Shown piece by piece: positions 1 through 64,000 of a DNA stretch of 64,000 nucleotides (position 1 is its first letter; each line of letters begins with the position of its first letter). Source of the DNA: Brevibacterium spongiae (GTDB lineage: Bacteria > Actinomycetota > Actinomycetes > Actinomycetales > Brevibacteriaceae); the NCBI RefSeq assembly GCF_026168515.1, contig NZ_CP093443.1, positions 3,286,001-3,350,000 of the forward strand, given 5' to 3'. Under the pieces are notes generated by a model, which saw nothing but the letters and a program-made list of their open reading frames with translations, had not been told where the DNA came from and did not search any database. Position numbers and translations under genes: made by a program.

Positions 1-285
1 GAGTTCGTCCAACATCGCCGAGGCGGTCCCCGTCGCCGAGCTGCCCGCGCGGCCTTCGTCCCCTTCCTCGCTTTCGCGATCTTCGTCTGTGTCGCCGGAC
101 TTCGACGGCGAAGGAGTTTCCTCGCTCGTTGCCGTGGCTTCTCGAGTGGGTTTGGGATCGGCCGAGCTGGATGAGGCGGTGTCGATGGCCGGTTGGGCAT
201 CCTCGGCGCATCCGGAGAGGAGGCCGAGAGACAGGACTGCTGCAAGTGCCGCAAGTGCGCGGCGTGAGGAAGAGAGCAAGGGCAT
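1..285 (-). CDS. Secreted lipoprotein, N-terminal part only (cut by window edge)
   Basis: Reading leftwards from ATG at 285, the frame stays open to base 1 and gives 95 residues. The first 26 residues are a lipoprotein signal: Arg-Arg at 8-9, a hydrophobic core, and a lipobox ending LLSGC with the acceptor Cys at about 26. What follows is a low-complexity acidic Ser/Thr/Glu linker, a usual tether for actinobacterial lipoproteins. The visible end (TASAMLDEL) is faintly like the start of the DUF1524 HNH nuclease domain found in secreted actinobacterial proteins, but the catalytic part lies outside the window, so the function is open. It is divergent from the gene at 575. The linker contains one copy of the CCGAGGCGG nonamer (18-26). 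Confidence 0.75.
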   Translation of the reverse strand, partial: MPLLSSSRRALAALAAVLSLGLLSGCAEDAQPAIDTASSSSADPKPTREATATSEETPSPSKSGDTDEDRESEEGDEGRAGSSATGTASAMLDEL

Positions 286-574
286 GGACTTTCGGGCGTG
301 CAGGCTCGCCGGTTCGGCGAGATGGTACAGACGTGGTCGTGGACCGAGCCGACACGAATGTCGCTGCTCGATCCACTTCGATCAGTCTAGAGCCGGCGGC
401 GCGGCGGTGGCATACGGTCGGCAGGAACGTATCCCTTTCGTTAGATCCCCGGATGATCGTCGCGATGAGATTCTCGGCGGTTGCCTCAGTTCTACCGAGG
501 GGAGGGTGAGGTCACCGGCGGGTGGGTGCATGATTGAGGGGAACGGTGAGCAGCCTCGGCGAGGAGGATTTTCG

Positions 575-1246
575 ATGCGACACGATGAGGAGCGCCCGCG
601 CACCAGCGGGTTCCTGGCCGACGGGACGGTACCGGGGCACTGGACTCAGGTGCTCGGGGCGATGCGGGCGAATCCGTTCACGCATCTTGCGCTGGATGAG
701 GTACGCACCGAGGCGGCCCCCCACCTCATCGTCGCGCCTTCCCCGGAGGTGGCCCGGGCGTGCTTCGGGAAGTTGCTCGACGCGTGCGGGGACTCGGTTG
801 AGATCGTCACCGTCGAGGAGCTCGTACCGGATCGCGTCCCCGCGGGGACGTGGGTGTTTCTGCCGCACAGACAGGACGGGTGGACGGATCTCGAATCCGC
901 CTCGGCGAAATTGCGGGCGGGACTGCTCCAGGAGAACACGTCACGCGAGACCGGCGACAAGCTGGTCCTCATGGAGTACGGGATCAACCTGTGGATGTGG
1001 GCCGAGCCGCCGTCGAGCGGAGGCGACCCTGTCTGCCACGCCGGTGAGCTCATCAGCTGGGAAAGCGCGTGGGCGCTGGGCACGAGTGATGCCGGCAGTG
1101 AGAGCGACACCGGGGCCAGCGCGGATGGCGCGAACGGCGCCAGCAACACGGCCGCCGCGAAGTCTTCACCACCGGCGCCGTCCGCTCGCCCGCCGATCTA
1201 CTTCGGCCTGCCGCCTATCCTGCGTCAGCGCCGCTGGGAAAGCTGA
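575..1246 (+). CDS. Hypothetical protein, 223 aa
   Basis: I do not recognise this protein. The frame is open further upstream, but the ATG at 575 has a strong ribosome site (GAGGAGGA, 561-568) and is the supported start. The product has no signal peptide or membrane segment. Residues 1-160 look like a compact alpha/beta domain (a segment beginning HLIVAPSPEVARACF, then an EELVPDRVPAGTWVFLPH stretch). The last 60 residues are a low-complexity Gly/Ala/Ser/Asp tail before a short conserved-looking PPIYFGLPPILRQRRW end. The body has normal codon use, with G/C at third positions, which supports a real gene. It stands alone between a divergent lipoprotein gene and a convergent TauE gene. Confidence 0.6.
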   Translation: MRHDEERPRTSGFLADGTVPGHWTQVLGAMRANPFTHLALDEVRTEAAPHLIVAPSPEVARACFGKLLDACGDSVEIVTVEELVPDRVPAGTWVFLPHRQDGWTDLESASAKLRAGLLQENTSRETGDKLVLMEYGINLWMWAEPPSSGGDPVCHAGELISWESAWALGTSDAGSESDTGASADGANGASNTAAAKSSPPAPSARPPIYFGLPPILRQRRWES

Positions 1247-1276
1247 GCACATTCTCTGGCTCCCCCGCTCACACCC

Positions 1277-2077
1277 TCACGCCACGGCAACAACCACTCC
1301 GGCCGCAAGCAGCAGCACGAAGTAGCCCCAGGCGTGGAGGATCTCGGGGATCTTCGGCACTCGGCGGCGCAGGAACACGATGATCGGCAATCCGCCGATG
1401 AGCAGCGCCGCGGCCGCCACCAGGTCGAGCGATCCGACGATGCCCGGGGCGTCGATCGCTGCCGGGGTCAGGATCGTCACGAGCACGGCCGGGCTCATGA
1501 TCACCAAGGTCAGCGGGTTGGCCAGGGTCGTGGCCACGGTCATCGTCGCCCCGGATCGGCGCATCATCGGCACCGTCATCACCGACCCGCCGACGCCGAG
1601 GAACGACGCCAGACCACCGATCGGCACACCCCAGACCGCTGCGATTCCGCGTCCGCCTTCACTGACCTCGCCGACCTCATCGACAACTGCAGCCTTGCGC
1701 CGGAAGAATCCGGGCCGGGCGAGCAGATCGATGGCAGTAGCCGCGATATACGCAACGAATCCCCACTGCAGCATAACTTCCGGAGCGAACCGTCCCGCGA
1801 AGGCACCGAGGCCTCCCCCGAGTGCGAGCAAGCCGAGCAGCCACCACCGCCCCTTGAGATGAGCGAGCGTGGATCGTTTCGTCGACACCGTCGCGACGAT
1901 TGCGTTGACGAGCATCACCAGCGCCGAGGTGGCCGCCGCCACCCGCGCCGTGTCCTGTCCGAGGTCCGCATCGACCAGGGTGATGATCGGGACCGTGACG
2001 AAGCCTCCGCCGAACCCGAAGAGCACGGTGGTCAGGCCGACGAGGCAGCCGATGAGGACGAGCCCGAGGAATTCCAC
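1277..2077 (-). CDS. TauE/SafE family membrane exporter
   Basis: The 266-residue product is almost wholly hydrophobic with about eight membrane segments in two halves. Each half carries the glycine-rich motif of the TauE/SafE family (FGFGGGFVTVP near residue 22 and FLGVGGSVMTVPMM near 160). The family exports sulfur compounds such as sulfite or sulfoacetate; the substrate here cannot be read from sequence. The start is GTG at 2077, only 15 bases after the thioesterase stop, so it is probably the last gene of a three-gene operon reading from the enoyl-CoA hydratase at 3706. No Shine-Dalgarno is well placed, which fits translation coupled to the upstream gene. Length is normal for the family. 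Confidence 0.85.
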   Translation of the reverse strand: MEFLGLVLIGCLVGLTTVLFGFGGGFVTVPIITLVDADLGQDTARVAAATSALVMLVNAIVATVSTKRSTLAHLKGRWWLLGLLALGGGLGAFAGRFAPEVMLQWGFVAYIAATAIDLLARPGFFRRKAAVVDEVGEVSEGGRGIAAVWGVPIGGLASFLGVGGSVMTVPMMRRSGATMTVATTLANPLTLVIMSPAVLVTILTPAAIDAPGIVGSLDLVAAAALLIGGLPIIVFLRRRVPKIPEILHAWGYFVLLLAAGVVVAVA

Positions 2078-2092
2078 GCGGTCAGGCCAGCC

Positions 2093-2899
2093 TCAGAGCC
2101 GGGCGATGAGCAACGGTTGGGTCACGGCTCCAACGTAGCCGATCTCGTCGGCCAGGTCGCCGTTGGCAACACCGCGACCATCGGGTCCGACATGAGTGCG
2201 AACGTTCATGTTCAGCCATTCGGACTTCGGTTCGCGCGCAAAGGTCAGCGACAGCGACGGTGGGATGAACGTCCACTCGCCGTACGGCACAGCCGCCGAG
2301 ACGCCGTTCGCCGAGTCCGCCACGATGACGAAGCGTTGGATCGGGCTGGTGTCCTCCCCTGCGACGAGCGGGATGCGTGGACGCACCCACACGTCTGCGG
2401 CCCCGAGTTCCTGGAGACCGCCGGAGACGAAGCGCCACTCGATAGCACGCCCGTAGCCCCAGTCGAGGCTGATGCCGGGGAAGTACTTCTGCTCCTGCGG
2501 TTCCGGCACCGCCGAGGTGTCGAAAGTCGAGGCCACCTCGGCGCTGGACTCCGGTGTCGAGCGCATCCGCCACGCGGTCGCGGTGACGGCAAGCCGATCC
2601 TCGGCCCAGAGTTTGGCTTCGACCAGTTCGATACGCTTTCCGGGTCGCACGATGGACGCCTCGGTGCGGATGCGGCCCTGCGGGATGGGGCCGAGCATGT
2701 CGATCGTCAGCCGGCCGATGCTCATCGCCTCATCCTCGCGGACGCGTTCGACGGCTCGGGCGAGCAGCGCTGCGGGCGGCCCGCCGTGCTGCATGCGTTC
2801 GTCCCAGGGGCTCGTCGTGGCCCGGGTCGAGTCGAATTCGTTCTCACCGCGCGGGAGATAGAAAGCCTCGGGCAGTGGTGTGACCTCGTTGTCTGTCAC
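2093..2899 (-). CDS. Acyl-CoA thioesterase family protein (TesB-like double hotdog)
   Basis: The 268-residue product has the layout of actinobacterial double-hotdog thioesterases: an N-terminal stretch with MQHGGPPAALLARAVER (about 36-52) and a second hotdog half with a LSLTFAREP-type strand near the end. Such enzymes hydrolyse acyl-CoA thioesters in the cytoplasm. The start is GTG at 2899 behind a strong site, GAGGAGG. It lies 33 bases downstream of the enoyl-CoA hydratase gene and 15 bases upstream of the TauE gene, so fatty acyl-CoA turnover is the likely context. No membrane segment or signal is present. The exact acyl chain preference is unknown. Confidence 0.8.
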   Translation of the reverse strand: MTDNEVTPLPEAFYLPRGENEFDSTRATTSPWDERMQHGGPPAALLARAVERVREDEAMSIGRLTIDMLGPIPQGRIRTEASIVRPGKRIELVEAKLWAEDRLAVTATAWRMRSTPESSAEVASTFDTSAVPEPQEQKYFPGISLDWGYGRAIEWRFVSGGLQELGAADVWVRPRIPLVAGEDTSPIQRFVIVADSANGVSAAVPYGEWTFIPPSLSLTFAREPKSEWLNMNVRTHVGPDGRGVANGDLADEIGYVGAVTQPLLIARL

Positions 2900-2932
2900 G
2901 CATCCTCCTCAATCGTTCATTCAGCACTCAGG

Positions 2933-3706
2933 CTACTGTCCCTCGGCTTTCGCGGCGAAGGCGAGCGCGAATTCCTTCTGACTGTCGGCGATCGCCTCGG
3001 TCTCGAAGGTGTTCTTCCACGTCCGCAGCAGTCGCTTCTGCTGCGCGATGACTGCGCGGCTGGCCTGCGTGGTGTCGCGCAGAAGGGCGAGCGCGCGCTC
3101 TTCGAGCGCGGTCCTTCCACCCACCGAAGTTGCAACCACAGTTCCGTCACTCACCGGGATGGCCGCCTCGGCGACGATGTCGTTGAGGAATCCGCACCGC
3201 AGCATGTCCTCCGCAGTGAATCGGTTGCCGGTGAGGACGAATTCGGTCGCTTTCGTCCAGCCCATGAGGCGGTGGAGGTTGACCGATTCGAGCACCGATG
3301 GGATGCCGATGCGCACCTCGGGCATCGAGTACCAGCACTCGCTGCTGCCGATGCGGAAATCTGCGGCCGCGGCGATCTCGGCAGCCCCGCCGATGCAGTA
3401 GCCGTCGATCGCCACGGCGACCGGAAGTGCGCAGTTCTTGATGGCTTCGCAGACCTCGCCGAGGCGGCTGATCGTCTCGTAGGCTCGCGACGCGCTCGTG
3501 TGCGCGAATTGTGCCGTGTCCATCCCCGCTGAGAATCCCCGCCCGCCGGCCGAGGTGAGGAGGACTGCGCGCAGGCTCTCGTCAGCGCTCGCCTCGGCGA
3601 AGGCGTCGATGAGCTGGTCGAGCATCTCTTTGGTCAGCGCGTTCGCCTGGTCCCGGTTGTCGATGGTGATGGTGAGGACGTTGTCAGTGCGGTCGGGTGT
3701 GATCAT
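2933..3706 (-). CDS. Enoyl-CoA hydratase/isomerase family protein
   Basis: This is a 257-residue crotonase-fold protein. The oxyanion-hole segments are visible: GRGFSAGMD near residue 56 and DGYCIGGAAEIAAAADFRI near 101, followed by the MPEVRIGIPS segment. The family hydrates enoyl-CoA or isomerises double bonds in beta-oxidation. The usual catalytic Glu positions of true hydratases are not both clear: the EVRIGIP segment keeps one Glu. Hydratase versus isomerase is therefore undecided. The ATG at 3706 follows AGGAG. It is the first gene of the probable operon with the thioesterase and TauE genes. A second, more canonical crotonase is at 39492. Confidence 0.85.
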   Translation of the reverse strand: MITPDRTDNVLTITIDNRDQANALTKEMLDQLIDAFAEASADESLRAVLLTSAGGRGFSAGMDTAQFAHTSASRAYETISRLGEVCEAIKNCALPVAVAIDGYCIGGAAEIAAAADFRIGSSECWYSMPEVRIGIPSVLESVNLHRLMGWTKATEFVLTGNRFTAEDMLRCGFLNDIVAEAAIPVSDGTVVATSVGGRTALEERALALLRDTTQASRAVIAQQKRLLRTWKNTFETEAIADSQKEFALAFAAKAEGQ

Positions 3707-3833
3707 ATGGAGCTCCTGCCGGTGCGTGAGTCCGTAGCCGCCGGGGAGAAGATCGCGGCGGCACGACTCGGATCGGGCCCAGAACCGTTGCCGGTCCCAG
3801 CTTCACGCCGGGCGAGGTAGGCATGTCCCGATT

Positions 3834-6134
3834 TCAGCGATCGGTCGCCTTCAACTCCGGTTGCAGTTTCGCGCGTTGGAGTCGAAGACTGTTGTAGACG
3901 ACGAATACCGATGACATTGCCATGGCGGCCGCAGAGATCAGCGGGTTGAGCATCCCGAACATTGCGATCGGGATTGCCAGGATGTTGTAGCCGAACGCCC
4001 ATACCAGGTTGCTGCGAATAGTGCTCAGCGTCTTGCGGGACAATGTGATCGATTCTGCGACAGCAGCGAGATCGTCGCGAATGATGATGATGTCAGCTGA
4101 CTTCATGGCTATGTCCGAACCGGTCGCCACAGCGATGCCGAGGTCAGCGGCGGCCAGCGCCGCTGCATCATTGATCCCGTCGCCGACCATTGCGACACGG
4201 TGGCCCGCCTCCTGCAGGGAGACGACAGCCGCGGCCTTGTCGTCAGGAAGGACTTCAGCGATGACGTCGTCGGTACCGACCTTCTCAGCAATGACTCCGG
4301 CTGGTGCCGGACTGTCCCCTGTGAGCAGGACAGTGCGCAGCCCCATCGACCGCAACAGCGCCACGCTGAGTTTGGCATCGGGTTTGGCCTCATCGCTCAG
4401 AGCCATTCCGGCGACCGCGGTGTCATCTTCCACGACGACCACGACCGTGCGCTGAGCCTCAGCCTGCAGATCGACCCAGTTCTTGAGCTCGAGGCTCAGA
4501 CCTAATCGGTCACTGGCGGCAGCCGCGCTGATGACTTCCAACGCCCGGCCGTCGACGATGCCTTTGATTCCGACCCCTGGCAACACCACCACGTCTCGTA
4601 CGACAGGCAGGAGTCCGGCCGAGGCTGTGACGGCTTCATTGGACGAACCGTCGGAGGGGACTGACTCTTCGTGCACTGCCGTTTCGGAGGATCGAACGAA
4701 TTCGAGAATGCCCCGGGCGACCGGGTGCTCGGACCGAGACTCGAGTGCCTCGAGATTTTCAAGCAACTCGCCACGTGCAGGTTGGGCGAACCATGATTCC
4801 GCGACCTGCAGCGATCCGGTCGTCACGGTGCCGGTCTTATCGAGGAGTACTGTGTCGATTCGGCCGCTCGCTTCGAGCGCGGTGTGGCCTTTGACGAGGA
4901 TGCCCGAGCGAGCGCCAGTGCCGATGCCGACCATGAGTGCTGTCGGGGTCGCCAGTCCGAGAGCGCAGGGACAGGCGATGATGAGTACGGAGATCGCGAC
5001 TCCGATCGCCCGTGAGGGAGAGTATCCGAGGGGGAACAGCCACACGAGCAGCGTCCCCAGAGCCAAAACGAGCACCACCGGAACGAATACAGCTGTGATC
5101 CGGTCGACGAGACTTTCGATGATCGCCTTCTGCGATTGTGCTTTCTCCGCCATCATGGCGATCTGTGACAGCTGTGTCCCGGAGCCTACCGCCTCGGCTT
5201 CGACAATGACCTGGCCATTCGACGCGAACGATCCTGCGACCGCACGTTCGCCAGGCCGGGTCGCCACCGGCACGGGCTCACCCGTCAGACTGCTCATATC
5301 GAGCTCCGCCGTGCCGTCGATGACGAGCCCGTCGACGGGCACAGTCTCACCGGCGCGAACAAGGACGACGTCCCCACGGGACACGAGTTCGATGGGAGTG
5401 TCGATGAACTCCCCGGCTGCGTCGCGGACACGGGCGGTCTTCGGTGCCAGGTTGCTGAGCGCGGCAAGGAGGTCACCCGCTTTTCGACGTGAGCGCGTCT
5501 CGAAATATCGTCCGGCTAACTGGAACGTCGTCACCCCCGCTGCGACGTCGAGGTAGAGGGCGTCGGCCCCCTCGGGGACGAAGCCGAACCCAAGCCAGGC
5601 GTCGGCTCCGCTCACGTCGAAGACAGCGGTCACCACCGCCCAGCCGAAAGCGGCGATGACACCCAGCGACACGAGCGTGTCCATATTCGACGTACGGTTC
5701 TGAAGGTTCCTCCAGGCCGAGACGTGGAACGGCCACGCCGCCCAGGTGACGATCGGCACCGCGAGGAGGATGCACGCCCACTCCCAGCCGGGAAAGCGCC
5801 AAGCCTCGACCAGCGCGAGGGCGATCGTCGCATCCATGAGCGGGACTGTGAGGAGCGCGGCGATGATCAGACGACGCCGCATCGAACCCACCCGCATCTC
5901 GGCTGCTCGCTGCGACCAAGCATCGTCACCGGGAGTGTGGATCTGCGCGCCGTAGCCGGCCTTCTGCACCGCTTTCAACGCGGTGTCGGGATCGGCGAGG
6001 CCAGTGACCCTAGCGCGTTCCGTGGCGAAATTCACCCAAGCGGTCGCGCCATCGATCTTATTGAGCGACTTCTCAACCCGACGCGCGCAAGCTGTGCACG
6101 TCATTCCGGAAATGTCGATATCGATGCTTGTCAT
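3834..6134 (-). CDS. copA: Copper-exporting P-type ATPase
   Basis: The 766-residue product has the full order of a P1B-1 ATPase: one N-terminal heavy-metal domain with GMTCTACARR (Cys-X2-Cys at about 13 and 16), membrane helices, the TGEP actuator motif near 285, the metal-site CPC in the sixth helix near 388, the phosphorylated Asp in DKTGTVT near 431, GDGIND near 651, and closing helices. CPC plus a single CxxC domain indicates Cu(I) export across the cytoplasmic membrane. The frame is open 17 codons further upstream, but the ATG at 6134 directly precedes the metal-binding domain and has an AAGG site. It lies 40 bases downstream of the CopD-CtaG gene and belongs to the copper module controlled by BlaI. 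Confidence 0.93.
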   Translation of the reverse strand: MTSIDIDISGMTCTACARRVEKSLNKIDGATAWVNFATERARVTGLADPDTALKAVQKAGYGAQIHTPGDDAWSQRAAEMRVGSMRRRLIIAALLTVPLMDATIALALVEAWRFPGWEWACILLAVPIVTWAAWPFHVSAWRNLQNRTSNMDTLVSLGVIAAFGWAVVTAVFDVSGADAWLGFGFVPEGADALYLDVAAGVTTFQLAGRYFETRSRRKAGDLLAALSNLAPKTARVRDAAGEFIDTPIELVSRGDVVLVRAGETVPVDGLVIDGTAELDMSSLTGEPVPVATRPGERAVAGSFASNGQVIVEAEAVGSGTQLSQIAMMAEKAQSQKAIIESLVDRITAVFVPVVLVLALGTLLVWLFPLGYSPSRAIGVAISVLIIACPCALGLATPTALMVGIGTGARSGILVKGHTALEASGRIDTVLLDKTGTVTTGSLQVAESWFAQPARGELLENLEALESRSEHPVARGILEFVRSSETAVHEESVPSDGSSNEAVTASAGLLPVVRDVVVLPGVGIKGIVDGRALEVISAAAASDRLGLSLELKNWVDLQAEAQRTVVVVVEDDTAVAGMALSDEAKPDAKLSVALLRSMGLRTVLLTGDSPAPAGVIAEKVGTDDVIAEVLPDDKAAAVVSLQEAGHRVAMVGDGINDAAALAAADLGIAVATGSDIAMKSADIIIIRDDLAAVAESITLSRKTLSTIRSNLVWAFGYNILAIPIAMFGMLNPLISAAAMAMSSVFVVYNSLRLQRAKLQPELKATDR

Positions 6135-6174
6135 AGTTTCGCCTTGCAGCAGACCGTTGTAAGTCGCTGTCCCC

Positions 6175-8211
6175 CTACTTCTCACGGTTCGTCACCTCTT
6201 CTTCAGAGGATTTGCCAGTAGCGGTGACTTTCCCGTCTCGCGTCGCCAGACGTTGCAACATCGCGTTGTATGCGGTGAATTCGTCACTGAGGCCGGCGTC
6301 CTCATGGCGGTCGAAACGCTTCGCTTCCTGTTTGTCTTGCCTGGCCCACTGAATACCGAGGACAACGACTACGCCGAGCAACGGCAACTCGCCGCCCGCC
6401 CAGGCGATTCCACCACCGAAATACTGTTGAGCTTCGATGTCGAGCCAATCTAGGTCGAGAGTACGGTAAAAGTTCAGCGCCACAGGCGTTGAAGACATCA
6501 TCAAGACGATTCCGAAGAAAGCGTGGAAAGGCATTGCGGCGAGCACATACCCAAGTTTTCCGATCTGTGGCAACTGGAAAGGAACCCTGTCGACCCCGAC
6601 AACCAGCGAGAAGAACATATAACCAACGATGAGGAAATGGACATTCATCAATTGGTGTCCCCAATGGTACCGAATGAGTCCACTGAAGAGAGGCGTCAGA
6701 TAGAGAACGTAATACGAGGCGATGTAGACGGTGAAGACGAAGAGAGGGTGCATCATGAATCGCGCTCCTCTCGAATGGAGCAGCTGATTGACCCTACGAT
6801 GGATTCGTTTACCTGCTGCTCCAGTTCCCGCCAATGCACGCAACATCAAGGTGATCGGTCCCCCGACTACCAAGAACGCCGGAATGAGCATATTCAACGT
6901 CATGTGGACGACCATATGGATTCCGAAATCAGCCGGAGAGTACTTGCCCAAACCGGAATTCAGGAGGATGAGAAGGATACTCCAGCCGATCAGCCACGAA
7001 ATTGTGCGTGATACCGGCCAGACATCGCCTCTGCGTTTCAGCCTCAACACTCCATAGGCATACGCGACAATGGCTGTCACAGCGAGCACACTGAATAGAA
7101 GGTTGACCCGCCAATTGGTGAGAAGGACGATTGCGTCTGGGGCTTCTTCGACAACGTAGCCGAGAACAGCGGCAACCGGGTCGTTGGGCACAAAGTAATT
7201 CGGGGAGGGGACTAGCGCCATGGAAGCCGTCACGGCCGCCCAAGTGGCGATGCCGACGACGAGAGTCGTGCGTGCCCATCGGCCTCCGTGCTTCGACGCG
7301 ACAGCACCGGATGCGATGCACACGCCCACGAACGCGACCCACCTGGCGACTATCTGCCACCCTGTTGTCGATTCGGTCAGCCCACTCCCGGAGAGTTTGA
7401 ACACGGTGATCACCACGTCCGAAGCAATGATGAAGAACACACCGATCCACAGCAGTCGGGATCTGACCAGTCTGTGCAGCACCCGGCTGCGGGAGTGCAT
7501 CGATTCGAGAAGCACCCCTGCAGCCAAGAGTCCCAGAACGAATGCAGACACCGGCGTCTGGATTACAGCGGCGTCCACACCCAAGTCGTGATTCGGACCA
7601 ACAAGGACTTGGGCGATAACGACTGGAGCAAGAATTGCGATCAAGCCGAACCAGAGGGCAGCAACATGAGCCGTCCAAGATTCCGAGAGGAGCGAGATCA
7701 CGAAGATGAGGAAAGCCGCTGCGAAGACAATCAGCCACGCCGCGGAATAGGGGGTGGCAGTCATGGCGAACCAAAGTTGCTGCGGCACCTCGAGAGCTGG
7801 CAGCGATAGTCCGTTGGTATTCAGACCGTCTACAACGACGAGGCTGAGTACCGCAGACGCCCAGATGGCACTGCATATCTGCAATAAGCTCCGAGCGGTA
7901 CGGCTGACGGTCGATCGCCCCAAGCTCCTGTCGCGCGAATCGAACATGAGCACCGTTGCGAGCAATCCGAGTGTGAGGATAGAGAAGACTTCATGGATGC
8001 TGCGCAAGATCGCAACACCCGCGACCATCCCCCGGCCAGGGTACTCACGCGCGATCGACAGGTAGACTTCCGGCCCTGCAAGCAGACCCGTAGCAGTCGT
8101 CACAGATATAGAGATCGCAGTGGCGGCGGCGATGATCACCGCCGCCGGAGTCTTCTGAAATTTGAGATCCCGAACCGTAGCGTCGGAAGGTGGTGAGGTT
8201 TTCTCCATCAT
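6175..8211 (-). CDS. CopD-CtaG fusion: copper import / cytochrome oxidase assembly membrane protein
   Basis: This 678-residue polytopic protein joins two families. Roughly residues 15-345 resemble the CopD copper-resistance membrane domain. Roughly 390-640 resemble CtaG (caa3-type oxidase assembly), with the histidine and methionine patches HMVVHMTLNML, a RYHWGHQLMNVHF segment and MPFHAFFGIVLMM. CtaG-type proteins deliver copper to the CuB site of haem-copper oxidases; CopD proteins move copper across the membrane. The fusion is common in actinobacteria. Two adjacent ATGs (8211, 8208) are possible starts. A BlaI half-site (TGTAGTA, 8224-8230) sits just upstream and copA follows, so copper-responsive expression is likely. 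Confidence 0.85.
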   Translation of the reverse strand: MMEKTSPPSDATVRDLKFQKTPAAVIIAAATAISISVTTATGLLAGPEVYLSIAREYPGRGMVAGVAILRSIHEVFSILTLGLLATVLMFDSRDRSLGRSTVSRTARSLLQICSAIWASAVLSLVVVDGLNTNGLSLPALEVPQQLWFAMTATPYSAAWLIVFAAAFLIFVISLLSESWTAHVAALWFGLIAILAPVVIAQVLVGPNHDLGVDAAVIQTPVSAFVLGLLAAGVLLESMHSRSRVLHRLVRSRLLWIGVFFIIASDVVITVFKLSGSGLTESTTGWQIVARWVAFVGVCIASGAVASKHGGRWARTTLVVGIATWAAVTASMALVPSPNYFVPNDPVAAVLGYVVEEAPDAIVLLTNWRVNLLFSVLAVTAIVAYAYGVLRLKRRGDVWPVSRTISWLIGWSILLILLNSGLGKYSPADFGIHMVVHMTLNMLIPAFLVVGGPITLMLRALAGTGAAGKRIHRRVNQLLHSRGARFMMHPLFVFTVYIASYYVLYLTPLFSGLIRYHWGHQLMNVHFLIVGYMFFSLVVGVDRVPFQLPQIGKLGYVLAAMPFHAFFGIVLMMSSTPVALNFYRTLDLDWLDIEAQQYFGGGIAWAGGELPLLGVVVVLGIQWARQDKQEAKRFDRHEDAGLSDEFTAYNAMLQRLATRDGKVTATGKSSEEEVTNREK

Positions 8212-8223
8212 ATTACGTAACAG

Positions 8224-8230
8224 TGTAGTA
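8224..8230. promoter_or_regulatory. BlaI-type operator half-site upstream of the CopD-CtaG gene
   Basis: TGTAGTA, read as TACTACA on the gene strand, equals one arm of the perfect dyad at 9938-9954. It lies 13-19 bases before the CopD-CtaG start and overlaps a possible -10 (TACACT). The second arm (CGTAATA) is degenerate and at a different spacing, so this is a weak site. Confidence 0.4.
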
Positions 8231-8249
8231 GACGAAGCTGGTGCGGTCT

Positions 8250-9017
8250 TCAGCCCATCTCGGGATGAAGACGGCGGAGTCTCAGCGCACGCAGCTTCAA
8301 TGACTCATCACAATTGGCTCGGCCGAGGCGCTCCAGTGCACTCCTGACTGACTTCGGAGATGTCACGCTGACCGCATCATCGTCAGCGATCATCTCCATG
8401 AGGGGGAGAACTGCAGCGCGAAACTTTCCTGAAACCGCCAACCGCTGCGGCAGGCATGCGAGGTTGACGGTCACGATCCGAAGGACCAGAGCATGTCGAC
8501 GCCTCAGGTGAGACTTCTCATGAGCGATGACAGCTGCGCATTCCGATTCATCGAGGATCCTATGCAAACCGGCGCTCAGGCAGATCTCAGGGGGACTGCC
8601 CGGAATTGCGATGGCATATGGCTTGTCGTCATCGACCGTGATTATCCGATAGTTTTGGTCGATCCGCCAGTCGATCCACCGCGAACGCAGAGCGCGAACT
8701 TCAACGCGCACCCGATCGCCGAATTCGCCGGATGCCTTGAGCACCAACGCGAGCACGGCACCGATACCGCCCATCGCGATCCAGCCGATGGTCCAAAGTA
8801 CCACCGCGTTGGCACCTCCGTCGGCCTCGAGAGCACCTACAAGCATGAATATCAATCCCAGAGCGGTGAGGATGAGTCCCAGACCAAGTGCCCCAAGCCA
8901 GGCATTGAGAGCCGATACAGGCCGCCTCACCTGCCACTCCCCCGAAGCTAACAGCATCGGCGAGGCGAAGAACACCACGACTGCAGCGAATATGAAGACT
9001 ATCGCGGAAACGAACAC
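8250..9017 (-). CDS. M56 family (BlaR1-like) membrane metallopeptidase
   Basis: The 255-residue product begins with three or four membrane segments and then a soluble loop with HEKSH (residues about 166-170), the HExxH zinc motif of M56 peptidases. A downstream Glu-Asp-Asp patch (MEMIADDDA) matches the third zinc-ligand region. M56 proteins next to BlaI repressors sense a signal and cleave the repressor. There is no penicillin-binding sensor domain, as expected for the short actinobacterial form. The start is GTG at 9017, 16 bases after the blaI stop, so the two are co-transcribed. The likely role is to relieve BlaI repression of the copper module; the signal it senses is unknown. Confidence 0.8.
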   Translation of the reverse strand: MFVSAIVFIFAAVVVFFASPMLLASGEWQVRRPVSALNAWLGALGLGLILTALGLIFMLVGALEADGGANAVVLWTIGWIAMGGIGAVLALVLKASGEFGDRVRVEVRALRSRWIDWRIDQNYRIITVDDDKPYAIAIPGSPPEICLSAGLHRILDESECAAVIAHEKSHLRRRHALVLRIVTVNLACLPQRLAVSGKFRAAVLPLMEMIADDDAVSVTSPKSVRSALERLGRANCDESLKLRALRLRRLHPEMG

Positions 9018-9033
9018 AACCCGATTGTGCGGC

Positions 9034-9384
9034 TCAGTCGCGGACGAAATCGCGGAGCAGGTCGATCTCTTCGTCCTTCAGCGAACCGACGAACGACATC
9101 AGCACTTCACGTGCGTCTTCGGAGTCCCGCAGGGCCCGGGACATCTCCGAAGCCGCAGTGACGGCCCGTGACCGGACGGGGCTGATCGTCAAGATCCGTG
9201 AACGCCGTTCGCGTTTGATCAGCCGTTTGCCTTCCATTCGGTTCAGGACAGTCATCATTGTCGTATAGGCTGGCCGAGGTGGTGCGACGGCAGCTTGGAG
9301 CTCGGACACCGTCAGACAATCGCCGCGCTCCCACAAAGCGGCGAGAACTGCGTTCTCAAGCTCTCCACTGGTTCTGCGTGCCAT
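9034..9384 (-). CDS. BlaI/MecI/CopY family transcriptional repressor
   Basis: The 116-residue product is a winged-helix repressor: ELENAVLAALWERGDCLTV is helix 1, and TTMMTVLNRMEGKRLIKRER is the recognition helix and wing typical of the family. The C-terminal half is helical and should dimerise. I use ATG at 9384; a GTG at 9396 is an alternative. It is the first gene of the blaI-M56 pair and lies in the copper cluster. A perfect dyad of the kind bound by this family is found upstream of the divergent DUF5134 gene (9938-9954), and a half-site lies before the CopD-CtaG gene. I see no clear dyad directly before blaI itself. Confidence 0.88.
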   Translation of the reverse strand: MARRTSGELENAVLAALWERGDCLTVSELQAAVAPPRPAYTTMMTVLNRMEGKRLIKRERRSRILTISPVRSRAVTAASEMSRALRDSEDAREVLMSFVGSLKDEEIDLLRDFVRD

Positions 9385-9538
9385 CTGCTGTCTCACTCAC
9401 CCGATCTGTCTGAGGTCAATCACGAGGATACTCAACAATCTCGCTCTGCGACAGGTCAAGATCCTTCGACTCGCGTGTGGCGGTCTCCGGCGGCGGTGCG
9501 GCAAAACCCGGCGGCGGCGACATGGAACGACGGACAGT

Positions 9539-9572
9539 CAACCGCTCATGGCTTCGGGTCGATGAGCGGTTG
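9539..9572. repeat. Perfect 11-bp inverted repeat (hairpin) in a long gap
   Basis: CAACCGCTCAT (9539-9549) is mirrored exactly by ATGAGCGGTTG (9562-9572) around a 12-base loop. There is no following T-run, so it is not a standard terminator. It lies about 155 bases upstream of blaI and about 390 bases upstream of the DUF5134 gene. Confidence 0.6.
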
Positions 9573-9937
9573 CACCATCTGCCGCCTACGATCAAACCAA
9601 TTGTGTTTGGATTAAGGGCAGGCGGGAGGGGCAAACGTCTCCAGGATGCCACGCGCACTCCGTTCGGCTGACTCCTCGAATCTGGCGGCTTGTACTCAAT
9701 GCAGGTTCAGGCGTTCCGGTCGGATTCGCCGGCTGCGCGTTTGGGAGCGCGAGAGTAAAGACCGGGCAGATTTTGCAGCGACTGTCAGGGGAGAATCCGG
9801 AATCGCTTCACAAGAATAGTGAAATGAGCCACTGCGGGACTGCACACCGGGAACGCTCGACAGCATCCTGACAGCACCGCCAGCTGATGCATATCGGCAT
9901 AGTCTCGCTCGACACCCTCCGGCACCATGGCCATAAT

Positions 9938-9954
9938 TACTACAAGATGTAGTA
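9938..9954. promoter_or_regulatory. BlaI/CopY-type operator over the DUF5134 promoter
   Basis: TACTACAAGATGTAGTA is a perfect 7-3-7 dyad with TACTACA/TGTAGTA arms, the class recognised by BlaI/CopY repressors. It overlaps the -10 hexamer TAGTAT (9950-9955), which lies six bases before the ATG at 9962. Repression by the BlaI protein encoded at 9034 is the natural reading and ties DUF5134 to the copper module. Confidence 0.7.
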
Positions 9955-9961
9955 TTAGCGA

Positions 9962-10570
9962 ATGATCTCATTTCCATGGTCCCTCGTGCTCACCCTCACG
10001 TTCGCCCTCACGTGCATCATCTGCATTCAGCACTTCGCAACTTGCTGGAGAGCCAGCCGGAAAGATTCCCGACCGATCGCCGAGCCACATAGGTTGGCGC
10101 TTGTCGCAGACGCCAACCATTTTGTCATGAGCATTGCAATGCTGGTCATGGTGTGGACATCTGCAGGCCAGATTGCCACCTGGGCACAGATAGCATTTTT
10201 CACCGCCGCTGGAGCAATCATGGTGACCGGTCTGTTCCGTACCCCGGAGACAGCACAGAAGATCACCGTCGGATTCCACATCACCCTCAACGCCGCCATG
10301 GTGTGGATGCTGGCAGCGATGCCCATACTGATGAATGATCAGATGGGCCAGAATACCGGCCATGGAGATATGGGGGGCTCGGAGATGGCGATGACCATGG
10401 CACCGACTCCGATCTGGGCGGCCCCAACCAACTGGACTGCGATAATCCTCTGCGCGATCGCTACCTGTTGGTGGGCAGTTCAGTCTGCGCGCTCACGCCG
10501 CATCGATATCCACGCGTTCTGCCATGCGCTGATGGGCTTCGGAATGACAGCAATGCTCATCCTTATGTGA
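9962..10570 (+). CDS. DUF5134 membrane protein with Met/His-rich loop
   Basis: The 202-residue product has six predicted membrane segments and matches the actinobacterial DUF5134 family in its layout (an N-terminal helix, AEPHRLALVADANHFVMSIAM, and a C-terminal CHALMGFGMTAMLILM). Between segments four and five, residues 117-146 form a loop with eight methionines, a histidine and several acidic residues, which could bind Cu(I). Family function is unknown. The promoter is leaderless-like: TAGTAT, six bases, then ATG, and it is overlapped by a perfect BlaI-type dyad. It is divergent from blaI-M56. A role in copper handling is inference from the operator, the loop and the neighbours. Confidence 0.8.
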   Translation: MISFPWSLVLTLTFALTCIICIQHFATCWRASRKDSRPIAEPHRLALVADANHFVMSIAMLVMVWTSAGQIATWAQIAFFTAAGAIMVTGLFRTPETAQKITVGFHITLNAAMVWMLAAMPILMNDQMGQNTGHGDMGGSEMAMTMAPTPIWAAPTNWTAIILCAIATCWWAVQSARSRRIDIHAFCHALMGFGMTAMLILM

Positions 10571-11081
10571 AGGCACGAAAGTAAACTGCCAGCCGGGTCC
10601 CGGGCATATCGGACAGATGCTGCGACCAGGCGACGACACCGTCGGACCAGCAACGATTCGGCAGACGACGGCGAGCTTGCAACAACAAACGGCAAGTCCG
10701 CGCCACGGCGGCAAACGAGCATAACCCCGCTCAACGAGGCTGCGGCCCTGGTACTTGAAAGCTGGCCGCCACGCAGATCGAAAGCAGCGGAAGTCCGTGA
10801 CCAGCGACGACAGGCTGAGAGTCTGTCGATACGCTGTCGCGAGAGCGGACGAAGGGGCAACCTCGTCGGCCCGTTAGACCCCTCAGGCCGTGAGCGAGGA
10901 CGGCCCGTTGGCCATCAATGAGCAGTCGGATTCAAGACACGATTTCTGAATTCCACAACCCCACTCAGATTCTCATCAGACAGCCCAATTTCTCCACCCA
11001 TCGGATACCTCTTGTATCCAAGACGCATCCAAGATACTTTTGGGAGCGCGACAAGCAACCACCGAAAAGCCCGAGGAATCA
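10571..11081 (+). other. Gene-free stretch of 511 bases ending in a regulator-type operator
   Basis: I see no convincing gene. Short open frames exist on the minus strand but have no ribosome site or recognised motif. The right end contains the GGATAC/GTATCC operator cluster and the GAGGA ribosome site (11073-11077) for the MFS gene. Confidence 0.5.
11003..11037. promoter_or_regulatory. Probable GntR operator cluster before the MFS-GntR operon
   Basis: GGATAC (11003-11008) and GTATCC (11014-11019) form a perfect 6-5-6 inverted repeat. ATCCAAGA occurs twice 11 bases apart (11016 and 11027), and GTATC/GATAC (11014, 11033) gives a second dyad. The 11-base phasing puts the repeats on one DNA face. 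The GntR protein encoded at 12542 is the likely ligand. Confidence 0.5.
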
Positions 11082-12545
11082 ATGACCAGCCGCATCCGCG
11101 AACAGGCCAAACTCATCACCGCCCAGCTCCTCTCGGGAGCCGGCATCGCCTCGGGGTATGCCGTCGGCGGACTGCTTGCCGAAGAGATCACCGGGCAGAC
11201 TTCGATGGCCGGATTCGCGCAGATGAGCGTCATCCTCGGCGCCGGCCTCATCGCCTATCCCCTGGCCGTGCTCGCCGGTCGCTCCGGCCGTCGCAAGGCT
11301 CTGACCTTGGGCTTCGGCATCGGCACGCTCGGCGCCGTGGTCGTCCTCATCGGCGTCTCCCTGCAGTTCCTTCCCCTGTTCATGCTCGGGATGATGATGT
11401 GCGGGTCCTCGACCGCCTCCGGCCTGCAGGCCCGTTACGCCGCCGTCGACCTCGCTGACCCGGCCGCCGCTGGTCGCGCGATGTCCCTGGTCGTGTGGGC
11501 CACGACCGTCGGCTCCGTCCTCGGCCCCAGCTTCACCGCCCCGGGCGCCCACCTCGGCGAAACACTGGGCATGAACGGATTGGCCGGGCCCTACCTCATC
11601 TCCATGATCGCGTTCGCCCTGGCGACGCTGTCGGCCTCGACGCTGACGAAGTCGGTGGCCGCCGGAACCGACCACCCGGGCGAACCCGGGGTCGACGATT
11701 CCGGCCACGATGGTGAAGGCACGACCGAAAACAACGGCGGGGCCGCCTCGGCGAAGGATTCCGCCTCGGCGAGCGGTTCCACCCCGACCAACAGGTCCAC
11801 CACCACCGAGGCGACCGCCCCGTCCCCGATGAAACTCGGCGAAGCGCTGCGCTTCGCCCTGGCCCGCCCGGTACCGCTGTTCGCAATGGTCACGATCATC
11901 GCGGGACAGATGATGATGACCAACGTCATGGTCATGACCCCGGTGCACATGGACCACCAGGAGTTCAGCCTCGGCGCGATCGGAATCGTCGTGAGCATCC
12001 ACATCGCCGGCATGTACGGCCTCTCCCCCGTATTCGGCTGGATGGCAGACCGATGGGGATCGGGCGTCGTCATCGCCGGTGGGGCCGGCATCTTCGTCCT
12101 CACGATCGCCCTCGGCGTCATCGATGCGGTGGCCCCGGAGTCGTCGATGGTGCTGCTCTCGACAGCGCTGTCGCTGCTGGGAATCGGGTGGTCGATGTTC
12201 CTCATCGGCGGCTCGTCCCTGCTGACCGCCTCGGTGCCGGCGCATGCGAAGGTGCCGCTGCAGGGGGCATCGGATTCGGCGATGAACCTCGGCGGGGCGC
12301 TCATGGCGGCGATGGCCGGGTCCGTGCTCGGCGCGGGCGGGTTCCTGTGGATCAACCTCATGGCCACGTTCGTCCTGCTCATCGCCGTCGGATTCTCGAT
12401 CCGCGCGATCCCGCTCATGAGCTGGCCGGGACGCCGTGCACCGGCCCTCGCCGAGGCGGCCGACAAGTCACCGGAAACACCGCCCCGGCCCGACGGGGTC
12501 ACCGCCGCAGAGGGCACGGGCAGTCACAATGAGGGCCGGGGATGA
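11082..12545 (+). CDS. MFS transporter
   Basis: The 487-residue product has about twelve membrane segments in two halves. The MFS signature after the second segment is GRSGRRKAL, and the matching one in the second half is GWMADRWGSG. The halves are joined by a long cytoplasmic loop, about residues 200-262, rich in Gly/Ser/Thr/Asp. The substrate cannot be inferred. The start is ATG at 11082, eight bases after GAGGA at 11073-11077; the longer open frame upstream lacks a site. The gene overlaps the GntR gene by four bases (ATGA), so regulator and transporter are one transcript, with a probable operator at 11003-11037. Confidence 0.88.
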   Translation: MTSRIREQAKLITAQLLSGAGIASGYAVGGLLAEEITGQTSMAGFAQMSVILGAGLIAYPLAVLAGRSGRRKALTLGFGIGTLGAVVVLIGVSLQFLPLFMLGMMMCGSSTASGLQARYAAVDLADPAAAGRAMSLVVWATTVGSVLGPSFTAPGAHLGETLGMNGLAGPYLISMIAFALATLSASTLTKSVAAGTDHPGEPGVDDSGHDGEGTTENNGGAASAKDSASASGSTPTNRSTTTEATAPSPMKLGEALRFALARPVPLFAMVTIIAGQMMMTNVMVMTPVHMDHQEFSLGAIGIVVSIHIAGMYGLSPVFGWMADRWGSGVVIAGGAGIFVLTIALGVIDAVAPESSMVLLSTALSLLGIGWSMFLIGGSSLLTASVPAHAKVPLQGASDSAMNLGGALMAAMAGSVLGAGGFLWINLMATFVLLIAVGFSIRAIPLMSWPGRRAPALAEAADKSPETPPRPDGVTAAEGTGSHNEGRG

Positions 12546-13186
12546 GCAGAGGATCCGAATCGCAGAGCGCGGCCGAACGCGCGTATTCCCACATCCGCGG
12601 CCAGATCCTCGACGGCGAACACCTGCCCGGGACGATGCTCGGCGAGGCGGCCCTGGCCACCGAGATCGGGGTCAGTCGCACCCCGGTGCGTGTGGCCATG
12701 GCCCGCCTGCAGGACGAGGGTTGGATCCGCATCTACCCCAAGCGCGGAGCCGTCGTCCAGGGCATCGACGAGCGCACCATCGCCGAGCTCGCCGATGCGC
12801 GCTATCTCCTTGAGACGACCGCGGTCGACCGCGCGCCCGAGGCTCTGCGGCAGCAGCTGGCCTCGCGACTCGATGACCTCGTCAGCCGGCAGCGGTCCGC
12901 CTTCGCCGAGGCGGACATCGCCCGCTTCATCGAGCTGACCTTGGAATTCCATCGCGGTTTCGTCGAAGCCGGTGACAGCCAGGTGATGCTCGAGATGTAC
13001 TCGCTGCTCTCCGACCGGCACCGCTTCAGCCTGTTCATGAACAGCCGTCACCTGATCGACCGCTGCGATGAGATCATCGCCGAACACGAGAGCCTCGTCG
13101 CCCACCTGCGCTCCGGTGACTCCGCAGCTTTCGCGGCAGCACTGCAGGGACATATCGCGGAGAACGCCGGGCCTTTTCATCCGTGA
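12542..13186 (+). CDS. GntR family transcriptional regulator, FCD type
   Basis: The 214-residue product has an N-terminal winged helix (residues about 12-75, with ALATEIGVSRTPVRVAMARL as the recognition region) and an all-helical C-terminal domain of the FCD type that binds a small effector (ARYLLETTAVDRAP near 84, EFHRGFVEAGDS near 138). FCD regulators usually respond to organic or amino acids. The start overlaps the MFS stop by four bases. Co-transcription with the transporter suggests that the effector is the transporter's substrate. The stop codon lies at the head of a 24-base direct repeat (13185-13225). Confidence 0.88.
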   Translation: MSRGSESQSAAERAYSHIRGQILDGEHLPGTMLGEAALATEIGVSRTPVRVAMARLQDEGWIRIYPKRGAVVQGIDERTIAELADARYLLETTAVDRAPEALRQQLASRLDDLVSRQRSAFAEADIARFIELTLEFHRGFVEAGDSQVMLEMYSLLSDRHRFSLFMNSRHLIDRCDEIIAEHESLVAHLRSGDSAAFAAALQGHIAENAGPFHP

Positions 13187-13225
13187 GCAGCTGCGCCGGT
13201 CACTTTGCGAGCAGCTGCGCCGGTC
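13185..13225. repeat. 17-bp direct repeat, period 24
   Basis: GAGCAGCTGCGCCGGTC occurs at 13185-13201 and 13209-13225. The first copy overlaps the GntR stop codon. It is one of a series of private short tandem repeats in this window. Confidence 0.8.
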
Positions 13226-13251
13226 CATCTGTGAATGGGAGAATGACTCTC

Positions 13252-13440
13252 ATGGCTGAATCACTCAGCGATTTCCTTGCTGAACATCCGGTGGATCGCG
13301 ACAGCGTCGACAAGTACAAAGAACAGATGCTGAAGAGATTCGTTTGCATCGCCTGCAGGAACACAGCAGCTCCGAGGACTGACTTCGCCTCCAAGGAATG
13401 TCCTCGCTGCAGAGGAATGCCCTCTTCGGTGAGGTGCTGA
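13252..13440 (+). pseudogene. Broken XRE-family antitoxin-like gene (N-terminal fragment)
   Basis: ATG at 13252 follows GGGAGA and starts MAESLSDFLAEHPVD, then VDKYKEQMLKR. This matches the N-terminal tail of HTH antitoxin-type regulators, which usually continues with a VRAYRLRELRE helix and an HTH. Here the frame instead gives an unrelated Cys-rich tail to the stop at 13440. In the +1 frame after LKR the codons read EIRLHRLQEHSSSED, then a stop, which resembles the lost helix. So a frameshift followed by further decay is the best reading. No toxin gene is adjacent. The identification rests on about 45 residues and is moderate. Confidence 0.45.
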
Positions 13441-13578
13441 CGACAGGACCGTCGGCGGCGGCTGTTTGGGCCCAGGTACTTCTGGAATCATCACGTTCTT
13501 CTGTGAGCCTTTCGGAATAGTGTGAGCCTATTCGCTGGATCGCACTGTTGCAGTGAAGTCGCCCGTGCGACTCCGGCC

Positions 13579-13654
13579 GCCGCAACCCGCTCGCGCCGCG
13601 TCGACAACTTGCGCCCGCCGCAACCCGCACACGCCGTGTCGACGACTCGCGCCC
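13579..13654. repeat. Imperfect 38-bp tandem repeat, two copies
   Basis: A 38-base unit beginning GCCGCAACCCGC starts at 13579 and again at 13617 with a few substitutions. It lies in the gap between the antitoxin remnant and the aldo/keto reductase. Confidence 0.7.
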
Positions 13655-13733
13655 ACCGGCACCTTCGCGTCAGCTGCTGCGCATCCTCGGCGAAGGGGTT
13701 CCCCACTCCCCCGCCCGGTCGTAGGCTGAGGTC

Positions 13734-14744
13734 ATGGAGCACAGATATCTGGGAAACAGCGGACTCAAGATCTCCGAGATCACCTACGGCAACTGGCTCA
13801 CTCACGGTTCTCAGGTGGAGAACGAGACGGCCACGAAATGCGTGCACGCCGCCCTCGACGCGGGCATCTCGACCTTCGACACCGCCGACGTCTACGCGAA
13901 CACCGTCGCCGAACAGGTCCTCGGCGACGCGCTCAAAGGACAGCGACGCGAATCGCTCGAGATCTTCACGAAGGTCTACTTCCCGACCGGCCCCAAAGGT
14001 CACAACGACACCGGCCTGTCGCGCAAGCACATGATGGAATCGATCAACGGCTCGCTGCGCCGACTCGGCACCGACTACGTCGACCTCTACCAAGCCCACC
14101 GCTACGACTACGAGACCCCGCTCGAAGAGACCATGCAGGCCTTCGCCGATATCGTGCGCGCCGGCAAGGCCCTCTACATCGGAGTCAGCGAATGGAACGC
14201 CGACCAGCTGCGCGCGGCCCACCACCTGGCCAAGGATCTCGGCATCCAACTGGTGTCGAATCAGCCGCAGTACAACATGCTCTGGCGAGTCATCGAAGAA
14301 CGGGTTGTGCCGACGTCGAAGGAACTCGGCATCTCCCAGATCGTATGGTCGCCGATCGCCCAAGGCGCACTGACCGGCAAGTACAAACCCGGCCAGCCGG
14401 TGCCGGAAGGATCGCGCGCCACCGATGAGAAGGGCGGCGGCGCGGAGTCGATAAAGACCCGCTACCTCCAGGACGAGAAGCTGACCGCCGTGGCGAAACT
14501 CGAACCCATCGCCGCCGAGCTCGGGATCACGATGGCGCAGCTGGCGGTCGCCTGGGTGCTCGCCAACGACAATGTCGCCACCGCCCTGGTCGGAGCCTCC
14601 CGCCCCGAGCAGATCGCCTCGAACGCCGAGGCGGCCGGGGTCACCCTCGACACGGACGTCCTCACTCGCATCGACGACATCCTCGGCGACCTGCCGGAGA
14701 CCGACCCCGACAAGACCCAATCACCGGCCACCCGCCTGACCTGA
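13734..14744 (+). CDS. Aldo/keto reductase
   Basis: The 336-residue product is a TIM-barrel oxidoreductase of the Kv-beta/YghZ-like branch. The catalytic tetrad is visible: FDTADVY (Asp and Tyr near 47-52), a lysine in IFTKVYFP near 80, and the His of YQAHRYD near 122. The C-terminal NADPH phosphate-binding region reads ALVGASRPEQIASN. It reduces carbonyl substrates with NADPH in the cytoplasm; the physiological substrate is unknown. A -10 like hexamer TAGGCT (13722-13727) lies exactly six bases before the ATG, so the transcript is probably leaderless, although GAGGTC between the two could also act as a weak ribosome site. Confidence 0.9.
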   Translation: MEHRYLGNSGLKISEITYGNWLTHGSQVENETATKCVHAALDAGISTFDTADVYANTVAEQVLGDALKGQRRESLEIFTKVYFPTGPKGHNDTGLSRKHMMESINGSLRRLGTDYVDLYQAHRYDYETPLEETMQAFADIVRAGKALYIGVSEWNADQLRAAHHLAKDLGIQLVSNQPQYNMLWRVIEERVVPTSKELGISQIVWSPIAQGALTGKYKPGQPVPEGSRATDEKGGGAESIKTRYLQDEKLTAVAKLEPIAAELGITMAQLAVAWVLANDNVATALVGASRPEQIASNAEAAGVTLDTDVLTRIDDILGDLPETDPDKTQSPATRLT

Positions 14745-14936
14745 CCCCTCACCGAGGCGGTCGGACGTCAGTCCCGACGCTGACCTCGATCCGCCTGCAG
14801 GGAGAGGCCGAGGCCGGAATCGCCGGAATCGTCGGGGCGACGGCCGGTGTCCGTGAGCCAGCCGGCAGATGAACTCGACGAATCTCACACTGCCCGGAGC
14901 CACCTCGGCGAGGGCGGTGCGTTAAACTGCATAAAG

Positions 14937-14950
14937 TGGTTATATAACCA
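14937..14950. promoter_or_regulatory. Perfect 14-bp palindrome upstream of the DHA2 efflux gene
   Basis: TGGTTATATAACCA is self-complementary and sits in an AT-rich patch about 100 bases before the transporter start. It contains a TATAAC -10 like hexamer. A TetR-family repressor is encoded just downstream of the transporter (16503-17081), and such proteins bind palindromes of this size. The pairing is inferred. Confidence 0.55.
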
Positions 14951-15047
14951 GGGAATTGATCTTCCGGGCGCGATGAAGGGCCGATTCAGCACACCGCCCC
15001 AGGCGGTCTGTCGCTGAAAGACGAGATGCAGACGACGATACGAAGGG

Positions 15048-16499
15048 ATGCCATTGGCGAACGGAGACAACAACCAGCAGGACACGACAGAAGGCGCCCC
15101 GATCAACCGGAACCTCGTTCTCGCTGTTCTCGTCTCAGGCGCGTTCGTCATCATCCTCAATCAGACGCTGCTCAACACTGCTCTGCCGCACTTCATGGAG
15201 TACTTCGACATCACCTCCGGTGCCGCGCAGTGGGTGACGACGAGCTTCATGCTCGTCAACGGCATCATGATCCCGGTGACGGCGTTCCTCATTCAGAAGT
15301 TCACGACGAGGGGCCTGTTCTTCACCGCCATGGGCCTGTTCATCCTCGGCACCCTCGTCTGCGCAATCGCCCCGGTCTATCCGGTGATGCTCATCGGTCG
15401 TGTCATCCAGGCCTCGGCCGGCGGCATCATCATGCCGCTCATGCAGACGATCCTCTTCGCGATCTTCCCCGTCGAGAAGCGCGGCTCGGCCATGGGCACC
15501 TTCGGCCTCGTCATCGCCTTCGCTCCGGCCATCGGCCCCAGCCTCTCCGGTTGGATCGTCGACCACTTCCCGTGGCAGACGCTGTTCTACATGATGCTGC
15601 CGATCGCGATCATCGACCTCGTGATCGCCTACTTCCTGCTCAAGAATGTCACCGAGCGGACCTTCCCCCGTCTCGACGTCCTCTCGATCATCCTCTCCAC
15701 CCTCGGCTTCGGCGGACTGCTGTTCGGCTTCGGCACCGCCGGTGACGCCGGCTGGCTCAGCGCCGAGGTGCTCATCCCGCTGGTCATCGGCGCGATCACG
15801 CTGACGTTCTTCATCACCCGCCAGTTCAAGCTCGAACAGCCGATCCTCGAATTCCGCATCCTCCGCTACCGCATGTTCACCCTCAACACCCTGCTGGGCA
15901 TGTGCGTGTTCATCGTCATGGTCGGCGGCATGATGGTCCTCCCGCTGTACATGCAGAACATGAATGACTTCTCAGCCATGGAGTCCGGCCTGGTTCTGCT
16001 TCCGGGCGCAGCGGTGATGGGTCTGATGTCACCGGTGACCGGCCGCGTCTTCGACGCCATCGGCGCAAAATGGCTTGCGGTCTCCGGCTTCGTCCTGCTC
16101 ACCGGAACCACGTTCCTCTTCGCTCGGCTCGAAACGGACACCTCGTTCCTCTATCTCGCCGTGGTCAACACGATCCGCATGTTCGGCGTCGCCATGGTGA
16201 TGATGCCGGTGACCACGGCGGCGCTCAACCAGCTGCCTTCTCAACTCATCCCGCACGGCACGGCGCTGAATAACACCATGCGTCAGATCGCAGCCTCGGT
16301 CGGCACTGCCGCGCTCGTGACCATCATGGTCTCGGCCGCACGCAACCCCGAGACCTACGGCATGGCCGGCCTCGTCCACGGTGCGAATGTCGCGTTCTTC
16401 GTCGCCGCCTGCATCGGCATCTTCGGCATCATCGGAGCGTTCTTCATCAAGAACTCCCACGGACTCGAGCCCGGACAGAAGAAGACGACCGGAAAGTGA
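15048..16499 (+). CDS. DHA2-type MFS multidrug efflux transporter
   Basis: The 483-residue product has about fourteen membrane segments, the DHA2 length. It shows the family motif C region in segment five (GLVIAFAPAIGPSLSGWIVD near 165) and a segment-one start LNQTLLNTALPHF. It should export drugs or toxic metabolites using proton motive force. The GAAGGG site (15042-15047) abuts the ATG at 15048, too close to serve it, but is seven bases from an in-frame TTG at 15054. TTG may be the true start. A 14-bp palindrome lies upstream (14937-14950), and a convergent TetR gene follows four bases after the stop. Confidence 0.9.
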   Translation: MPLANGDNNQQDTTEGAPINRNLVLAVLVSGAFVIILNQTLLNTALPHFMEYFDITSGAAQWVTTSFMLVNGIMIPVTAFLIQKFTTRGLFFTAMGLFILGTLVCAIAPVYPVMLIGRVIQASAGGIIMPLMQTILFAIFPVEKRGSAMGTFGLVIAFAPAIGPSLSGWIVDHFPWQTLFYMMLPIAIIDLVIAYFLLKNVTERTFPRLDVLSIILSTLGFGGLLFGFGTAGDAGWLSAEVLIPLVIGAITLTFFITRQFKLEQPILEFRILRYRMFTLNTLLGMCVFIVMVGGMMVLPLYMQNMNDFSAMESGLVLLPGAAVMGLMSPVTGRVFDAIGAKWLAVSGFVLLTGTTFLFARLETDTSFLYLAVVNTIRMFGVAMVMMPVTTAALNQLPSQLIPHGTALNNTMRQIAASVGTAALVTIMVSAARNPETYGMAGLVHGANVAFFVAACIGIFGIIGAFFIKNSHGLEPGQKKTTGK

Positions 16500-16502
16500 A
16501 CC

Positions 16503-17081
16503 TCAGCCTGATCCCTCGGAACCGGCCACGAGGTGCGCGGCCACAGCTCTGGCCTGCGAGAGCGCATCTTCCGGCTCCACCGCGCCGCTGAGCACGAGCG
16601 TCGCGTAGCCGTGGACGAGCGACCACGCCGCGACCCCGAAGTCGGCGTCCGGGCCCGACCGCGTCACAGCGACGCCGACCGACAGCGCCGCCCACGCTCG
16701 CTGCCGCGCGGCCACCAGCTCGGGGTCATCATCGTGGAGCAGCCGCGGCTGGAACATCACGGTGAAGTGCGACGGACAGGCCAACGCGAACTCCACATAC
16801 GCGACTCCCCGGGCGACGAGCCCGCTGTCGTCGATTCTGCTCATCGCCTCCGCGAGGAGTTCGAAACCTTCGGCTGCGAGCGCGGTGAGCAGTCCCGCCT
16901 TGTCACCGAAGTGATAGGTCGGCGCCGCGTTCGAGACTCCCGCCCGCTTCGCCAGGGCTCGCATGCTGAGTTTGGCGACGCCGTCCTCGGCAATCGCCGA
17001 GGCGGTCTGAGCCAGCAGCGCCCGCCGCAGATCCCCATGATGATAAGTCACACTGCGATCGTACCCGAGTAAACTTTTCAT
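16503..17081 (-). CDS. TetR/AcrR family transcriptional regulator
   Basis: The 192-residue product has a TetR N-terminal HTH: HHGDLRRALLAQTASAIAEDG, then MRALAKRAGVSNAAPTYHFGDKAGLL with the usual Tyr-His-Phe end of the recognition helix. The C-terminal helical ligand domain is of the TetR_C type found in small multidrug or fatty-acid regulators. I use ATG at 17081; TTG at 17087 and GTG at 17051 are in frame. It is convergent with the DHA2 efflux gene and divergent from the DoxX gene, so it may control either. The best palindrome, at 14937, points to the efflux pump. Confidence 0.87.
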   Translation of the reverse strand: MKSLLGYDRSVTYHHGDLRRALLAQTASAIAEDGVAKLSMRALAKRAGVSNAAPTYHFGDKAGLLTALAAEGFELLAEAMSRIDDSGLVARGVAYVEFALACPSHFTVMFQPRLLHDDDPELVAARQRAWAALSVGVAVTRSGPDADFGVAAWSLVHGYATLVLSGAVEPEDALSQARAVAAHLVAGSEGSG

Positions 17082-17166
17082 TGACAAGATCCCATCGGCG
17101 TGCGAATCTTGTCACCGTAAAGATACTTCGCAGTCGCGCGGTGTCGCCTCGTCGAAGGAGCCGATC

Positions 17167-17667
17167 ATGGCACCCCTGCTCTTCCTGCTCACCACCACGC
17201 TTGCCGTCTACGTCTTCGGTCGCGCTCACCCATGGGCGGCCAGGCATGGCCTCGGCACCTGGCCGACGGCATTCCGCTTCGGCCTGGCGGTGATGTTCAC
17301 CGTCACCGGAATCTCTCACTTCGTGGGCATGCGCGAGGAACTCATAGCCATGGTCCCGCCATGGGCACCCGGTGCCGCAGCGCTCGTGACGCTCACCGGA
17401 GTGTTCGAACTCCTCGGCGCTGTCGGCCTGCTCGTGAAGCCCACCCGGCTGTGGGCCGCGCTCGGCCTGGGCCTCATGCTCATCGTCATGTTCCCGGCGA
17501 ATATCCACCTGGCGCTCACCGGCGATGACCTGCCGTGGGAGGACGAGCTGCTGCCGCGCACGGCGCTGCAGATCGTCTTCCTCGCCGCCGTCCTCATCGT
17601 GCTCGTCCCGGAGCTCCGAGCACGGGGCCGGCGAATCGCCGACAAGCCCGCTGAGGCCTATTTGTAA
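17167..17667 (+). CDS. DoxX family membrane protein
   Basis: The 166-residue product has four membrane segments with the DoxX pattern, including GISHFVGMREELIAMVPPW after the second segment and a TGVFELLGAVGLLV third segment. DoxX-like proteins are linked to quinone-associated or oxidative-stress roles, but the function of this branch is unsettled. The ATG at 17167 has AAGGAG seven to eight bases upstream. The gene is divergent from the TetR regulator. Its last ten bases overlap the 3-prime end of the convergent SRPBCC gene. Confidence 0.85.
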   Translation: MAPLLFLLTTTLAVYVFGRAHPWAARHGLGTWPTAFRFGLAVMFTVTGISHFVGMREELIAMVPPWAPGAAALVTLTGVFELLGAVGLLVKPTRLWAALGLGLMLIVMFPANIHLALTGDDLPWEDELLPRTALQIVFLAAVLIVLVPELRARGRRIADKPAEAYL

Positions 17668-18173
17668 TAGCCCTCGCGGAGGTTGATTCCGTGTTCGATC
17701 CAGACCTTGAGCGCCGAGAGCATTCCGGTCCAGCCCATGCAGTTGCCGAAGGCGCCCTGTGCTCCACCCTCGGTGAGCTTCCAGGACTTCTCGGTGATCG
17801 TCACGAGCGTCCGCGCCCCGTCATCGACGGGAGTGAACTCGAAGGTCGTCGTCGTATTCGCCTCCACGGAGTCATCGGAGCCTTCCCAGCGGATGACGAT
17901 CTTCTCGTCTTGGACGTTTTCGACGACCTCGACCGGGAAGCGGCCGGGGAAATCGGCGAAGTCCCAGGTGACTTCCGCGCCTGCCTCCAGGCGCCCGCGG
18001 GCTCCGCCGGTGGTGAAATAGTGCGAGAGCTGCTCAGGGTCGGCGACCGCTTCGTAGGTTTCGTGCGGAGTCTTCGAGATATACCCGGTGACGGTGAAGG
18101 ACAGCTCCTCCAACGGCCGGGACTGGTCATTCTGCGCGGCTGGTGCGTTCTGGGTGCTCTGCTCATCTGTCAT
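17658..18173 (-). CDS. SRPBCC (AHSA1-like) domain protein
   Basis: The 171-residue product has a disordered 22-residue start and then an AHSA1/START-like hydrophobic cavity fold: FTVTGYISKTPHETYEAVADPEQLSHYF near 28-55, the GAEVTWDF turn, and the C-terminal helix with GWTGMLSALKVWIEHG. Members paired with ArsR regulators bind hydrophobic ligands of unknown identity. It is divergent from the ArsR gene at 18190. Only 16 bases separate the two start codons, and an inverted repeat spans both, so the ArsR protein probably controls both genes. There is no room for a ribosome site, which implies a leaderless transcript. Confidence 0.85.
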   Translation of the reverse strand: MTDEQSTQNAPAAQNDQSRPLEELSFTVTGYISKTPHETYEAVADPEQLSHYFTTGGARGRLEAGAEVTWDFADFPGRFPVEVVENVQDEKIVIRWEGSDDSVEANTTTTFEFTPVDDGARTLVTITEKSWKLTEGGAQGAFGNCMGWTGMLSALKVWIEHGINLREGYYK

Positions 18174-18192
18174 GTGATATTTTTACCACATG
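18171..18192. promoter_or_regulatory. Shared operator and bidirectional leaderless promoter
   Basis: CATGTGATA (18171-18179) and TACCACATG (18184-18192) form an inverted repeat with eight of nine bases paired around TTTT. The outer CAT and ATG are the start codons of the two divergent genes. TATTTT (18178-18183) lies exactly six bases before the ArsR ATG. On the other strand TAAAAA lies six bases before the SRPBCC ATG. A repressor bound here would cover both -10 elements and both starts. Confidence 0.7.
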
Positions 18193-18534
18193 TCGCAGGT
18201 GAAGGGAACGGGTTCCGAAGAATCCGATGACGCGGTGTTCAAGGCACTCGCCAACCCCACCCGTCGGCGCATCCTCGATCTGCTGCGGGCTCAGCCGCGC
18301 ACGACCGGAGACGTCTGCGAGGCGTTCTCCGAACTCGATCGCACGACGGTGCTCCAGCACATTCGGGTGCTCGAAGGTGCCGAGTTGGTCACCGGCCGCA
18401 AGATCGGACGCACCCGTCGTCTGGCCCTGGCGCCGCTGCCGATCAAGCGGATCCATGATCGCTGGATCGGCGAATACACCCGTGCCGCCGTCGGTCTGCT
18501 GGCCCAGCTGGACGAGGATTCGACGCAGCACTGA
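18190..18534 (+). CDS. ArsR-type winged-helix regulator
   Basis: The 114-residue product is a compact helix-turn-helix protein: FKALANPTRRRILDLLRAQP (20-39), then TTVLQHIRVLEGAELVTGRKIGRTRR as recognition helix and wing. There are no ArsR or SmtB metal-site cysteines (only one Cys, outside the usual CxCxxC), so it is not a metal sensor of the classic type. It belongs to the group paired with AHSA1 proteins. It is divergent from the SRPBCC gene with a shared dyad. The gene is followed by a large private tandem repeat. Confidence 0.87.
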   Translation: MSQVKGTGSEESDDAVFKALANPTRRRILDLLRAQPRTTGDVCEAFSELDRTTVLQHIRVLEGAELVTGRKIGRTRRLALAPLPIKRIHDRWIGEYTRAAVGLLAQLDEDSTQH

Positions 18535-18538
18535 GAGA

Positions 18539-18675
18539 CGCCGCAGGAGCCCGGCTCGTTCGCGCCGCAGGAACCCGACTTGTTCGCGCCGCAGGAACCC
18601 TGCCCTGCACAGCCGCGCCGCCGGAACCCTGCACAGCCGCGCCGCAGGAACCCTGCCCTGCACAGCCGCGCCGCA
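18539..18675. repeat. Tandem repeat, five to six units of 22-29 bp
   Basis: The unit core CGCGCCGCAGGAACCC recurs, with spacers alternating between about 24 and 29 bases, between the convergent ends of the ArsR gene (18534) and the MFS gene (18698). The region is strongly GC-rich and has no credible gene. Confidence 0.8.
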
Positions 18676-18697
18676 CCGTGCTGTCGCACCGATCTGC

Positions 18698-19942
18698 TCA
18701 GTCGCGACCGGAGTTGCGCATCTGCAGGGTCCGCGCGATCCACGACAGCGCCCCGGCAAGCAGCAGCACCAAGGCACAGAGCAGGAACGTCGAAGCCGAA
18801 CCGAGGTAGGTGAAGCCGAGCCCGCCGACGACACCGGCGATGGCCAGCCCGATGTCGAAGTTCATGTTCCACGCGACGCTGGCGCGACTCGGCGTGCTCA
18901 CCGAGGCGAAGGCCATGATGAGGCTCGCCGACTGCATGGTGCCCAGCCCCAGTCCGATGATGATCATCGCCACGAACAGTGTCCCGCCGTAGAAGATCAC
19001 GGCACACACGAGGCCGATCGCGGCCAGCCCAAGGCCGAGGACATTGAGCGCGAAGGGTGGGAAGCTGTCGGCGACGGCGCCTGCGACGAAGCGTCCGATG
19101 ACCGCTGAGACCTGCATGCCGGCGATGAACAGCGCCGGGGCGGCCACCTCCTCGCCGGGTCCGAAGCCGAGGATGATGCCGAAGACGATCATGCCGACGA
19201 GGAATGGGGAGAGCATGAGTACGAGGCTGAGCACCTCTCCGGCCCGACGCCCCGCCCACCGCAGGCTGCGCCGCTCATTGCGCCCCGATCGGATGGCGAG
19301 GTCATCGGCAGCTGTACCGGGATCGGGTGTGCCGGGATCGGGTGCGTCTTCCCGGCGCCGAGGCGACCGCCCGGTCATGAATTTCAGCACCGTCGGGATG
19401 GCGAGGAGGAGACAGGCGCAGACGATGATGCGGAAGGCTGTGATCGGAATGGTGCCCACCAGCCACAGTCCCAGCGGCGCACCGACTGCGGCGGCCAATG
19501 AGGTGATCCCACCGAAGAAGCCGAGCGCCTTGCCGATGCGGCCCGGGGCGGTCGTCGCCGGCACTGCCGCATTGGCGATGACGACGAAGAGCCCGAACCC
19601 GACGCCACCGCAGAGTCCTGCCAGGACGAGGGACAGCAGCGGCGGGGCGACGAGGAGAGCAATGAGCTGGCCGAGGAACTGCAGTGCGATGGCACCCAAC
19701 AGTGCGGCCTTGAACCCGCACACGCGTCCCAGCCAGGGGGCGAAGGGTTGGGCGACGATGACTCCGATCATCATGGTCGTGAGCACCGATCCGCCGGTGA
19801 CCGTCGAGAGCCCGCTGACCGCGGCGATCGAGACCATCGTCGAATAGCTGAAGAAGAACGCGGAGAACCCGAACATCGCCGTCCACACCAGCCCGAGCAG
19901 GGCCGGGGTGTAGGTGCGCTGATGCTGAGGTTCCGGGGTCAT
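18698..19942 (-). CDS. MFS transporter
   Basis: The 414-residue product has about twelve membrane segments. The MFS motif after segment two reads GRVCGFKAALLG, and the two halves are joined by a charged loop, about residues 195-238 (RRREDAPDPGTPDPGTAADD and an Arg-rich stretch) with a short DPGTPDPGT repeat. Substrate is unknown; the pattern fits cyanate/nitrate-like or unassigned MFS proteins. The ATG at 19942 has no ribosome site but has TAACCT exactly six bases upstream on its own strand, so a leaderless transcript is likely. It ends next to the 18539-18675 tandem repeat. Confidence 0.85.
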   Translation of the reverse strand: MTPEPQHQRTYTPALLGLVWTAMFGFSAFFFSYSTMVSIAAVSGLSTVTGGSVLTTMMIGVIVAQPFAPWLGRVCGFKAALLGAIALQFLGQLIALLVAPPLLSLVLAGLCGGVGFGLFVVIANAAVPATTAPGRIGKALGFFGGITSLAAAVGAPLGLWLVGTIPITAFRIIVCACLLLAIPTVLKFMTGRSPRRREDAPDPGTPDPGTAADDLAIRSGRNERRSLRWAGRRAGEVLSLVLMLSPFLVGMIVFGIILGFGPGEEVAAPALFIAGMQVSAVIGRFVAGAVADSFPPFALNVLGLGLAAIGLVCAVIFYGGTLFVAMIIIGLGLGTMQSASLIMAFASVSTPSRASVAWNMNFDIGLAIAGVVGGLGFTYLGSASTFLLCALVLLLAGALSWIARTLQMRNSGRD

Positions 19943-20052
19943 AGTCCGAGGTTACGACATCGGCACTGCACCTGCCGTGCCCGCCCTGATTCCCGCTCAT
20001 TCAGTGCAGCAGAGTTCACCTGCACGTCAGAATCATCGTCTACCATCGGTTC

Positions 20053-20604
20053 ATGAATTCATCGAAGCTCAATCGCGATGCTCCCAGCGGCACCATCGAC
20101 ACCGCATTCGTCCTCAAGTACGAACCGCTCTATGTAGTCACCGACCTCGAGTCCGAGCTCTTCGGCGAGATCGGCCCGAAGACGAAGACCCGCGAATCGT
20201 ACAAACGCAAGCATTTCCTCAAGGTCGCCGAGTGGAAAGCCATCGGTGTCCTGCCCGGTCTCGAAGAGATCGACTCCGACGACATCGAGTTCGTCACCGC
20301 CGTCGCCCTCGACGACGACACTCCCAACCACTTCCGACTGCCGCTGCTCCAGATGCTGCCCGGGGTGGGCACCCCGATGGCGAGCACACTGCTCGCAGTG
20401 GTCAATCCGAAGAAGTTCTCGATCATGGACTCCCGGGCCCTCGGCGTGCTGCATGACTTCAACCTCGTGCCCACGGACAATCCGACGCAGATGGACTACC
20501 GGACCTATCGCAAACTCATGAAGTCCCTGGCCAAAGGCGCCAATTGCGCACCGATCGATCTGTATCGGGCGCTCATCGCCTATTCGCGACAGGACCGGGA
20601 CTGA
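20053..20604 (+). CDS. HhH-GPD-like protein of unknown function
   Basis: The 183-residue product is not a known enzyme by name. Residues about 95-130 (LLQMLPGVGTPMASTLLAVV, then NPKKFSIMDSRAL) have the helix-hairpin-helix LPGVG and downstream VIDxRA-like Asp arrangement found in HhH-GPD DNA glycosylase folds and in their uncharacterised relatives. The catalytic Lys and the iron-sulfur loop are absent, so glycosylase activity is not supported. No membrane segment. TACCAT lies six bases before the ATG, which suggests a leaderless transcript. Its stop abuts the stop of the convergent transposase-like gene: TGA and TCA join as TGATCA with no gap. Confidence 0.6.
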   Translation: MNSSKLNRDAPSGTIDTAFVLKYEPLYVVTDLESELFGEIGPKTKTRESYKRKHFLKVAEWKAIGVLPGLEEIDSDDIEFVTAVALDDDTPNHFRLPLLQMLPGVGTPMASTLLAVVNPKKFSIMDSRALGVLHDFNLVPTDNPTQMDYRTYRKLMKSLAKGANCAPIDLYRALIAYSRQDRD

Positions 20605-21873
20605 TCAGGCAGCCAGCTCCTCGAGACGCTTCTGCCAGAACACGATCTCCTCGGTCAGCCGGGCAGGATCGAGCCCTTCCGCATAGTCGATGAGCTCCGC
20701 TTCCTGTCCCGGCGACATGACTCCCGCGGCGCGCAGCCGGTCGAACGGGGTGCGCGGATCGTCATAGGTGCGCCGGAACCCGCCGCGGCCGTCATCGTCC
20801 CACCCGCTCGGTTTGCGGGTGGGCGTGAAGTAGTTGAGGCGGTCGTCGACGGCCCTCCACAGTTCGTTGAGCGCATGCCTGGCGGCATCCGTGTCATAGC
20901 GACGGATGCTGCCGTATTCGTGGACGAGATGCTGGTGCCGTGAAGCCTCGGGCAGACGGTCCCGCTGGTGGTCCTTGAGGATCGGACTGAAGTGGATATC
21001 GAGGTTCCCCGCCCATCGCCCGACACCCTCGTGGACCGATTCCTCGGCATTGCTCAGTTCGATCGCGTTGACCCAGAAGGGAATCCCCTGAACCTCGTCG
21101 AGCGACCATTCGAGCAGTCCCACCATGTCCGTGGATTCGTTGCCGCCGAGGCTGTGGGTGAAGACCCATCCCGTGTGCAGACAGGTGGCGCTGACGGTGA
21201 ACGCACAGTTGCGCGGCCGAGTCGGCCCCGCGTGAGCGATGGTATCGACGAGGAAGAAGCCGGGCTCAGCTTGGTTGGATCCCGATGCGAATTCGAGGAA
21301 CTCCTCACTGGGATTGTTGAACCGCTTCGTCGAGATGCGACGTTCGTGGAATTCTCCCGCCCGCGTCGTGCTCAGGTACCGGTCGATCGAGGCCGGACTC
21401 ACCGAGAGCAGCTCGGAGCGCACCTCGCTGCTGTATCCGTCGCGGTCGGGCACGAGGGCGCCATGACGCTCAGCCGCCTCGAGCAGCCGCGGCATCGCCG
21501 CAGCCAGGTACTTGCCGCTCTGATGGCCCGACCATTCCCAGATCGTAACCAACAGGGCACGCGATTCTGGTGAGTACCTGCAGCGGCGCGCAGTCCGATC
21601 ACCTGGCGTCGGAGGTCCCGTTGGCGCCTCCTCCGCACCGGAGCCGATCGCGCCCGAATCGACGTGGGCTTCAGCGATCGCCAGCTGTGACAGTCTCCGT
21701 CGCGTATGGTCACGTGACCAGCCGGTGAGGATCATGATCTCGTCGAGGATCCACCCCTTGTCCTTCTTCCTCGCCGAGGAATAGAGATCAAGATAATCAC
21801 GGACATCGACGTCCGCTGAAATATTCATCGGTGCCGAATACGATTGCGTATTCTGCTGATTGTGCATAAACAT
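20605..21873 (-). CDS. Transposase-derived protein (integrase-core family), probably catalytically dead
   Basis: The 422-residue product follows the layout of an actinobacterial integrase-core transposase from end to end. An HTH spans 35-62 (KGWILDEIMILTGWSRDHTR). A helical region has YSPESRALLVTIWEWSGHQSGKYL near 100 and the SPASIDRYL segment near 159. A DDE core follows, then the conserved tail RTYDDPRTPFDRLRAAGV and a closing helix. The first catalytic Asp is kept (FFLVDTIAHAG, D210) and a Glu at 309 aligns with the third residue. The second Asp, normally in a DSDN context, is replaced (IELSN, Ser274). I see no terminal inverted repeats or target duplication. The start at 21873 or ATG at 21867 (AAGG six bases away) is uncertain. 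This looks like an exapted DNA-binding protein. Confidence 0.7.
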   Translation of the reverse strand: MFMHNQQNTQSYSAPMNISADVDVRDYLDLYSSARKKDKGWILDEIMILTGWSRDHTRRRLSQLAIAEAHVDSGAIGSGAEEAPTGPPTPGDRTARRCRYSPESRALLVTIWEWSGHQSGKYLAAAMPRLLEAAERHGALVPDRDGYSSEVRSELLSVSPASIDRYLSTTRAGEFHERRISTKRFNNPSEEFLEFASGSNQAEPGFFLVDTIAHAGPTRPRNCAFTVSATCLHTGWVFTHSLGGNESTDMVGLLEWSLDEVQGIPFWVNAIELSNAEESVHEGVGRWAGNLDIHFSPILKDHQRDRLPEASRHQHLVHEYGSIRRYDTDAARHALNELWRAVDDRLNYFTPTRKPSGWDDDGRGGFRRTYDDPRTPFDRLRAAGVMSPGQEAELIDYAEGLDPARLTEEIVFWQKRLEELAA

Positions 21874-21992
21874 CCTTGTTCATTGACGATTCCGGTCGGC
21901 CACCTCTTTGTTTCGAGCCGACCCGAAATGATCTGAACAATGCTAATGTGGCAATAGGCAGGAGGTCTTCCTAAACGACGGAAGACGCAGTT

Positions 21993-23015
21993 ATGTCACA
22001 GAGTGCAGCACGGCTGCTTGGGCTTTTGTCACTGTTGATGGTGCCCCGCATATGGTCTGGAAATGAACTGGCTGATCGTCTGGGCGTGAGTCCGCGCACC
22101 GTCCGGAGCGATATCGATGCTCTGCGCGAAATCGGCTATTCCATCGAGGGGACCCGCGGTTCCGACGGCGGGTATCGCCTCACCCCGAACGGCTCCACCA
22201 TTCCTCCTCTGCTCCTCAACACCGACGAAGCGGTGGCTGTCGCCGTCGGACTCCATTCGGGGCTGAGCTGCATCATCGGCGGGATGGAGGAGATTTCGGC
22301 TCGAGCGCTGGCGAAGCTCGAGAGCATTCTCCCGGACGCAGTCCGCACCAGGGTGCACAATCTCGCGCATTTCACCGTTCCCCTCGCCGAGAACCAGCCG
22401 GTGCCGATCGTCGAACCCGCACTCATCGTCACACTCATCGACCACTGTCACCGACACGAACGTCTGCGCTTCACTTATCGCAGCGAGGCCTCCGAAGCCA
22501 CAGGCCGCGTCGAGGACGTGCACCTCGAGGTCGAGCCCTATCGGCTCGTCAACAGGCTTCATCGTTGGTACCTGCTCGCGTATGCGCCCGAGGTCGAGGA
22601 GTGGCGGGTCTTTCACGCTGAGCACATCCTGCCGAAGTCACCGAGCGGACCGCGCTTCGACCCGCGGCCGCTTCCTGCCGAGGACATCGGCGACTATGTC
22701 GAACGGCGCGTGCCGGGGTCACGCTGGCGACACTCGGCGCAAGCCATCGTCAATGCCCCGGCCGCCGAGGCGGCGCAGTCGCTGGCACCGGCCGAAGCCA
22801 CGGTCGAAGCCCTCGCAGACAATCGCTGCCTGGTGACCGTCGGCGGGCAGAGTATCGCCACCATGGCCCTGTGTCTGGCACGCCTGGATGTCGATTTCAC
22901 CGTCGTCGACAATCACGAACTCAGCGAATTCCTGCGCCGACTCTCACACAGGCTGGAAAGAGCAGCGTCCGAGGAAGGAATCTCTGACAGCGCTGTTTCG
23001 GCACATTCCGAGTGA
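21993..23015 (+). CDS. HTH-WYL domain transcriptional regulator
   Basis: The 340-residue product starts with a DeoR/HTH_11 winged helix (residues 6-62, with ELADRLGVSPRTVRSDIDALREIGY) followed by the GxDGGYRL wing. The WYL region is at about 145-235: FTYRSEASEATGRVEDVHLEVEPYRLV, then RWYLLAYAPEVEEWRVF, which keeps the WYLLAY form of the Trp-Tyr-Leu motif. A C-terminal WCX-like extension follows. WYL domains bind ligands, often nucleic acid or nucleotides, and regulate DNA-damage and defence genes. The ATG at 21993 has GGAAG nine bases upstream. It is divergent from the transposase-like gene with a shared 119-base, AT-richer gap, so regulation of that gene is plausible. Confidence 0.85.
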   Translation: MSQSAARLLGLLSLLMVPRIWSGNELADRLGVSPRTVRSDIDALREIGYSIEGTRGSDGGYRLTPNGSTIPPLLLNTDEAVAVAVGLHSGLSCIIGGMEEISARALAKLESILPDAVRTRVHNLAHFTVPLAENQPVPIVEPALIVTLIDHCHRHERLRFTYRSEASEATGRVEDVHLEVEPYRLVNRLHRWYLLAYAPEVEEWRVFHAEHILPKSPSGPRFDPRPLPAEDIGDYVERRVPGSRWRHSAQAIVNAPAAEAAQSLAPAEATVEALADNRCLVTVGGQSIATMALCLARLDVDFTVVDNHELSEFLRRLSHRLERAASEEGISDSAVSAHSE

Positions 23016-23245
23016 AAGCCACAATATTCACGCGTCACCATTGTGTGATAATTCAGAATTTCACGGGCACGACACGTGAGTCTCGTTCATTCCTTGAATC
23101 CGTCTAATCGGCGAATGTAGCTTTCCTGGATATGTTTCACCCGCCGATTTCAGCGGCGGCGACCGATTGTTTTCGGCCCCCGCCATTCAAACCGGGCTTG
23201 TCTCCCGGACCACTCATCGCATCCCTCATCGAATGGAGATCATCG

Positions 23246-23725
23246 ATGACCGCACCCGCACGTGCTGACCGTGCCGCGGAGCTCACCGCTCGCATCCGCA
23301 GGACGAACTCGGTCTACGCCCGCGCCTACGGCCCGCTGTCCCTGCTGATCATCGCCGCATCGTTCTTCCCCTACTACTCCCCGGCCGCACAGAGTTCGAC
23401 CACCTACGGCAATCTCTGGCAGGAGGTTCTCCTCACGGGACGCGAGGTCGACGTCTTCGCCCTGTTCGTGCTGCTGTTCACCGTCGGCATGCTCGGTCTG
23501 GCCGCCTTCGCCAGGACGTCGGTGCCCGGCCTCATCGCTGTTCTCACCGGGGCGATCATCATCGGCTGCACGCTCCTGCAGTCACCGGGCTATGTCAGTC
23601 CGCCCGCGCTCACTGTCTTCGGCATCATCGACATCACGCTGGCTTTCCTCGTCGCGGCGATCGCCTTGGCCCATTCGATCCATCTCTTCGTCCTCGACCT
23701 CGGCTTCCAACGTCGGATGGTCTGA
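23246..23725 (+). CDS. Small four-helix membrane protein of unknown function
   Basis: The 159-residue product has a charged N-terminal 30 residues (RADRAAELTARIRRTNSVYAR) and four predicted membrane segments, with a short outside loop FPYYSPAAQSSTTYGNLWQE between the first two. I do not recognise a family. The frame is open upstream, but ATG at 23246 has GGAG nine bases before it and is the supported start. It lies 230 bases after the WYL gene and could share its transcript, but the gap is long. It is convergent with the NUDIX gene. Confidence 0.65.
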   Translation: MTAPARADRAAELTARIRRTNSVYARAYGPLSLLIIAASFFPYYSPAAQSSTTYGNLWQEVLLTGREVDVFALFVLLFTVGMLGLAAFARTSVPGLIAVLTGAIIIGCTLLQSPGYVSPPALTVFGIIDITLAFLVAAIALAHSIHLFVLDLGFQRRMV

Positions 23726-23745
23726 GAGCGCAGATCGTCTCTCCT

Positions 23746-24189
23746 TCAGCCGACCGCCCGGCCGGCGGCGTGCAGAGCCGGAATCACCTCGCTGCGCGTC
23801 AACGGCGCGAACTGGCGGGCGTTCGAATCCGCAGGAAGCGGGTCGATCGGGAACCAGCCGGCTTCGGCGATCTCGGCCAGATGCGCAATGTTCTCGACAT
23901 CGAGCGTCTCCGGCAGCCCGTCGTAGCAGAACACATCGCCGATGACCCGGTGGTCGGCCTCGTTCGCGGCAGCGGCGGTGAAGGTGCCCAGGGCCTGCAG
24001 GCGATCGGGGTGCAGTTCGAGCCCGAGCTCCTCGGCGATCTCTCTGATGATGGTGTCTTCGGCGGATTCCCCGTCCTCGGGTTTGCCGCCGGGAAGCATG
24101 AACGACGTGGTGCCCGACTTGCGGACCATGAGCAGCTCCTCCCGCTCCGGGTGGAGGAGGACGAGCGCGGAGACGCGGATATCGTTCAC
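23746..24189 (-). CDS. NUDIX hydrolase
   Basis: The 147-residue product carries a NUDIX box (GGKPEDGESAEDTIIREIAEELGLEL with the metal-binding EIAEEL, about residues 36-60). NUDIX enzymes hydrolyse nucleoside diphosphates linked to another moiety; the substrate here is not evident. The start is GTG at 24189, whose GTGA overlaps the TGA stop of the upstream tag gene, so the pair is translationally coupled. A much longer frame upstream is open only because it runs antiparallel to nothing and shadows tag; it should not be used as the start. Pairing with a DNA glycosylase is compatible with a sanitising role, by inference. Confidence 0.85.
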   Translation of the reverse strand: MNDIRVSALVLLHPEREELLMVRKSGTTSFMLPGGKPEDGESAEDTIIREIAEELGLELHPDRLQALGTFTAAAANEADHRVIGDVFCYDGLPETLDVENIAHLAEIAEAGWFPIDPLPADSNARQFAPLTRSEVIPALHAAGRAVG

Positions 24190-24806
24190 TGCGACCACAC
24201 CCCTGACGTGCCGCGACGGTGCGAGTCGAGAAGGTGGGTGTCGACCATTCCGATGGCTTCCATGAGCGCGTACATCGTCGTCGGTCCCACGAAGCGGAAT
24301 CCCTTCTTCTTCAGCGCCTTCGACAGTGCCACGGATTCCGGCGAGGTGGTCGGGATCTCGGCGAGGGTTCGAGGGCGTGGAGTCTGTGCGGGTGTGAACG
24401 ACCACAGGAACGCATCGAGGCCTCCGTCGTCACGCAGCTCGATGACGCGTGCGGCGTTGTTGATGCAGGCTTCGATCTTCCCGCGGTGGCGGATGATGCC
24501 GGCGTCGCCGAGCAGCGTGTCGATCTCTGTCTCGCCGAAGCCCGCCACGGTCTCGGGATCGAAACCGGCGAAGACCTCACGGAAGCGCTCCCGCTTCTTC
24601 AGGATCGTCAGCCATGAGAGCCCAGCTTGGAACCCTTCGAGGCTCATCCGCTCGAACAGTCCCGCCTCGTCGTGGATGGGCAGTCCCCATTCGGTGTCGT
24701 AGTAGCTCAAGAGCATCGGGTCGCCGTACGCCCACGGGGTGCGGGCCAGCCCGTCCTCACCGACGACGGCTCCCCCGTCGGCGGCTGACTGTGGTTCTTC
24801 GTCCAT
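24186..24806 (-). CDS. tag: DNA-3-methyladenine glycosylase I
   Basis: The 206-residue product matches Tag: WAYGDPMLLSYYDTEWGLPIHDEAGLFERMSLEGFQAGLSW contains the conserved YHDxEWG-type segment (here YYDTEWG) with the catalytic Glu region and FQAGLSW. The RHRGKIEACINNA helix and FRFVGPTTMYALMEAIGMVDTH follow. The C-terminal zinc-binding His residues of classic Tag are partly kept (DTHLLDSHRRG). It removes 3-methyladenine from DNA. ATG at 24806 has no ribosome site, but TACGGT lies exactly six bases upstream on this strand, which suggests a leaderless start. An in-frame extension would run through the 21-bp tandem repeat and is rejected. Confidence 0.9.
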   Translation of the reverse strand: MDEEPQSAADGGAVVGEDGLARTPWAYGDPMLLSYYDTEWGLPIHDEAGLFERMSLEGFQAGLSWLTILKKRERFREVFAGFDPETVAGFGETEIDTLLGDAGIIRHRGKIEACINNAARVIELRDDGGLDAFLWSFTPAQTPRPRTLAEIPTTSPESVALSKALKKKGFRFVGPTTMYALMEAIGMVDTHLLDSHRRGTSGVWSQ

Positions 24807-24840
24807 GAGGCAACCGTATCGCGTCGCACAGACACGACTC

Positions 24841-24930
24841 GTCGCAAGGTCATAGTGGTCAGTTGCGAGGTCGAACTGACCCGCCGCGAGGTCGTGCTGA
24901 CCTGCCGCGAGCTCGTGCTGGCCTGCCGGG
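24841..24930. repeat. 21-bp tandem repeat, about 4.3 copies
   Basis: Units start at 24841, 24862, 24883 and 24904, then fade. The unit reads close to GCCGCGAGGTCGTGCTGACC plus T. The array occupies most of the divergent gap between tag and the aspartate dehydrogenase gene, between their two leaderless-type promoters. Confidence 0.85.
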
Positions 24931-24969
24931 TCGGTCGCGCATGTCAGACCCCTCGGATAGGGTGCGGCC

Positions 24970-25869
24970 ATGACCTCTGTGCTGCTCATCGGATTCGGCG
25001 CCATCGGCCGCCACGTCGCCCAGCTTCTCGCTCCGGAGATCACGTCCGGTTCGGTGAGACTGACTGCCCTGGTCTCGGATACGGCCAAGCACTTCGGTCG
25101 TCCCGATCACGGCGCCGAGGTGGTCGACCTCCCCACGCTGAACGTGGGACTCCATGAACCGAGTCCGGCGGAGGAATCTTCGACCGGTTCACCGTCACCG
25201 AGGATGTTCGACGCCTTCGACATCATCGTCGAATGCGCCGGGGTTCCGGCCGCCGCCGAACTCGGTCCCGCTGTCATCGCCTCAGGCAAGCCGCTTGTGC
25301 TCACGAGCGTCGGCGCACTCGCCGACCCTGACGCTCGTGCGAACCTGCTCGCCGGACCCGGGCGCCTGCATGTGACGAACGGTGCCATCGGCGGACTCGA
25401 CGTCCTCGAGGCAGCGGCTCAGGCCGGTGGCCTCGACACCATCGAGATCACGACGTCGAAAGAGGCGACCGGGCTCATCAGACCGTGGATGTCCGAGACC
25501 GAGGCCGAACGACTGCGCGCCCTTGCCCCGGAAGATGGCCCCCTGACCGTGTTCACGGGCAATCCCGCCGAGGCGATCGAGAAGTTCCCCGCCAACGTCA
25601 ATATCGCCGTCGCCTTGGCCTGGGCCACCCGCGGCACTGACCCAGCCACGACCGACGCCGATCTTCTCGCCGCAGCCCTCGAGCGGGTGCAGGTCGAGCT
25701 CCAGGCCGTGGCCGGTCAGACTCAGTCCGCCCACCAGATCCGGGCGTCCGGCTCGGCCGGCGAGTTCGCCTTCGACATCCGCTCAACACCGAGCCCGGAG
25801 AACCCCGCCACCAGCGGACTCACTGCTTTATCGGTCACTCGCACTCTGCGTTATGCGATGGCGGGGTGA
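24970..25869 (+). CDS. Aspartate dehydrogenase family protein
   Basis: The 299-residue product has an N-terminal Rossmann motif (LIGFGAIGRHVAQLL, residues 6-20) and the aspartate dehydrogenase core: VECAGVPAAAELGPAVIASGKPLVLTSVGALAD near 80-115, the GAIGGLDVLEAA segment near 140, and FPANVNIAVALAWATRGTD near 205, the hallmark of the family. It should oxidise L-aspartate to iminoaspartate with NAD(P), or act on a related amino acid. Two Ser/Pro-rich insertions (about 62-78, 275-283) lengthen it. TAGGGT lies six bases before the ATG, with no ribosome site, so the transcript is probably leaderless. No NAD-biosynthesis genes are adjacent. Confidence 0.82.
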   Translation: MTSVLLIGFGAIGRHVAQLLAPEITSGSVRLTALVSDTAKHFGRPDHGAEVVDLPTLNVGLHEPSPAEESSTGSPSPRMFDAFDIIVECAGVPAAAELGPAVIASGKPLVLTSVGALADPDARANLLAGPGRLHVTNGAIGGLDVLEAAAQAGGLDTIEITTSKEATGLIRPWMSETEAERLRALAPEDGPLTVFTGNPAEAIEKFPANVNIAVALAWATRGTDPATTDADLLAAALERVQVELQAVAGQTQSAHQIRASGSAGEFAFDIRSTPSPENPATSGLTALSVTRTLRYAMAG

Positions 25870-26007
25870 GCACTGGACGATCCGCCGCCTCGGCGAGGAT
25901 ATGACAGCGCCCGGGAACCTCGACCGTTCGATCGATGCTCCCGGGCGTCGGCTCAGCCGAGGATGTCATCCTTCAGCGAGGCCGCGGACGAACCCTCAGC
26001 GGCTCGT

Positions 26008-28089
26008 TCAGTCCTCGCCGTGGGCGATGTTCTCCTGCAGCTGCAGGAATTCGACGTGGCGTTCGTACTTATCCAGCACGTCATCGATGATCTGCTCCTT
26101 CGAGTAGCCCATGATGTCGTAGCCCTGACCGGTGCCGCCGTCGAGGTAGACCTCAATGCGGTAGTAGTCCTCACCGGTTCCGCGCGGAACTATGCCGCCG
26201 AACGAGGGCACGCTGACCTTGTGCGGCCACACCTGGTACCGGAAGGGGTACTCCCCTTCTCCGTCGACCTCGAACTGGATGAGTTCGCCGTCGTCGACGA
26301 ACACTCCCTCGCTGTCGACGCGACCGCACCGGGAGGAGATGCCACGTCCTTCCATCTCTGCGGCCACCTCGGTGAGGGTCGGGGTGAGCACCTTCTGCTC
26401 GAACTCCCTGGCCCGGGACTCGTTCGGGAAGGACAGGACACGGCCGAGCTGGCGCTGCCACGTCTCGTGACCGGGTCCGCGGGAACGGCGAGCCAGGGAG
26501 GCCGGCAGGCTCGTGTCAACACTGTCGACACGGTGCGCTTCGACCCGCAGTGCTTTGTACAACCCGATCATGACGAGGATGACGACGAAGGCGAAGGGCA
26601 GGCCCATGATCACCGTCGCGTTCTGCAGCGCCCCGACCCCTCCGACAAGCAGCATCGCGATCGTCAGGGCACCGGTCGCCAGTGCCCAGAAGATGCGCAG
26701 ACCGGCGCGGCCGTCCTCGGACGGGTTGCGCAGATTCGACGACAGGTTCGCCATCACCAGGGCCGCGGAGTCCGCGGTGGTGACATAGAACAGCAGCGCT
26801 GTGACCGTCGCCAGGCCCGCGATGAAGGCGAAGGCCGGGTAGCGGGAGAGCAGGTCGTAGAAGCCGCCCTCGGGGCTGAGCACGACCGCCTCGCCGAACT
26901 TCTTGTCCCCGCTGCGGATGAGGTCGAGTGCGGAGTTTCCGTAGATCGAGATCCACATGAAGATGTAGATGAACGGAATCGTCAGGGTGCCCAGCACGAA
27001 CTGGCGGATGGTCCGTCCGCGGGAGATGCGGGCGAGGAACAGACCGACGAACGAGGCGAAGGCGATCCACCAGGCCCAGAAGAACAGGGTCCAGTCGGTC
27101 ATCCACGTGCCGGTGTCCTCGAAGGCGAAGGTCTGCCCGGCCATGTTCGGGAACAGCCGGAAGAAGTCGGTGATGTTGAGCACGAAGGCGTTGAGCAGGA
27201 ACTGCGTATTGCCGGCCACGAGCACCCACAGGCTCAGACCGATGGCGAGGATGACGTTGAGGATGGAGAGGAACTTGATGCCCTTGTCCACGCCCGAGAC
27301 GGCCGACAGGGTCGCGACTCCGACGCCGACGACGACGATGCCGACCTGGGTGGCGGTGCCGATCGGGACACCGAAGACAGTGTTGAGGCCGACGTTGACC
27401 ATGACGACGCCGATGCCCAACGAGGTGGCCACACCGAAGATCGTTCCCAGCAGGGCCGCGAAGTCGACGGTTTCGCCGAGCACGCCGTGCACCCGCTTGC
27501 CGAAGATCGGGGCGAGCGCCGAGCGGATCGCCAGCGGCATGTTCATCCGGTAGGCGAAGTACGCCAGGGCCATGCCCATGAGCGCGTAGAGGCCCCAGCC
27601 GCTCAGACCGTAGTGGAACAGCGCCCACACCGTGGCCTCACGAGCGGCATCGACGGTCTCGGCTTCGGTGCTCGGCGGAGTGAGGTACATCGTGACCGGT
27701 TCGGACACGGCGAAGAACATGAGGTCTGTGCTGATGCCGGCGGCGAAGAGCATCGACGCCCAGGCGACGAGCCCGAATTCGGGCTTCGAATGTTCGGGCC
27801 CCAACTTCGTATTGCCGTAGCGGGAGGCGGCGAGGTAGATGACGAAGACGAGCACGGCGAGGACGAGCAGAACGTAGAACCAGCCGAACCAGTCGGAGGT
27901 CCACCCGACGACGGCGCCGAGCACCCCCTCAGCGTTGGACGGCGAGATGAGAGCCCACACGGTGATCGCGAGGGCCACGAGAGCCGCGGCGAGGAAGACT
28001 CGCTTATTCACCGGAGGCAGCGAGGGCTTTGCACCGCCCTTCGCGTCTCCCTTCGGCTCACCCGGCGGGGTGTCGACTGATGCTGACAT
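26008..28089 (-). CDS. betT: BCCT family transporter, BetT-type (choline or betaine)
   Basis: The 693-residue product has twelve membrane segments with the BCCT signature WTLFFWAWWIAFASFVGLFLARISRGRT near residue 325. It has the segment 8 Trp box typical of betaine/choline carriers. A hydrophilic C-terminal domain of about 180 residues, from RRSRGPGHETWQRQLG onward, is the hallmark of the long BetT form, where it takes part in osmotic control. It probably imports choline. The short N-terminal tail is Pro/Lys-rich. ATG at 28089 follows AAGGAG. No bet dehydrogenase genes are next to it. The gene symbol is by family resemblance only. Confidence 0.85.
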   Translation of the reverse strand: MSASVDTPPGEPKGDAKGGAKPSLPPVNKRVFLAAALVALAITVWALISPSNAEGVLGAVVGWTSDWFGWFYVLLVLAVLVFVIYLAASRYGNTKLGPEHSKPEFGLVAWASMLFAAGISTDLMFFAVSEPVTMYLTPPSTEAETVDAAREATVWALFHYGLSGWGLYALMGMALAYFAYRMNMPLAIRSALAPIFGKRVHGVLGETVDFAALLGTIFGVATSLGIGVVMVNVGLNTVFGVPIGTATQVGIVVVGVGVATLSAVSGVDKGIKFLSILNVILAIGLSLWVLVAGNTQFLLNAFVLNITDFFRLFPNMAGQTFAFEDTGTWMTDWTLFFWAWWIAFASFVGLFLARISRGRTIRQFVLGTLTIPFIYIFMWISIYGNSALDLIRSGDKKFGEAVVLSPEGGFYDLLSRYPAFAFIAGLATVTALLFYVTTADSAALVMANLSSNLRNPSEDGRAGLRIFWALATGALTIAMLLVGGVGALQNATVIMGLPFAFVVILVMIGLYKALRVEAHRVDSVDTSLPASLARRSRGPGHETWQRQLGRVLSFPNESRAREFEQKVLTPTLTEVAAEMEGRGISSRCGRVDSEGVFVDDGELIQFEVDGEGEYPFRYQVWPHKVSVPSFGGIVPRGTGEDYYRIEVYLDGGTGQGYDIMGYSKEQIIDDVLDKYERHVEFLQLQENIAHGED

Positions 28090-28326
28090 GGTTCTGCTCC
28101 TTATCCGGACGCGTTCGCGTCATGGCATCGGACCCGGTCGAACGGCGTGCTCAACCGAGCATGAACAACGGTTGCTGCGTAATGAAGAATTCCGTCGGCG
28201 CCCGCTCCCGATCAGGGAAAGCGGCCAACATCGGAGGTTACCACAGAGACACTTACCGTCACTTTCTGCCCGACGCACAACCGCGATGCAGGTCAGCCAG
28301 TCACACCCGCCGCGAAACGAGCCGTG

Positions 28327-29706
28327 TCAGAGAGAGACGAAGAAGAGCGCGGCTGCCATCACCACCCCTGCACCGAGGAACGTGATGACTGTGTAGCCGA
28401 GGATGTCGCGCATCTTCAGCCCGGCGATCGCCAGCACCGGCAGGGCCCAGAACGGCTGCAGCATGTTCGTCCACTGGTCACCGTAGGACACCGCCATGAT
28501 GGCGATCGTGGGATCGACGCCGAGCTGGTTGGCCGCATCGAGCATGATCGGCCCCTGCACGGCGAACTGTCCGCCGCCGGAGGGGACGAAGAAGTTCACG
28601 AGGCCAGCGGAGAGCAGGGCGAGGACACCGAAGGTGGTGGGGTTCGAGATCGAGACGAAAGCATCGGAGAACACGGCGATGAGGCCGGTAGTCGACATGA
28701 TGCCGAGGATGCCCGCATAGAGCGGGAACTGCAGCAGGATCTCGCCGACGTTCGAGGCGGCTCCCTTCGTCAGGTGGATGAGCTCGAAGGGGTTGCGCAC
28801 GAGGAGGAAGATGAGCGCGAGGAACGACCAGTTGACGATGTCGAGGGTCAGTCCCCCGCCCTGGGCGAAGTGGATGATCAGGTAGACGACGAGCGCGAGA
28901 CCGACGATGAGGGTGAGGATGCGCGAGGCGTCGATGCGGTCAGCCGGGGTGACGACCTCATCGTCGACCTGTGACTGCTTCTCCGAGGACACCGAGGCGG
29001 GCAGTTCGTAGACCGGTGCGCCGGGTTTGGGGGCGATGAGGAGGAAGAGGAGACCGCAGACGATGATGACGCCGAGGATGGCCAGCAGGTTCCAGCCGGC
29101 GAAGATCGTCTCGGACACGGGAACTGTCTTCCCGCCGAGGGATTCGGAGAGGAACGAATCAGGGGTGGCCGCGGTCAGCGGACCCGATCCCGAATAGCCC
29201 ATGTGCCAGACGACGAAGCCCGAATAGCCTGCGGCCACGAGCAGCGGGAAGTGGACCTTGATGCCGCGCTCACGCGACTGCACCGCGATCTCGCGGGCCA
29301 GCAGCGCACCGACGACGAGGCCTAGGCCCCAGGTGATGAGGCTGGCGATGGCGGCGACGAGGAAGACGAAGACATAGGCGAAGGTAGCGTTGCTCGGCAC
29401 CCGGGCCAGCCAGGCCAGCAGCTTCCGCACCGGTCCGGTGTTGGCGAGGATGTGCCCGAGCAGAAGGATCAGACACATCTGCGTCATGAACTCGAGCAGA
29501 CCCGCCAGCCCCTCACCCCACCCGGTGACGACCTCGGCCGGGCCGGCATCGGTGAAGATCAGCGCGAGGACCGCGACGATGAGGGTGAGAACGATGGCGA
29601 AGGTCAGTGCCGACGGTATCCATTGTTCGAGGAATCGGTTGATCGGCCGCATGACCCCCTTCGAGGCTGCGACGTTGACCTGGGTTGACGGCTTCGGTGC
29701 CGACAT
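28327..29706 (-). CDS. atoE: Short-chain fatty acid transporter, AtoE family
   Basis: The 459-residue product has about twelve membrane segments and the AtoE/TIGR00366 pattern: LEFMTQMCLILLLGHILANT near 68, the HMGYSGSGPLTAATP segment near 175, and the C-terminal FFVPSGGGQFAVQGPIMLDAA followed by YGDQWTNMLQPFWALP. AtoE carries short-chain fatty acids such as butyrate or acetoacetate. The start is ATG at 29706 behind GGAGGT; an open frame further upstream has no site. An aldehyde dehydrogenase gene precedes it on the same strand, separated by a strong hairpin at 29753-29789, so the two are probably separate transcripts. Confidence 0.88.
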   Translation of the reverse strand: MSAPKPSTQVNVAASKGVMRPINRFLEQWIPSALTFAIVLTLIVAVLALIFTDAGPAEVVTGWGEGLAGLLEFMTQMCLILLLGHILANTGPVRKLLAWLARVPSNATFAYVFVFLVAAIASLITWGLGLVVGALLAREIAVQSRERGIKVHFPLLVAAGYSGFVVWHMGYSGSGPLTAATPDSFLSESLGGKTVPVSETIFAGWNLLAILGVIIVCGLLFLLIAPKPGAPVYELPASVSSEKQSQVDDEVVTPADRIDASRILTLIVGLALVVYLIIHFAQGGGLTLDIVNWSFLALIFLLVRNPFELIHLTKGAASNVGEILLQFPLYAGILGIMSTTGLIAVFSDAFVSISNPTTFGVLALLSAGLVNFFVPSGGGQFAVQGPIMLDAANQLGVDPTIAIMAVSYGDQWTNMLQPFWALPVLAIAGLKMRDILGYTVITFLGAGVVMAAALFFVSL

Positions 29707-29752
29707 TGAATGACCTCCGCTGAGAGTTTGCTGTGTGTGACTCAGCATACAA

Positions 29753-29789
29753 TCAGGGCGCTGTCCCATGGAATGGAACAGCGCCCTGA
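29753..29789 (-). terminator. Strong hairpin between the aldehyde dehydrogenase and atoE genes
   Basis: TCAGGGCGCTGT (29753-29764) pairs perfectly with ACAGCGCCCTGA (29778-29789), 12 bp, with a 13-base loop. It follows the minus-strand aldehyde dehydrogenase stop by about 80 bases. On the minus strand the hairpin is followed by TTGTAT, a weak U-rich tail, so intrinsic termination is likely but not textbook. Confidence 0.65.
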
Positions 29790-29870
29790 CGGCAATTCAG
29801 CACCCTATCGTGATCTCGTCTGACCGTGACCCTCGTCGGGTTCGGGCAGATCAGTGCTGCCTCAACACGA

Positions 29871-31253
29871 TCAGTGCTGCTTGTACACGAGCTGCTTGTT
29901 GACGAATTCGTCCATGGCCAGCGGTCCGAGCTCGCGGCCGACTCCGGAGCGCTTGACTCCGCCGAAGGGCAGGAATTCGCGGGAGCCCTCGGGGGCGTTG
30001 AGGAAGACCATACCCGAATCGATCTGCGAGCCGACGCGTTCGGCCCGCTCGATATCGCCGGAGAACACTGCCGCGCCGAGGCCGAACGGGGTGTCGTTGG
30101 CCAGCTCCACGGCCTCTTCCTCGCTGCTGACCCGGTAGACGATGACGGCGGGGCCGAAGAGCTCTTCGTAGTAGCCGCGCATCCCCTTCTTCACATCGGT
30201 GAGGACGACGGGTTCGACGTAGGCGCCGCCCCCGTCGTAGCGCTTGCCGCCGGCGAGCAGGGTCGCACCCTGGCTGACGGTGTCCTGGACCTGTTCGACG
30301 AAGCGGTCGGCCGCGGCCACCGACGACAGCGGTGACAGGCGGGAGCCCTCTTCACTCGGGTCTGCGGGGGTGGACTTCTTGGCCTCCTCGGTGATGGAGG
30401 AGACGAAGTCGTCGTAGAGGTCATCCATGACGATCATCCGCTTCGGCGAGTTGCACGCCTGCCCGGTGTTGCCCATGCGGGTGCGGAAGAAGGTCCTCGC
30501 CGAGGCCTTGACATCGGCGGAGTCGAGGAGGATGTAGGGGTCGGATCCGCCGAGCTCGAGGACGACCTTCTTGAGGTTCTTGCCCGCCTCGGCGGCGACG
30601 GCGGCACCGGCGCGTTCGGATCCGGTCAGGGACACTCCGTGGTTGCGCGGATCGGGCAGGATGATCTCGGCGACCTGCTCGTTGCTCGCATAGATGTTGA
30701 TGTAGGCGCCTTCGGGCAGGCCGGCGTCGATGAAGATCTCTTCCATGATCGCGGCCGAGCGCGGGCACTGCGGGGCGTGCTTGAGCAGGATCGTATTGCC
30801 CAGGGCCAGGTTCGGGGCGGCGAAGCGGGCGACCTGGTAGTAGGGGAAGTTCCACGGCATGATGCCCAGCAGCGAGCCGACCGGCTTGCGGCGGATCATC
30901 GCGGTGGCGTCCTTGGGTCCGCGCAGCGGCTCATCGGCCATGAACGCCTCGGCGTTGTCGGCGAAGTACTTGTAGATCATCGAGCTCAGCTGGACCTCGC
31001 CCTTGCCCTCGGGAACGGACTTGCCCATTTCGAGCCGGATGACCTCGGCGAGCTCCTCGGCGCGTTCGGCGTAGATCTCCGAGACGCGGGTGAGGATGGC
31101 AGCGCGTTCGGCCACCGGGGTCCGGCCCCACTCGGTGAAGGCCGTGGCCGATCGGTCGAGCGCGGCGAGGATCTCGGAATCGGTGTTGGTGGCGAACTCT
31201 TCGGCGACTTCGCCGGTCGCCGGGTTGGTCACACGGTACATGGTGCTGGTCAT
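29871..31253 (-). CDS. NAD(P)-dependent aldehyde dehydrogenase (succinate-semialdehyde type)
   Basis: The 460-residue product is a complete aldehyde dehydrogenase. Visible features are the cofactor region [23 protein letters not shown] near 127, the general base Glu in [12 protein letters not shown] near 226, the catalytic Cys in [12 protein letters not shown] near 260, and the C-terminal [14 protein letters not shown]. The pattern is nearest to succinate-semialdehyde dehydrogenases of the YneI/GabD2 branch, but other aliphatic aldehydes are possible. The start is ATG at 31253 behind GAGGACC. It ends 80 bases before a strong hairpin and upstream of atoE on the same strand. A second semialdehyde dehydrogenase of a different branch is at 48477. 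Confidence 0.88.
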
Positions 31254-31436
31254 GACGGTCCTCGTTTCGCTTCGGGGTTGAACCTTCGTCACTGTCAAAC
31301 CTATGGCCGAAGCGCGGCCCCGGCAATCCATGTCTCACCTCCTGGGCGAGTTCTTGAGCATCTTGTCAGCCGGCACCGAGGCGGCCGCCCCCGGCGCCGG
31401 AGAGGTGTTCCCTCTCCCGACGCCGGAGCTGCCGTC

Positions 31437-31491
31437 CCTCATACGCGGCGACACCCCTCATACGCAGCGACGCCCCTCAGCGGACGCGTCC
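31437..31491. repeat. 19-bp tandem repeat, about three copies
   Basis: CCTCATACGCGGCGACACC starts at 31437 and again at 31456 with one change; a shortened third copy runs 31475-31491 and touches the aztD stop region. It lies between the aldehyde dehydrogenase start and the aztD end. Confidence 0.75.
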
Positions 31492-31493
31492 CC

Positions 31494-32774
31494 TCACCCG
31501 GCGACCCCGGTGAGTTCGTTCGTCGCGTGCGGCAGCTTCTCGCTGGCCATGACCTCACCGCTGTCGAGATCGACGATGTGGATCGTCTGCTTCGCCGGGT
31601 CGGTGACGTAGGCGACTTCGCCCTGGACGAAGAGGGTCGGGCGGGCCTTCTGCCATTCGACGGGCTCTTCCCATTCGTCGATGACCGGGTATTCGTCCGT
31701 CACCGAGGCGGTCGCCGGGTCGATGATCTTCAACGTGCCGTCCGTGGTCAGGACGACGCCCTCCCCTTCGGGGCCGCGACCCAGCGAGCGGAAGCTGTAG
31801 GAGGTGCCGAGGTCGACGAGCGAGAGTCTGCCCTTCTTCGTATCCGTCACGCTCACACGCTCGGGCCGTTCGAGTTCGGCGTCCTCATCGACCTTGTAGT
31901 CGCCGAGGATGAAGCGGGAGTCCTCATCGCCCGCCTGGTTGCCGATGCGGCCGTAGTCGTCCGGGGCGTCAAGCTTCTCGAACTTCCCGTCCTTGAACAG
32001 CAGGATGCCGTCTTCGCAGCCGAGGGCGATGATCTCATCCTTCGCCGCCGCTTCTCCGTGGACGCCGGGGCAGTCTTCGCTGCGGGCGAGCTCCTTGCCC
32101 GATTCGTCGATGACCTTCGCCCCGGTCCGCTCATCCTCGGTGCCGATCGTGTGCAGGGTCGACCCGTCGGAGAGTCGCACGGCGACTCCGTGGTGCGGTT
32201 CGTCGACCTCGGAGACCTTCGGGGTCGGCTTCTCCTCAGCGAAGTCCTCGGTGTCGAAGGTCTGGATCTTGCCGTCGCCGTCGCCGAAGAGCACTGTGGA
32301 GCCGTCATGGCTGACGACGTGGCCGGGCAGTTCGGTGCCGAAGACGGTGTCGGTGAGCACGGGGTCTGCGGCGTAGCTGTGGGTGTGATCGCCGTGGGGC
32401 TGGGTCCACACACCGGCGTCGAAGAGGCGGAAGCCTTCGGCCACGGAGACCATGAGGTGGCGGTCGTCGCCGACCGGATTGAGACGGTTGAAGCCTTCGA
32501 GCTTCGTCTCGGAGACGACCTCGAGAGTCGTCGCGTCCAGGGTCATGATGCCGCCGTCGTAGGTGGCGACGAGCCGGGGCTGGGCGCCCGCGAGCTCCTG
32601 GGCGTGGCCGTCTCCGGACCCCTCCCCGTCTGCTTCGGATTCGGTGCCGGAGGTCTTCTCATCTTTCCCGACAGCGTCGTAATCGGTCGTGTCATCACCG
32701 GGCTGGCATCCGCCGAGCAGCAGCGCCGAGGCGGCCACGGCGGCTCCGATGAGCATCTGAGGTCGTTTCATCAT
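31494..32774 (-). CDS. aztD: AztD-type zinc metallochaperone lipoprotein (orphan)
   Basis: The 426-residue product begins with a lipoprotein signal ending LLLGGC (Cys at about 23), then an acidic Ser/Glu/Asp-rich linker and a beta-propeller-like body. The histidine-rich loop WTQPHGDHTHSYAADP near residue 123 and HGVAVRLSDGSTLHTIG near 195 match AztD, the periplasmic chaperone that hands zinc to the AztABC importer. A Zur-like box lies directly upstream (32792-32806), so expression should rise in zinc starvation. No aztABC genes are in the window, so its partner is elsewhere or different. Start ATG at 32774 or 32771. Confidence 0.8.
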   Translation of the reverse strand: MMKRPQMLIGAAVAASALLLGGCQPGDDTTDYDAVGKDEKTSGTESEADGEGSGDGHAQELAGAQPRLVATYDGGIMTLDATTLEVVSETKLEGFNRLNPVGDDRHLMVSVAEGFRLFDAGVWTQPHGDHTHSYAADPVLTDTVFGTELPGHVVSHDGSTVLFGDGDGKIQTFDTEDFAEEKPTPKVSEVDEPHHGVAVRLSDGSTLHTIGTEDERTGAKVIDESGKELARSEDCPGVHGEAAAKDEIIALGCEDGILLFKDGKFEKLDAPDDYGRIGNQAGDEDSRFILGDYKVDEDAELERPERVSVTDTKKGRLSLVDLGTSYSFRSLGRGPEGEGVVLTTDGTLKIIDPATASVTDEYPVIDEWEEPVEWQKARPTLFVQGEVAYVTDPAKQTIHIVDLDSGEVMASEKLPHATNELTGVAG

Positions 32775-32791
32775 CCACGTTCACTTTCTAT

Positions 32792-32806
32792 TGAGACTCA
32801 TTATCA
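32792..32806. promoter_or_regulatory. Zur-like box upstream of aztD
   Basis: TGAGACTCATTATCA, or on the gene strand TGATAATGAGTCTCA, matches the 15-base Fur/Zur family dyad TGANAATNATTNTCA at all but one fixed position. It lies 17 bases before the aztD start in an AT-rich patch, well placed for repression by zinc-loaded Zur. Together with the AztD identity this is good support. Confidence 0.75.
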
Positions 32807-32845
32807 TTAGCAGGTCGATACTAACCCGATGGCGAACGGATATGC

Positions 32846-32940
32846 GAAACGACTGCGCCCCGGGCGCCGGCCGGGCGACTGCACCCCGAACCTCAAGACG
32901 ACTGCGCCCAGGCTTCGAAGCGACTGTGTCACGGGTCACT
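32846..32940. repeat. Degenerate 22-26 bp tandem repeat, four units
   Basis: Each unit begins CGACTGCGCCC or a close variant (CGACTGCACCC, CGACTGTGTCA). The array fills most of the gap between the Zur box and the NTF2-like gene. Confidence 0.7.
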
Positions 32941-32954
32941 GCTACGGTAAGACC

Positions 32955-33308
32955 ATGGCCAGTGTGACTGAACTTGTGAAGCGTTACTACACCACCGTCG
33001 ATGCCGGAGATGCCGACGCCACCTCGGCGCTGTTCTCAACCGGCGCCAGCTATGACCGTCCCGGCTACCCGACGATGGTCGGCAGCCAGATCACGGACTT
33101 CTACCACGGCGAGCGGGTCATCGAATCCGGTTCGCACTCTCTGCAGGAGATCCTCGTCGAAGGTGACCGGGCGTCGAGCCGCGGCATCTTCAGCGGTCGA
33201 CTCAAGGACGGCACCGAGACCTCGGTGGGCTTCGCCGACTTCTTCCTCTTCGACACCGAAGGGCTCATCGCCGAACGCACCACATACTTCTACCAAGCCG
33301 CCGTCTGA
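32955..33308 (+). CDS. NTF2-like / SnoaL family protein
   Basis: The 117-residue product has the SnoaL/ketosteroid-isomerase-like pattern: VTELVKRYYTTVDAGDADATSALFSTGASYDRPGYPTMVG at the start, then ITDFYHGERVI, and beta strands ending LIAERTTYFYQ. Such folds act as isomerases, hydratases or ligand binders; the function here is unknown. The ATG at 32955 has TACGGT exactly six bases upstream, which suggests a leaderless transcript, though GGTAAGA could act as a weak ribosome site. A longer open frame upstream would translate the tandem repeat and is rejected. It is divergent from aztD. Confidence 0.78.
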   Translation: MASVTELVKRYYTTVDAGDADATSALFSTGASYDRPGYPTMVGSQITDFYHGERVIESGSHSLQEILVEGDRASSRGIFSGRLKDGTETSVGFADFFLFDTEGLIAERTTYFYQAAV

Positions 33309-33368
33309 GACCCGACGACAGAAGCTCGGCCTCCGGCAGAGGCCGAGCTTCCGGCACCGGCCCTGTCG

Positions 33369-34190
33369 TCACATGGTGTTGACGATGAGTCCGATGTGCG
33401 TATAGAAGTTCATCGCGCCGAAGAGCACGAACACGATACCGGTGATCGTCCAGACCACTCCGGCCACGGTGACGGCACCGCTCTTGACGGGCGCGTCGAC
33501 CGGGGCCTTGAGCACTGCGCGAACAGCGAACGGGAACACCACGGCGCCGATTCCCACGAGGGCGAAGAGCAGCGACATGAATGTCGCTTCGATGAGCGGA
33601 TGCTCGGCGAACGCCCCTGAGATCGGCTCCTGCGGCGGAGCCGCGAAGAGCTGGTAGACGATTCCTGCCAGCGCAATGGCGAACAGAGCCAGTCCGAGTG
33701 CGGCGATGAAGATCGACAGCGGGCGAACCGTGCTGGCGGCCCGGCCCAGAGGATCGGAATCGGCCTTCAGATCGACTCCCCGCTTCCACAGGTACCAGGC
33801 CGCGGCGAGCATGAGCACGCCGAACGCGAGGCTCGTCTCACCGAAGATCACGTTGTCGAAGGCGAATCCACCTGATGCAAGCGGCCACGTCAGGCTCATG
33901 TGCAGGCCGGTGCCGGTGAGGATGAGGCCGAGGACGCCGAACGTCAGAGCCCAACCATCGGTGTTCAGCCCCGCTGCCCGTCCTCTCCACGTCGACACCG
34001 TCGACCCGGTCGCTCGACCCGACGGGCTGCCGTCTCCGCCGGCGACGCTCGCCTTGCTCAGCTCGCGGTAGAACAGGACGACTGCGAGCAGTCCTGCGCC
34101 GACGGCAATCGACATGATGGTGTTGTAGGTGGGCATACTCGCCCAATCGATCATCCCCGGAGATTCCACTCCGGTGAAGAACGTCTTCAT
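33369..34190 (-). CDS. DUF981 family membrane protein
   Basis: The 273-residue product begins MIDWASMPTYNTIMSIAVG after a short leader, the opening typical of DUF981 membrane proteins, and has seven predicted membrane segments. A polar loop of about 40 residues separates the first two. The C-terminal segment keeps FGAMNFYTHIGLIVNTM. Function of the family is unknown. The start is ATG at 34190. Upstream are a short hairpin at 34205 and a perfect dyad at 34295, either of which could control it. It is downstream of the 3-hydroxyacyl-CoA dehydrogenase gene on the same strand. Confidence 0.75.
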   Translation of the reverse strand: MKTFFTGVESPGMIDWASMPTYNTIMSIAVGAGLLAVVLFYRELSKASVAGGDGSPSGRATGSTVSTWRGRAAGLNTDGWALTFGVLGLILTGTGLHMSLTWPLASGGFAFDNVIFGETSLAFGVLMLAAAWYLWKRGVDLKADSDPLGRAASTVRPLSIFIAALGLALFAIALAGIVYQLFAAPPQEPISGAFAEHPLIEATFMSLLFALVGIGAVVFPFAVRAVLKAPVDAPVKSGAVTVAGVVWTITGIVFVLFGAMNFYTHIGLIVNTM

Positions 34191-34204
34191 GGCACTTCCC
34201 TTCT

Positions 34205-34227
34205 GAGGCTCGATGTCCTCGAGCCTC
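34205..34227. repeat. Short hairpin in the DUF981 leader
   Basis: GAGGCTCGA and TCGAGCCTC pair perfectly (9 bp) around a five-base loop, 15 bases before the DUF981 start. It could hinder ribosome access or stabilise the message. Confidence 0.5.
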
Positions 34228-34294
34228 GTGTCCCTTTACTGAGAGAACGCTGAAGGGCGCCCGGAAGATTCCTTGTTTTACCAAGTCAGACTGT

Positions 34295-34313
34295 CTGTTT
34301 GGTCACCAAACAG
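34295..34313. promoter_or_regulatory. Perfect 8-3-8 dyad (operator or terminator)
   Basis: CTGTTTGG and CCAAACAG flank TCA. It lies seven bases after the 3-hydroxyacyl-CoA dehydrogenase stop and 105 bases before the DUF981 start. The AT content, the overlap with a second dyad (CAGACTGTCTG, 34288-34298) and the absence of a T-run favour an operator, but a terminator cannot be excluded. Confidence 0.5.
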
Positions 34314-34319
34314 CAGGCT

Positions 34320-35240
34320 TCAGACTCCTTGGCCGCGGGCGTCGAGCACCGCACGCTGGATCCGGTCGCGAACCGCGGCGGCCTGCGGTGTCGGGGTCGG
34401 CCCGTAGGCCTGTTCGACCTGGTCGAAGATCTCGCCCATCGCGGCCGGGTCAACGTCGACGGGCAGGTCCTCGATGGCGGCGAAGGCCGGACCGATGTGG
34501 TCCATGAACCCACGGATGCCGGCCTCTCCCCCGCCGAAGTGCATGCCTTCGAACTGTCCGACGGCCGACCAGCGCAGACCGAGCGAATTCTTCATCACCG
34601 TGTCGAGGTCGGGTGCGGAGATCACGCCGTTCTCGACGAGCGCGATCGCCTCTTTCATCAGCGCGTTCTGCAGCCGGTTGCCCACGAAGCCGCGGATCTC
34701 CTGCCGCAGCACCACGGGTTCGCGCTCGCAGCTGCGGTAGAAGTCGACGGTTGCCTCGATAGTGTCCGGCGATGTCGCCGGTGCGGGCACGACCTCGACG
34801 AGCGGCATGAGGTGGGGCGGGTTGAACGGGTGGCCGACGATGACCCGGGCGGCCGCCGCAGCGTCGAGGTGTTCGGCGATGAACGACGCAGGGATCGTCG
34901 ACGAGGAGGTCGCGAGCACGGCCTCGGTCGGTGCCGCCTCGGCGATCTGGGCGAACAGCGCCGGTTTGGCCTCCGGATCCTCCGGACCGGATTCCTGCAC
35001 GAAGATCACGCCGGACACGGCGTCCTCGACGGTCTCGGCGAGTTCGACGGTGCCGACCTGGGAGGCCAGCTCGTCGTGTGCGGAAGCCGCGGACGTGACC
35101 TCGGCCTGGAGACCGGCGACCACCTCGGCGAGGTCCTCACGCGGGTCGAAGACCCGCACCGTGTACCCGCTGCGGGCGAAGAGATAGGCGAACGACCGGC
35201 CGATGGTTCCGGCACCGATGACAGCGACTGACGAGCTCAT
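34320..35240 (-). CDS. 3-hydroxyacyl-CoA dehydrogenase family protein
   Basis: The 306-residue product has an N-terminal Rossmann fold (VAVIGAGTIGRSFAYLFARSG, 5-25) and the family signature GHPFNPPHLMPLVEVVPAP near 140 with the catalytic His, followed by GFVGNRLQNALMKEAIALVENG. The single-domain length and the FNPPHLMPLVEVV form fit the lambda-crystallin / L-carnitine dehydrogenase-like branch as well as fatty-acid 3-hydroxyacyl-CoA dehydrogenases. NAD is the expected cofactor. TAGCCT lies exactly six bases before the ATG at 35240 on this strand, so the transcript is probably leaderless. Confidence 0.85.
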   Translation of the reverse strand: MSSSVAVIGAGTIGRSFAYLFARSGYTVRVFDPREDLAEVVAGLQAEVTSAASAHDELASQVGTVELAETVEDAVSGVIFVQESGPEDPEAKPALFAQIAEAAPTEAVLATSSSTIPASFIAEHLDAAAAARVIVGHPFNPPHLMPLVEVVPAPATSPDTIEATVDFYRSCEREPVVLRQEIRGFVGNRLQNALMKEAIALVENGVISAPDLDTVMKNSLGLRWSAVGQFEGMHFGGGEAGIRGFMDHIGPAFAAIEDLPVDVDPAAMGEIFDQVEQAYGPTPTPQAAAVRDRIQRAVLDARGQGV

Positions 35241-35348
35241 ACGTCCAGGCTATACCTGCTTCACGGGTGTGGGCGGCAGCGTTCGCCGTAGTCGAATCGT
35301 TGCCGTGTGAGCCCTGTCGGGGCCGGGATCCGGTGGCACAATGTCACC

Positions 35349-36212
35349 ATGAGCGCGAACGCAGGATTGAGAACAGTGGATTCGGAGATCATCGCACTGG
35401 CCGAGGACGAGTACGCCGCCGCAGCCGAGACCGCCGGCATCGAGGTGCGCGAGATCCACACTGCCGATGAGGCGGCCAAAGCGTCGATGCTGCTCGACGA
35501 GGTGTGGAACGTCGACGAGACCGGCACGAACGTGTTCGAACCCAGCCTCATCATCGCCTTCACGCACGCCGGAAACTATGTCTCCGCCGCCTACAGCGTC
35601 GACGATCCCGACGAGATGATCGGTGTGACCATCGGCTTCTTCGGGCAGCCGTTGGGCACCGTCATGCATTCGCACATCGCCGGGGTGCGCCATCAGGTCA
35701 TCGGCCGCGGCGCCGGTTCGGCGATGAAGCTGCACCAGCGGCTGTGGTGCCTCAACCTCGGCATCACGGAGATGACCTGGACCTTCGATCCGCTGGTGGC
35801 TCGCAACGCCTACTTCAACTTCCAGCGCCTCGGCGTCGGCATGGTCGAATACCTCGAGGACTTCTACGGTCAGATGCGCGATGGAGTCAATGCTGGTCAG
35901 GCCAGCGACCGGATGATGGTCTCGTGGCCGCTCGACCGACCGGCGCGGGTGGCGACGACCGATCCCGGCTCGGCTTTCCCCTGCCTGCGCGCCGATGAGG
36001 ACGGCGAACCGCTGCTCAGCGAGGTGCCGAAGGAGACAGAGTTCGTCTCCCTCGACTTCCCCTCCGACATCGAGGACCTGCGCGGTCAGGACGCGGATCT
36101 GGCCAGCCGGTGGCGGTTGGCTCTGCGGACCGCGCTGACCGGGCTCGTCGGCGACGGCTGGGTCGTCGACACCTGCCTCAAGGGAGGCACGTACCTGCTC
36201 CACCACCCCTGA
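35349..36212 (+). CDS. GNAT-fold acetyltransferase-like protein (COG3375 type)
   Basis: The 287-residue product resembles the large GNAT-like proteins once listed as predicted chorismate-synthase relatives. It has VREIHTADEAAKASMLLDEVWN near 36, the central strand FEPSLIIAFTHAGNYVSAAY, HSHIAGVRHQVIGRGAGSAMKLHQR near 105 (the acetyl-CoA loop) and MTWTFDPLVARNAYFNFQRLGV near 138. The substrate is unknown. ATG at 35349 has CACAAT six bases upstream and no ribosome site, so it may be leaderless. The gene is followed by the chromate transporter on the same strand, 54 bases away. Confidence 0.7.
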   Translation: MSANAGLRTVDSEIIALAEDEYAAAAETAGIEVREIHTADEAAKASMLLDEVWNVDETGTNVFEPSLIIAFTHAGNYVSAAYSVDDPDEMIGVTIGFFGQPLGTVMHSHIAGVRHQVIGRGAGSAMKLHQRLWCLNLGITEMTWTFDPLVARNAYFNFQRLGVGMVEYLEDFYGQMRDGVNAGQASDRMMVSWPLDRPARVATTDPGSAFPCLRADEDGEPLLSEVPKETEFVSLDFPSDIEDLRGQDADLASRWRLALRTALTGLVGDGWVVDTCLKGGTYLLHHP

Positions 36213-36266
36213 ACTCGGGCGCGGGCCGTTCACCTCGGCGTCATCTGAGCCGTGTTCACTGATCCG

Positions 36267-37562
36267 ATGACCACCGCAACTGACCGCACCTCCGAGGTCG
36301 CCTCGTCATTCCTGCGCCTGGGCCTGACCTCCTTCGGCGGTCCGGTCGCACACCTCGGCTACTTCCGTGAGGCCTTCGTCGACCGCAGACGGTGGCTCGA
36401 TGACCGGGAGTATGCGGACCTCGTGGCTCTGTGCCAGATGCTGCCCGGCCCCGCCTCGAGCCAGGTGGGAATGGGTCTGGGTCTGCGGCGAGCCGGTCTT
36501 CCCGGACTGTTCGCGGCCTGGGTGAGCTTCACTCTGCCCTCGGCGATCGTGCTCACTCTCTTCGCGCTCGGGCTGGATGCCATCGGCGATGTCGGCGATT
36601 CGGGCTGGCTGCTCGGGCTCAAGGCCGCGGCGGTCGCCGTCGTCGCCGGGGCGGTGATGTCGATGGCGAAGTCGCTGACCCCGGATGCCAAGCGCGCCAC
36701 CATCGCCGCAGTCGCACTCATCCTCATGCTCGTCGTCCCCGCCTCCGTCGTTCCGACTGCGGTCGTCCAGGTCGCGGCGATCGTTCTCGGCGGAGTGCTC
36801 GGACTTGTGTGGGTGCGTCCCCGTCGCACCCCCGCCGAGGCGGTCGCCGACTCCGCCGACACCGGCCCTTCCACGGGCGCAGAGGCATCCACTGCACCCG
36901 CGGCTGCCGATGCCGACGGCGCAGCCGAGACTCCTCGGCTCGGGTCACGAACCTCGCGACGTCTGGGCATCGCCTCGCTCATCGCCTTCGCAGCCCTCCT
37001 CATCGGGCTGCCTGCCCTGGCTGCGACGACTGGGGACGCGACCCTGCGACTCATCGACATCTTCTACCGGGCAGGCGCCCTGGTCTTCGGCGGCGGACAT
37101 GTCGTCCTGCCGCTGCTCGAAGCCGAACTCGTGCCGACGGGACTGGTCGACCACGACACGTTCCTCGCCGGCTACGGAGCAGCCCAAGCGGTACCCGGTC
37201 CCCTTTTCACCTTCGCGGCGTTCCTCGGTGCGTCGATGACGACGGGACCCGGCGGCATCCTCGGTGCCGGTATCGCTCTGCTCGCGATCTTCCTCCCCGC
37301 CGCTCTGCTCGTCATCGGCGTCCTGCCGTTCTGGGAGCGGCTGCGGGCCTGGGAACCGGCGACGGCGGCACTGACCGGAGTCAATGCCGCCGTCGTGGGG
37401 CTCTTGGGGGCCGCGCTCTACGACCCCGTCTTCATCCAGGGCATCACCTCGCCGGCGGCCCTGGCACTGGCCGTCGCCGTGTTCGTCGCCGGGACCATGT
37501 GGAAGGTCCCGGCGTGGGCGAGCGTCATCGGTGCCGGACTGCTCGGCTGGCTTCTGCTGTGA
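36267..37562 (+). CDS. chrA: Chromate transporter, ChrA long-chain type
   Basis: The 431-residue product has two homologous halves, each with the ChrA motif: FLRLGLTSFGGPVAHLGYFREAFV with LCQMLPGPASSQVGMGLG in the first, and GALVFGGGHVVLPLLE with GYGAAQAVPGPLFTFAAFLGA in the second. The halves are separated by a low-complexity Ala/Thr/Asp loop at about 185-225. It should export chromate; sulfate or other oxyanions are possible. ATG at 36267 is used; GTG at 36252 is in frame and neither has a clear ribosome site. Its stop directly abuts the convergent ligase stop (TGATCA). Confidence 0.88.
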   Translation: MTTATDRTSEVASSFLRLGLTSFGGPVAHLGYFREAFVDRRRWLDDREYADLVALCQMLPGPASSQVGMGLGLRRAGLPGLFAAWVSFTLPSAIVLTLFALGLDAIGDVGDSGWLLGLKAAAVAVVAGAVMSMAKSLTPDAKRATIAAVALILMLVVPASVVPTAVVQVAAIVLGGVLGLVWVRPRRTPAEAVADSADTGPSTGAEASTAPAAADADGAAETPRLGSRTSRRLGIASLIAFAALLIGLPALAATTGDATLRLIDIFYRAGALVFGGGHVVLPLLEAELVPTGLVDHDTFLAGYGAAQAVPGPLFTFAAFLGASMTTGPGGILGAGIALLAIFLPAALLVIGVLPFWERLRAWEPATAALTGVNAAVVGLLGAALYDPVFIQGITSPAALALAVAVFVAGTMWKVPAWASVIGAGLLGWLLL

Positions 37563-39194
37563 TCAGCGCTCTTCCCAGTTCTTGCGCAACAGCTTCTTGT
37601 CGAGCTTGCCCACCGAGGTGCGCGGCATCTCCGTGACGACGTTGACCTCATCGGGCATCTGCCACTTGGCGAAACGGGAACCGAGCGTCTCGATGATCGA
37701 CTCTCGGGTCACCTCGGCGCCGGGATTGGCCACGACGTAGGCGACGGGACGCTCATCCCACTTCTCGTCGGGGACGCCGATGACGGCGGCCTCACTGACG
37801 TCGGGGTTGTCGAGGATCGCGTTCTCCATGTCGATCGACGAGATCCACTCGCCGCCGGACTTGATGACATCCTTGAGCCGGTCGGTGATCTTGAGGTACC
37901 CGTGCTCGTCGATGACGCCGACGTCGCCGGAGCGCCACCAGCCGTCGAGGAAGCGGTCGGCATTGTCGGGCAGCTTGAAGTACGACTCAGTGATCCACGG
38001 GCCGCGCATGACGATCTCTCCCATGGACTTCCCGTCGCGGGGCAGCTCATTGCCTTCGGGGTCGACGGTCTTGAGCTCGACGCCGATGATCGGCAGACCC
38101 TGGGAGCGTTTGAGATCCCACTTCTCCTCCTCGGTGAGGTCCATGTCGGGCTTGAGCTTCCAGTTCGTCGTCGCCAACGGGGTGGTCTCCGTGGCGCCGT
38201 AGCCGTGGATGACATCCGCGCCGGTGATCTCCTTGAACCCGCGCATCATCGACAGCGGCGGTTCCGAGGATCCGGAGACGAGACGCACACCGCTGAGGTC
38301 CGGTGCCTGCGGCATCTTCTTCATCATCTGCAGCATCGGGCCGAAGATCGCCGGCGCACCATTGGCCAGGGTCACCTTCTCATCGATGAACGCCTGCGCG
38401 ATGGCGCCGAACTCCTCGGCGGCGAACTTGCCCGGCAGCACGAGCTTGGCTCCGGCGGCCACGGCGTTCTGCGGGAAGCCCCAAGACAGGACGTGGAACA
38501 TCGGGGTGATCGGCATGACGCAGTCGTCGAACGTCGCATTGAGCGCGGCCAGACCGCCCATGGTGTGCAGGTAGATGGACCGGTGGGAGTAGTAGACGCC
38601 CTTGGGCCGCCCCGTGGTGCCGGTGGTGTAGCCGGCGTAGGCGGCGGTCTTCTCCTCGATGACGGGCCAATCGTAGGTCTCGGGCTTGTCGGCGATGAGG
38701 TCCTCGTAGAAGACGACATTGCTCAGGCTCGTCTCGATCTCACCGACCGGCTTGTCCGTCATCACGACCCAGCCCTTGACGTCGAGCTTCGGTGCCAGGG
38801 ACTCGGCGACCTGCAGCAGCGATTCGTCGACGAAGATCCAGTCGGACTTCGAATGGCTGACGACATAGGCGAGGTCCTCGGGCGCCAGACGCAGATTGAG
38901 CTGAAGCATCGTCGCGGCCACACCGGGCACCGAGAAGTAGAGCTCGAGGTGGCGGCGGGAGTTCCAGTCGAGGACGCCGACCATGGAACCGGCGCCGACG
39001 CCGAGCTCATCGAGGCCGTGCGCGAGCTGCGCCATGCGCTTGAACTCGTCGGCGTAGTTCGACCGCCCCCAGGACCCGTCCGAACGGCGGTAGACGACTT
39101 CGGAGGTGCCGAAGACGGTGGCCGCATGGCGGATGAGGGTGGTGGTGTTGAGCTGGTAGCTGTCGCCCAGAGTGGACGGAATTCCTGTCAGCAT
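37563..39194 (-). CDS. Long-chain fatty-acid-CoA ligase / AMP-binding enzyme
   Basis: The 543-residue product is a complete ANL-family ligase. The P-loop-like segment [19 protein letters not shown] is near 195-210, the adenine motif [11 protein letters not shown] near 325, the [24 protein letters not shown] hinge near 415, and the catalytic lysine near the end in [11 protein letters not shown]. It activates a medium or long-chain fatty acid to the acyl-CoA. ATG at 39194 follows GAAGGAG. It lies near the enoyl-CoA hydratase gene at 39492 on the same strand, but a 297-base gap with a tandem repeat separates them. The exact chain length is unknown. Confidence 0.9.
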
Positions 39195-39313
39195 GAGACT
39201 CCTTCGTTCGCGCTCGGAACCTGCAGCGGATCTGCGGCCGCGGCAGAGATTTAAGGGTGATCACCACTTTCAACGGCGGGTGATCGAACCGTCGATCGCC
39301 GGACGCCCGGTTG

Positions 39314-39370
39314 CCCTGGTGGGCGGGTGTCCCGGTGGGCGCCCCGGTGGGCGGGTGCCCCGGTGGGCGA
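39314..39370. repeat. GC-rich tandem repeat, units 12 and 16 bp
   Basis: The core CCCGGTGGGCG recurs four times with GGTG or GCC spacers in the gap upstream of the ligase gene. A 10-bp palindrome GGTGATCACC lies at 39256-39265, between this array and the ligase start. Confidence 0.75.
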
Positions 39371-39491
39371 TCATCACCGTCAGACTATCCTCGCAGCGGA
39401 CTCCGAGGGGCGAAGCGGTGCGGAACGTTATCAAGGAGAGACAGCCGCGCCGACGCTCCGCTTCGTCTCCAGTGTCACTGTCCGAGGAATG

Positions 39492-40253
39492 TCACTGTCC
39501 GGTGAAGTCCGGGGACCTCTTGTCGAGGAAGGCGGCGACCCCCTCGGCGAAGTCGGCACTGGCACGCAGTGCGTCCTGTCCTTCGACCTCGCGGCCGAAG
39601 GACGACTCGAGTGCGGTCAAGCTGGCCCGGTTGATCGCTCGCTTCGAAGCGGTCAGGGCCAGGGTGGGGCCCTGCGCGAAGACTGCGGCGACCTCTTCGG
39701 CACGGGTCAGGTGGCTCCCGGCCGGGACGACTTCGCTGGCCAGCCCCCAGTCGAGGGCGTCGGCGGCCTGCAGCTTCTCTCCCGTCAGTGCCAGACGCAG
39801 TGCCCGGTGGCGTCCGGCGGAGGCGGCGACCAGGGCGGTGGAGCCGCCGTCGGGCATGAGACCGATCTTCGTGAAGGGCAGCATGAGATAGGACTTCTCG
39901 CTCATCACCAGGTAGTCGCAGGCGAGGGCGAGGGAACACCCGATGCCGGCAGCCGGTCCGGAGACCGCAGCGATCGTGGGGATGGAGAGGTCGAGGATCG
40001 ATGCGATGATCGCGTTCGCTCCGGCGAGGTCGATGCCCTCGCGCTCAGCGACTCCTCCCTGCAGGTCCGCCCCGGAGCTGAATGCGCGTTCGCTGCCTGT
40101 GAGGATGAGGGCGCGTGAGTTCTCTGCGGCCTCGGTGACGGCTGCGCCGATGGACTGGAACGTCTCCTCATTGAGGGCGTTGAGGCTCTCCGGGCGGTTG
40201 ATGGTGATGGTCGTGACATCGCCGGTGACTTCGGTGAGAACACTGGAGGACAA
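39492..40253 (-). CDS. Enoyl-CoA hydratase
   Basis: The 253-residue crotonase has both oxyanion segments: SERAFSSGADLQGG near 55 and GPAAGIGCSLALACDYLVMSEKSYLMLPFTKIGLMPDGGST near 100-140. The final lysine-rich helix TLALTASKRAINRA is typical. It should act in fatty-acid or aromatic-acid beta-oxidation. The start is TTG at 40253 (CAA on the plus strand), seven to nine bases after AAGGAG, because no ATG fits. A perfect 14-bp palindrome lies 63 bases upstream at 40316, a likely acyl-CoA-responsive operator. Confidence 0.87.
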   Translation of the reverse strand: MSSSVLTEVTGDVTTITINRPESLNALNEETFQSIGAAVTEAAENSRALILTGSERAFSSGADLQGGVAEREGIDLAGANAIIASILDLSIPTIAAVSGPAAGIGCSLALACDYLVMSEKSYLMLPFTKIGLMPDGGSTALVAASAGRHRALRLALTGEKLQAADALDWGLASEVVPAGSHLTRAEEVAAVFAQGPTLALTASKRAINRASLTALESSFGREVEGQDALRASADFAEGVAAFLDKRSPDFTGQ

Positions 40254-40315
40254 TGCGACTCCTTCGTACGAATCCGGTGGTGGTCCATGTGGATGATGGG
40301 GCTTCCACCGCCACT

Positions 40316-40329
40316 TTAACGTACGTTAA
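40316..40329. promoter_or_regulatory. Perfect 14-bp palindrome upstream of the enoyl-CoA hydratase gene
   Basis: TTAACGTACGTTAA is self-complementary, AT-rich against its surroundings, and lies about 60 bases before the TTG start. The form fits TetR-type regulators of lipid catabolism. No regulator gene is adjacent, so a trans-acting one is implied. Confidence 0.6.
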
Positions 40330-40468
40330 GTTGATCTGCGTCACAGGTCCGAACTGCGTCTGCGCTGCTTCGCTCACCGTCGAAAAACGGGTTGAGCGCC
40401 GAGGCACGCGTGCACACATGCGTCTCTCGAACACTCAACCCGTGTTTCGGCGGACGGCACCGCCGGAG

Positions 40469-41638
40469 TCAGCCCAGGGCCGCCTCGAGGTCGGCCCACA
40501 GGTCCTCGAGGTTCTCGATGCCTACGCTCAGCCGGATGAGTCCCTCGGGCACCGTCTCGGGTTCCGCCGGGTGGCGGCGACGACGTTCGATGAGGGATTC
40601 CACCCCGCCCAGGGAGGTCGCCGGCGTCCACAGTCGGACCGCCTCGGCGATGGCGGTGGCCTTCTCCGCGGTGTCGACGGTGAAGGCGATGATCGCGCCG
40701 AACCCGTTCATCTGCGCTGCCGCGCGGGCGTGGCCGGGATCGGCGGGCAGGCCCGGGTAGCGGGTCTCGGTGACGGTCGGGTGCGCGGCGAGGCGTTCGG
40801 CGATGGCCTGGGCGTTGGCCTGCGCGCGGTCGAGCCGCACGGCCAGGGTGCGCAGCCCGCGCAGGGCGAGCCAGACCTCGAAGGGCCCGGCGATGGCCCC
40901 GCGCATCGACCGTTCGGTGTGCAGGCGCTCCCGCAGTTCGGTGCTGCTGGTCAGCGCTGCTCCGAGGACGACGTCGGAGTGCCCGGCGAGGTACTTCGTC
41001 ACCGAGTGGACGACGATATCGGCGCCGTGATCCAGCGGAGTCTGCAGCAGCGGTGTGGCGAAGGTGTTGTCCACGGCGACGAGGAAGCCGCGATCCTTCG
41101 CAGCCGCCGTCAGCGCCGGAACGTCGCCGACCTCGAGCATCGGGTTCGTCGGCGATTCGATCCACAGCATCCCGGGTCCCGCCGTCTTCGCAGACGCCTC
41201 GTCGAGGGCTGCGATGACCGCCTCGGTGTCGGCGATGTCGACGGTCACGAGGTCGAAGCCCTGCCGCTGGGCGATCTGTTCGGCCGAGGCGAGCGCCCCC
41301 TGGTAGGTGTGGGCCGGGATGACGAGCGTGCCGCTGGCCGGGACCAGACTGATCACCGCGGAGATCGCTGCCAATCCGGAGCCGAAGACCAGCCCGGGCA
41401 GGGAAGCATGTTCGAGCTGTCCCAGAGCTTCTTCGAACGGCGACCAGGCCGGGGTGTCGAAGCGGGCGTAGGCGTAGGGAGAGGATGAGATGTCGCCGGT
41501 GCTCACAAAGGTCGACGAGAGGTCGATCGGCGGGTTCACCGAGGCGCCGTCGGTGCGCGGAGGGCGCCCGATTTCGACGACGAGGGTGTCCGGGGAGAGT
41601 GCGGGGCGGGCTGAAGAGTCGGGCTCGGGCGAAGTCAT
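40469..41638 (-). CDS. PLP-dependent Cys/Met metabolism enzyme (cystathionine gamma-synthase family)
   Basis: The 389-residue product is a full Cys/Met-metabolism PLP enzyme. It has the YARFDTPAWSPFEEALGQLEH substrate region near 45, SGLAAISAVI near 80, the DNTFATPLLQTPLDHGADIVVHSVTKYLAGHSDVVLGA segment with the Schiff-base lysine (about 205), and the C-terminal SLGGVESLIERR with RLSVGIENLEDLWADLEAAL. It could be a cystathionine gamma-synthase, beta-lyase or gamma-lyase; the family does not separate by eye. TATATT lies exactly six bases before the ATG at 41638, so it is probably leaderless. A 7-13-7 inverted repeat is just upstream, and a LysR gene follows. Confidence 0.88.
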   Translation of the reverse strand: MTSPEPDSSARPALSPDTLVVEIGRPPRTDGASVNPPIDLSSTFVSTGDISSSPYAYARFDTPAWSPFEEALGQLEHASLPGLVFGSGLAAISAVISLVPASGTLVIPAHTYQGALASAEQIAQRQGFDLVTVDIADTEAVIAALDEASAKTAGPGMLWIESPTNPMLEVGDVPALTAAAKDRGFLVAVDNTFATPLLQTPLDHGADIVVHSVTKYLAGHSDVVLGAALTSSTELRERLHTERSMRGAIAGPFEVWLALRGLRTLAVRLDRAQANAQAIAERLAAHPTVTETRYPGLPADPGHARAAAQMNGFGAIIAFTVDTAEKATAIAEAVRLWTPATSLGGVESLIERRRRHPAEPETVPEGLIRLSVGIENLEDLWADLEAALG

Positions 41639-41660
41639 ACGACCAATATATGCCCACCTC

Positions 41661-41687
41661 GTTACACGATGTCGACGGCGGTGTAAC
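41661..41687. promoter_or_regulatory. GTTACAC-N13-GTGTAAC inverted repeat upstream of the PLP gene
   Basis: Perfect 7-bp arms at 41661-41667 and 41681-41687 lie 23 bases before the start of the PLP enzyme gene, just upstream of its -10 hexamer. The T-N11-A arrangement within it is the kind bound by LysR regulators, and a LysR gene is the next gene upstream. Confidence 0.55.
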
Positions 41688-41751
41688 AGACGCATTTCGG
41701 CGCCGCTTCGCCATGTCGAGCGGCCGCCCGGCCAGGTTGTGTGAAGTCCGC

Positions 41752-42669
41752 TCAGCCGAGGCTGTCGACCATGTGGTCGAGGAGCAGCCGGGCTCCCACG
41801 GACTGCCGTCTGGCCGGTGACCACACGGCATGGAGTTCGCGGGAGAGGTCGAGGCTGTCGGAGACCGGCAGCGGCAGCAGTCGTCCGGCCCGGAAGTCAT
41901 CGCGCAGCGCCAGCTCGGAGAGCACCACCGGGGCGATCGACGTGGCCGCTGCGATGCGCAGCGCCGAATTCGACTCGTACTCCCCCGCCGTCGTCACTCC
42001 GCCGACCGATGCCAGTGCCGCGTCGATGGCCTCTCTCGTTCCGGAACCGATTTCGCGCACGAGCAGCGGAACCTCGGCGAGCGCCTCGGCGGTGATCGGC
42101 TTCGTCCACGCTCCGGCGAACTGCGGAGCGCAGGCGATCATCAGCCGGTCGCGGCCGACCACCGCGGTCTCGAGTCCCGTCGGCAGGGACACGGATTCGA
42201 TGAGTCCGAGGTCGCAGGTCTGTCTGCGCACTCTATCGATGACGGTCGCCGAGTTCTCCACTGACAGACCGATGTCGATGTCCGGGTGCGCGGCCCGGAA
42301 GGTCGTGAGGCGGTGGGGCATGAGGTATTCGGCCACGGTCAGTGAGGCGCTGACCTTGACGGTGCCGGCGCGGGCGTCCTGTATGGCACGCGCTCCCGCG
42401 TACAAGGTGTCATAGGCTTCGATGACCTTCGACGCCCATTCGGCGACTGCTCGGCCTTCGACGGTGAGCTCGGTTCCGCGCGGAGATCGCCTGAGCAGCG
42501 GCACTTTGAGGTCGCGTTCGAGGTTGCGCAGGCTGCGGGAGGCGTTCGGCTGGGCCAGATCGAGCATGGCCGCTGCCTGACCGATCGACCGCGCATTGCC
42601 GCTGAGCGCCACCAGCAGCCCCAGGGCCTGGAGCTCGGGCCACTTCTTCATATCCCCGAGATCATGCAT
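41752..42669 (-). CDS. LysR family transcriptional regulator
   Basis: The 305-residue product has a LysR winged helix (LGLLVALSGNARSIGQAAAMLDLAQPNASRSLRNLERDL, about 13-50) and a periplasmic-binding-like effector domain starting VKVSASLTVAEYLMPHRLTTFRAAHPDIDIGL. It resembles the YeiE/CysB-like branch found next to PF03601 exporters. ATG at 42669 is used; ATGs at 42696 and 42651 are possible. It is divergent from the exporter gene at 42756, so it probably controls it in response to a sulfur or amino-acid signal. It is upstream of the PLP sulfur enzyme on the same strand. Confidence 0.85.
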   Translation of the reverse strand: MHDLGDMKKWPELQALGLLVALSGNARSIGQAAAMLDLAQPNASRSLRNLERDLKVPLLRRSPRGTELTVEGRAVAEWASKVIEAYDTLYAGARAIQDARAGTVKVSASLTVAEYLMPHRLTTFRAAHPDIDIGLSVENSATVIDRVRRQTCDLGLIESVSLPTGLETAVVGRDRLMIACAPQFAGAWTKPITAEALAEVPLLVREIGSGTREAIDAALASVGGVTTAGEYESNSALRIAAATSIAPVVLSELALRDDFRAGRLLPLPVSDSLDLSRELHAVWSPARRQSVGARLLLDHMVDSLG

Positions 42670-42755
42670 AGCCTCATCATGGCATATCAGATGCATATGG
42701 GTTGCTTCGCAATCGCCGTCTACCGGCCGTGACTGCGCCTTGCCAGACTGAGGTC

Positions 42756-43901
42756 ATGAACCGCTTCACCTCCCTCGTGCCCGGCCTGGCCATCGCCGCT
42801 GCGGCGACGGCCATCGCCTGGCCGATCTCCATGCTCCTGCCGGTGCTCTCCCCGCTGCTTGTGGCCATCGTGCTGGGCATTCTGCTGGGCAACCTCGTCC
42901 CCAACCTTCCCGAGGCGCTCGTCCCCGGCCTCAACTTCGCCGCGAAGCCGCTGCTGCGCCTGGGCATCATCGCCCTCGGCGCGCAGGTCGTGCTCGGCGA
43001 CATCCTCGATCTCGGCTGGCTGGTCCTCGTCCTCGCCGCCGTCGTCGTCGCCGCAGGCATCCTCTCGGCCCTGGCTCTGGCGAAACCGCTCAAGGTCGAC
43101 CGCCCCCTGGCCGTGCTCATCGGCAGCGGCTTCGGCATCTGCGGTGCCGCGGCAGTCGCCGGAGTCGAGTCGACGCTGAAGTCGAAGAAGGAGGATGTTG
43201 CCGCCGCGATCGGCCTCGTCGTCCTCTTCGGCACCCTGATGATCGCCGTCGTGCCGTCCCTGTCGACGGCCATGGGGCTGTCCCCGGAGACCGCTGGAAT
43301 GTGGGGCGGCGCCTCCACCCACGAGGTCGCGCAGGTCGTCGCGATCGGCGGCATCATCGGTCCCGCCGCGCTCGAGATCGCCGTTCTCGTCAAGCTCGCC
43401 CGCGTCATCATGCTCGCCCCCACCGTCGCGGTGTTCAGTTGGGCCGTGCGCCGCAGCGAGGCACAAGCGCAGGCCAGCACCACCGCCGAGGCGGCCGCCG
43501 GCTCGGATGCGACAGGTGATGGATCGACGACGGCTGGGGCCGAATCAGGTTCCGCGGCCGCCGGGTCAGATGCGGCAGGTGCCAGTTCGGGGCGCACCGG
43601 ACAGATGACCGCCTCCTCGACCGCCCCGGCATCAACCAAGCGACCGCCGATCGTGCCGCTCTTCGTCGTCGGCTTCCTGATCATGGCGGCTCTGCGCACC
43701 GTCGGCGTGCTGCCGGAGTTCGCGGTCACCGGACTCAACTGGATCCAGACGGTGTGCCTGGCCATGGCGATGTTCGCCCTCGGTCGCGGAGTGCAGTGGC
43801 GTTCGCTGAAGAACCTCGGCGGTCGCCCGCTCGTGCTGGCCGCCCTGGTCACGATCATCGTCGGCCTCATCGGCCTCGGCGGAGCCCTCCTGCTCACCTG
43901 A
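42756..43901 (+). CDS. PF03601 (YeiH-type) putative sulfate exporter family membrane protein
   Basis: The 381-residue product has about ten membrane segments with the family motifs LLRLGIIALGAQVVLGDIL near 62, GSGFGICGAAAVAGVES near 128 and GASTHEVAQVVAIGGIIG near 185. The C-terminal helix has RTVGVLPEF. Between the eighth and ninth segments is a 60-residue Ala/Ser/Gly/Thr low-complexity loop (about 228-288), longer than usual. Family members are proposed sulfate or sulfonate exporters. It is divergent from a LysR gene, the standard arrangement for this family. ATG at 42756 has GAGG close by; CAGACT lies six bases upstream. Confidence 0.82.
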   Translation: MNRFTSLVPGLAIAAAATAIAWPISMLLPVLSPLLVAIVLGILLGNLVPNLPEALVPGLNFAAKPLLRLGIIALGAQVVLGDILDLGWLVLVLAAVVVAAGILSALALAKPLKVDRPLAVLIGSGFGICGAAAVAGVESTLKSKKEDVAAAIGLVVLFGTLMIAVVPSLSTAMGLSPETAGMWGGASTHEVAQVVAIGGIIGPAALEIAVLVKLARVIMLAPTVAVFSWAVRRSEAQAQASTTAEAAAGSDATGDGSTTAGAESGSAAAGSDAAGASSGRTGQMTASSTAPASTKRPPIVPLFVVGFLIMAALRTVGVLPEFAVTGLNWIQTVCLAMAMFALGRGVQWRSLKNLGGRPLVLAALVTIIVGLIGLGGALLLT

Positions 43902-44065
43902 GCCGTTGGGGCCGCTCACCCTCGGCGCATCCCCCTCTCCCACCTCCAAGCGCAACCCTCTCCCCACCTGCAGGAGTGGGCGGTTTCGTACGGGAGGGAA
44001 GAGCCGCCTCGGCGAGGGTGTGCCACCTGTCGGGAATCCGCGGGCAGTCGGACACGTCGCCACTG

Positions 44066-44077
44066 TACCGGCCGGTA
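44066..44077. promoter_or_regulatory. 12-bp palindrome upstream of the MatC-like gene
   Basis: TACCGGCCGGTA is self-complementary, about 70 bases before the ATG at 44146 and upstream of a possible -10 TAGTGT. A short GC-rich palindrome can arise by chance, so support is weak. Confidence 0.35.
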
Positions 44078-44145
44078 ACGCTGGTAGTGTCTCTCAGCGA
44101 ATGGCCCGGCGATACTCAGTGTCGCTCCAGAATCCCGAGGACGTC

Positions 44146-45504
44146 ATGCTCACTCAGATCATCGCTCTGCTCATCTTCATCGCCCTCTTCGCAATCGGCG
44201 CGATCCGCGGCGTACAGATCGGCGTGCTCATGCTCGTCGGCGCGGCCGGCACCGGACTGCTGCTCGCCGATATGGCTGTCGAGGACATCGTCGCCGAATT
44301 CCCCTTGAGCATCATGGTCCTCCTCGCCGGAGTGACCTACTTCTTCGCGATCGCGCAGGAGAACGGGACCGTCGACAAGATCATCGACTGGGCGCTCGAA
44401 CGCGTCGGATCCTCGGCCGTGCTGCTGCCTGCGGTGTTCTTCCTCATCACCGGCGGCATCGCAGCGATGGGTGCACCGCTGGCAGGCCTGGTGATGATGC
44501 CCGTGGGCATGCAGGTCGCCCGCAAGTACGGGGTCGACTATGCGCTCATGGGTCTGGCCATCTGCTTCGCCATCGGCGCCGGCGGCTTCGCCCCGACCAG
44601 CCTCTACGGCATCGTCACGTACTCCACCGCTCATGATGCCGGAATCGACCTCTCACCGTTCCTGCTCTTCGGCATCGCTGTCGCCGTCTATCTGGTCATG
44701 CTCGTCGTCGCCTACTTCATGTACGGCCGGTCGCTGTTCTCGAAGCAGAAGGCGACCGTGCCCGAGATGGCCGACACCCGCGTCTCCCGCGGCTCCGCCT
44801 CGGCCTCGAGTGTCGCCTTCGGTGAAGACGACGAGGACGAAGCGCTCTTCGACTCCTCGAGCTCGGAGGCGAGTTCCGAGTCGACTCCGTTCACCTTCGT
44901 GCAGATCCTCACCGTCGTCTTCATGATCGGGCTCATCGGCACCGTCGTCGTCCTCGCCGCCATCGGCAAGGAACCGGACATCGGCCTGCTGTGCTTCATG
45001 TTCGGTGCGATCCTCTCCCTCGTCGATCCGAAGACCGGCAAGGCGGCGCTGCCGAAGATCGACTGGTCGACGGTGCTCCTCGTCGGCGGAATCATCACCT
45101 TCGTCGGGGTGCTGCAGAACATGGGCGCCGTCGACCTCCTCGGCGAAGGTGCCGAAGCGATCGGTTCGCCGCTCATCGCCGCGTTCGTCCTCTGCGTCGT
45201 CGGCGGACTCGTCTCCGCATTCGCATCGACCACAGGCATCCTCGCCGCGCTGGTGCCGCTGGCTCTGCCGCTCATCGCCGCCGGCGGAGTGCCGGGATGG
45301 GCGCTCATCGCGGCGCTGGGCGTGTGCTCGGCCGTCGTCGACGTGTCACCGTTCTCGACGTTGGGTGCCACGGTCGTCGCGACTGCCCCGGTCGAGGACA
45401 AGCCGCGTCTGACGCGCATCCTCGTGAAGTTCGGCATGTCGATGGTGATCATCGGGCCGGTCGCCCTCGTCGGCGGACTCGTCGTACCTGCGATGGTCTT
45501 CTGA
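44146..45504 (+). CDS. SLC13/MatC-type dicarboxylate permease
   Basis: The 452-residue product has about twelve membrane segments. The first 145 residues match the MatC N-terminal domain (FPLSIMVLLAGVTYFFAIAQENGTVDKIIDWALERVG, then GGIAAMGAPLAGLVMMPVG). The second half has TTGILAALVPLALPLI and VVDVSPFSTLGATVVATAP, the SLC13-type substrate loop. It probably imports malonate or another dicarboxylate. A loop at about 205-248 is Ser-rich and acidic (GEDDEDEALFDSSSSEASSE). The start is ATG at 44146 behind CGAGGA; the open frame to its left has no site. It is convergent with a GNAT gene through an unusual repeat at 45589-45680. Confidence 0.83.
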   Translation: MLTQIIALLIFIALFAIGAIRGVQIGVLMLVGAAGTGLLLADMAVEDIVAEFPLSIMVLLAGVTYFFAIAQENGTVDKIIDWALERVGSSAVLLPAVFFLITGGIAAMGAPLAGLVMMPVGMQVARKYGVDYALMGLAICFAIGAGGFAPTSLYGIVTYSTAHDAGIDLSPFLLFGIAVAVYLVMLVVAYFMYGRSLFSKQKATVPEMADTRVSRGSASASSVAFGEDDEDEALFDSSSSEASSESTPFTFVQILTVVFMIGLIGTVVVLAAIGKEPDIGLLCFMFGAILSLVDPKTGKAALPKIDWSTVLLVGGIITFVGVLQNMGAVDLLGEGAEAIGSPLIAAFVLCVVGGLVSAFASTTGILAALVPLALPLIAAGGVPGWALIAALGVCSAVVDVSPFSTLGATVVATAPVEDKPRLTRILVKFGMSMVIIGPVALVGGLVVPAMVF

Positions 45505-45588
45505 GGCACTTCAGTTCTGGGGATGCGCCGCCGGCCCGGCTCAGCGCGGGGCGGGCAGGGCGTCCGGCTCTTCGCCCGCCCGCTTGAT

Positions 45589-45680
45589 GCTCGAATATAG
45601 GTCGCCATCGGACACCCGAGCTCGAACATAGGTCAGCATCGGACACTTCTGCTCGTGGAAAGTATCCGATGCTGACCTAT
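45589..45680. repeat. Direct plus inverted repeat at a convergent gene junction
   Basis: A 27-base unit starting GCTCGAATATAGGTC occurs at 45589-45615 and, with four changes, at 45620-45646. A distal arm (TCCGATGCTGACCTAT, 45665-45680) is the exact complement of 16 bases in the second copy (45628-45643) and, extended to 45684, of 11 bases in the first. Two competing hairpins are possible. It lies between two convergent genes and could act as a two-way terminator. Confidence 0.75.
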
Positions 45681-45699
45681 ATTCACCCGCGTATGTGCG

Positions 45700-46287
45700 T
45701 CACCCCAGCGGTTTGGCGAGCAGCACGAATTCGAGATCGTCGACCTTCGGGACTCCGAAGCGTTCGTCACCGTAGGGGAAGGGTTCGACTTCGCCGGTGC
45801 GTTCGTAGCCGCGTCGTTCGTAGTAGGCGATGAGCTCGTCGCGCTTGTTGATCACGCTCATCCGCATCGTGTGGGCACTCCAGCGTTCGGCCACCCACGC
45901 CTCGGCGAGGTTGATCAGCGCCGATCCGACTCCCTTGCCCTGCCCCACCGGGGACACCGCGAGCACGCCGAGGTAGGCCTCTCCGTCGGTCGGCTGTCGC
46001 ACGTACACGCTGGCCACGGCCCTGCCCTGGCTGTCGCGGACGAGCAGAATCGTGGAGTCCGCCTCGGCGAGCATCTCCTCAGCCATCGGGACGTCGAGTC
46101 GCTGACCGCCGAGGATGTCCGCCTCGGTGGTCCATCCCTGCTTCGAGCCCTCCCCGCGGTAGGCCGAGGACACGAGCGCGACGTAGTCGGCGATGTCGGC
46201 GGGGGTGAGCTCGGTGACCTCGTACCCGGCCTCATGGAGGATCAGTTGGTGCGCATCGACCATGGTGACCGGGGTGGGTGAGGACAT
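45700..46287 (-). CDS. GNAT family N-acetyltransferase
   Basis: The 195-residue product has the GNAT fold: an N-terminal YEVTELTPADIADYVALVSSAYRGEG, the strand AYLGVLAVSPVGQGKGVGSALINLAEAWV with the acetyl-CoA loop QGKGVG near 118, and the C-terminal YYERRGYERTGEVEPFPYGDERFG. The substrate is unknown. The start is ATG at 46287 behind GAAGGAG. It is convergent with the MatC-like gene and divergent from the small acetyltransferase at 46510. Confidence 0.85.
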   Translation of the reverse strand: MSSPTPVTMVDAHQLILHEAGYEVTELTPADIADYVALVSSAYRGEGSKQGWTTEADILGGQRLDVPMAEEMLAEADSTILLVRDSQGRAVASVYVRQPTDGEAYLGVLAVSPVGQGKGVGSALINLAEAWVAERWSAHTMRMSVINKRDELIAYYERRGYERTGEVEPFPYGDERFGVPKVDDLEFVLLAKPLG

Positions 46288-46509
46288 GTGACCGACTCCT
46301 TCGCGAGCGTTTGGCTGAGATGCGGCCGGGCGGGCCGACCATTGCGTCATGTTTCAACAGGCTAATCGGTTTTTCGACTGCAGACCTATAGTGTCAGAGG
46401 TCAGGACGAATCGACGCCGATCGTCGATCATCGCAGCGTCGCCGGGCACCGCCCCAGCGCCGCCACCGCAACCACAGTGCCGCCGGCACGGACAATCGAG
46501 AGGAATGAC

Positions 46510-46836
46510 ATGGACATCGAGAGCTCCGGAGAGACCTTCACCATCGCCGAGGATGCGGCGGCCCACCGTTTCACCGTCTCCCATGACGGCAAGGTCATCG
46601 GCGTCGCCGACTACGTCGACCGCGAGACCGGACCCGATGACACCGCCGAGGGCACCGTGCGCACCTTCACCCACACCGTGGTCGAGCCCGAATGGGGCGG
46701 ACGCGGCCTGGCCGGCCACCTCGTGCGCTATGCCCTCGAGACCAGCGCCGAGGCGGGATTGAAGTTCCGCACCACATGCTCCTACGTGCACAACTTCCTA
46801 CAGAAGAACACGGAGTTCGACAAGCACGTCGCCTGA
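46510..46836 (+). CDS. Small GCN5-like acetyltransferase (YjdJ/NATD1 type)
   Basis: The 108-residue product is a minimal acetyltransferase: a beta sheet (HRFTVSHDGKVIGVADYVD), THTVVEPEWGGRGLAGHLVRYALE with the acetyl-CoA loop, and a C-terminal TCSYVHNFLQKN motif, where YVxxFLxxN is the mark of the YjdJ/NATD1 group. Function in bacteria is unknown. ATG at 46510 follows GAGAGGA. It ends ten bases before the convergent DUF2306 gene. Confidence 0.87.
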   Translation: MDIESSGETFTIAEDAAAHRFTVSHDGKVIGVADYVDRETGPDDTAEGTVRTFTHTVVEPEWGGRGLAGHLVRYALETSAEAGLKFRTTCSYVHNFLQKNTEFDKHVA

Positions 46837-46846
46837 GCGTTCGTCG

Positions 46847-47419
46847 TCACTTCACAGCGACCGGAGCGGAGTTCCCAGCGGCGGCCGGTGTCGACGGTTC
46901 ACTGTCGGCACCCTCGCTCGTGCGAGCCCCCTCGCTCGAGCGAGCCCTCTCGCTCGAGCGATCCTGCCCGGACACGAACCGCAGGACGAAGACCGCCCAC
47001 GCGGTGACGAGCAGGACGACCGCCGACACGAGCATCCACAGCAGCGCCGGATCGTGCACGGCCAGCTGCGGGATATCGCGACCGGGAACGGCCGCGGCGA
47101 AGATCCCCGCGGTCAGCGCGCCCAGATATGAGCCGACCATCATGCCGATATGGCGACGGACGTTGCCGCGACGGATGGCGATGACGCCGAGGGTCGTGGA
47201 GATGAACGTCCAGATCGCCAGCGCGTGGAATAGCGTGAACGCACCGGTGAGGGAGTAGATGAACATTCCGCTCACACACACGAAGTACATGAGGATGACC
47301 CAGGACCGGCCGATGAAACGGTGTTTGCGGTCCTTGGTGCGGCGGAGGATCTGAATCGGGCCCAGCAGAATGACACCCGAGGCGGCAATGGCGTGGATGG
47401 CGATGATCATCGTTGACAT
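46847..47419 (-). CDS. DUF2306 membrane protein
   Basis: The 190-residue product has five membrane segments with the DUF2306 pattern: IHAIAASGVILLGPIQILRRTKDRKHRFIGRSWVILMY and the RRGNVRRHIGMMVGSYLGAL segment. The C-terminal 35 residues carry a six-residue repeat (SSERAR, SSEGAR, TSEGAD) encoded by three 18-bp tandem copies (46911-46964). Function unknown. A clean promoter is visible: TTGCCG, 17 bases, TATCTT, six bases, ATG, so the transcript is leaderless. The MerR gene at 47576 is divergent and probably regulates it. Confidence 0.82.
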   Translation of the reverse strand: MSTMIIAIHAIAASGVILLGPIQILRRTKDRKHRFIGRSWVILMYFVCVSGMFIYSLTGAFTLFHALAIWTFISTTLGVIAIRRGNVRRHIGMMVGSYLGALTAGIFAAAVPGRDIPQLAVHDPALLWMLVSAVVLLVTAWAVFVLRFVSGQDRSSERARSSEGARTSEGADSEPSTPAAAGNSAPVAVK

Positions 47420-47425
47420 GCGATT

Positions 47426-47454
47426 AAGATAGTTCCACTAACCAACGACGGCAA
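47426..47454 (-). promoter_or_regulatory. Leaderless promoter of the DUF2306 gene
   Basis: On the minus strand TTGCCG (47449-47454) is followed after 17 bases by TATCTT (47426-47431), then six bases, then the ATG at 47419. The spacer contains a GTT/AAC dyad that a MerR protein could bind between the -35 and -10 elements. Confidence 0.6.
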
Positions 47455-47575
47455 CGTAGATAGCACGAGCCGCATCCACTATCCGATCCCACCCGCAGAG
47501 ACGGGGTTCTGATGCGAAGAGACACAGCGCCGATGAGACAGGACACGCGATGAAGCCGACACGACTGGACCAGCG

Positions 47576-48322
47576 ATGAAGCTCAGCGCCCTGGCCGCCG
47601 CCGCAGGAATCTCGACCGCGAGCATCAAGTTCTACATCCACGAGGGACTCCTCCCCGCGGGGCGGAAGAAGAACGCGACGACAGCGGTCTACGACGACGT
47701 TCACCTCCACCGACTCGAGCTCATCCGCTGGCTCCGTGATGAGCTGAGCACACCGATCTCTGACATCGCCGATCTCACCCGTGCGATCGGAGACGAGTCG
47801 CTGTCGACGATCGAGCTGATGGGGATCTGCCAGGAGTTCGCCCTGCGTGGGAATTCCGGGCTTCCCGCCTCGGCGCTGCGAGCACCCGGTTCACCTCCGT
47901 TCACCCTCAGATCCGGCACCGGCACCGAGGCGGCTCCGCGGTCGCCATCGGACCGTTTCGATGGGATCGTCTCCGAGGCTCTCGACCGGCTGGGCTGGCC
48001 GGATGAGGAATCCGCCGCCCGGAGTGCCCTGGCCAGAGTCCTCGAAATGGTCGATGCCGCCGGCTATCGCGTCAGCGTCGAATCGGTCGTTGATCAGTGC
48101 CGAGCCATCGCCTCGACGGCTGGAGACAACATCCGACCGATCGGCACCGAGCTCAGCCGCGACGAAGTCTGCCTCCGGGTCATTCGCGGCATCACAATGC
48201 ACAACCGGCAGCTCATCGCCACCAGCGCGCTAGCCCATGCGTCGCTGTCGATGATGGCCCGCGCAGCCGCAGGCGGTGACGACGCCGCGGTCGGAGAGCC
48301 CACCGACTCCCCCGGCCAGTAG
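47576..48322 (+). CDS. MerR family transcriptional regulator
   Basis: The 248-residue product starts with a MerR winged helix: LSALAAAAGISTASIKFYIHEGLLPAGRKKNATTAVYDDVHLHRLELIRWL (residues 3-53). A short dimerisation helix follows, then a long C-terminal region that looks helical and has no metal-binding cysteines, so it is a ligand-type rather than a metal-type MerR. A Pro/Thr-rich linker lies near 105-125. It is divergent from DUF2306, and together they form a regulator-target pair. The start ATG at 47576 has no clear ribosome site. Confidence 0.85.
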   Translation: MKLSALAAAAGISTASIKFYIHEGLLPAGRKKNATTAVYDDVHLHRLELIRWLRDELSTPISDIADLTRAIGDESLSTIELMGICQEFALRGNSGLPASALRAPGSPPFTLRSGTGTEAAPRSPSDRFDGIVSEALDRLGWPDEESAARSALARVLEMVDAAGYRVSVESVVDQCRAIASTAGDNIRPIGTELSRDEVCLRVIRGITMHNRQLIATSALAHASLSMMARAAAGGDDAAVGEPTDSPGQ

Positions 48323-48476
48323 GCAAACTCTGCAACATCCGCAGACCACGAAATCCGCAGAACACCGCGGCCCGAAGAGCACTAGACTGGAGGCGGCCGC
48401 GTTCCGAGACCGCTGCGGAGATCTCCTCACGCCGATCACGCGGCTCTGCTCTGACGACACTCAAGGAGGATGCGTC

Positions 48477-49934
48477 ATGGACATCACCCCGATCATCGAC
48501 AAGCTGGGCACCGGACTGTTCATCGGCGGCCAGTGGCGCAAGGCCGAGGGCGGCAAGACCCTCGAGGTCCGCAATCCCGCGACCGGCGAAGTCATCACCA
48601 CAGTGGCCGACGGCTCCGCCGCCGATGCCAACGAGGCCATCACTGTCGCCGGTGACACCCAGGCGGAGTGGGCCGCTACCTCCCCGCGCGAGCGCTCCGA
48701 GATCCTGCGCCGGACCTTCGAGCTGCTCAACGACCGTGCCGACGACATAGCCGCGGTCATGACCGCCGAGATGGGCAAGCCCTTCGCCGAATCCAAGGGC
48801 GAGGTCACCTACGGCGCCGAATTCTTCCGCTGGTTCTCCGAAGAGGCAGTGCGCATCGGGGGCGACTACTCGCAGTCACCCGACGGCAAGAACCGCATGC
48901 TCATCTCCCGTGAACCCGTCGGGCCCTGCATCCTCATCACCCCGTGGAACTTCCCCTTGGCCATGGGCGCACGCAAGATCGGCCCGGCCATCGCCGCCGG
49001 CTGCACCATGGTGTTCAAGCCTGCGAAGCTGACCCCGCTGACCTCGCTCATGCTCGTCGACGTCCTCGTCGAAGCCGGCCTTCCTGCCGGGGTGCTCAAC
49101 CTTGTCACCTCCGAGTCCGCGCGCCGCGTCGTGACTCCGTGGATGGAGTCCGGCATCGCCCGCAAGGTCACGTTCACCGGGTCCACCGAGGTCGGGGTGG
49201 GTTTGCTCAAGCAGGCCGCCGACACCGTTATGAAGACCTCCATGGAGCTCGGCGGCAACGCCCCGTTCGTCGTCTTCGCCGATGCCGACATCGACAAAGC
49301 CGTCGACGGCGCGGTTCTCGCGAAGATGCGCAACGGCGGTGAGGCCTGCACCGCCGCGAACCGCATGTTCGTCCACTCCTCGCTGGCCGAGGAGTTCTCC
49401 ACGAGGCTGGCCGAACGCATCGGCGCGATGAAGGTCGGCAACGGCCTCGACGACGGCACCGAGATGGGTCCGCTCGTCGACCAGGACGCCCTCGACAAGG
49501 TCGCGGGTCTCGTCGATGAGGCCGTGGCCAAGGGAGCGAAGGTCCTCACCGGAGGACATCGGATCGACGGTGACGGCTTCTTCTTTACCCCGACGGTGAT
49601 GACCGACATTCCCGATGACGCGGAGATCAGGACGACGGAGATCTTCGGCCCCGTGGCCCCGATCGTCACCTTCGACACGGACGAAGAGGGCATCGCCTTG
49701 GCCAACGAAACCGAGTTCGGCCTCGTCGGCTACCTGTTCAGCGAGAACATCGAACGCGCCCTCCGCCTTGCCGACAGGATGGAGGTCGGCATGGTCGGAC
49801 TCAACACCGGCCTCGTCTCGAACCCTGCGGCCCCGTTCGGCGGAGTGAAGATGTCCGGCCTCGGCCGTGAGGGCGGTCGCGTCGGCATCGACGAATACCT
49901 CGAGGTCAAGTACGTGGCCCTGCCCCGCGGCTGA
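48477..49934 (+). CDS. gabD: NAD-dependent succinate-semialdehyde dehydrogenase
   Basis: The 485-residue product is a complete aldehyde dehydrogenase of the GabD class: LFIGGQWRKAEGGKTLEVRNPATGEVI start, TPWNFPLAMGARKIGPAIAAGC near 155, the Glu base in MELGGNAPFVVFADADID near 256, the catalytic Cys in GGEACTAANRMFVH near 290, and the end GRVGIDEYLEVKYVAL. These fit succinate or glutarate semialdehyde dehydrogenases. ATG at 48477 follows AAGGAGGA. It is convergent with the alcohol dehydrogenase-MHS transporter pair and may act in the same catabolic route. The symbol is by class. Confidence 0.87.
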   Translation: MDITPIIDKLGTGLFIGGQWRKAEGGKTLEVRNPATGEVITTVADGSAADANEAITVAGDTQAEWAATSPRERSEILRRTFELLNDRADDIAAVMTAEMGKPFAESKGEVTYGAEFFRWFSEEAVRIGGDYSQSPDGKNRMLISREPVGPCILITPWNFPLAMGARKIGPAIAAGCTMVFKPAKLTPLTSLMLVDVLVEAGLPAGVLNLVTSESARRVVTPWMESGIARKVTFTGSTEVGVGLLKQAADTVMKTSMELGGNAPFVVFADADIDKAVDGAVLAKMRNGGEACTAANRMFVHSSLAEEFSTRLAERIGAMKVGNGLDDGTEMGPLVDQDALDKVAGLVDEAVAKGAKVLTGGHRIDGDGFFFTPTVMTDIPDDAEIRTTEIFGPVAPIVTFDTDEEGIALANETEFGLVGYLFSENIERALRLADRMEVGMVGLNTGLVSNPAAPFGGVKMSGLGREGGRVGIDEYLEVKYVALPRG

Positions 49935-49955
49935 CCGCCTCGGTTCCCGGGTCGG

Positions 49956-51053
49956 TCAGCCGCGCAGATCCACCCACTGCTTGACCCCGGGCCGGCGACT
50001 CCCACCGGCGCTCCCGGGCTGACGGGCACCACCGGCAACTGAGTCGATGCCACCGGAACGGGCGCCGAGGAGTTCGGGCACTTCATCGAGACTGCGTCCC
50101 GGTCCGACGATCGCCTCCGTCGGCAGCCTCTTCAGCAGTTCGACCGCGGTCGCCATGTCCTGCGGGTGTTCGTAGATGAACGAGCCCCGAATGTTCAGCT
50201 GCCGCTGGACGATATGGAAGCTCGACGCGCCGAGGTGGTGCTGATCTTCCCCGACGATCGTGACCTTCGCAAACGGCGCCAGATGGTCGACGACGGCGGC
50301 GAGTCCCTCCGGGACTCCCGCCGCATCGATGACGACCTCGGGAGCAGGGCTGCGCCCGGGGACGAAGGCCCGGGCCCCGAGTTCGGTCGCCAACTGCAGC
50401 CGGGCTGCGTCCGGCTCACTCACCCACGGTCGGTATCCGCGGTCGACGAGGATGAGGGTCGCCAGCAGTCCCTGCGCTCCGGCGCCGATGACGAGGACAT
50501 CTTCCCCTCCCCGCAGCTCGGTGCGGCGGATCGCCGCGGAAGCTACGGTCAGCGGTTCGGCGCAGACGGCGCGCTCGACGGGGATGCCGGCCGGCAGGCG
50601 GTGGCAGAATTCGCTGGGATGATCGACCACCTCGGCGAGGAATCCTGGTTGCGTGAGCACCCCGGCGCTCAGCCGGGATGCGCATGCCGAGGTCACGCCT
50701 CGGCGGCAGTACTCGCACTGCCCGCAGGTGATGTTCGGTTCGAGGGCGACCCCGTCACCGATCGCCCATCCCTCGACCCCGGGCCCCACCTCGGCGATCT
50801 CACCGATGCCTTCATGGCCGAGTCGCCACGGCAGCTCCGGAGGCGTCCTGGATCCCGCGGCGAGGCTGAGGTCAGTGCCGCAGATTCCCACCGCACGCAT
50901 CCGCACCCGCACCTGCCCAGCGGCAGGAGGTCCCTGCGGAGCAGGCCGGTCGACGACCTCGACGTGCCCGGCAGCGGTGATCTCAACCGACCGGATCGAC
51001 CGGACCGCCCCGGGAGACGAAACGGCGGCGGCGAAGGAGGCGCGGCGAACCAT
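49956..51053 (-). CDS. Zinc-dependent medium-chain alcohol dehydrogenase
   Basis: The 365-residue product has both zinc sites: catalytic Cys in VGICGTDLSL and His in LGHEGIGEI (about 55-80), and the structural lobe CGQCEYCRRGVTSAC near 108. The NAD-binding GAGAQGLLATL is near 192. It oxidises an alcohol or polyol; the form resembles threonine/sorbitol-type dehydrogenases. Its ATG overlaps the stop of the upstream transporter by one base (TGATG), so it is coupled to it. The C-terminal 30 residues are Gly/Arg-rich and may be a repeat-derived extension. IclR control of the pair is likely. Confidence 0.87.
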   Translation of the reverse strand: MVRRASFAAAVSSPGAVRSIRSVEITAAGHVEVVDRPAPQGPPAAGQVRVRMRAVGICGTDLSLAAGSRTPPELPWRLGHEGIGEIAEVGPGVEGWAIGDGVALEPNITCGQCEYCRRGVTSACASRLSAGVLTQPGFLAEVVDHPSEFCHRLPAGIPVERAVCAEPLTVASAAIRRTELRGGEDVLVIGAGAQGLLATLILVDRGYRPWVSEPDAARLQLATELGARAFVPGRSPAPEVVIDAAGVPEGLAAVVDHLAPFAKVTIVGEDQHHLGASSFHIVQRQLNIRGSFIYEHPQDMATAVELLKRLPTEAIVGPGRSLDEVPELLGARSGGIDSVAGGARQPGSAGGSRRPGVKQWVDLRG

Positions 51054-52417
51054 CAGGCGGTCACTGCCTGCGCGGATTCGGCGGTGCGACGTTCGGCGCG
51101 GCGGCCGATCTGCCATTTCCGGACCAGGCGCACGGCGATCCCGATCGAGATGAGGCAGCCGCCGCCGAGGTAGGCCGCCACGAGGTACCAGGTCCCGTTG
51201 CCGAGTCCGACGAGGAACGTCGCGATGAACGGAGTGAAGCCGCCGGCGATGGCACTGGCGAGCTGGTAGCCGACGCCGGCGCCGCTGTAGCGGAATTCGG
51301 GGCTGAACATCTCGGCGAACAGCGGCTGCTGGACGCTGACGACGGCATCGTGGGCGATGTTGATGAGCAGCACCGCGAAGATGACGATGCCGACGATGTT
51401 GCCGGCCTCGAGGAAGAGGAAGAACGGCACGGCGCTGATGAGGCCGATGACGCCGCCTGTGAGGTAGACCCGCAGCCGTCCGTAGCGGTCGGAGAGGTAG
51501 GCGAAGGCGGGGATCGTGATGATGCCGAGGCCGCCGACGAGGAGGGTGATGTTGAGCATGATCTGCCGGTCGAGGCCGAGCTGCTCGGTCGAGTACGACA
51601 GGGCGAAGGTCGTGACGATGTACATGGTCAGCAGCTCGATGAAGCGCAGTCCGACGATCTGGAAGATCTGTGCGGGGTAGCGTTTGAAGGCCTCCAAGAT
51701 CGGCAGCTTCGCGGTCTTGTCGGTCTTCGCGTTCTTCACACGCTCGAGGTACTCTTCGGATTCCTCGACGCCGGCGCGGATCCACAGCCCGACGAGGACG
51801 AGGACGGCGCTGAAGAAGAACGGGATGCGCCAGCCCCAGGCGAGGAACGCCTCGGCGGAGAAGTTGCTGCTGAGCAGGGCGACGAGCCCGGTGGCCAGCA
51901 GCAGTCCGAAGGAATAGCCGATCTGGACTCCGCTGGAGAAGAAGGCGCGCAGCTTCGGTGGTGCGCTCTCGACGGCCATGAGGGCGGCACCGCCCCATTC
52001 GCCCCCGACGGCGATGCCCTGGATGCAGCGCAGCAGCACGAGCAGGGCGGGAGCGAGCCAGCCGATGGACTGATAGGTCGGCAGGAATCCGATGAGCGCT
52101 GTGGCCACTCCCATGATCGTCATCGTCCAGACGAGCATGGACTTCCGGCCGAGGCGGTCGCCGAAGTGGCCGAAGATGATGCCGCCGAGCGGGCGGAAGA
52201 CGAATCCGACGCCGAAGGTTGCGAATGCCGCCAGGGTTCCGGCGTGGGAGCTGTAGTCGGGGAAGAACAGCTCGCCGAACACCAGTGCGGCGACGATTCC
52301 GTAGAGGAGGAAGTCGTACCATTCGACGACGGCGCCGATGAACGATCCCGCGGCGGCCCGTCTGGCCCGCTTGAGTTCCGCGGTGGCCCCCGGGCTTGTG
52401 TGTTCCGCTGCTGACAT
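51053..52417 (-). CDS. MHS-family MFS transporter
   Basis: The 454-residue product has twelve segments and the metabolite:H+ symporter pattern: GSFIGAVVEWYDFLLYG near 27, FRPLGGIIFGHFGDRLGRK near 80, and RCIQGIAVGGEWGGAALMAVE near 140. MHS members import organic acids, betaines or shikimate. ATG at 52417 is seven bases from AAGGGG; the ATG at 52423 is too close to that site. It is divergent from an IclR gene, with two tandem IclR-type dyads in between, and coupled to the alcohol dehydrogenase. Its substrate probably enters the dehydrogenase route. Confidence 0.9.
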   Translation of the reverse strand: MSAAEHTSPGATAELKRARRAAAGSFIGAVVEWYDFLLYGIVAALVFGELFFPDYSSHAGTLAAFATFGVGFVFRPLGGIIFGHFGDRLGRKSMLVWTMTIMGVATALIGFLPTYQSIGWLAPALLVLLRCIQGIAVGGEWGGAALMAVESAPPKLRAFFSSGVQIGYSFGLLLATGLVALLSSNFSAEAFLAWGWRIPFFFSAVLVLVGLWIRAGVEESEEYLERVKNAKTDKTAKLPILEAFKRYPAQIFQIVGLRFIELLTMYIVTTFALSYSTEQLGLDRQIMLNITLLVGGLGIITIPAFAYLSDRYGRLRVYLTGGVIGLISAVPFFLFLEAGNIVGIVIFAVLLINIAHDAVVSVQQPLFAEMFSPEFRYSGAGVGYQLASAIAGGFTPFIATFLVGLGNGTWYLVAAYLGGGCLISIGIAVRLVRKWQIGRRAERRTAESAQAVTA

Positions 52418-52500
52418 GGGCATTCCCCTTCGAATGGTGCCCCCGCGGTTCCTCCGCGATGAGGGCGTGTTCGTGCTTGTCGCAGATCACAGTACCACGA

Positions 52501-52536
52501 TGTGCGCTTTTTGCACACATGTACGCATAGCGCACA
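52501..52536. promoter_or_regulatory. Two tandem IclR-type operators
   Basis: TGTGCGCTTTTTGCACA (52501-52517) and TGTACGCATAGCGCACA (52520-52536) are two 17-base dyads, 19 bases centre to centre, with the shared form TGTGCGC-N3-GCGCACA. They lie between the divergent MHS transporter and IclR genes. IclR proteins bind such paired dyads as dimers of dimers. Confidence 0.7.
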
Positions 52537-52574
52537 ATGCACAGCGGTTCGGCTCTTCCCGATACCCTGGAACG

Positions 52575-53372
52575 GTGAAGTCAGAGAAGAATTCAGGAGC
52601 ACAGGCGTCCACCGGCGACCACTACGTCAAGTCTGCCGAAAAGACGCTGTCCGTGCTGCTCGCGTTCACCGCTGACAATCCGCGCCTGTCGGTCACTCAG
52701 GTCGCCGAGGCGACCCATCTGACGAGGGCCGCGGCCCGCCGGTTCCTGCTCACACTCGTCGACCTCGGGTATCTCACCACCGACGGCACCCAGTTCTCAC
52801 TCACCCCGCGCGTGCTCGACATCGGTGCGGGGTTCCTGGCCGGACTCGATCTTCCGAAGGTCGCGCAGCCGCATCTCAACCGGCTCGCCAACGACCTCGA
52901 CGAATCCGCGACGCTGAGCATCCTCGACGAGGACGACATCGTCTATATCGCACGTGCCACCGCCCCGAGGCTGCACACCGTCACGGTCAACCTCGGCAAT
53001 CGTCTGCCCGCGTGGGCGACATCGATGGGCCGGATCCTCGTCTCCGAGCTGCCGCCCGAGGATCGGCAGGCATTCCTCGACCGCACCGAGATCTCGACGT
53101 TCACCGACCGGACCGTGTCCTCACGCGACGAGCTCGGCAAGGAGCTCGAACGCATCCGCGAACAGGGATGGTGCCTTGTGTCCCAGGAGCTCGATGAGGG
53201 GCTGCGGGGCCTCGCCGTGCCCGTTCGCCGCGGGGACACCACCCTGGCCGCGGTCAATGTCTCGCTGCACACCTCCCACCTGCGCGGACTCTCGATCGAA
53301 GACGATGTCGTTCCCCGCTTGCAGGCGGTCGCGGTCTCGATCGCTGAGGATTTCGGCGGACGCTCGCAATGA
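52575..53372 (+). CDS. IclR family transcriptional regulator
   Basis: The 265-residue product has an IclR winged helix (VKSAEKTLSVLLAFTADNPRLSVTQVAEATHLTRAAARRFLLTLVDLGYL, about 15-65) and the effector domain with DESATLSILDEDDIVYIARA, AWATSMGRILVSELP and the ELDEGLRGLAVPVRR segment. This is near the PcaR/CatR-type IclR regulators of aromatic and organic acid catabolism. The start is GTG at 52575 with TACCCT exactly six bases upstream, so it is probably leaderless. It should control the divergent transporter through the dyads at 52501-52536. Confidence 0.88.
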   Translation: MKSEKNSGAQASTGDHYVKSAEKTLSVLLAFTADNPRLSVTQVAEATHLTRAAARRFLLTLVDLGYLTTDGTQFSLTPRVLDIGAGFLAGLDLPKVAQPHLNRLANDLDESATLSILDEDDIVYIARATAPRLHTVTVNLGNRLPAWATSMGRILVSELPPEDRQAFLDRTEISTFTDRTVSSRDELGKELERIREQGWCLVSQELDEGLRGLAVPVRRGDTTLAAVNVSLHTSHLRGLSIEDDVVPRLQAVAVSIAEDFGGRSQ

Positions 53373-53642
53373 CTCGCAGCGGCTGCAACGTGGCGCCGGC
53401 ACCGGCTCTCCCCGAGCGTGCCCGGCTTCACCTGACCGACCTTGCGCCGTTTCGCCTGACCGGCTGAGTGTGTCAACCCCATTTGGCCCCACTGTGATGC
53501 TTTGATTTGGCCCCACCCCAGCATGTGTGGTCGTGCTCGCCGCGCGTTGGTAACAGTCGCGGCCCAGCGGGGTCGGGCGGTGTTGTGTTGCGAGCCTTTC
53601 TCCGGCCACAGGAGTGGCCGGGCCTCTCAGGTTCCAGTGTGG

Positions 53643-53903
53643 TCAGAACGGCGGATCGCCAGGGCCGTAGTCGGGTTCGGTTGGTCCGAATCGGCGACGC
53701 AGTCGCTGAAGGTCCTCAATAGCCGAATCGATCAGATCGGCGGCATGCTCGCGGCCACTGGGCTGAACAGACTCGATGGTGACACTGATCCCGTCCAGGA
53801 GATCCTGGGCGTCATTGAGGCGTTGGCTGATGTAGGCGACCCAGTCCTCGGTGGCATCGATGGCATTTCCGCTGGCTGGTTCCTGATCCTCGGTGGTGAT
53901 CAT
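53643..53903 (-). CDS. Third IS21 gene, 86-aa acidic helical protein
   Basis: The 86-residue product overlaps the istB stop by ATGA and has a strong site, AAGGAG, nine bases before its ATG, so it is translated with istAB. It is acidic, with two predicted amphipathic helices (NAIDATEDWVAYISQRLNDA near 13-32 and EHAADLIDSAIEDLQRLRRR near 52-71). It has no DNA-binding motif that I recognise. Standard IS21 elements have only istA and istB, so this is an accessory or passenger gene. Function unknown. Confidence 0.65.
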   Translation of the reverse strand: MITTEDQEPASGNAIDATEDWVAYISQRLNDAQDLLDGISVTIESVQPSGREHAADLIDSAIEDLQRLRRRFGPTEPDYGPGDPPF

Positions 53904-54730
53904 GGTTGATCTCCTTCCTGCAAAGTGGCCTCTTCGCTCCTGGCCCGGGTGGTGCGCAGCCGGTAAGAGCTGGTGCCGGTGTTGATGATGTGGGCGTTAA
54001 ACGTCAACCGATCGACAACGGCCGCGGCCAGCCGCGGGTCGGTGAATGTCTGCCCCCACTCGCTGAACGAGGCGTTCGAGGCTGTCGCAATCGAGGCTCG
54101 TTCCTCACGTTCGGTGATGATCTGGAAGAGTAACTCAGCTCCACGAGAATCGAGGCTGACATACCCCAACTCATCCAGGCACAGCAGGTCCAGGCGAGCA
54201 TAGCGGCCCACTACCCGGGAGAGCTGCTTGGCATCGGCGGCCTCGGTGAGCTCGTTGACCAGGGCCGCCGTCGTGACGTAGCGGACTCTGCGGCCCTGCT
54301 CGGCCGCGGCGGTCCCCAGACCGATCAGCAGATGCGTCTTCCCTGTCCCGGAATCACCGAGTAGCACCAACGGCTCACCGGCATCGATCCACGCTCCGGT
54401 GGCCAGAGTCGCCAACCGGGCCGGCGGCAAATCCTCGATGGCGGCGGTATCGAAGTCGGACAGGTGCTTGGTGCGAGGAAACTTCGCTTCCTTGATCCGC
54501 CGGATCCGACGGCGGGCATCACGATCATCACACTCCGCGGCCAACACCTCAGCCAGGTAGGCCTTGTGCGAGAGCCGTTCTCGGGCTGCTGCCTCGGCCA
54601 TCGGTGAGGCCTGGTCACGGATCGTGGGCATGAACAGGGTCCGACAAGCCGTGGCGATCGCGGCCTCAGCCGCCTGATCACCCAGAGCAGTCACTGCCGG
54701 CGTCGATGCCGGGATGGTTTTCGCGTTCAT
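53900..54730 (-). CDS. istB: IS21 helper ATPase IstB
   Basis: The 276-residue AAA+ protein has Walker A (GDSGTGKT, 125-132), Walker B (LLCLDELGY, 182-190), the ASIATASNASFSEWGQTF sensor region, and a C-terminal HIINTGTSSYRLR tail. IstB assembles on target DNA and activates IstA. The ATG overlaps the istA stop by four bases, and the stop overlaps the start of the third gene. Confidence 0.95.
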   Translation of the reverse strand: MNAKTIPASTPAVTALGDQAAEAAIATACRTLFMPTIRDQASPMAEAAARERLSHKAYLAEVLAAECDDRDARRRIRRIKEAKFPRTKHLSDFDTAAIEDLPPARLATLATGAWIDAGEPLVLLGDSGTGKTHLLIGLGTAAAEQGRRVRYVTTAALVNELTEAADAKQLSRVVGRYARLDLLCLDELGYVSLDSRGAELLFQIITEREERASIATASNASFSEWGQTFTDPRLAAAVVDRLTFNAHIINTGTSSYRLRTTRARSEEATLQEGDQP

Positions 54731-56274
54731 GCTCCCACCACCGAGACCAGTTCGTCATAGGCGCCCAGGCCCGGCACCGGCCTCTCCCCGACTGGTCCGA
54801 CGTGGGCCGGGACGACCACCGCCGGTGGCGCAGTCATCGCCTGACCGGCCCGGCGGGCCTCGACCGCGACCACATCAGCATCGAAGCATCCCAACCCGGT
54901 CGCGGTTGTCAATGCGGTGACAATGTCACCGTTGGGCAGGCTGCGGTGCAGTAGCAGCACACCGATGAGCGCCCGGGTCCCGGCCGTGTCGCCGAGTTGC
55001 CCACGCGCAGCATCCCAGAACCGTTGATGAGCGTTCGTGAACATCCCGGACTTCCGGGCAGCCGCCAGCGCGGTGGCCCCGGCGAATGCTCCGGGCTTGC
55101 GTATGAGGACTTCCAGGTAGTGATCGAGGACCAAATCTTCGGTGTACTTATGCAGCGACCGGGTATGGACAGCGACCACCCCCGACTCAGCGATCACGGT
55201 CACCGTCGTGGCCCCCAAACGCACCTGGAGGCGTCTGCCAGCCAACCGGGCCGGCACCGAGTAATAGGACTGACGTACGCACACTCTGGCTCTCGCATCG
55301 ACCCGACACGACAGGGTCTGCGCGGCATCGAAGACCTCATCGGGCAAACCCCGCAGGCCAGGCAGCTCCCGGGCCGCCGCGGCCCCGACCGTCTCGACCC
55401 GGCCGGTGATCTTTCGGTCGTCATCACCAGCATCGGCAGCGACCATGAAAGCGTTGAGCTCGGCTAAGGAGGCGAACTCGGGCACCGGCACCAGATGACG
55501 GCGCCGGAACCGACCGACCTCCCCCTCGACGCCACCCTTCTCATGAGCACCCTTGATCCCGGGCTGGCAGAAGAAGCTATCGAACCCGTAATGCGACCTC
55601 AGGGCGACAAACCGGGGATTCTCCTCCCGTTCCCGACCCAGCAGCACCCGCACCACCGCCGGAGTCAGGTTGTCATACCGGATCATGCCCGTCGGGACTC
55701 CACCGAGCCGGTCGAAGGCCTTCACATGACCGTCGAGAAACGACTCCTGAGCCTGGTTGGCGTAAGCAATGTGCACGGCTTTACCCGAATGCGATAGGCG
55801 CAGAATGAACATCCACAGCTTCAACCACACCCCACCGATGAGGGCGTAGAACTCCCCGAAGTCGACCTCGGCTTCAGCCGCCGGGGCATGGGTTTGAGGA
55901 ACCTTGACCTCCAACGACTGATCGAAAATGTCCCGGCGCAGCTTCGCGACCAGGGTTCGCACACTCGACTCCGCAACCTCGACTCCTTCCTCCTCGACGA
56001 GGCGCTGCCAGACCCGCCGGGCGGTATGACGCTGCTTCCGAGGGACCTCTTTGTCAGCAACTAACCAAGCCCGGACGGTGGCAACGTGCTCACCGAGGAC
56101 TGGTGCTACCCTCTCCGGAGTCTTCCGCCGCGGTGGTACCGCATCCGCCAACGCCTGACGTACCGTCCTGCGGTGGACCTTGTACTTTTGGGCTAACTGT
56201 CGAATCGACATCTCATGGTCTCTGTGGTCTCGTCGGATATTCTCGAATTGCTCCACTCTCGACATCTCCTTCAT
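54727..56274 (-). CDS. istA: IS21 transposase IstA
   Basis: The 515-residue transposase has an N-terminal HTH (MSIRQLAQKYKVHRRTVRQAL) and a DDE core with Asp in AEVDFGEF (about 138), Asp in MIRYDNLTP (about 201) and Glu in EKGGVEGEVGRFRRRHLVP (about 250), then the RQSYYSVPARLAGRRLQVRLG C-terminal domain. All three catalytic residues are present. I use ATG at 56274; GTG at 56283 and ATG at 56265 are also in frame, and the family usually starts near the last of these. Confidence 0.93.
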   Translation of the reverse strand: MKEMSRVEQFENIRRDHRDHEMSIRQLAQKYKVHRRTVRQALADAVPPRRKTPERVAPVLGEHVATVRAWLVADKEVPRKQRHTARRVWQRLVEEEGVEVAESSVRTLVAKLRRDIFDQSLEVKVPQTHAPAAEAEVDFGEFYALIGGVWLKLWMFILRLSHSGKAVHIAYANQAQESFLDGHVKAFDRLGGVPTGMIRYDNLTPAVVRVLLGREREENPRFVALRSHYGFDSFFCQPGIKGAHEKGGVEGEVGRFRRRHLVPVPEFASLAELNAFMVAADAGDDDRKITGRVETVGAAAARELPGLRGLPDEVFDAAQTLSCRVDARARVCVRQSYYSVPARLAGRRLQVRLGATTVTVIAESGVVAVHTRSLHKYTEDLVLDHYLEVLIRKPGAFAGATALAAARKSGMFTNAHQRFWDAARGQLGDTAGTRALIGVLLLHRSLPNGDIVTALTTATGLGCFDADVVAVEARRAGQAMTAPPAVVVPAHVGPVGERPVPGLGAYDELVSVVGA

Positions 56275-56462
56275 ATGCCCCACCTCTTCGTGAACGTCTT
56301 GGTCGACATCACGAACGGTACGGCTGGTAGGTCGGGGGTGGGGCCAAATCAGAGGATCATTTTTGCTCCAAGTGGGGCCATTTCAGACTGTCACACTCAG
56401 ACCGGCCGTGTGCCACCCTGCCTGACCGGCCCCGCGCCGTTTCGCCTGACCCGGGACATCCG

Positions 56463-56972
56463 GTGATCCTCCCCGAAGTCCGAGACCCGCGGATGATCAC
56501 CGTTCGCCGAGGCGGATCGCTGACCGACGATCACCACAGCCTTCTCGCGCTGTGGGCGGCCGACTGCGCTGAGCACGTCCTCCCCATCTTCGAGTCGGTC
56601 TGTCTTGACGATGTACGCCCGCGTGCGGCCATCGCTGCCGCTCGAGAGTGGGCTGCGGGCACCACGCCGATGATGACCGCCCGTGCGACCGGCGGCCACG
56701 CCATGGGTGCGGCCAGGCCATTGCGCGGACCCGCGCGCTTCGCTGCGTATGCGGCAGGACAGGCCGCCTGCGTCGGACACGTCGCCGAGCACGACCTCGG
56801 CGCGGCGGCTTATGCGATCAAGGCCGCGCGCGGCCCCTCGGGTACGGACCTCAATGCGGGACGAACTGAACGAGACTGGCAGCGTGAGCGGCTACCGGCC
56901 GAGGTGCGTGATCTCGTGCTTGAGGATCAGGCGGCCCGGGACTCCATCTGCTGGTCGGTGTTCTCCGCCTGA
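56463..56972 (+). CDS. Imm-5-like putative immunity protein (orphan)
   Basis: The 169-residue product matches the bacterial putative-immunity family, by pattern: LPEVRDPRMITVRRGGSLTDDHHSLLALWAADCAEHVLPIFE at the start, then the RPRAAIAAAREWAAG helix and an Ala-rich helical body with AAYAAGQAACVGHVAEHDLGAAAYAIKAAR. The family is predicted to neutralise polymorphic toxins. No toxin or secretion gene is adjacent, so it is an orphan, or the family has another role. The start is GTG at 56463 or ATG at 56493; neither has a clear ribosome site. The IS21 element ends 62 bases upstream and may have separated it from its promoter. Confidence 0.65.
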   Translation: MILPEVRDPRMITVRRGGSLTDDHHSLLALWAADCAEHVLPIFESVCLDDVRPRAAIAAAREWAAGTTPMMTARATGGHAMGAARPLRGPARFAAYAAGQAACVGHVAEHDLGAAAYAIKAARGPSGTDLNAGRTERDWQRERLPAEVRDLVLEDQAARDSICWSVFSA

Positions 56973-57065
56973 CGGTCGCTCCTCTCCGCCTAAACGGCAC
57001 ACCTTCTTCCGAGAAGCTCACCGAAGAACGTGAGTATCTCGGAACAAGCTGAGCCGCTTCCGAAA

Positions 57066-57210
57066 CTCCGCGGGGAAATTGCGACTCCGCGGGGCACATA
57101 CGCCCCTGCGGGGACCGAACATCCGTCTCCGTGGGGCACATTCGACCCTGCGGGGACCGAACAACCGGCTCCGCAGGGCAGTTACGACTCCTCCGGGAAC
57201 TTCCGACTCC
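57066..57210. repeat. Tandem repeat, about seven units of 19 and 23 bp
   Basis: Units begin CTCCGCGGGG or CCCTGCGGGG and alternate between 19 bases and 23 bases (the latter with ACCGAACA). The array fills the 268-base gap between the Imm-5-like gene and the GlpR-like gene end. Confidence 0.8.
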
Positions 57211-57240
57211 ACGCCGGAGCCTCGGTCCAGTTCTTCAGTC

Positions 57241-59385
57241 TCAGGCGCGGCGGCGGGCTAAGACGTCGTTGACGGCACCGAGGTCGGCGGCCTTCGTCGT
57301 CCGGATCGCCTTGCGTCCGTGTCCGAGCGGCCCGTCTTCGCGGGCGGAGTCGCTGAGTTCCGGGCGGTAGCCAAGCTCGGCGGCGAATTCTGCCGCAATG
57401 TCCTCGCGGCTGCGGGCCTCGGTCTCGTACGAGCTCGCATCGGCTGCCGTCGCCGAGGGCACAGGGTGTTCGGCTTCGGGCGCGTCCACGTAGCTGGGCA
57501 CCGGCAGCGGCGTCGGCGACCAGCCGTCGCGCGACTTCAGCCTCTGCATGAACGGGTCGTCGACCTGCGCCGCCGCGTCGAGTGCCGCGTGCACATCGGC
57601 GTCGCGTTCGGCACCGGTGCTGGACTCGTTCGCCGAACCTGACGTCGACTGGTCGGCCACCAGATCGGAACCGAGCGAGACCGGAGCCTCGGCCGAAGAT
57701 TCGGACGTGGACCTGGACGTGGACTCCTCCGCGGCCGAAGCGGTCGACGACTGCTCGCTCGATGACTTCTCAGCAGGTGCCTTCGCAGCGGGCACTTTCT
57801 CGGCTTGTGCCGTGGCGGGTGCCTTTTCAGCGGGCGCCTTCGTGGACTCCCGATCGGACTGCTCGGTCGCCTCGGCGGGGGCGTTCTCCTTGACGACGGG
57901 GATCGGTCCGGTGAGCAGGACCTGACGGGTGGTGTGTCCCTCGCTGTCTTCCTTGCGGACGCGCACGAGCGGGATCTCGCCGGTGTCGGCCTCCTCGCGG
58001 GCCTTCTTCGATTCGGCGCCGTGCGCCATCGCGGCCCGGGCCTGCGCGGCCTTCGTCGATCCGCTGCGTGCCTGTGCGGCGGCTGCGATGCGCGCGGCAG
58101 TCCCGCTCGAGGTCGGCGCCGAGGCGGCCGGCTGTGCCGCGGTGCGTGTGCGTTCCGTCGTTCGAGTCGGTGTGGACTGCTTCGCGGTCGGGGCTGTCCC
58201 TCCGGTGGCAGCTGTCCGTCCGGTGGCAGGTGCGGTACTCGCGTGGCTCTGCTGTTCCTTCACCGGGACGGTCTGCTTCGATGAGGACTGGTTCGGCGTG
58301 GTCGGCTTCGTCGCGGTCTGCTTCGGTGCGGTCCGCGTCGGTGCGGCCGACTTCGGGGTGCGTTCCAGCCTGCGCAGCTGTTTCTTCGTCGCGGCCTTGC
58401 GCAGGTTGAGGGTGCGCACGAGGAACAGCGACACAACGGCGAGGCCGAGGAATACTCCGGCCAGCGCGATGTGCACGACCGAGAACAGCGCGAGGACTCC
58501 GGTCACGAGGATGCCGAGCACCGAGGCCAGGAAGACCACGGCGAATCCCTTCACCATCGTGTTCAGCGACTTCAGGGACTCGCGCAGAGTCGTTGCTTGC
58601 TCAGTCATCGCATGTTCCTCGTCGGTTCCGGTGCTCGGAGTGGAGATCTGTGGATCGGTGTCTGTGGTGGTGGCTTCGCCTTCGCCGAGGCGACCGCCCC
58701 GGCCCGTGCCTGCGCCGCCTCCCCGTGGTGCGCCGCCTCGCGGACTTGCCGCGTCGGCAGGTCGTGAGCGCGCGCCGGTCGACTCGGTCCGGCCGCTCGC
58801 TGACGCGTGCGGCGTGGGTGCCTGCGGGGTACGGGCGGAACCGTTCTGCCGCCCGCCTGCCGGTGTGCTGTCGTTGAACACGGCGGACACTGCGGGATGG
58901 AGGGGTCGCACATTGCCGGTCCCGGCGAGCCCCAGTCCGGAGCCCGTCCCGGCCTGCCCGGCATGTGCATGACCGGAGGCGTGGTCGGCAGAGAACGCCG
59001 AGTGGGTCTCTCCGACCGCGACGGGAAGGACGGTGGGCTGGGAGGATTCGGCCGCCTCGGTGACGGTGCGGGCCTGACCCAGGCCGTCGATGACGGCGAA
59101 CGCGGGGGTCGCAGCGGAGAGGCTCAGGGTCGGTGCGTCCTTGTCTGCAGAGACGTGCGGGGTCGGGACCGAGGGCGTTTTTCGGGGCTTGTCGTGGAAG
59201 ACCTGGGTGCGCTCCGAATGGTCGTGTCCGGGGTTGGGGATCTCGGCTGCGACGACGGCCGCGTTGTCCGGGACCGTATCGATTTCGGCGCGCGAGAGCT
59301 CCGTCGCGGACTTCCGAATCATTGCGGGCACAGCAACGGCGAAGACCACGACGATGGCGATGACGACGATGATGCTGGTGTCCAC
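57241..59385 (-). CDS. GlpR-like (Rv0996-type) membrane protein
   Basis: The 714-residue product has an N-terminal membrane anchor (4-22), a long low-complexity region rich in Ala/Ser/Thr/His, two adjacent membrane segments (about 278-300 and 303-322), a basic Lys/Thr-rich stretch, a very acidic Ser/Glu/Ala region, and a C-terminal WSPTPLPVPSYVDAPEAE (about 621-638). That Trp-Pro-Pro-Tyr motif and the two-part membrane layout match the Rv0996/GlpR family of actinobacteria, partner of the gephyrin-like Glp in polar growth and division. It lies after rimJ and galU, the conserved place. The glp gene itself is missing here. An in-frame ATG at 58608 has GAGGA seven bases upstream and could give a second, 455-residue product. 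Confidence 0.7.
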   Translation of the reverse strand: MDTSIIVVIAIVVVFAVAVPAMIRKSATELSRAEIDTVPDNAAVVAAEIPNPGHDHSERTQVFHDKPRKTPSVPTPHVSADKDAPTLSLSAATPAFAVIDGLGQARTVTEAAESSQPTVLPVAVGETHSAFSADHASGHAHAGQAGTGSGLGLAGTGNVRPLHPAVSAVFNDSTPAGGRQNGSARTPQAPTPHASASGRTESTGARSRPADAASPRGGAPRGGGAGTGRGGRLGEGEATTTDTDPQISTPSTGTDEEHAMTEQATTLRESLKSLNTMVKGFAVVFLASVLGILVTGVLALFSVVHIALAGVFLGLAVVSLFLVRTLNLRKAATKKQLRRLERTPKSAAPTRTAPKQTATKPTTPNQSSSKQTVPVKEQQSHASTAPATGRTAATGGTAPTAKQSTPTRTTERTRTAAQPAASAPTSSGTAARIAAAAQARSGSTKAAQARAAMAHGAESKKAREEADTGEIPLVRVRKEDSEGHTTRQVLLTGPIPVVKENAPAEATEQSDRESTKAPAEKAPATAQAEKVPAAKAPAEKSSSEQSSTASAAEESTSRSTSESSAEAPVSLGSDLVADQSTSGSANESSTGAERDADVHAALDAAAQVDDPFMQRLKSRDGWSPTPLPVPSYVDAPEAEHPVPSATAADASSYETEARSREDIAAEFAAELGYRPELSDSAREDGPLGHGRKAIRTTKAADLGAVNDVLARRRA

Positions 59386-59528
59386 ACTGCCACCCTAAGT
59401 TGCGGGCATCGACGAAGACGTGAAGACGGCAGGTGTGTCGGTCAAACTGGCGCGATGTTCACACAATTCTCAGCCAGGATGTCACCGCGATGCACAGCTT
59501 GAACGTTACTGCGTTCCCGGCCTGCGCG

Positions 59529-60134
59529 TCACTGCGCTGCGGTTCCGCCGGTGCCGTGCCGGTAGGCGGCGAGCAGGCCGTGCGGGACCTCCTCGGCGAG
59601 GAGGGCGAAGGTGCGGTGATCGCACCACTGCCCGTCGATGTGCATATAGCGTTCGCGCACCCCTTCGTCGCGGAGGCCGAGCTTGGCCGCCACGCGCAGG
59701 CTCGCTGCGTTCTCCGGGCGGATGTTGATCTCGATGCGGTGGAGGCCGAGGGCGAAGAAGCAGTGGTCTGCGGCCATCGCCACGGCGATCGGGGTGATGC
59801 CGCGACCGGCCACGCGCGAATCGATCCAGTAGCCGATCTGACCGGACAGGATCGATCCCCAGGTCAGGCCGGAGACGGTGATCTGGCCGCGGAAGTCGCC
59901 GCCGACCTCGATGGCGAAGGGCACGGTCTGTCCGCGTTTGGCCTGTTTGTCCTGCATCCGGACCATGGTGCGAAATCCCGGCAGCTCTTGACCGGGTGCG
60001 GGCAGAGTCGCGTCCCAGGGGCGCAGCCAATCGCGGTTGAATCGGCGGACCTCCCGCCAGGCGTCCTCATCGCGACGGCGGAGGGGACGCAGCACGATAT
60101 CGGACTGACGGTCAGTCAGGATGACAGGCCACAC
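59529..60134 (-). CDS. rimJ: RimJ/RimL-type N-acetyltransferase
   Basis: The 201-residue product has the RimJ pattern: IVLRPLRRRDEDAWREVRRFNRDWLRPWDATLP at the start, FRGQITVSGLTWGSILSGQIGYWID near 82, the acetyl-CoA segment SRVAGRGITPIAVAMAADHCFFALGLHRIEINIRPENAAS, and LGLRDEGVRERYMHIDGQW. RimJ-type enzymes acetylate protein N-termini, such as ribosomal protein S5. The start is GTG at 60134 with AGGG seven bases upstream. It is in the conserved order galU, (glp absent), rimJ, glpR. The gap to galU carries a 10-bp tandem repeat. Confidence 0.85.
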   Translation of the reverse strand: MWPVILTDRQSDIVLRPLRRRDEDAWREVRRFNRDWLRPWDATLPAPGQELPGFRTMVRMQDKQAKRGQTVPFAIEVGGDFRGQITVSGLTWGSILSGQIGYWIDSRVAGRGITPIAVAMAADHCFFALGLHRIEINIRPENAASLRVAAKLGLRDEGVRERYMHIDGQWCDHRTFALLAEEVPHGLLAAYRHGTGGTAAQ

Positions 60135-60210
60135 GCGGCTGCCCTCGCTCTCGGGATCGGTTGCGGTCGGCCTGACGGCCCGGAATTGCCCTGCCGGGTC
60201 AGTGCCCCGG

Positions 60211-60260
60211 AACCGTCCGGGACAGTCCGGGACTGTCCGGGACTGTCCGGGACTGTCCGG
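60211..60260. repeat. Exact 10-bp tandem repeat, five units
   Basis: Units at 60211, 60221, 60231, 60241 and 60251 end in GTCCGG; the last three are identical (GACTGTCCGG), and the second (GACAGTCCGG) is partly self-complementary with them. It lies between galU and rimJ, at the place where many actinobacteria have glp/moeA. Confidence 0.9.
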
Positions 60261-60296
60261 GGTCTGCCGCGGGCGGTTCCGGCCCTGCCCTGGTGC

Positions 60297-61199
60297 TCAG
60301 TCCAGGGTCGGCACGAACTCGCGCAGCCAGCCCTTGAGATCATCGCCGAGGTCGTCACGGTCGCACGCGATCTGCACGACGGCCTTGAGGTAGTCGAGCT
60401 TGTCGCCGGTGTCGTAGCGGGCCCCCTTGAACACGACTCCGTAGACACCGTGGCCATCCGCATCTCCGGCGAGTTCCTGGAGGGCATCGGTGAGCTGGAT
60501 TTCGTTGCCGCGTCCCGGTTCGGTCGTCTCGAGGACGTCGAAGATCTCCGGGGCCAGCACGTAACGGCCGATGATCGCGAGATTCGAGGGGGCCTCCTCG
60601 GTGGCGGGCTTCTCCACCAGGTCGGTGACCTTGACGACGTCACCATCGGAGGTGGGTTCGACGGCGGCGCAGCCGTAGAGGTGGATGGCCTCGCGCGGAA
60701 CCTCCATGAGAGCGACGACGCTGCCACCGGTCTTCTCCGCAACCTCGATCATCTTCGGCAGGATCGGGCTGCGCTCGTCGATGAGGTCATCGCCGAGGAG
60801 CACGGCGAAGGGTTCGTTGCCGACGTGCTGGCGGCCCTTGAGCACGGCATGGCCGAGTCCCTTCGGATCCCCCTGGCGCACATAGTGGATGTCAGCGAGC
60901 TCGGACGGATGGCGCACGGCGGCGAGCTTCTTCTCATCGCCCTTCTTCGCCAGCGCGTCTTCGAGTCCGTCGACCCGGTCGAAATGGTCCTCGAGCGGTC
61001 GCTTGTTCCGACCGGTGATCATGAGGACATCCTGCAGCCCGGCGTCGACGGCTTCTTCGACGACGTACTGGATCGCCGGTTTGTCGACGACGGGGAGCAT
61101 TTCCTTCGGGGTGGCCTTCGTGGCGGGGAGGAACCGAGTTCCGAGGCCGGCGACGGGGATCACGGCCTTGCGAACGGTGTGCTGCGCTTCATCACTCAT
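60297..61199 (-). CDS. galU: UTP-glucose-1-phosphate uridylyltransferase
   Basis: The 300-residue product is a clear GalU: VRKAVIPVAGLGTRFLPATKATPKEMLPVVDKPAIQYVVEEAVDAG at the start with the nucleotide loop and catalytic lysine, the HYVRQGDPKGLGHAVLKGRQHVG segment, FAVLLGDDLID, and the C-terminal GVVFKGARYDTGDKLDYLKAVV. It makes UDP-glucose for envelope polysaccharide. ATG at 61199 has TAAGAT exactly six bases upstream and no ribosome site, so it is probably leaderless. Its -10 overlaps the -35 of the divergent 5-FCL gene. The glp/moeA gene that usually follows is absent. Confidence 0.95.
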   Translation of the reverse strand: MSDEAQHTVRKAVIPVAGLGTRFLPATKATPKEMLPVVDKPAIQYVVEEAVDAGLQDVLMITGRNKRPLEDHFDRVDGLEDALAKKGDEKKLAAVRHPSELADIHYVRQGDPKGLGHAVLKGRQHVGNEPFAVLLGDDLIDERSPILPKMIEVAEKTGGSVVALMEVPREAIHLYGCAAVEPTSDGDVVKVTDLVEKPATEEAPSNLAIIGRYVLAPEIFDVLETTEPGRGNEIQLTDALQELAGDADGHGVYGVVFKGARYDTGDKLDYLKAVVQIACDRDDLGDDLKGWLREFVPTLD

Positions 61200-61205
61200 G
61201 AAGTC

Positions 61206-61237
61206 ATCTTAACGAATCCCCCGGTCCCGGTTAGTCT
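61206..61237. promoter_or_regulatory. Overlapping divergent leaderless promoters of galU and 5-FCL
   Basis: Rightward: TTAACG (61209-61214), 17 bases, TAGTCT (61232-61237), seven bases, GTG at 61245. Leftward: -10 TAAGAT (61206-61211), six bases, ATG at 61199. The leftward -10 and rightward -35 share three bases, so the two promoters should exclude each other. Confidence 0.65.
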
Positions 61238-61244
61238 GAATTGC

Positions 61245-62024
61245 GTGGAACCACAATCTTCGAAGGCGCAGCTGCGGTCGCGTGTCCGCACAGCCCGCGC
61301 GAATCGTGCCCGCGTCTCCCCCGTGAACCCTGCCCACGCCGCCGGCGCAGACCCCACCGGCACCGAGGCGGACCCTTCCCACAAGGTCGGTGCAGATCCG
61401 TCCCGCACCGAGGAGGACCCTTCCTACACGGCCGGTGCAGATCCGTCCCGCACCGAGGCGGTCCCGGGCGTGGGCGCGTCCGTGGCGGACACGACGTGGG
61501 AAGTCATCCGCGCCGCGGACGCCCGTGTCGTGCTCGGTTATGCGGCATTGCCGGGTGAGCCCGACCTCGACCCGGCACTCGACCGTTTCCTCGCAGCCGG
61601 TGGGACCGTCTACCTGCCTGTGGTGACGAAGGTCGGTGAGCCCCTGGCCTTCGGCGAGGTCACCGGATCGATGGCGAGCCTCGAACCGCAGGGGAAGTGG
61701 GGCATCCGCGAACCTGCCGACGGGGTCGAACTGCTCACTGCCGCGCAGCTGCTGTCCCCCGAGGTGGGCCTTGACCTCCTGTTCATTCCCGCGTTGGGCT
61801 TCGGCGCTGACGGAGCACGGTTGGGCAACGGCGGAGGCTTCTATGACCGGACGTTCGGCCCGCACGGCGTGGCGCCCCTCGACCACGGCGGCGGTGTCCT
61901 CGGGGTGTGCTTCACCGAGGAGCTCGGCCTGTCCGGGCTGACCGCGGAGGAATGGGATCTGCGCATCCCCTCGGCCATCACCGAGGATGGCGTCCACACG
62001 TTCACTGGCGAGCAGCGACCTTAG
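61245..62024 (+). CDS. 5-formyltetrahydrofolate cyclo-ligase family protein
   Basis: The 259-residue product starts at GTG 61245 with VEPQSSKAQLRSRVRTARANR (the K/R ATP-binding start). It has DARVVLGYAALPGEPDLDPAL near 88, FLAAGGTVYLPVV, and the family signature DLLFIPALGFGADGARLGNGGGFYDRTF near 185-212. It converts 5-formyl-THF to methenyl-THF with ATP. Residues about 34-75 are an insert of 15-residue repeats (GADPSRTEEDPSYTA type), encoded by 45-bp tandem copies and absent from usual members of about 190-200 residues. A -35/-10 pair gives a leaderless start. A longer open frame to the left is an artefact of antisense galU and rimJ. Confidence 0.85.
   Translation: MEPQSSKAQLRSRVRTARANRARVSPVNPAHAAGADPTGTEADPSHKVGADPSRTEEDPSYTAGADPSRTEAVPGVGASVADTTWEVIRAADARVVLGYAALPGEPDLDPALDRFLAAGGTVYLPVVTKVGEPLAFGEVTGSMASLEPQGKWGIREPADGVELLTAAQLLSPEVGLDLLFIPALGFGADGARLGNGGGFYDRTFGPHGVAPLDHGGGVLGVCFTEELGLSGLTAEEWDLRIPSAITEDGVHTFTGEQRP
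61344..61469 (+). repeat. 45-bp in-frame tandem repeat within the 5-FCL gene
   Basis: Copies start at 61344, 61389 and 61434 (the last cut at 36 bases). Each encodes 15 residues beginning GADP. The reading frame is kept, and changes between copies include third positions. Confidence 0.9.
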
Positions 62025-62087
62025 GTTCATTGCCGAGCAGCCGAGACACTTGATGCTTCCTCGAGCCCCACGCTCTGCCGCTGCGGG

Positions 62088-62161
62088 CGCCTCGCGTTGC
62101 CTCCACGAACGCCTCGCACTGCCTCCACGAACGCCTAGCACTGCCTCCACGAGCACCTCGG
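62088..62161. repeat. 22-bp tandem repeat, three units
   Basis: CGCCTCGCACTGCCTCCACGAA and close variants recur from 62088 to 62161 in the 259-base gap between the 5-FCL gene and fmdB. A perfect DnaA-box sequence, TGTGGATAA, lies alone at 62197-62205. Confidence 0.8.
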
Positions 62162-62253
62162 AGTGGGGAATCAATGCCCACTCAGACGTGTTGATATGTG
62201 GATAACCCTGTGCACAGTCCGGACCTGTGCGCATTCGGGTGCGCGACGTGCAC

Positions 62254-62259
62254 TATAAT
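62254..62259 (+). promoter_or_regulatory. -10 element of the fmdB gene
   Basis: TATAAT is a perfect consensus -10, 24 bases before the fmdB ATG, with an AGAAAGG ribosome site in between (62271-62277). Unlike many genes here it should give a leadered message. No clear -35 is visible. Confidence 0.6.
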
Positions 62260-62283
62260 CTTCTCGTCGAAGAAAGGTCTCGA

Positions 62284-62604
62284 ATGCCCGTTTACTCCTA
62301 TGCCTGCAAGAGCTGTGGTCACGCCTTTGATATTCATCAGGACTTCAGCGAAGACTCACTCACCGTCTGCCCGGAATGCCAGGGTCGCCTGAAGAAGGTA
62401 TTCGGCACTGTGGGCATCAGCTTCAAGGGCTCCGGCTTCTACGCCACCGACTCCCGCTCCTCGACGTCGAGCACGGTCAGCTCCTCGAGCTCATCACCCT
62501 CCGAATCGTCGAAGGACTCCTCGAAGTCGAGTTCGTCCTCGGACGCTTCGTCCAGTTCATCCTCGTCGAGCTCTTCGTCCGCGAGCACTCCAGCAGCAGG
62601 CTGA
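62284..62604 (+). CDS. FmdB-type zinc ribbon protein with serine-rich tail
   Basis: The 106-residue product starts MPVYSYACKSCGHAFDIHQDF and has a second knuckle TVCPEC, together a CxxC...CxxC zinc ribbon over residues 1-42 (FmdB/CxxC_CxxC_SSSS family). Residues 60-106 are a nearly pure Ser tail with Asp/Glu/Lys. It matches the conserved serine-rich protein of this actinobacterial neighbourhood (Rv0991c position), shown in mycobacteria to act as a redox-sensitive chaperone-type protein; transfer of that role here is inference. A TATAAT -10 and a good ribosome site support the start. Confidence 0.85.
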   Translation: MPVYSYACKSCGHAFDIHQDFSEDSLTVCPECQGRLKKVFGTVGISFKGSGFYATDSRSSTSSTVSSSSSSPSESSKDSSKSSSSSDASSSSSSSSSSSASTPAAG

Positions 62605-62637
62605 TACACGGGCGCCTCGCGCCGGCTCTTCGCACTT

Positions 62638-62695
62638 AAGGCACCTGCCGTCGCTAAGGCACCCGCCGTCGCTCAGTCACCGTCGCTGCCCCTGG
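62638..62695. repeat. Short tandem repeat, about 19 bp, 2-3 units
   Basis: TAAGGCACCTGCCGTCGC, TAAGGCACCCGCCGTCGC and a shortened CAGTCACCGTCGC follow each other in the gap after fmdB. Confidence 0.7.
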
Positions 62696-62757
62696 GCGCT
62701 GGCTCCTGCTTAAGACCCCGTCGTACGGGGAGCCGAACGCCACTCAGACACCGCTCC

Positions 62758-62786
62758 CCTGTGGATGACGAAAGTCCATCCACAGG
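62758..62786. terminator. 10-bp perfect hairpin between fmdB and the SAF gene
   Basis: CCTGTGGATG (62758-62767) pairs with CATCCACAGG (62777-62786) around a nine-base loop. There is no T-run. A smaller hairpin, CCCCGT-CGT-ACGGGG, lies about 45 bases earlier. Together they probably end the fmdB transcript. Confidence 0.5.
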
Positions 62787-62835
62787 ACAGGGATTCGCTC
62801 TTGCTCACTCTCTCTGAGCGGTCGATGCTTCGGAC

Positions 62836-63465
62836 ATGAGCATTCTGCAGCGCATCCGCAGCGCGTCGACCAGCTGGGCTCGATCGGCTCGTCTCCGTCC
62901 ACAGCGCGTCTTCGCCGCACTGTGTCTTGCCTGCGCGTGCGCCCTGATCGTGTGGATGTTCACTCCCGACGAAGCCGGCACCGCAGTCGTCGTGGCGCGA
63001 TCCGATCTGGCTCCCGGCGCGGAGCTGACCGCACAGGATCTCACTCTCACTGACTTCCCTCCCGACCTCGTCCCTGACAAGGCGTTCACCTCTGTCGATG
63101 AAGCCGAGGGGCGCCACACCTCAGCGGGATTGTCGAAGGGGTCGCCCCTGACTGAAACGATGGTCCTCGACCAGCAGGCACTGCCGAAAGGCGGCAAGGA
63201 CCTGCTCATGCCGATCCGTCTGGCCGATGATGCCTCGGCTGCCCTGCTTCAGCCCGGTCAGCAGATTCGGCTCTTCTCATCCCTGCCCGACGGCGGTTCC
63301 GAAGTCGTCGTTGAAAAGGTGACGATCGCCCGCCTCGTGGATAAGCCGGACGGAATTGCCGCTGAATCAGGGCAGCTTGTATCTGTCATCCTCACTGCGG
63401 AGGATGCCGGGCGTGTTGCCGAATTCGCCGGCCTGCCGATCAGCTTCGCCATCCTGCCTCGCTGA
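62836..63465 (+). CDS. SAF domain protein (CpaB/RcpC-like)
   Basis: The 209-residue product has a basic N-terminus, one membrane anchor (about 27-43, FAALCLACACALIVWMF), and a SAF domain: AVVVARSDLAPGAELTAQDLTLTDFPPDLVPDKAFTSVDEAEGRHTSAGLSKGSPLTETMV. SAF/CpaB proteins anchor pilus assembly in other bacteria, but here no pilus genes are present and the gene sits in a conserved mscL-SAF-fmdB order, so its role is unclear. The ATG at 62836 has a weak GATGCT six bases upstream. Confidence 0.82.
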   Translation: MSILQRIRSASTSWARSARLRPQRVFAALCLACACALIVWMFTPDEAGTAVVVARSDLAPGAELTAQDLTLTDFPPDLVPDKAFTSVDEAEGRHTSAGLSKGSPLTETMVLDQQALPKGGKDLLMPIRLADDASAALLQPGQQIRLFSSLPDGGSEVVVEKVTIARLVDKPDGIAAESGQLVSVILTAEDAGRVAEFAGLPISFAILPR

Positions 63466-63635
63466 CAACAGCTGACCCGGGAGAAGGCCTCGTACCTGTG
63501 GAATGGGTCGACAATCCGGTGAAGAAACTCGCGGTTCGATTCTGCTGACAATGTGTTACCGATGTGTACTATTGGAACGTAATTGAACAATTCTCAACCG
63601 CATTGCAGTGAACACACACCGAAAGGGTTTCTCTA

Positions 63636-64000
63636 ATGCTTAAAGGCTTCAGAGACTTCATTCTCCAGGGGAATGTCGTCGAACTCGCAACCGCGGTCAT
63701 CATCGGCGGTGCCTTCACCGCGATCGTCACTGCGTTCTCTGACAAGATCATCAACCCGCTCATCGCCGCCGTCGGCGGCGCCGAGGGCCCGGCGCTTTCG
63801 TTCCAGATCAAGCCGAACGTCCCGGAGACGACCATCGACCTGGGCGCGGTCATCACTGCGGCCATCAACTTCCTCATCGTCGCCGCCATCGTCTACTTCA
63901 TCATCATCGTGCCGATGAACAAGCTCAACGAGCTGCGTAAGCGCGGAGTGCCCGAGGAAGAGGTTCCTCCGACCACCGAGGATCTGCTCGGCGACATCCG
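63636..64000 (+). CDS. mscL: Large-conductance mechanosensitive channel, N-terminal part (cut by window edge)
   Basis: The visible 121 residues match MscL: MLKGFRDFILQGNVVELATAVIIGGAFTAIVTAFSDKIINPLIAAVGG is the amphipathic start and first helix, with the pore-lining AxxxG pattern. The periplasmic loop follows, then VITAAINFLIVAAIVYFIIIVPMNKL as the second helix and the start of the cytoplasmic bundle (RKRGVPEEEVPPTTEDLLGDI). It opens under membrane tension to release solutes. The ATG at 63636 follows GAAAGGG. The gene continues past base 64000. Confidence 0.95.
   Translation, partial: MLKGFRDFILQGNVVELATAVIIGGAFTAIVTAFSDKIINPLIAAVGGAEGPALSFQIKPNVPETTIDLGAVITAAINFLIVAAIVYFIIIVPMNKLNELRKRGVPEEEVPPTTEDLLGDI

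Follow-up and report, generated by a model that had tools for sequence, protein, structure and literature searches.

A Transposase-Derived Gene Apparently Fixed Beside a Divergent WYL Regulator Gene in Brevibacterium, a Candidate DNA-Binding Regulator

Introduction

Well-documented cases of domesticated DDE transposases exist in eukaryotes, and TldR derives from nuclease-dead TnpB. According to the published descriptions, TldR proteins are RNA-guided transcription factors (PMC13418256), and ALP1 and ALP2 of Arabidopsis are domesticated transposases (PMC7282668). The transposases of the IS1202 family are described as consisting of two N-terminal helix-turn-helix (HTH) bundles, a DDE core, a small beta structure, and C-terminal helices (PMC10132070). 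Family motifs near D and E and a Gln seven residues from E serve as criteria of membership in this family. The literature matches listed comprised eukaryotic cases, papers on insertion sequences (ISs), and RNA-guided TldR; a bacterial domesticated DDE regulator from open-access literature was not among these listed matches, which does not imply its absence from print.

The stretch of DNA analyzed in this study, hereafter the window, spans 64,000 nucleotides of the Brevibacterium spongiae contig NZ_CP093443.1 (positions 3,286,001 to 3,350,000), and coordinates are given within it unless a genome is named. The protein encoded by the following gene and its orthologs are referred to as group A.

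20605 to 21873, minus strand: transposase-like gene, apparently exapted, encoding the group A protein (open frame of 422 codons, 422 amino acids)

Group A is homologous over its full length to the transposases of ISNCY-like ISs. Unlike those elements, it lacks the catalytic triad and is a single-copy gene found mostly at one locus, and terminal repeats were not found. The order of parts in the group A model is like that of the IS1202 family, as compared by the published description, but the latter keeps DDE and terminal inverted repeats (TIRs) according to the same source (PMC10132070). Group A resembles TldR, as far as the description of the latter extends, in being a transposon-type nuclease protein that lost catalysis and, in the case of group A presumably, turned into a regulator. 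TldR, however, is RNA-guided and TnpB-derived, whereas group A goes back to a DDE transposase that combines an RNase H fold with HTH segments. With ALP1 and ALP2, in their published outline, group A would share the loss of transposition and the gain of a host role; group A differs in its bacterial origin and in its apparent link to a single local gene module. The superfamily of ALP1 and ALP2 is presumably also different from that of group A.

Results and Discussion

Ancestry and Copy Number

Searches of Pfam, NCBIfam, PHROGs, and PADLOC yielded no match to the group A protein at the thresholds applied. When compared with actinobacterial DDE transposases by hhalign, it aligned at transposase full length with a probability of 100 over 386 columns and 31% identity. 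The original prediction that the protein resembles a full-length actinobacterial integrase-core transposase was thus borne out by an end-to-end alignment, from the HTH to the YDxPxTPxxRL tail. Eleven IS-type proteins belonging to named genomes were 38–44% identical to the group A protein, and plasmid relatives are annotated as "DDE-type integrase/transposase/recombinase" or "ISNCY family transposase." These alignments point to the transposase of an actinobacterial ISNCY-like IS as the ancestor of the group A gene. Met3 is a possible conserved start of the protein.

The best other match within its own genome shared at most 37% identity with the protein, and the gene is single-copy, as had been expected; near-identical copies with inverted-repeat ends were not seen. 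IS-type ends with the core GTGCCTCA were present in both IS relatives compared, but this core was absent from 18927–24805 at up to one mismatch, and no inverted repeat of at least 11 bases bounding the gene was found in 20400–23900. Both searches agree with the earlier statement that terminal repeats are lacking around the gene. The neighboring genes are intact, as also stated, but not all of them are well spaced, since a convergent gene ending at 20604 directly abuts the transposase-like gene. Overall, the marks of an active ISNCY-like transposase, namely the complete set of DDE columns, TIRs, and several copies or varied sites, were not found for group A.

Other members of the family were observed in the same genome. 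Two identical IS copies with an intact DDE triad (L003 and L004; G000:C1:392636 and 630907) have inverted ends of approximately 30 bases, as judged by eye, with the core GTGCCTCA. Within the window, a degenerate fragment interrupted by an in-frame TGA lies at 9501–9692 on the plus strand; it is similar to the C-terminal part of this transposase family (E value, 9.5e-5) and is probably an IS relic.

Active Site

The catalytic positions of group A were compared with those of 16 aligned IS rows, two of which (L026 and L027) are almost identical; a near-duplicate (L074) and two rows with stops (L077 and L087) were left out of this alignment.

21244 to 21246, minus strand: codon of Asp210, the first catalytic Asp, retained (Asp in 20/20 orthologs and 16/16 IS rows)
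21052 to 21054, minus strand: codon of Ser274, which replaces the second catalytic Asp (alignment of orthologs and IS rows)
20944 to 20946, minus strand: codon of Ala310, aligned with the catalytic Glu of the ISs (profile alignment)

The complete D, D, and E set is present in each of the 16 IS rows. In group A, the presence of D210 and the change of the DxDN motif to I-E-L-S-N with Ser274 were confirmed. The second catalytic column, which is Asp in 16/16 IS rows, contains Ser in 18 of the 20 orthologs, Val in one (L017, codon GTC), and Asp in one (L014, codon GAC). The claim that the third residue is retained as E309 did not hold, as this Glu is not in register: in an ungapped alignment, the catalytic Glu of the IS rows stands opposite Ala310, which is Ala in 20/20 orthologs (A308 in the numbering of one alignment). 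Three gap-free alignments gave this register, with D305, S311, H315, and V317 as anchors common to group A and the ISs. Glu309 is located one position before the catalytic column, where it faces Val or Ile of the ISs, and is Glu in 19 orthologs and Asp in the remaining one. A real one-residue shift at the third position is possible because the structural model is poor at 307–313. The alignments indicate that two of the three catalytic positions are gone, subject to the register at 307–313.

The expectation that every ortholog would lack the second Asp was correct for 19/20. L014 is the exception, yet, with Ala310 in the Glu column, it also has no normal triad; it gave a weak Pfam rve match below the cut-off (E value, 0.031). 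A hand count of changes was equal for an Asp and a Ser ancestor at the second position, and both L014 and L017 have weakly supported places within their clades. Restoration of DDE in most strains was not seen.

Predicted Structure

The AlphaFold2 model had a mean pLDDT of 80, with low confidence at 307–313, and consisted of two helical N-terminal segments, an RNase H–like core, and a C-terminal part.

21652 to 21801, minus strand: first helical (HTH-type) segment, residues 25–74, with a TGWSRDH motif (AlphaFold2 models)
21349 to 21570, minus strand: second helical (HTH-type) segment, residues 102–175 (AlphaFold2 models)
20827 to 21258, minus strand: RNase H/retroviral-integrase-like core, residues 206–349 (structural match of the model)

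The best match of the model to retroviral integrases had a Z score of 11.2 (rmsd, 3.2; 178 residues aligned), and the match to the transposase IstA had a Z score of 10.4 (rmsd, 3.6; 147 aligned). The suggested modeling of the core thus yielded an integrase fold. In VIA, the isolated N-terminal model gave only weak matches, the first two being a TnsB (Z score, 5.1; rmsd, 3.2; 51 aligned) and a Pax-6 paired domain (Z score, 5.1; rmsd, 3.1; 61 aligned). Foldseek found no match to the N-terminal model at an E value of 0.001 or lower, and the sequence search of solved structures returned one match with an E value of 0.88.

Orthologs, Locus, and Selection

Orthologs of the group A gene were identified in 20 of 57 Brevibacterium genomes, including that of the window, and one of them is cut by a contig end. 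The other 19 orthologs share 60–77% identity with the group A protein of the window, and none of the 20 contains an internal stop. The original prediction of a fixed host gene called for orthologs at the same locus, and both flanks were common to 18/20 loci, with what we take to be an MFS-type gene on one side and Nudix-, glycosylase-, and dehydrogenase-type genes on the other. The two non-matching loci are L038, for which a contig end leaves a single side visible, and L043 (genome G041), which is located approximately 60 kb from those flanks.

No member of group A was found outside Brevibacterium among the genomes of the order and in the species-genome scan. Among 396 genomes of the order, 17 matched at an E value of 1e-90 or lower, 14 of which were Brevibacterium. 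Group A scored 741–828 bits, in Brevibacterium only, and the next best score of 361 bits belonged to a three-copy IS. Two peptide patterns searched against 84,980 species genomes gave 21 loci outside the genus with at most 42% identity; the 14 of these that were read look like ISs with the triad (one with a stop).

The dN/dS test across orthologs demonstrated purifying selection, with a median of 0.16 and a maximum of 0.30 for the 112 of 190 pairs having dS of 0.05–1.5 (78/190 pairs fell outside this range and were dropped). Eleven neighboring genes had median dN/dS values of 0.11–0.33, calculated after removal of 14 copies whose match extended past a stop and of every copy with a match covering less than 80%. 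The mean pN within group A was 0.09–0.10 in the HTH, middle, and RNase H parts, 0.12–0.14 in the C-terminal part and at residues 171–200, and 0.44 in the linker at residues 65–93.

Among the ISs, conservation is highest in the RNase H part (identity, 0.74). Between group A and the ISs, its identity falls to 0.35, compared with means of 46% in the first HTH-type segment (residues 22–64, L001 numbering), 51% in the second (residues 96–167), and 0.50 in the C-terminal part; the linker at 168–200 falls furthest, to 0.19. Within group A, the RNase H part has an identity of 0.77. By these values, the RNase H part is the one that diverged most of the folded parts and was then constrained again, which suggests that the catalytic core was remodeled after leaving transposition and is now held.

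Group A may have some metal-dependent activity, since D210 and an acid at residue 272 are invariant. E272, two residues before the second catalytic position, is Glu in 20/20 orthologs and Asp in 16/16 IS rows. A nuclease or strand-processing enzyme with a metal site formed by D210, E272, and perhaps E309 would agree with the conservation of these acids (20/20, 20/20, and Glu in 19/20 with Asp in 1/20, respectively) and with a core as constrained as the HTH parts within the group (mean pN, 0.10 versus 0.09). We nevertheless regard altered catalysis as unlikely: the acid at 272 is invariant in the ISs too and may have a structural role, all 20 orthologs have Ala where the ISs have the catalytic Glu, and the confidence of the model is low at 307–313.

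Two features of an exapted gene were found in group A: orthologs at one locus (18/20) under purifying selection (median, 0.16) and, on sequence grounds, loss of mobility as judged from residues, ends, and copies. An ordinary IS that has recently decayed would account for the clear IS ancestry, but the gene is single-copy with low dN/dS, terminal repeats were not found, the 20 orthologs have no internal stops with 18 at the same place, and the same active-site columns are replaced across the orthologs. Recent decay is thus highly implausible, and an ordinary decayed IS is refuted as far as sequence goes. Synteny, single copy, and purifying selection support the original prediction, and exaptation of a transposase into a fixed host gene in part of Brevibacterium is a well-supported reading.

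WYL/Membrane Module

The genes on both sides of the transposase-like gene were as follows.

21993 to 23015, plus strand: divergent HTH-WYL regulator gene, 340 amino acids (Pfam HTH_11 and WYL)
23246 to 23725, plus strand: small hydrophobic protein gene, 159 amino acids, downstream of the WYL gene (sequence)
20053 to 20604, plus strand: flanking (ogg-like) gene with weak similarity to the HhH DNA glycosylase fold, below Pfam and NCBIfam cut-offs
23746 to 24405, minus strand: flanking gene on the other side, which we take to be Nudix-like, close to the ogg-like gene at most of the examined loci that lack the module

The same divergent WYL gene, with the same small membrane gene beyond it, adjoins the ortholog in 20/20 loci. 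The genomes with the WYL gene (E value of 1e-60 or lower) were precisely the 20 of 57 with the transposase-like gene, a co-occurrence that counts related genomes and not independent events. Long matches to the membrane gene (E value of 1e-48 or lower) were confined to these 20 genomes, with remnants elsewhere. The 159-residue protein had no Pfam match above the cut-off and is a probable membrane protein. Distant paralogs of it (33–45% identity) were observed outside the module at G000:C1:3275001–3275426 and at one locus each in G041, G042, G028, G009, and G032 (partial); these occur only in genomes with the module.

The ogg-like gene, which is outside the module, was present in 34/57 genomes, also in genomes lacking the module. 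Of the 37 genomes without a complete transposase-like gene, 16 were examined at this locus. The ogg-like and Nudix-like genes were 22–217 bases apart in 12 of the 16, and a longer stretch was seen in G044, G046, G004, and G050, although the ogg-like gene was not found in G050. Module remnants were present at four of the 16 loci: G004 has remnants of the transposase-like and membrane genes; G050 has remnants of the transposase-like, secreted, and membrane genes with a weak 11-residue WYL match; and G044 and G003 have the tail of the membrane gene (E values, 3e-6 and 1e-5, respectively). The pattern suggests that the module was lost as a block, probably more than once, and the remnants imply that it was formerly present in more species.

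A fourth gene, secreted-type by sequence, separates the WYL gene from the membrane gene in both L049 and the relocated G041 copy, and the other seven loci of the L049 clade have a gap of approximately 1 kb at this position. The G041 copy is a relocated four-gene module (L043, 9353–12931), and the second catalytic position of its transposase-like protein is occupied by Asp. No IS end repeats were found around this module, only scattered inverted pairs.

WYL regulators are common beside defense genes, and PADLOC WYL models gave matches. These facts, together with the patchy, block-wise absence of the module, would agree with a defense or conflict module in which a WYL sensor, a transposase-derived protein, and a membrane effector act jointly against phages. 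Such a role appears quite unlikely, given that the transposase-like and membrane proteins had no PADLOC match and that the module is located at one place in 18/20 genomes.

Intergenic Region and Proposed Role

The region between the two divergent genes contains an inverted repeat.

21874 to 21992, no strand: intergenic region common to the two divergent genes, 119 bp (alignment of 20 orthologous regions)
21965 to 21986, no strand: inverted repeat GTCTTCC-N8-GGAAGAC before the WYL start codon (perfect in the window)

The repeat lies 6 to 8 bases ahead of the WYL start codon, and six or seven of its seven pairs are kept in 20/20 genomes (G-T counted). A regulon search of its own genome, allowing up to one mismatch, returned the repeat itself and no further site; the reach of any regulation may therefore be local only. 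Taken as RNA, the WYL leader gave a more stable fold than any of 200 shuffles (z = −3.43), for which reason an mRNA hairpin has to be considered as an alternative to an operator. The repeat may be an operator, as a candidate that of the WYL protein itself, or an mRNA hairpin over the ribosome site.

The explanation that we favor, and consider moderately probable, is that group A is an exapted, probably transposition-dead transposase that serves as a DNA-binding regulator of its divergent module. The features retained from the transposase would be the pair of N-terminal helical segments, the integrase fold as a whole, and the C-terminal part. The protein is most likely unable to transpose DNA because it lacks the second catalytic Asp and, as judged from the alignments, also the catalytic Glu. 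It would most likely bind specifically to the 119-bp region between its own gene and the WYL gene, and this binding would set the expression of the module of WYL, membrane-protein, and, where present, secreted-protein genes. The WYL protein may act as the sensor of a signal. In place of catalysis, the present task of the integrase-like core would be assembly, DNA looping, or partner contact. The mycobacterial WYL regulator SiwR is described as controlling adjacent genes (PMC10693628).

The dead transposase could instead bind the ends of related ISs and block their movement. The HTH segments, which are 46–51% identical to the IS rows, and the two identical DDE-intact relatives with inverted-repeat ends in the same genome would suit a transposon silencer. 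Near full-length relatives of 335–361 bits, a band picked after the scores were seen, were present in 4/20 carriers of group A versus 3/37 non-carriers. Carriers are thus not poorer in close ISs, which disfavors silencing, and this role would leave unexplained why the gene is so closely tied to its WYL and membrane neighbors; we consider it very unlikely.

Group B, a Second Transposase-Derived Lineage

A related gene outside the window (L002, context L145; G000:C1:3243667–3244755) is also single-copy and without the DDE triad. This lineage, referred to as group B, gave one match of 35–38% identity in each of 12 genomes, including that of the window; over all comparisons, identity to the group A protein was 33–38%. 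In the alignment of eight of the 12 matches, the first catalytic column is Glu in 8/8, the second is Pro or Ser, and the third is not Glu. Group B is thus like group A in its common ancestry and loss of the triad, but it differs in having Glu in the first column, where group A keeps Asp, and in its neighbor genes. At seven of 11 loci, a phytoene-synthase-type gene (PF00494) adjoins the group B gene, followed by a desaturase-type FAD oxidoreductase gene (PF01593); L147, L150, L151, and L154 lack this arrangement. The dN/dS values of group B were 0.09–0.35 within subgroups and 0.32–0.47 between them, higher than those of group A.

In the rooted tree, groups A and B were sisters with a support of 86/94, at a point where long branches meet, and trees without this join were not rejected (p-AU, 0.36 and 0.32). 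The tree was calculated without L074, L077, L087, L004 and L026 (near-identical), L084 (partial), L155, L159, and L164. Only three columns are common to groups A and B but rare in ISs.

Tentatively, ISNCY-type DDE transposases may have become host regulators at two places in Brevibacterium, forming a class with a dead RNase H transposase core. It is conceivable, at a similarly guarded level, that this occurred once and was followed by duplication, or twice independently, with the WYL/membrane module at one place and carotenoid-type genes at the other.

Conclusion

The same genus offers triad-intact ISs, graded losses of the active site, a genetic partner in the identical genome set, and a second case. 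Several orthologs are present in named culture-collection strains, among them B. iodinum ATCC 49514 and B. sandarakinum DSM 22082, and the route from a bacterial transposase to a regulator is directly testable. If the proposed reading is true, groups A and B would represent a class of bacterial transcription factors, the DDE counterpart of the nuclease-dead TnpB regulators.
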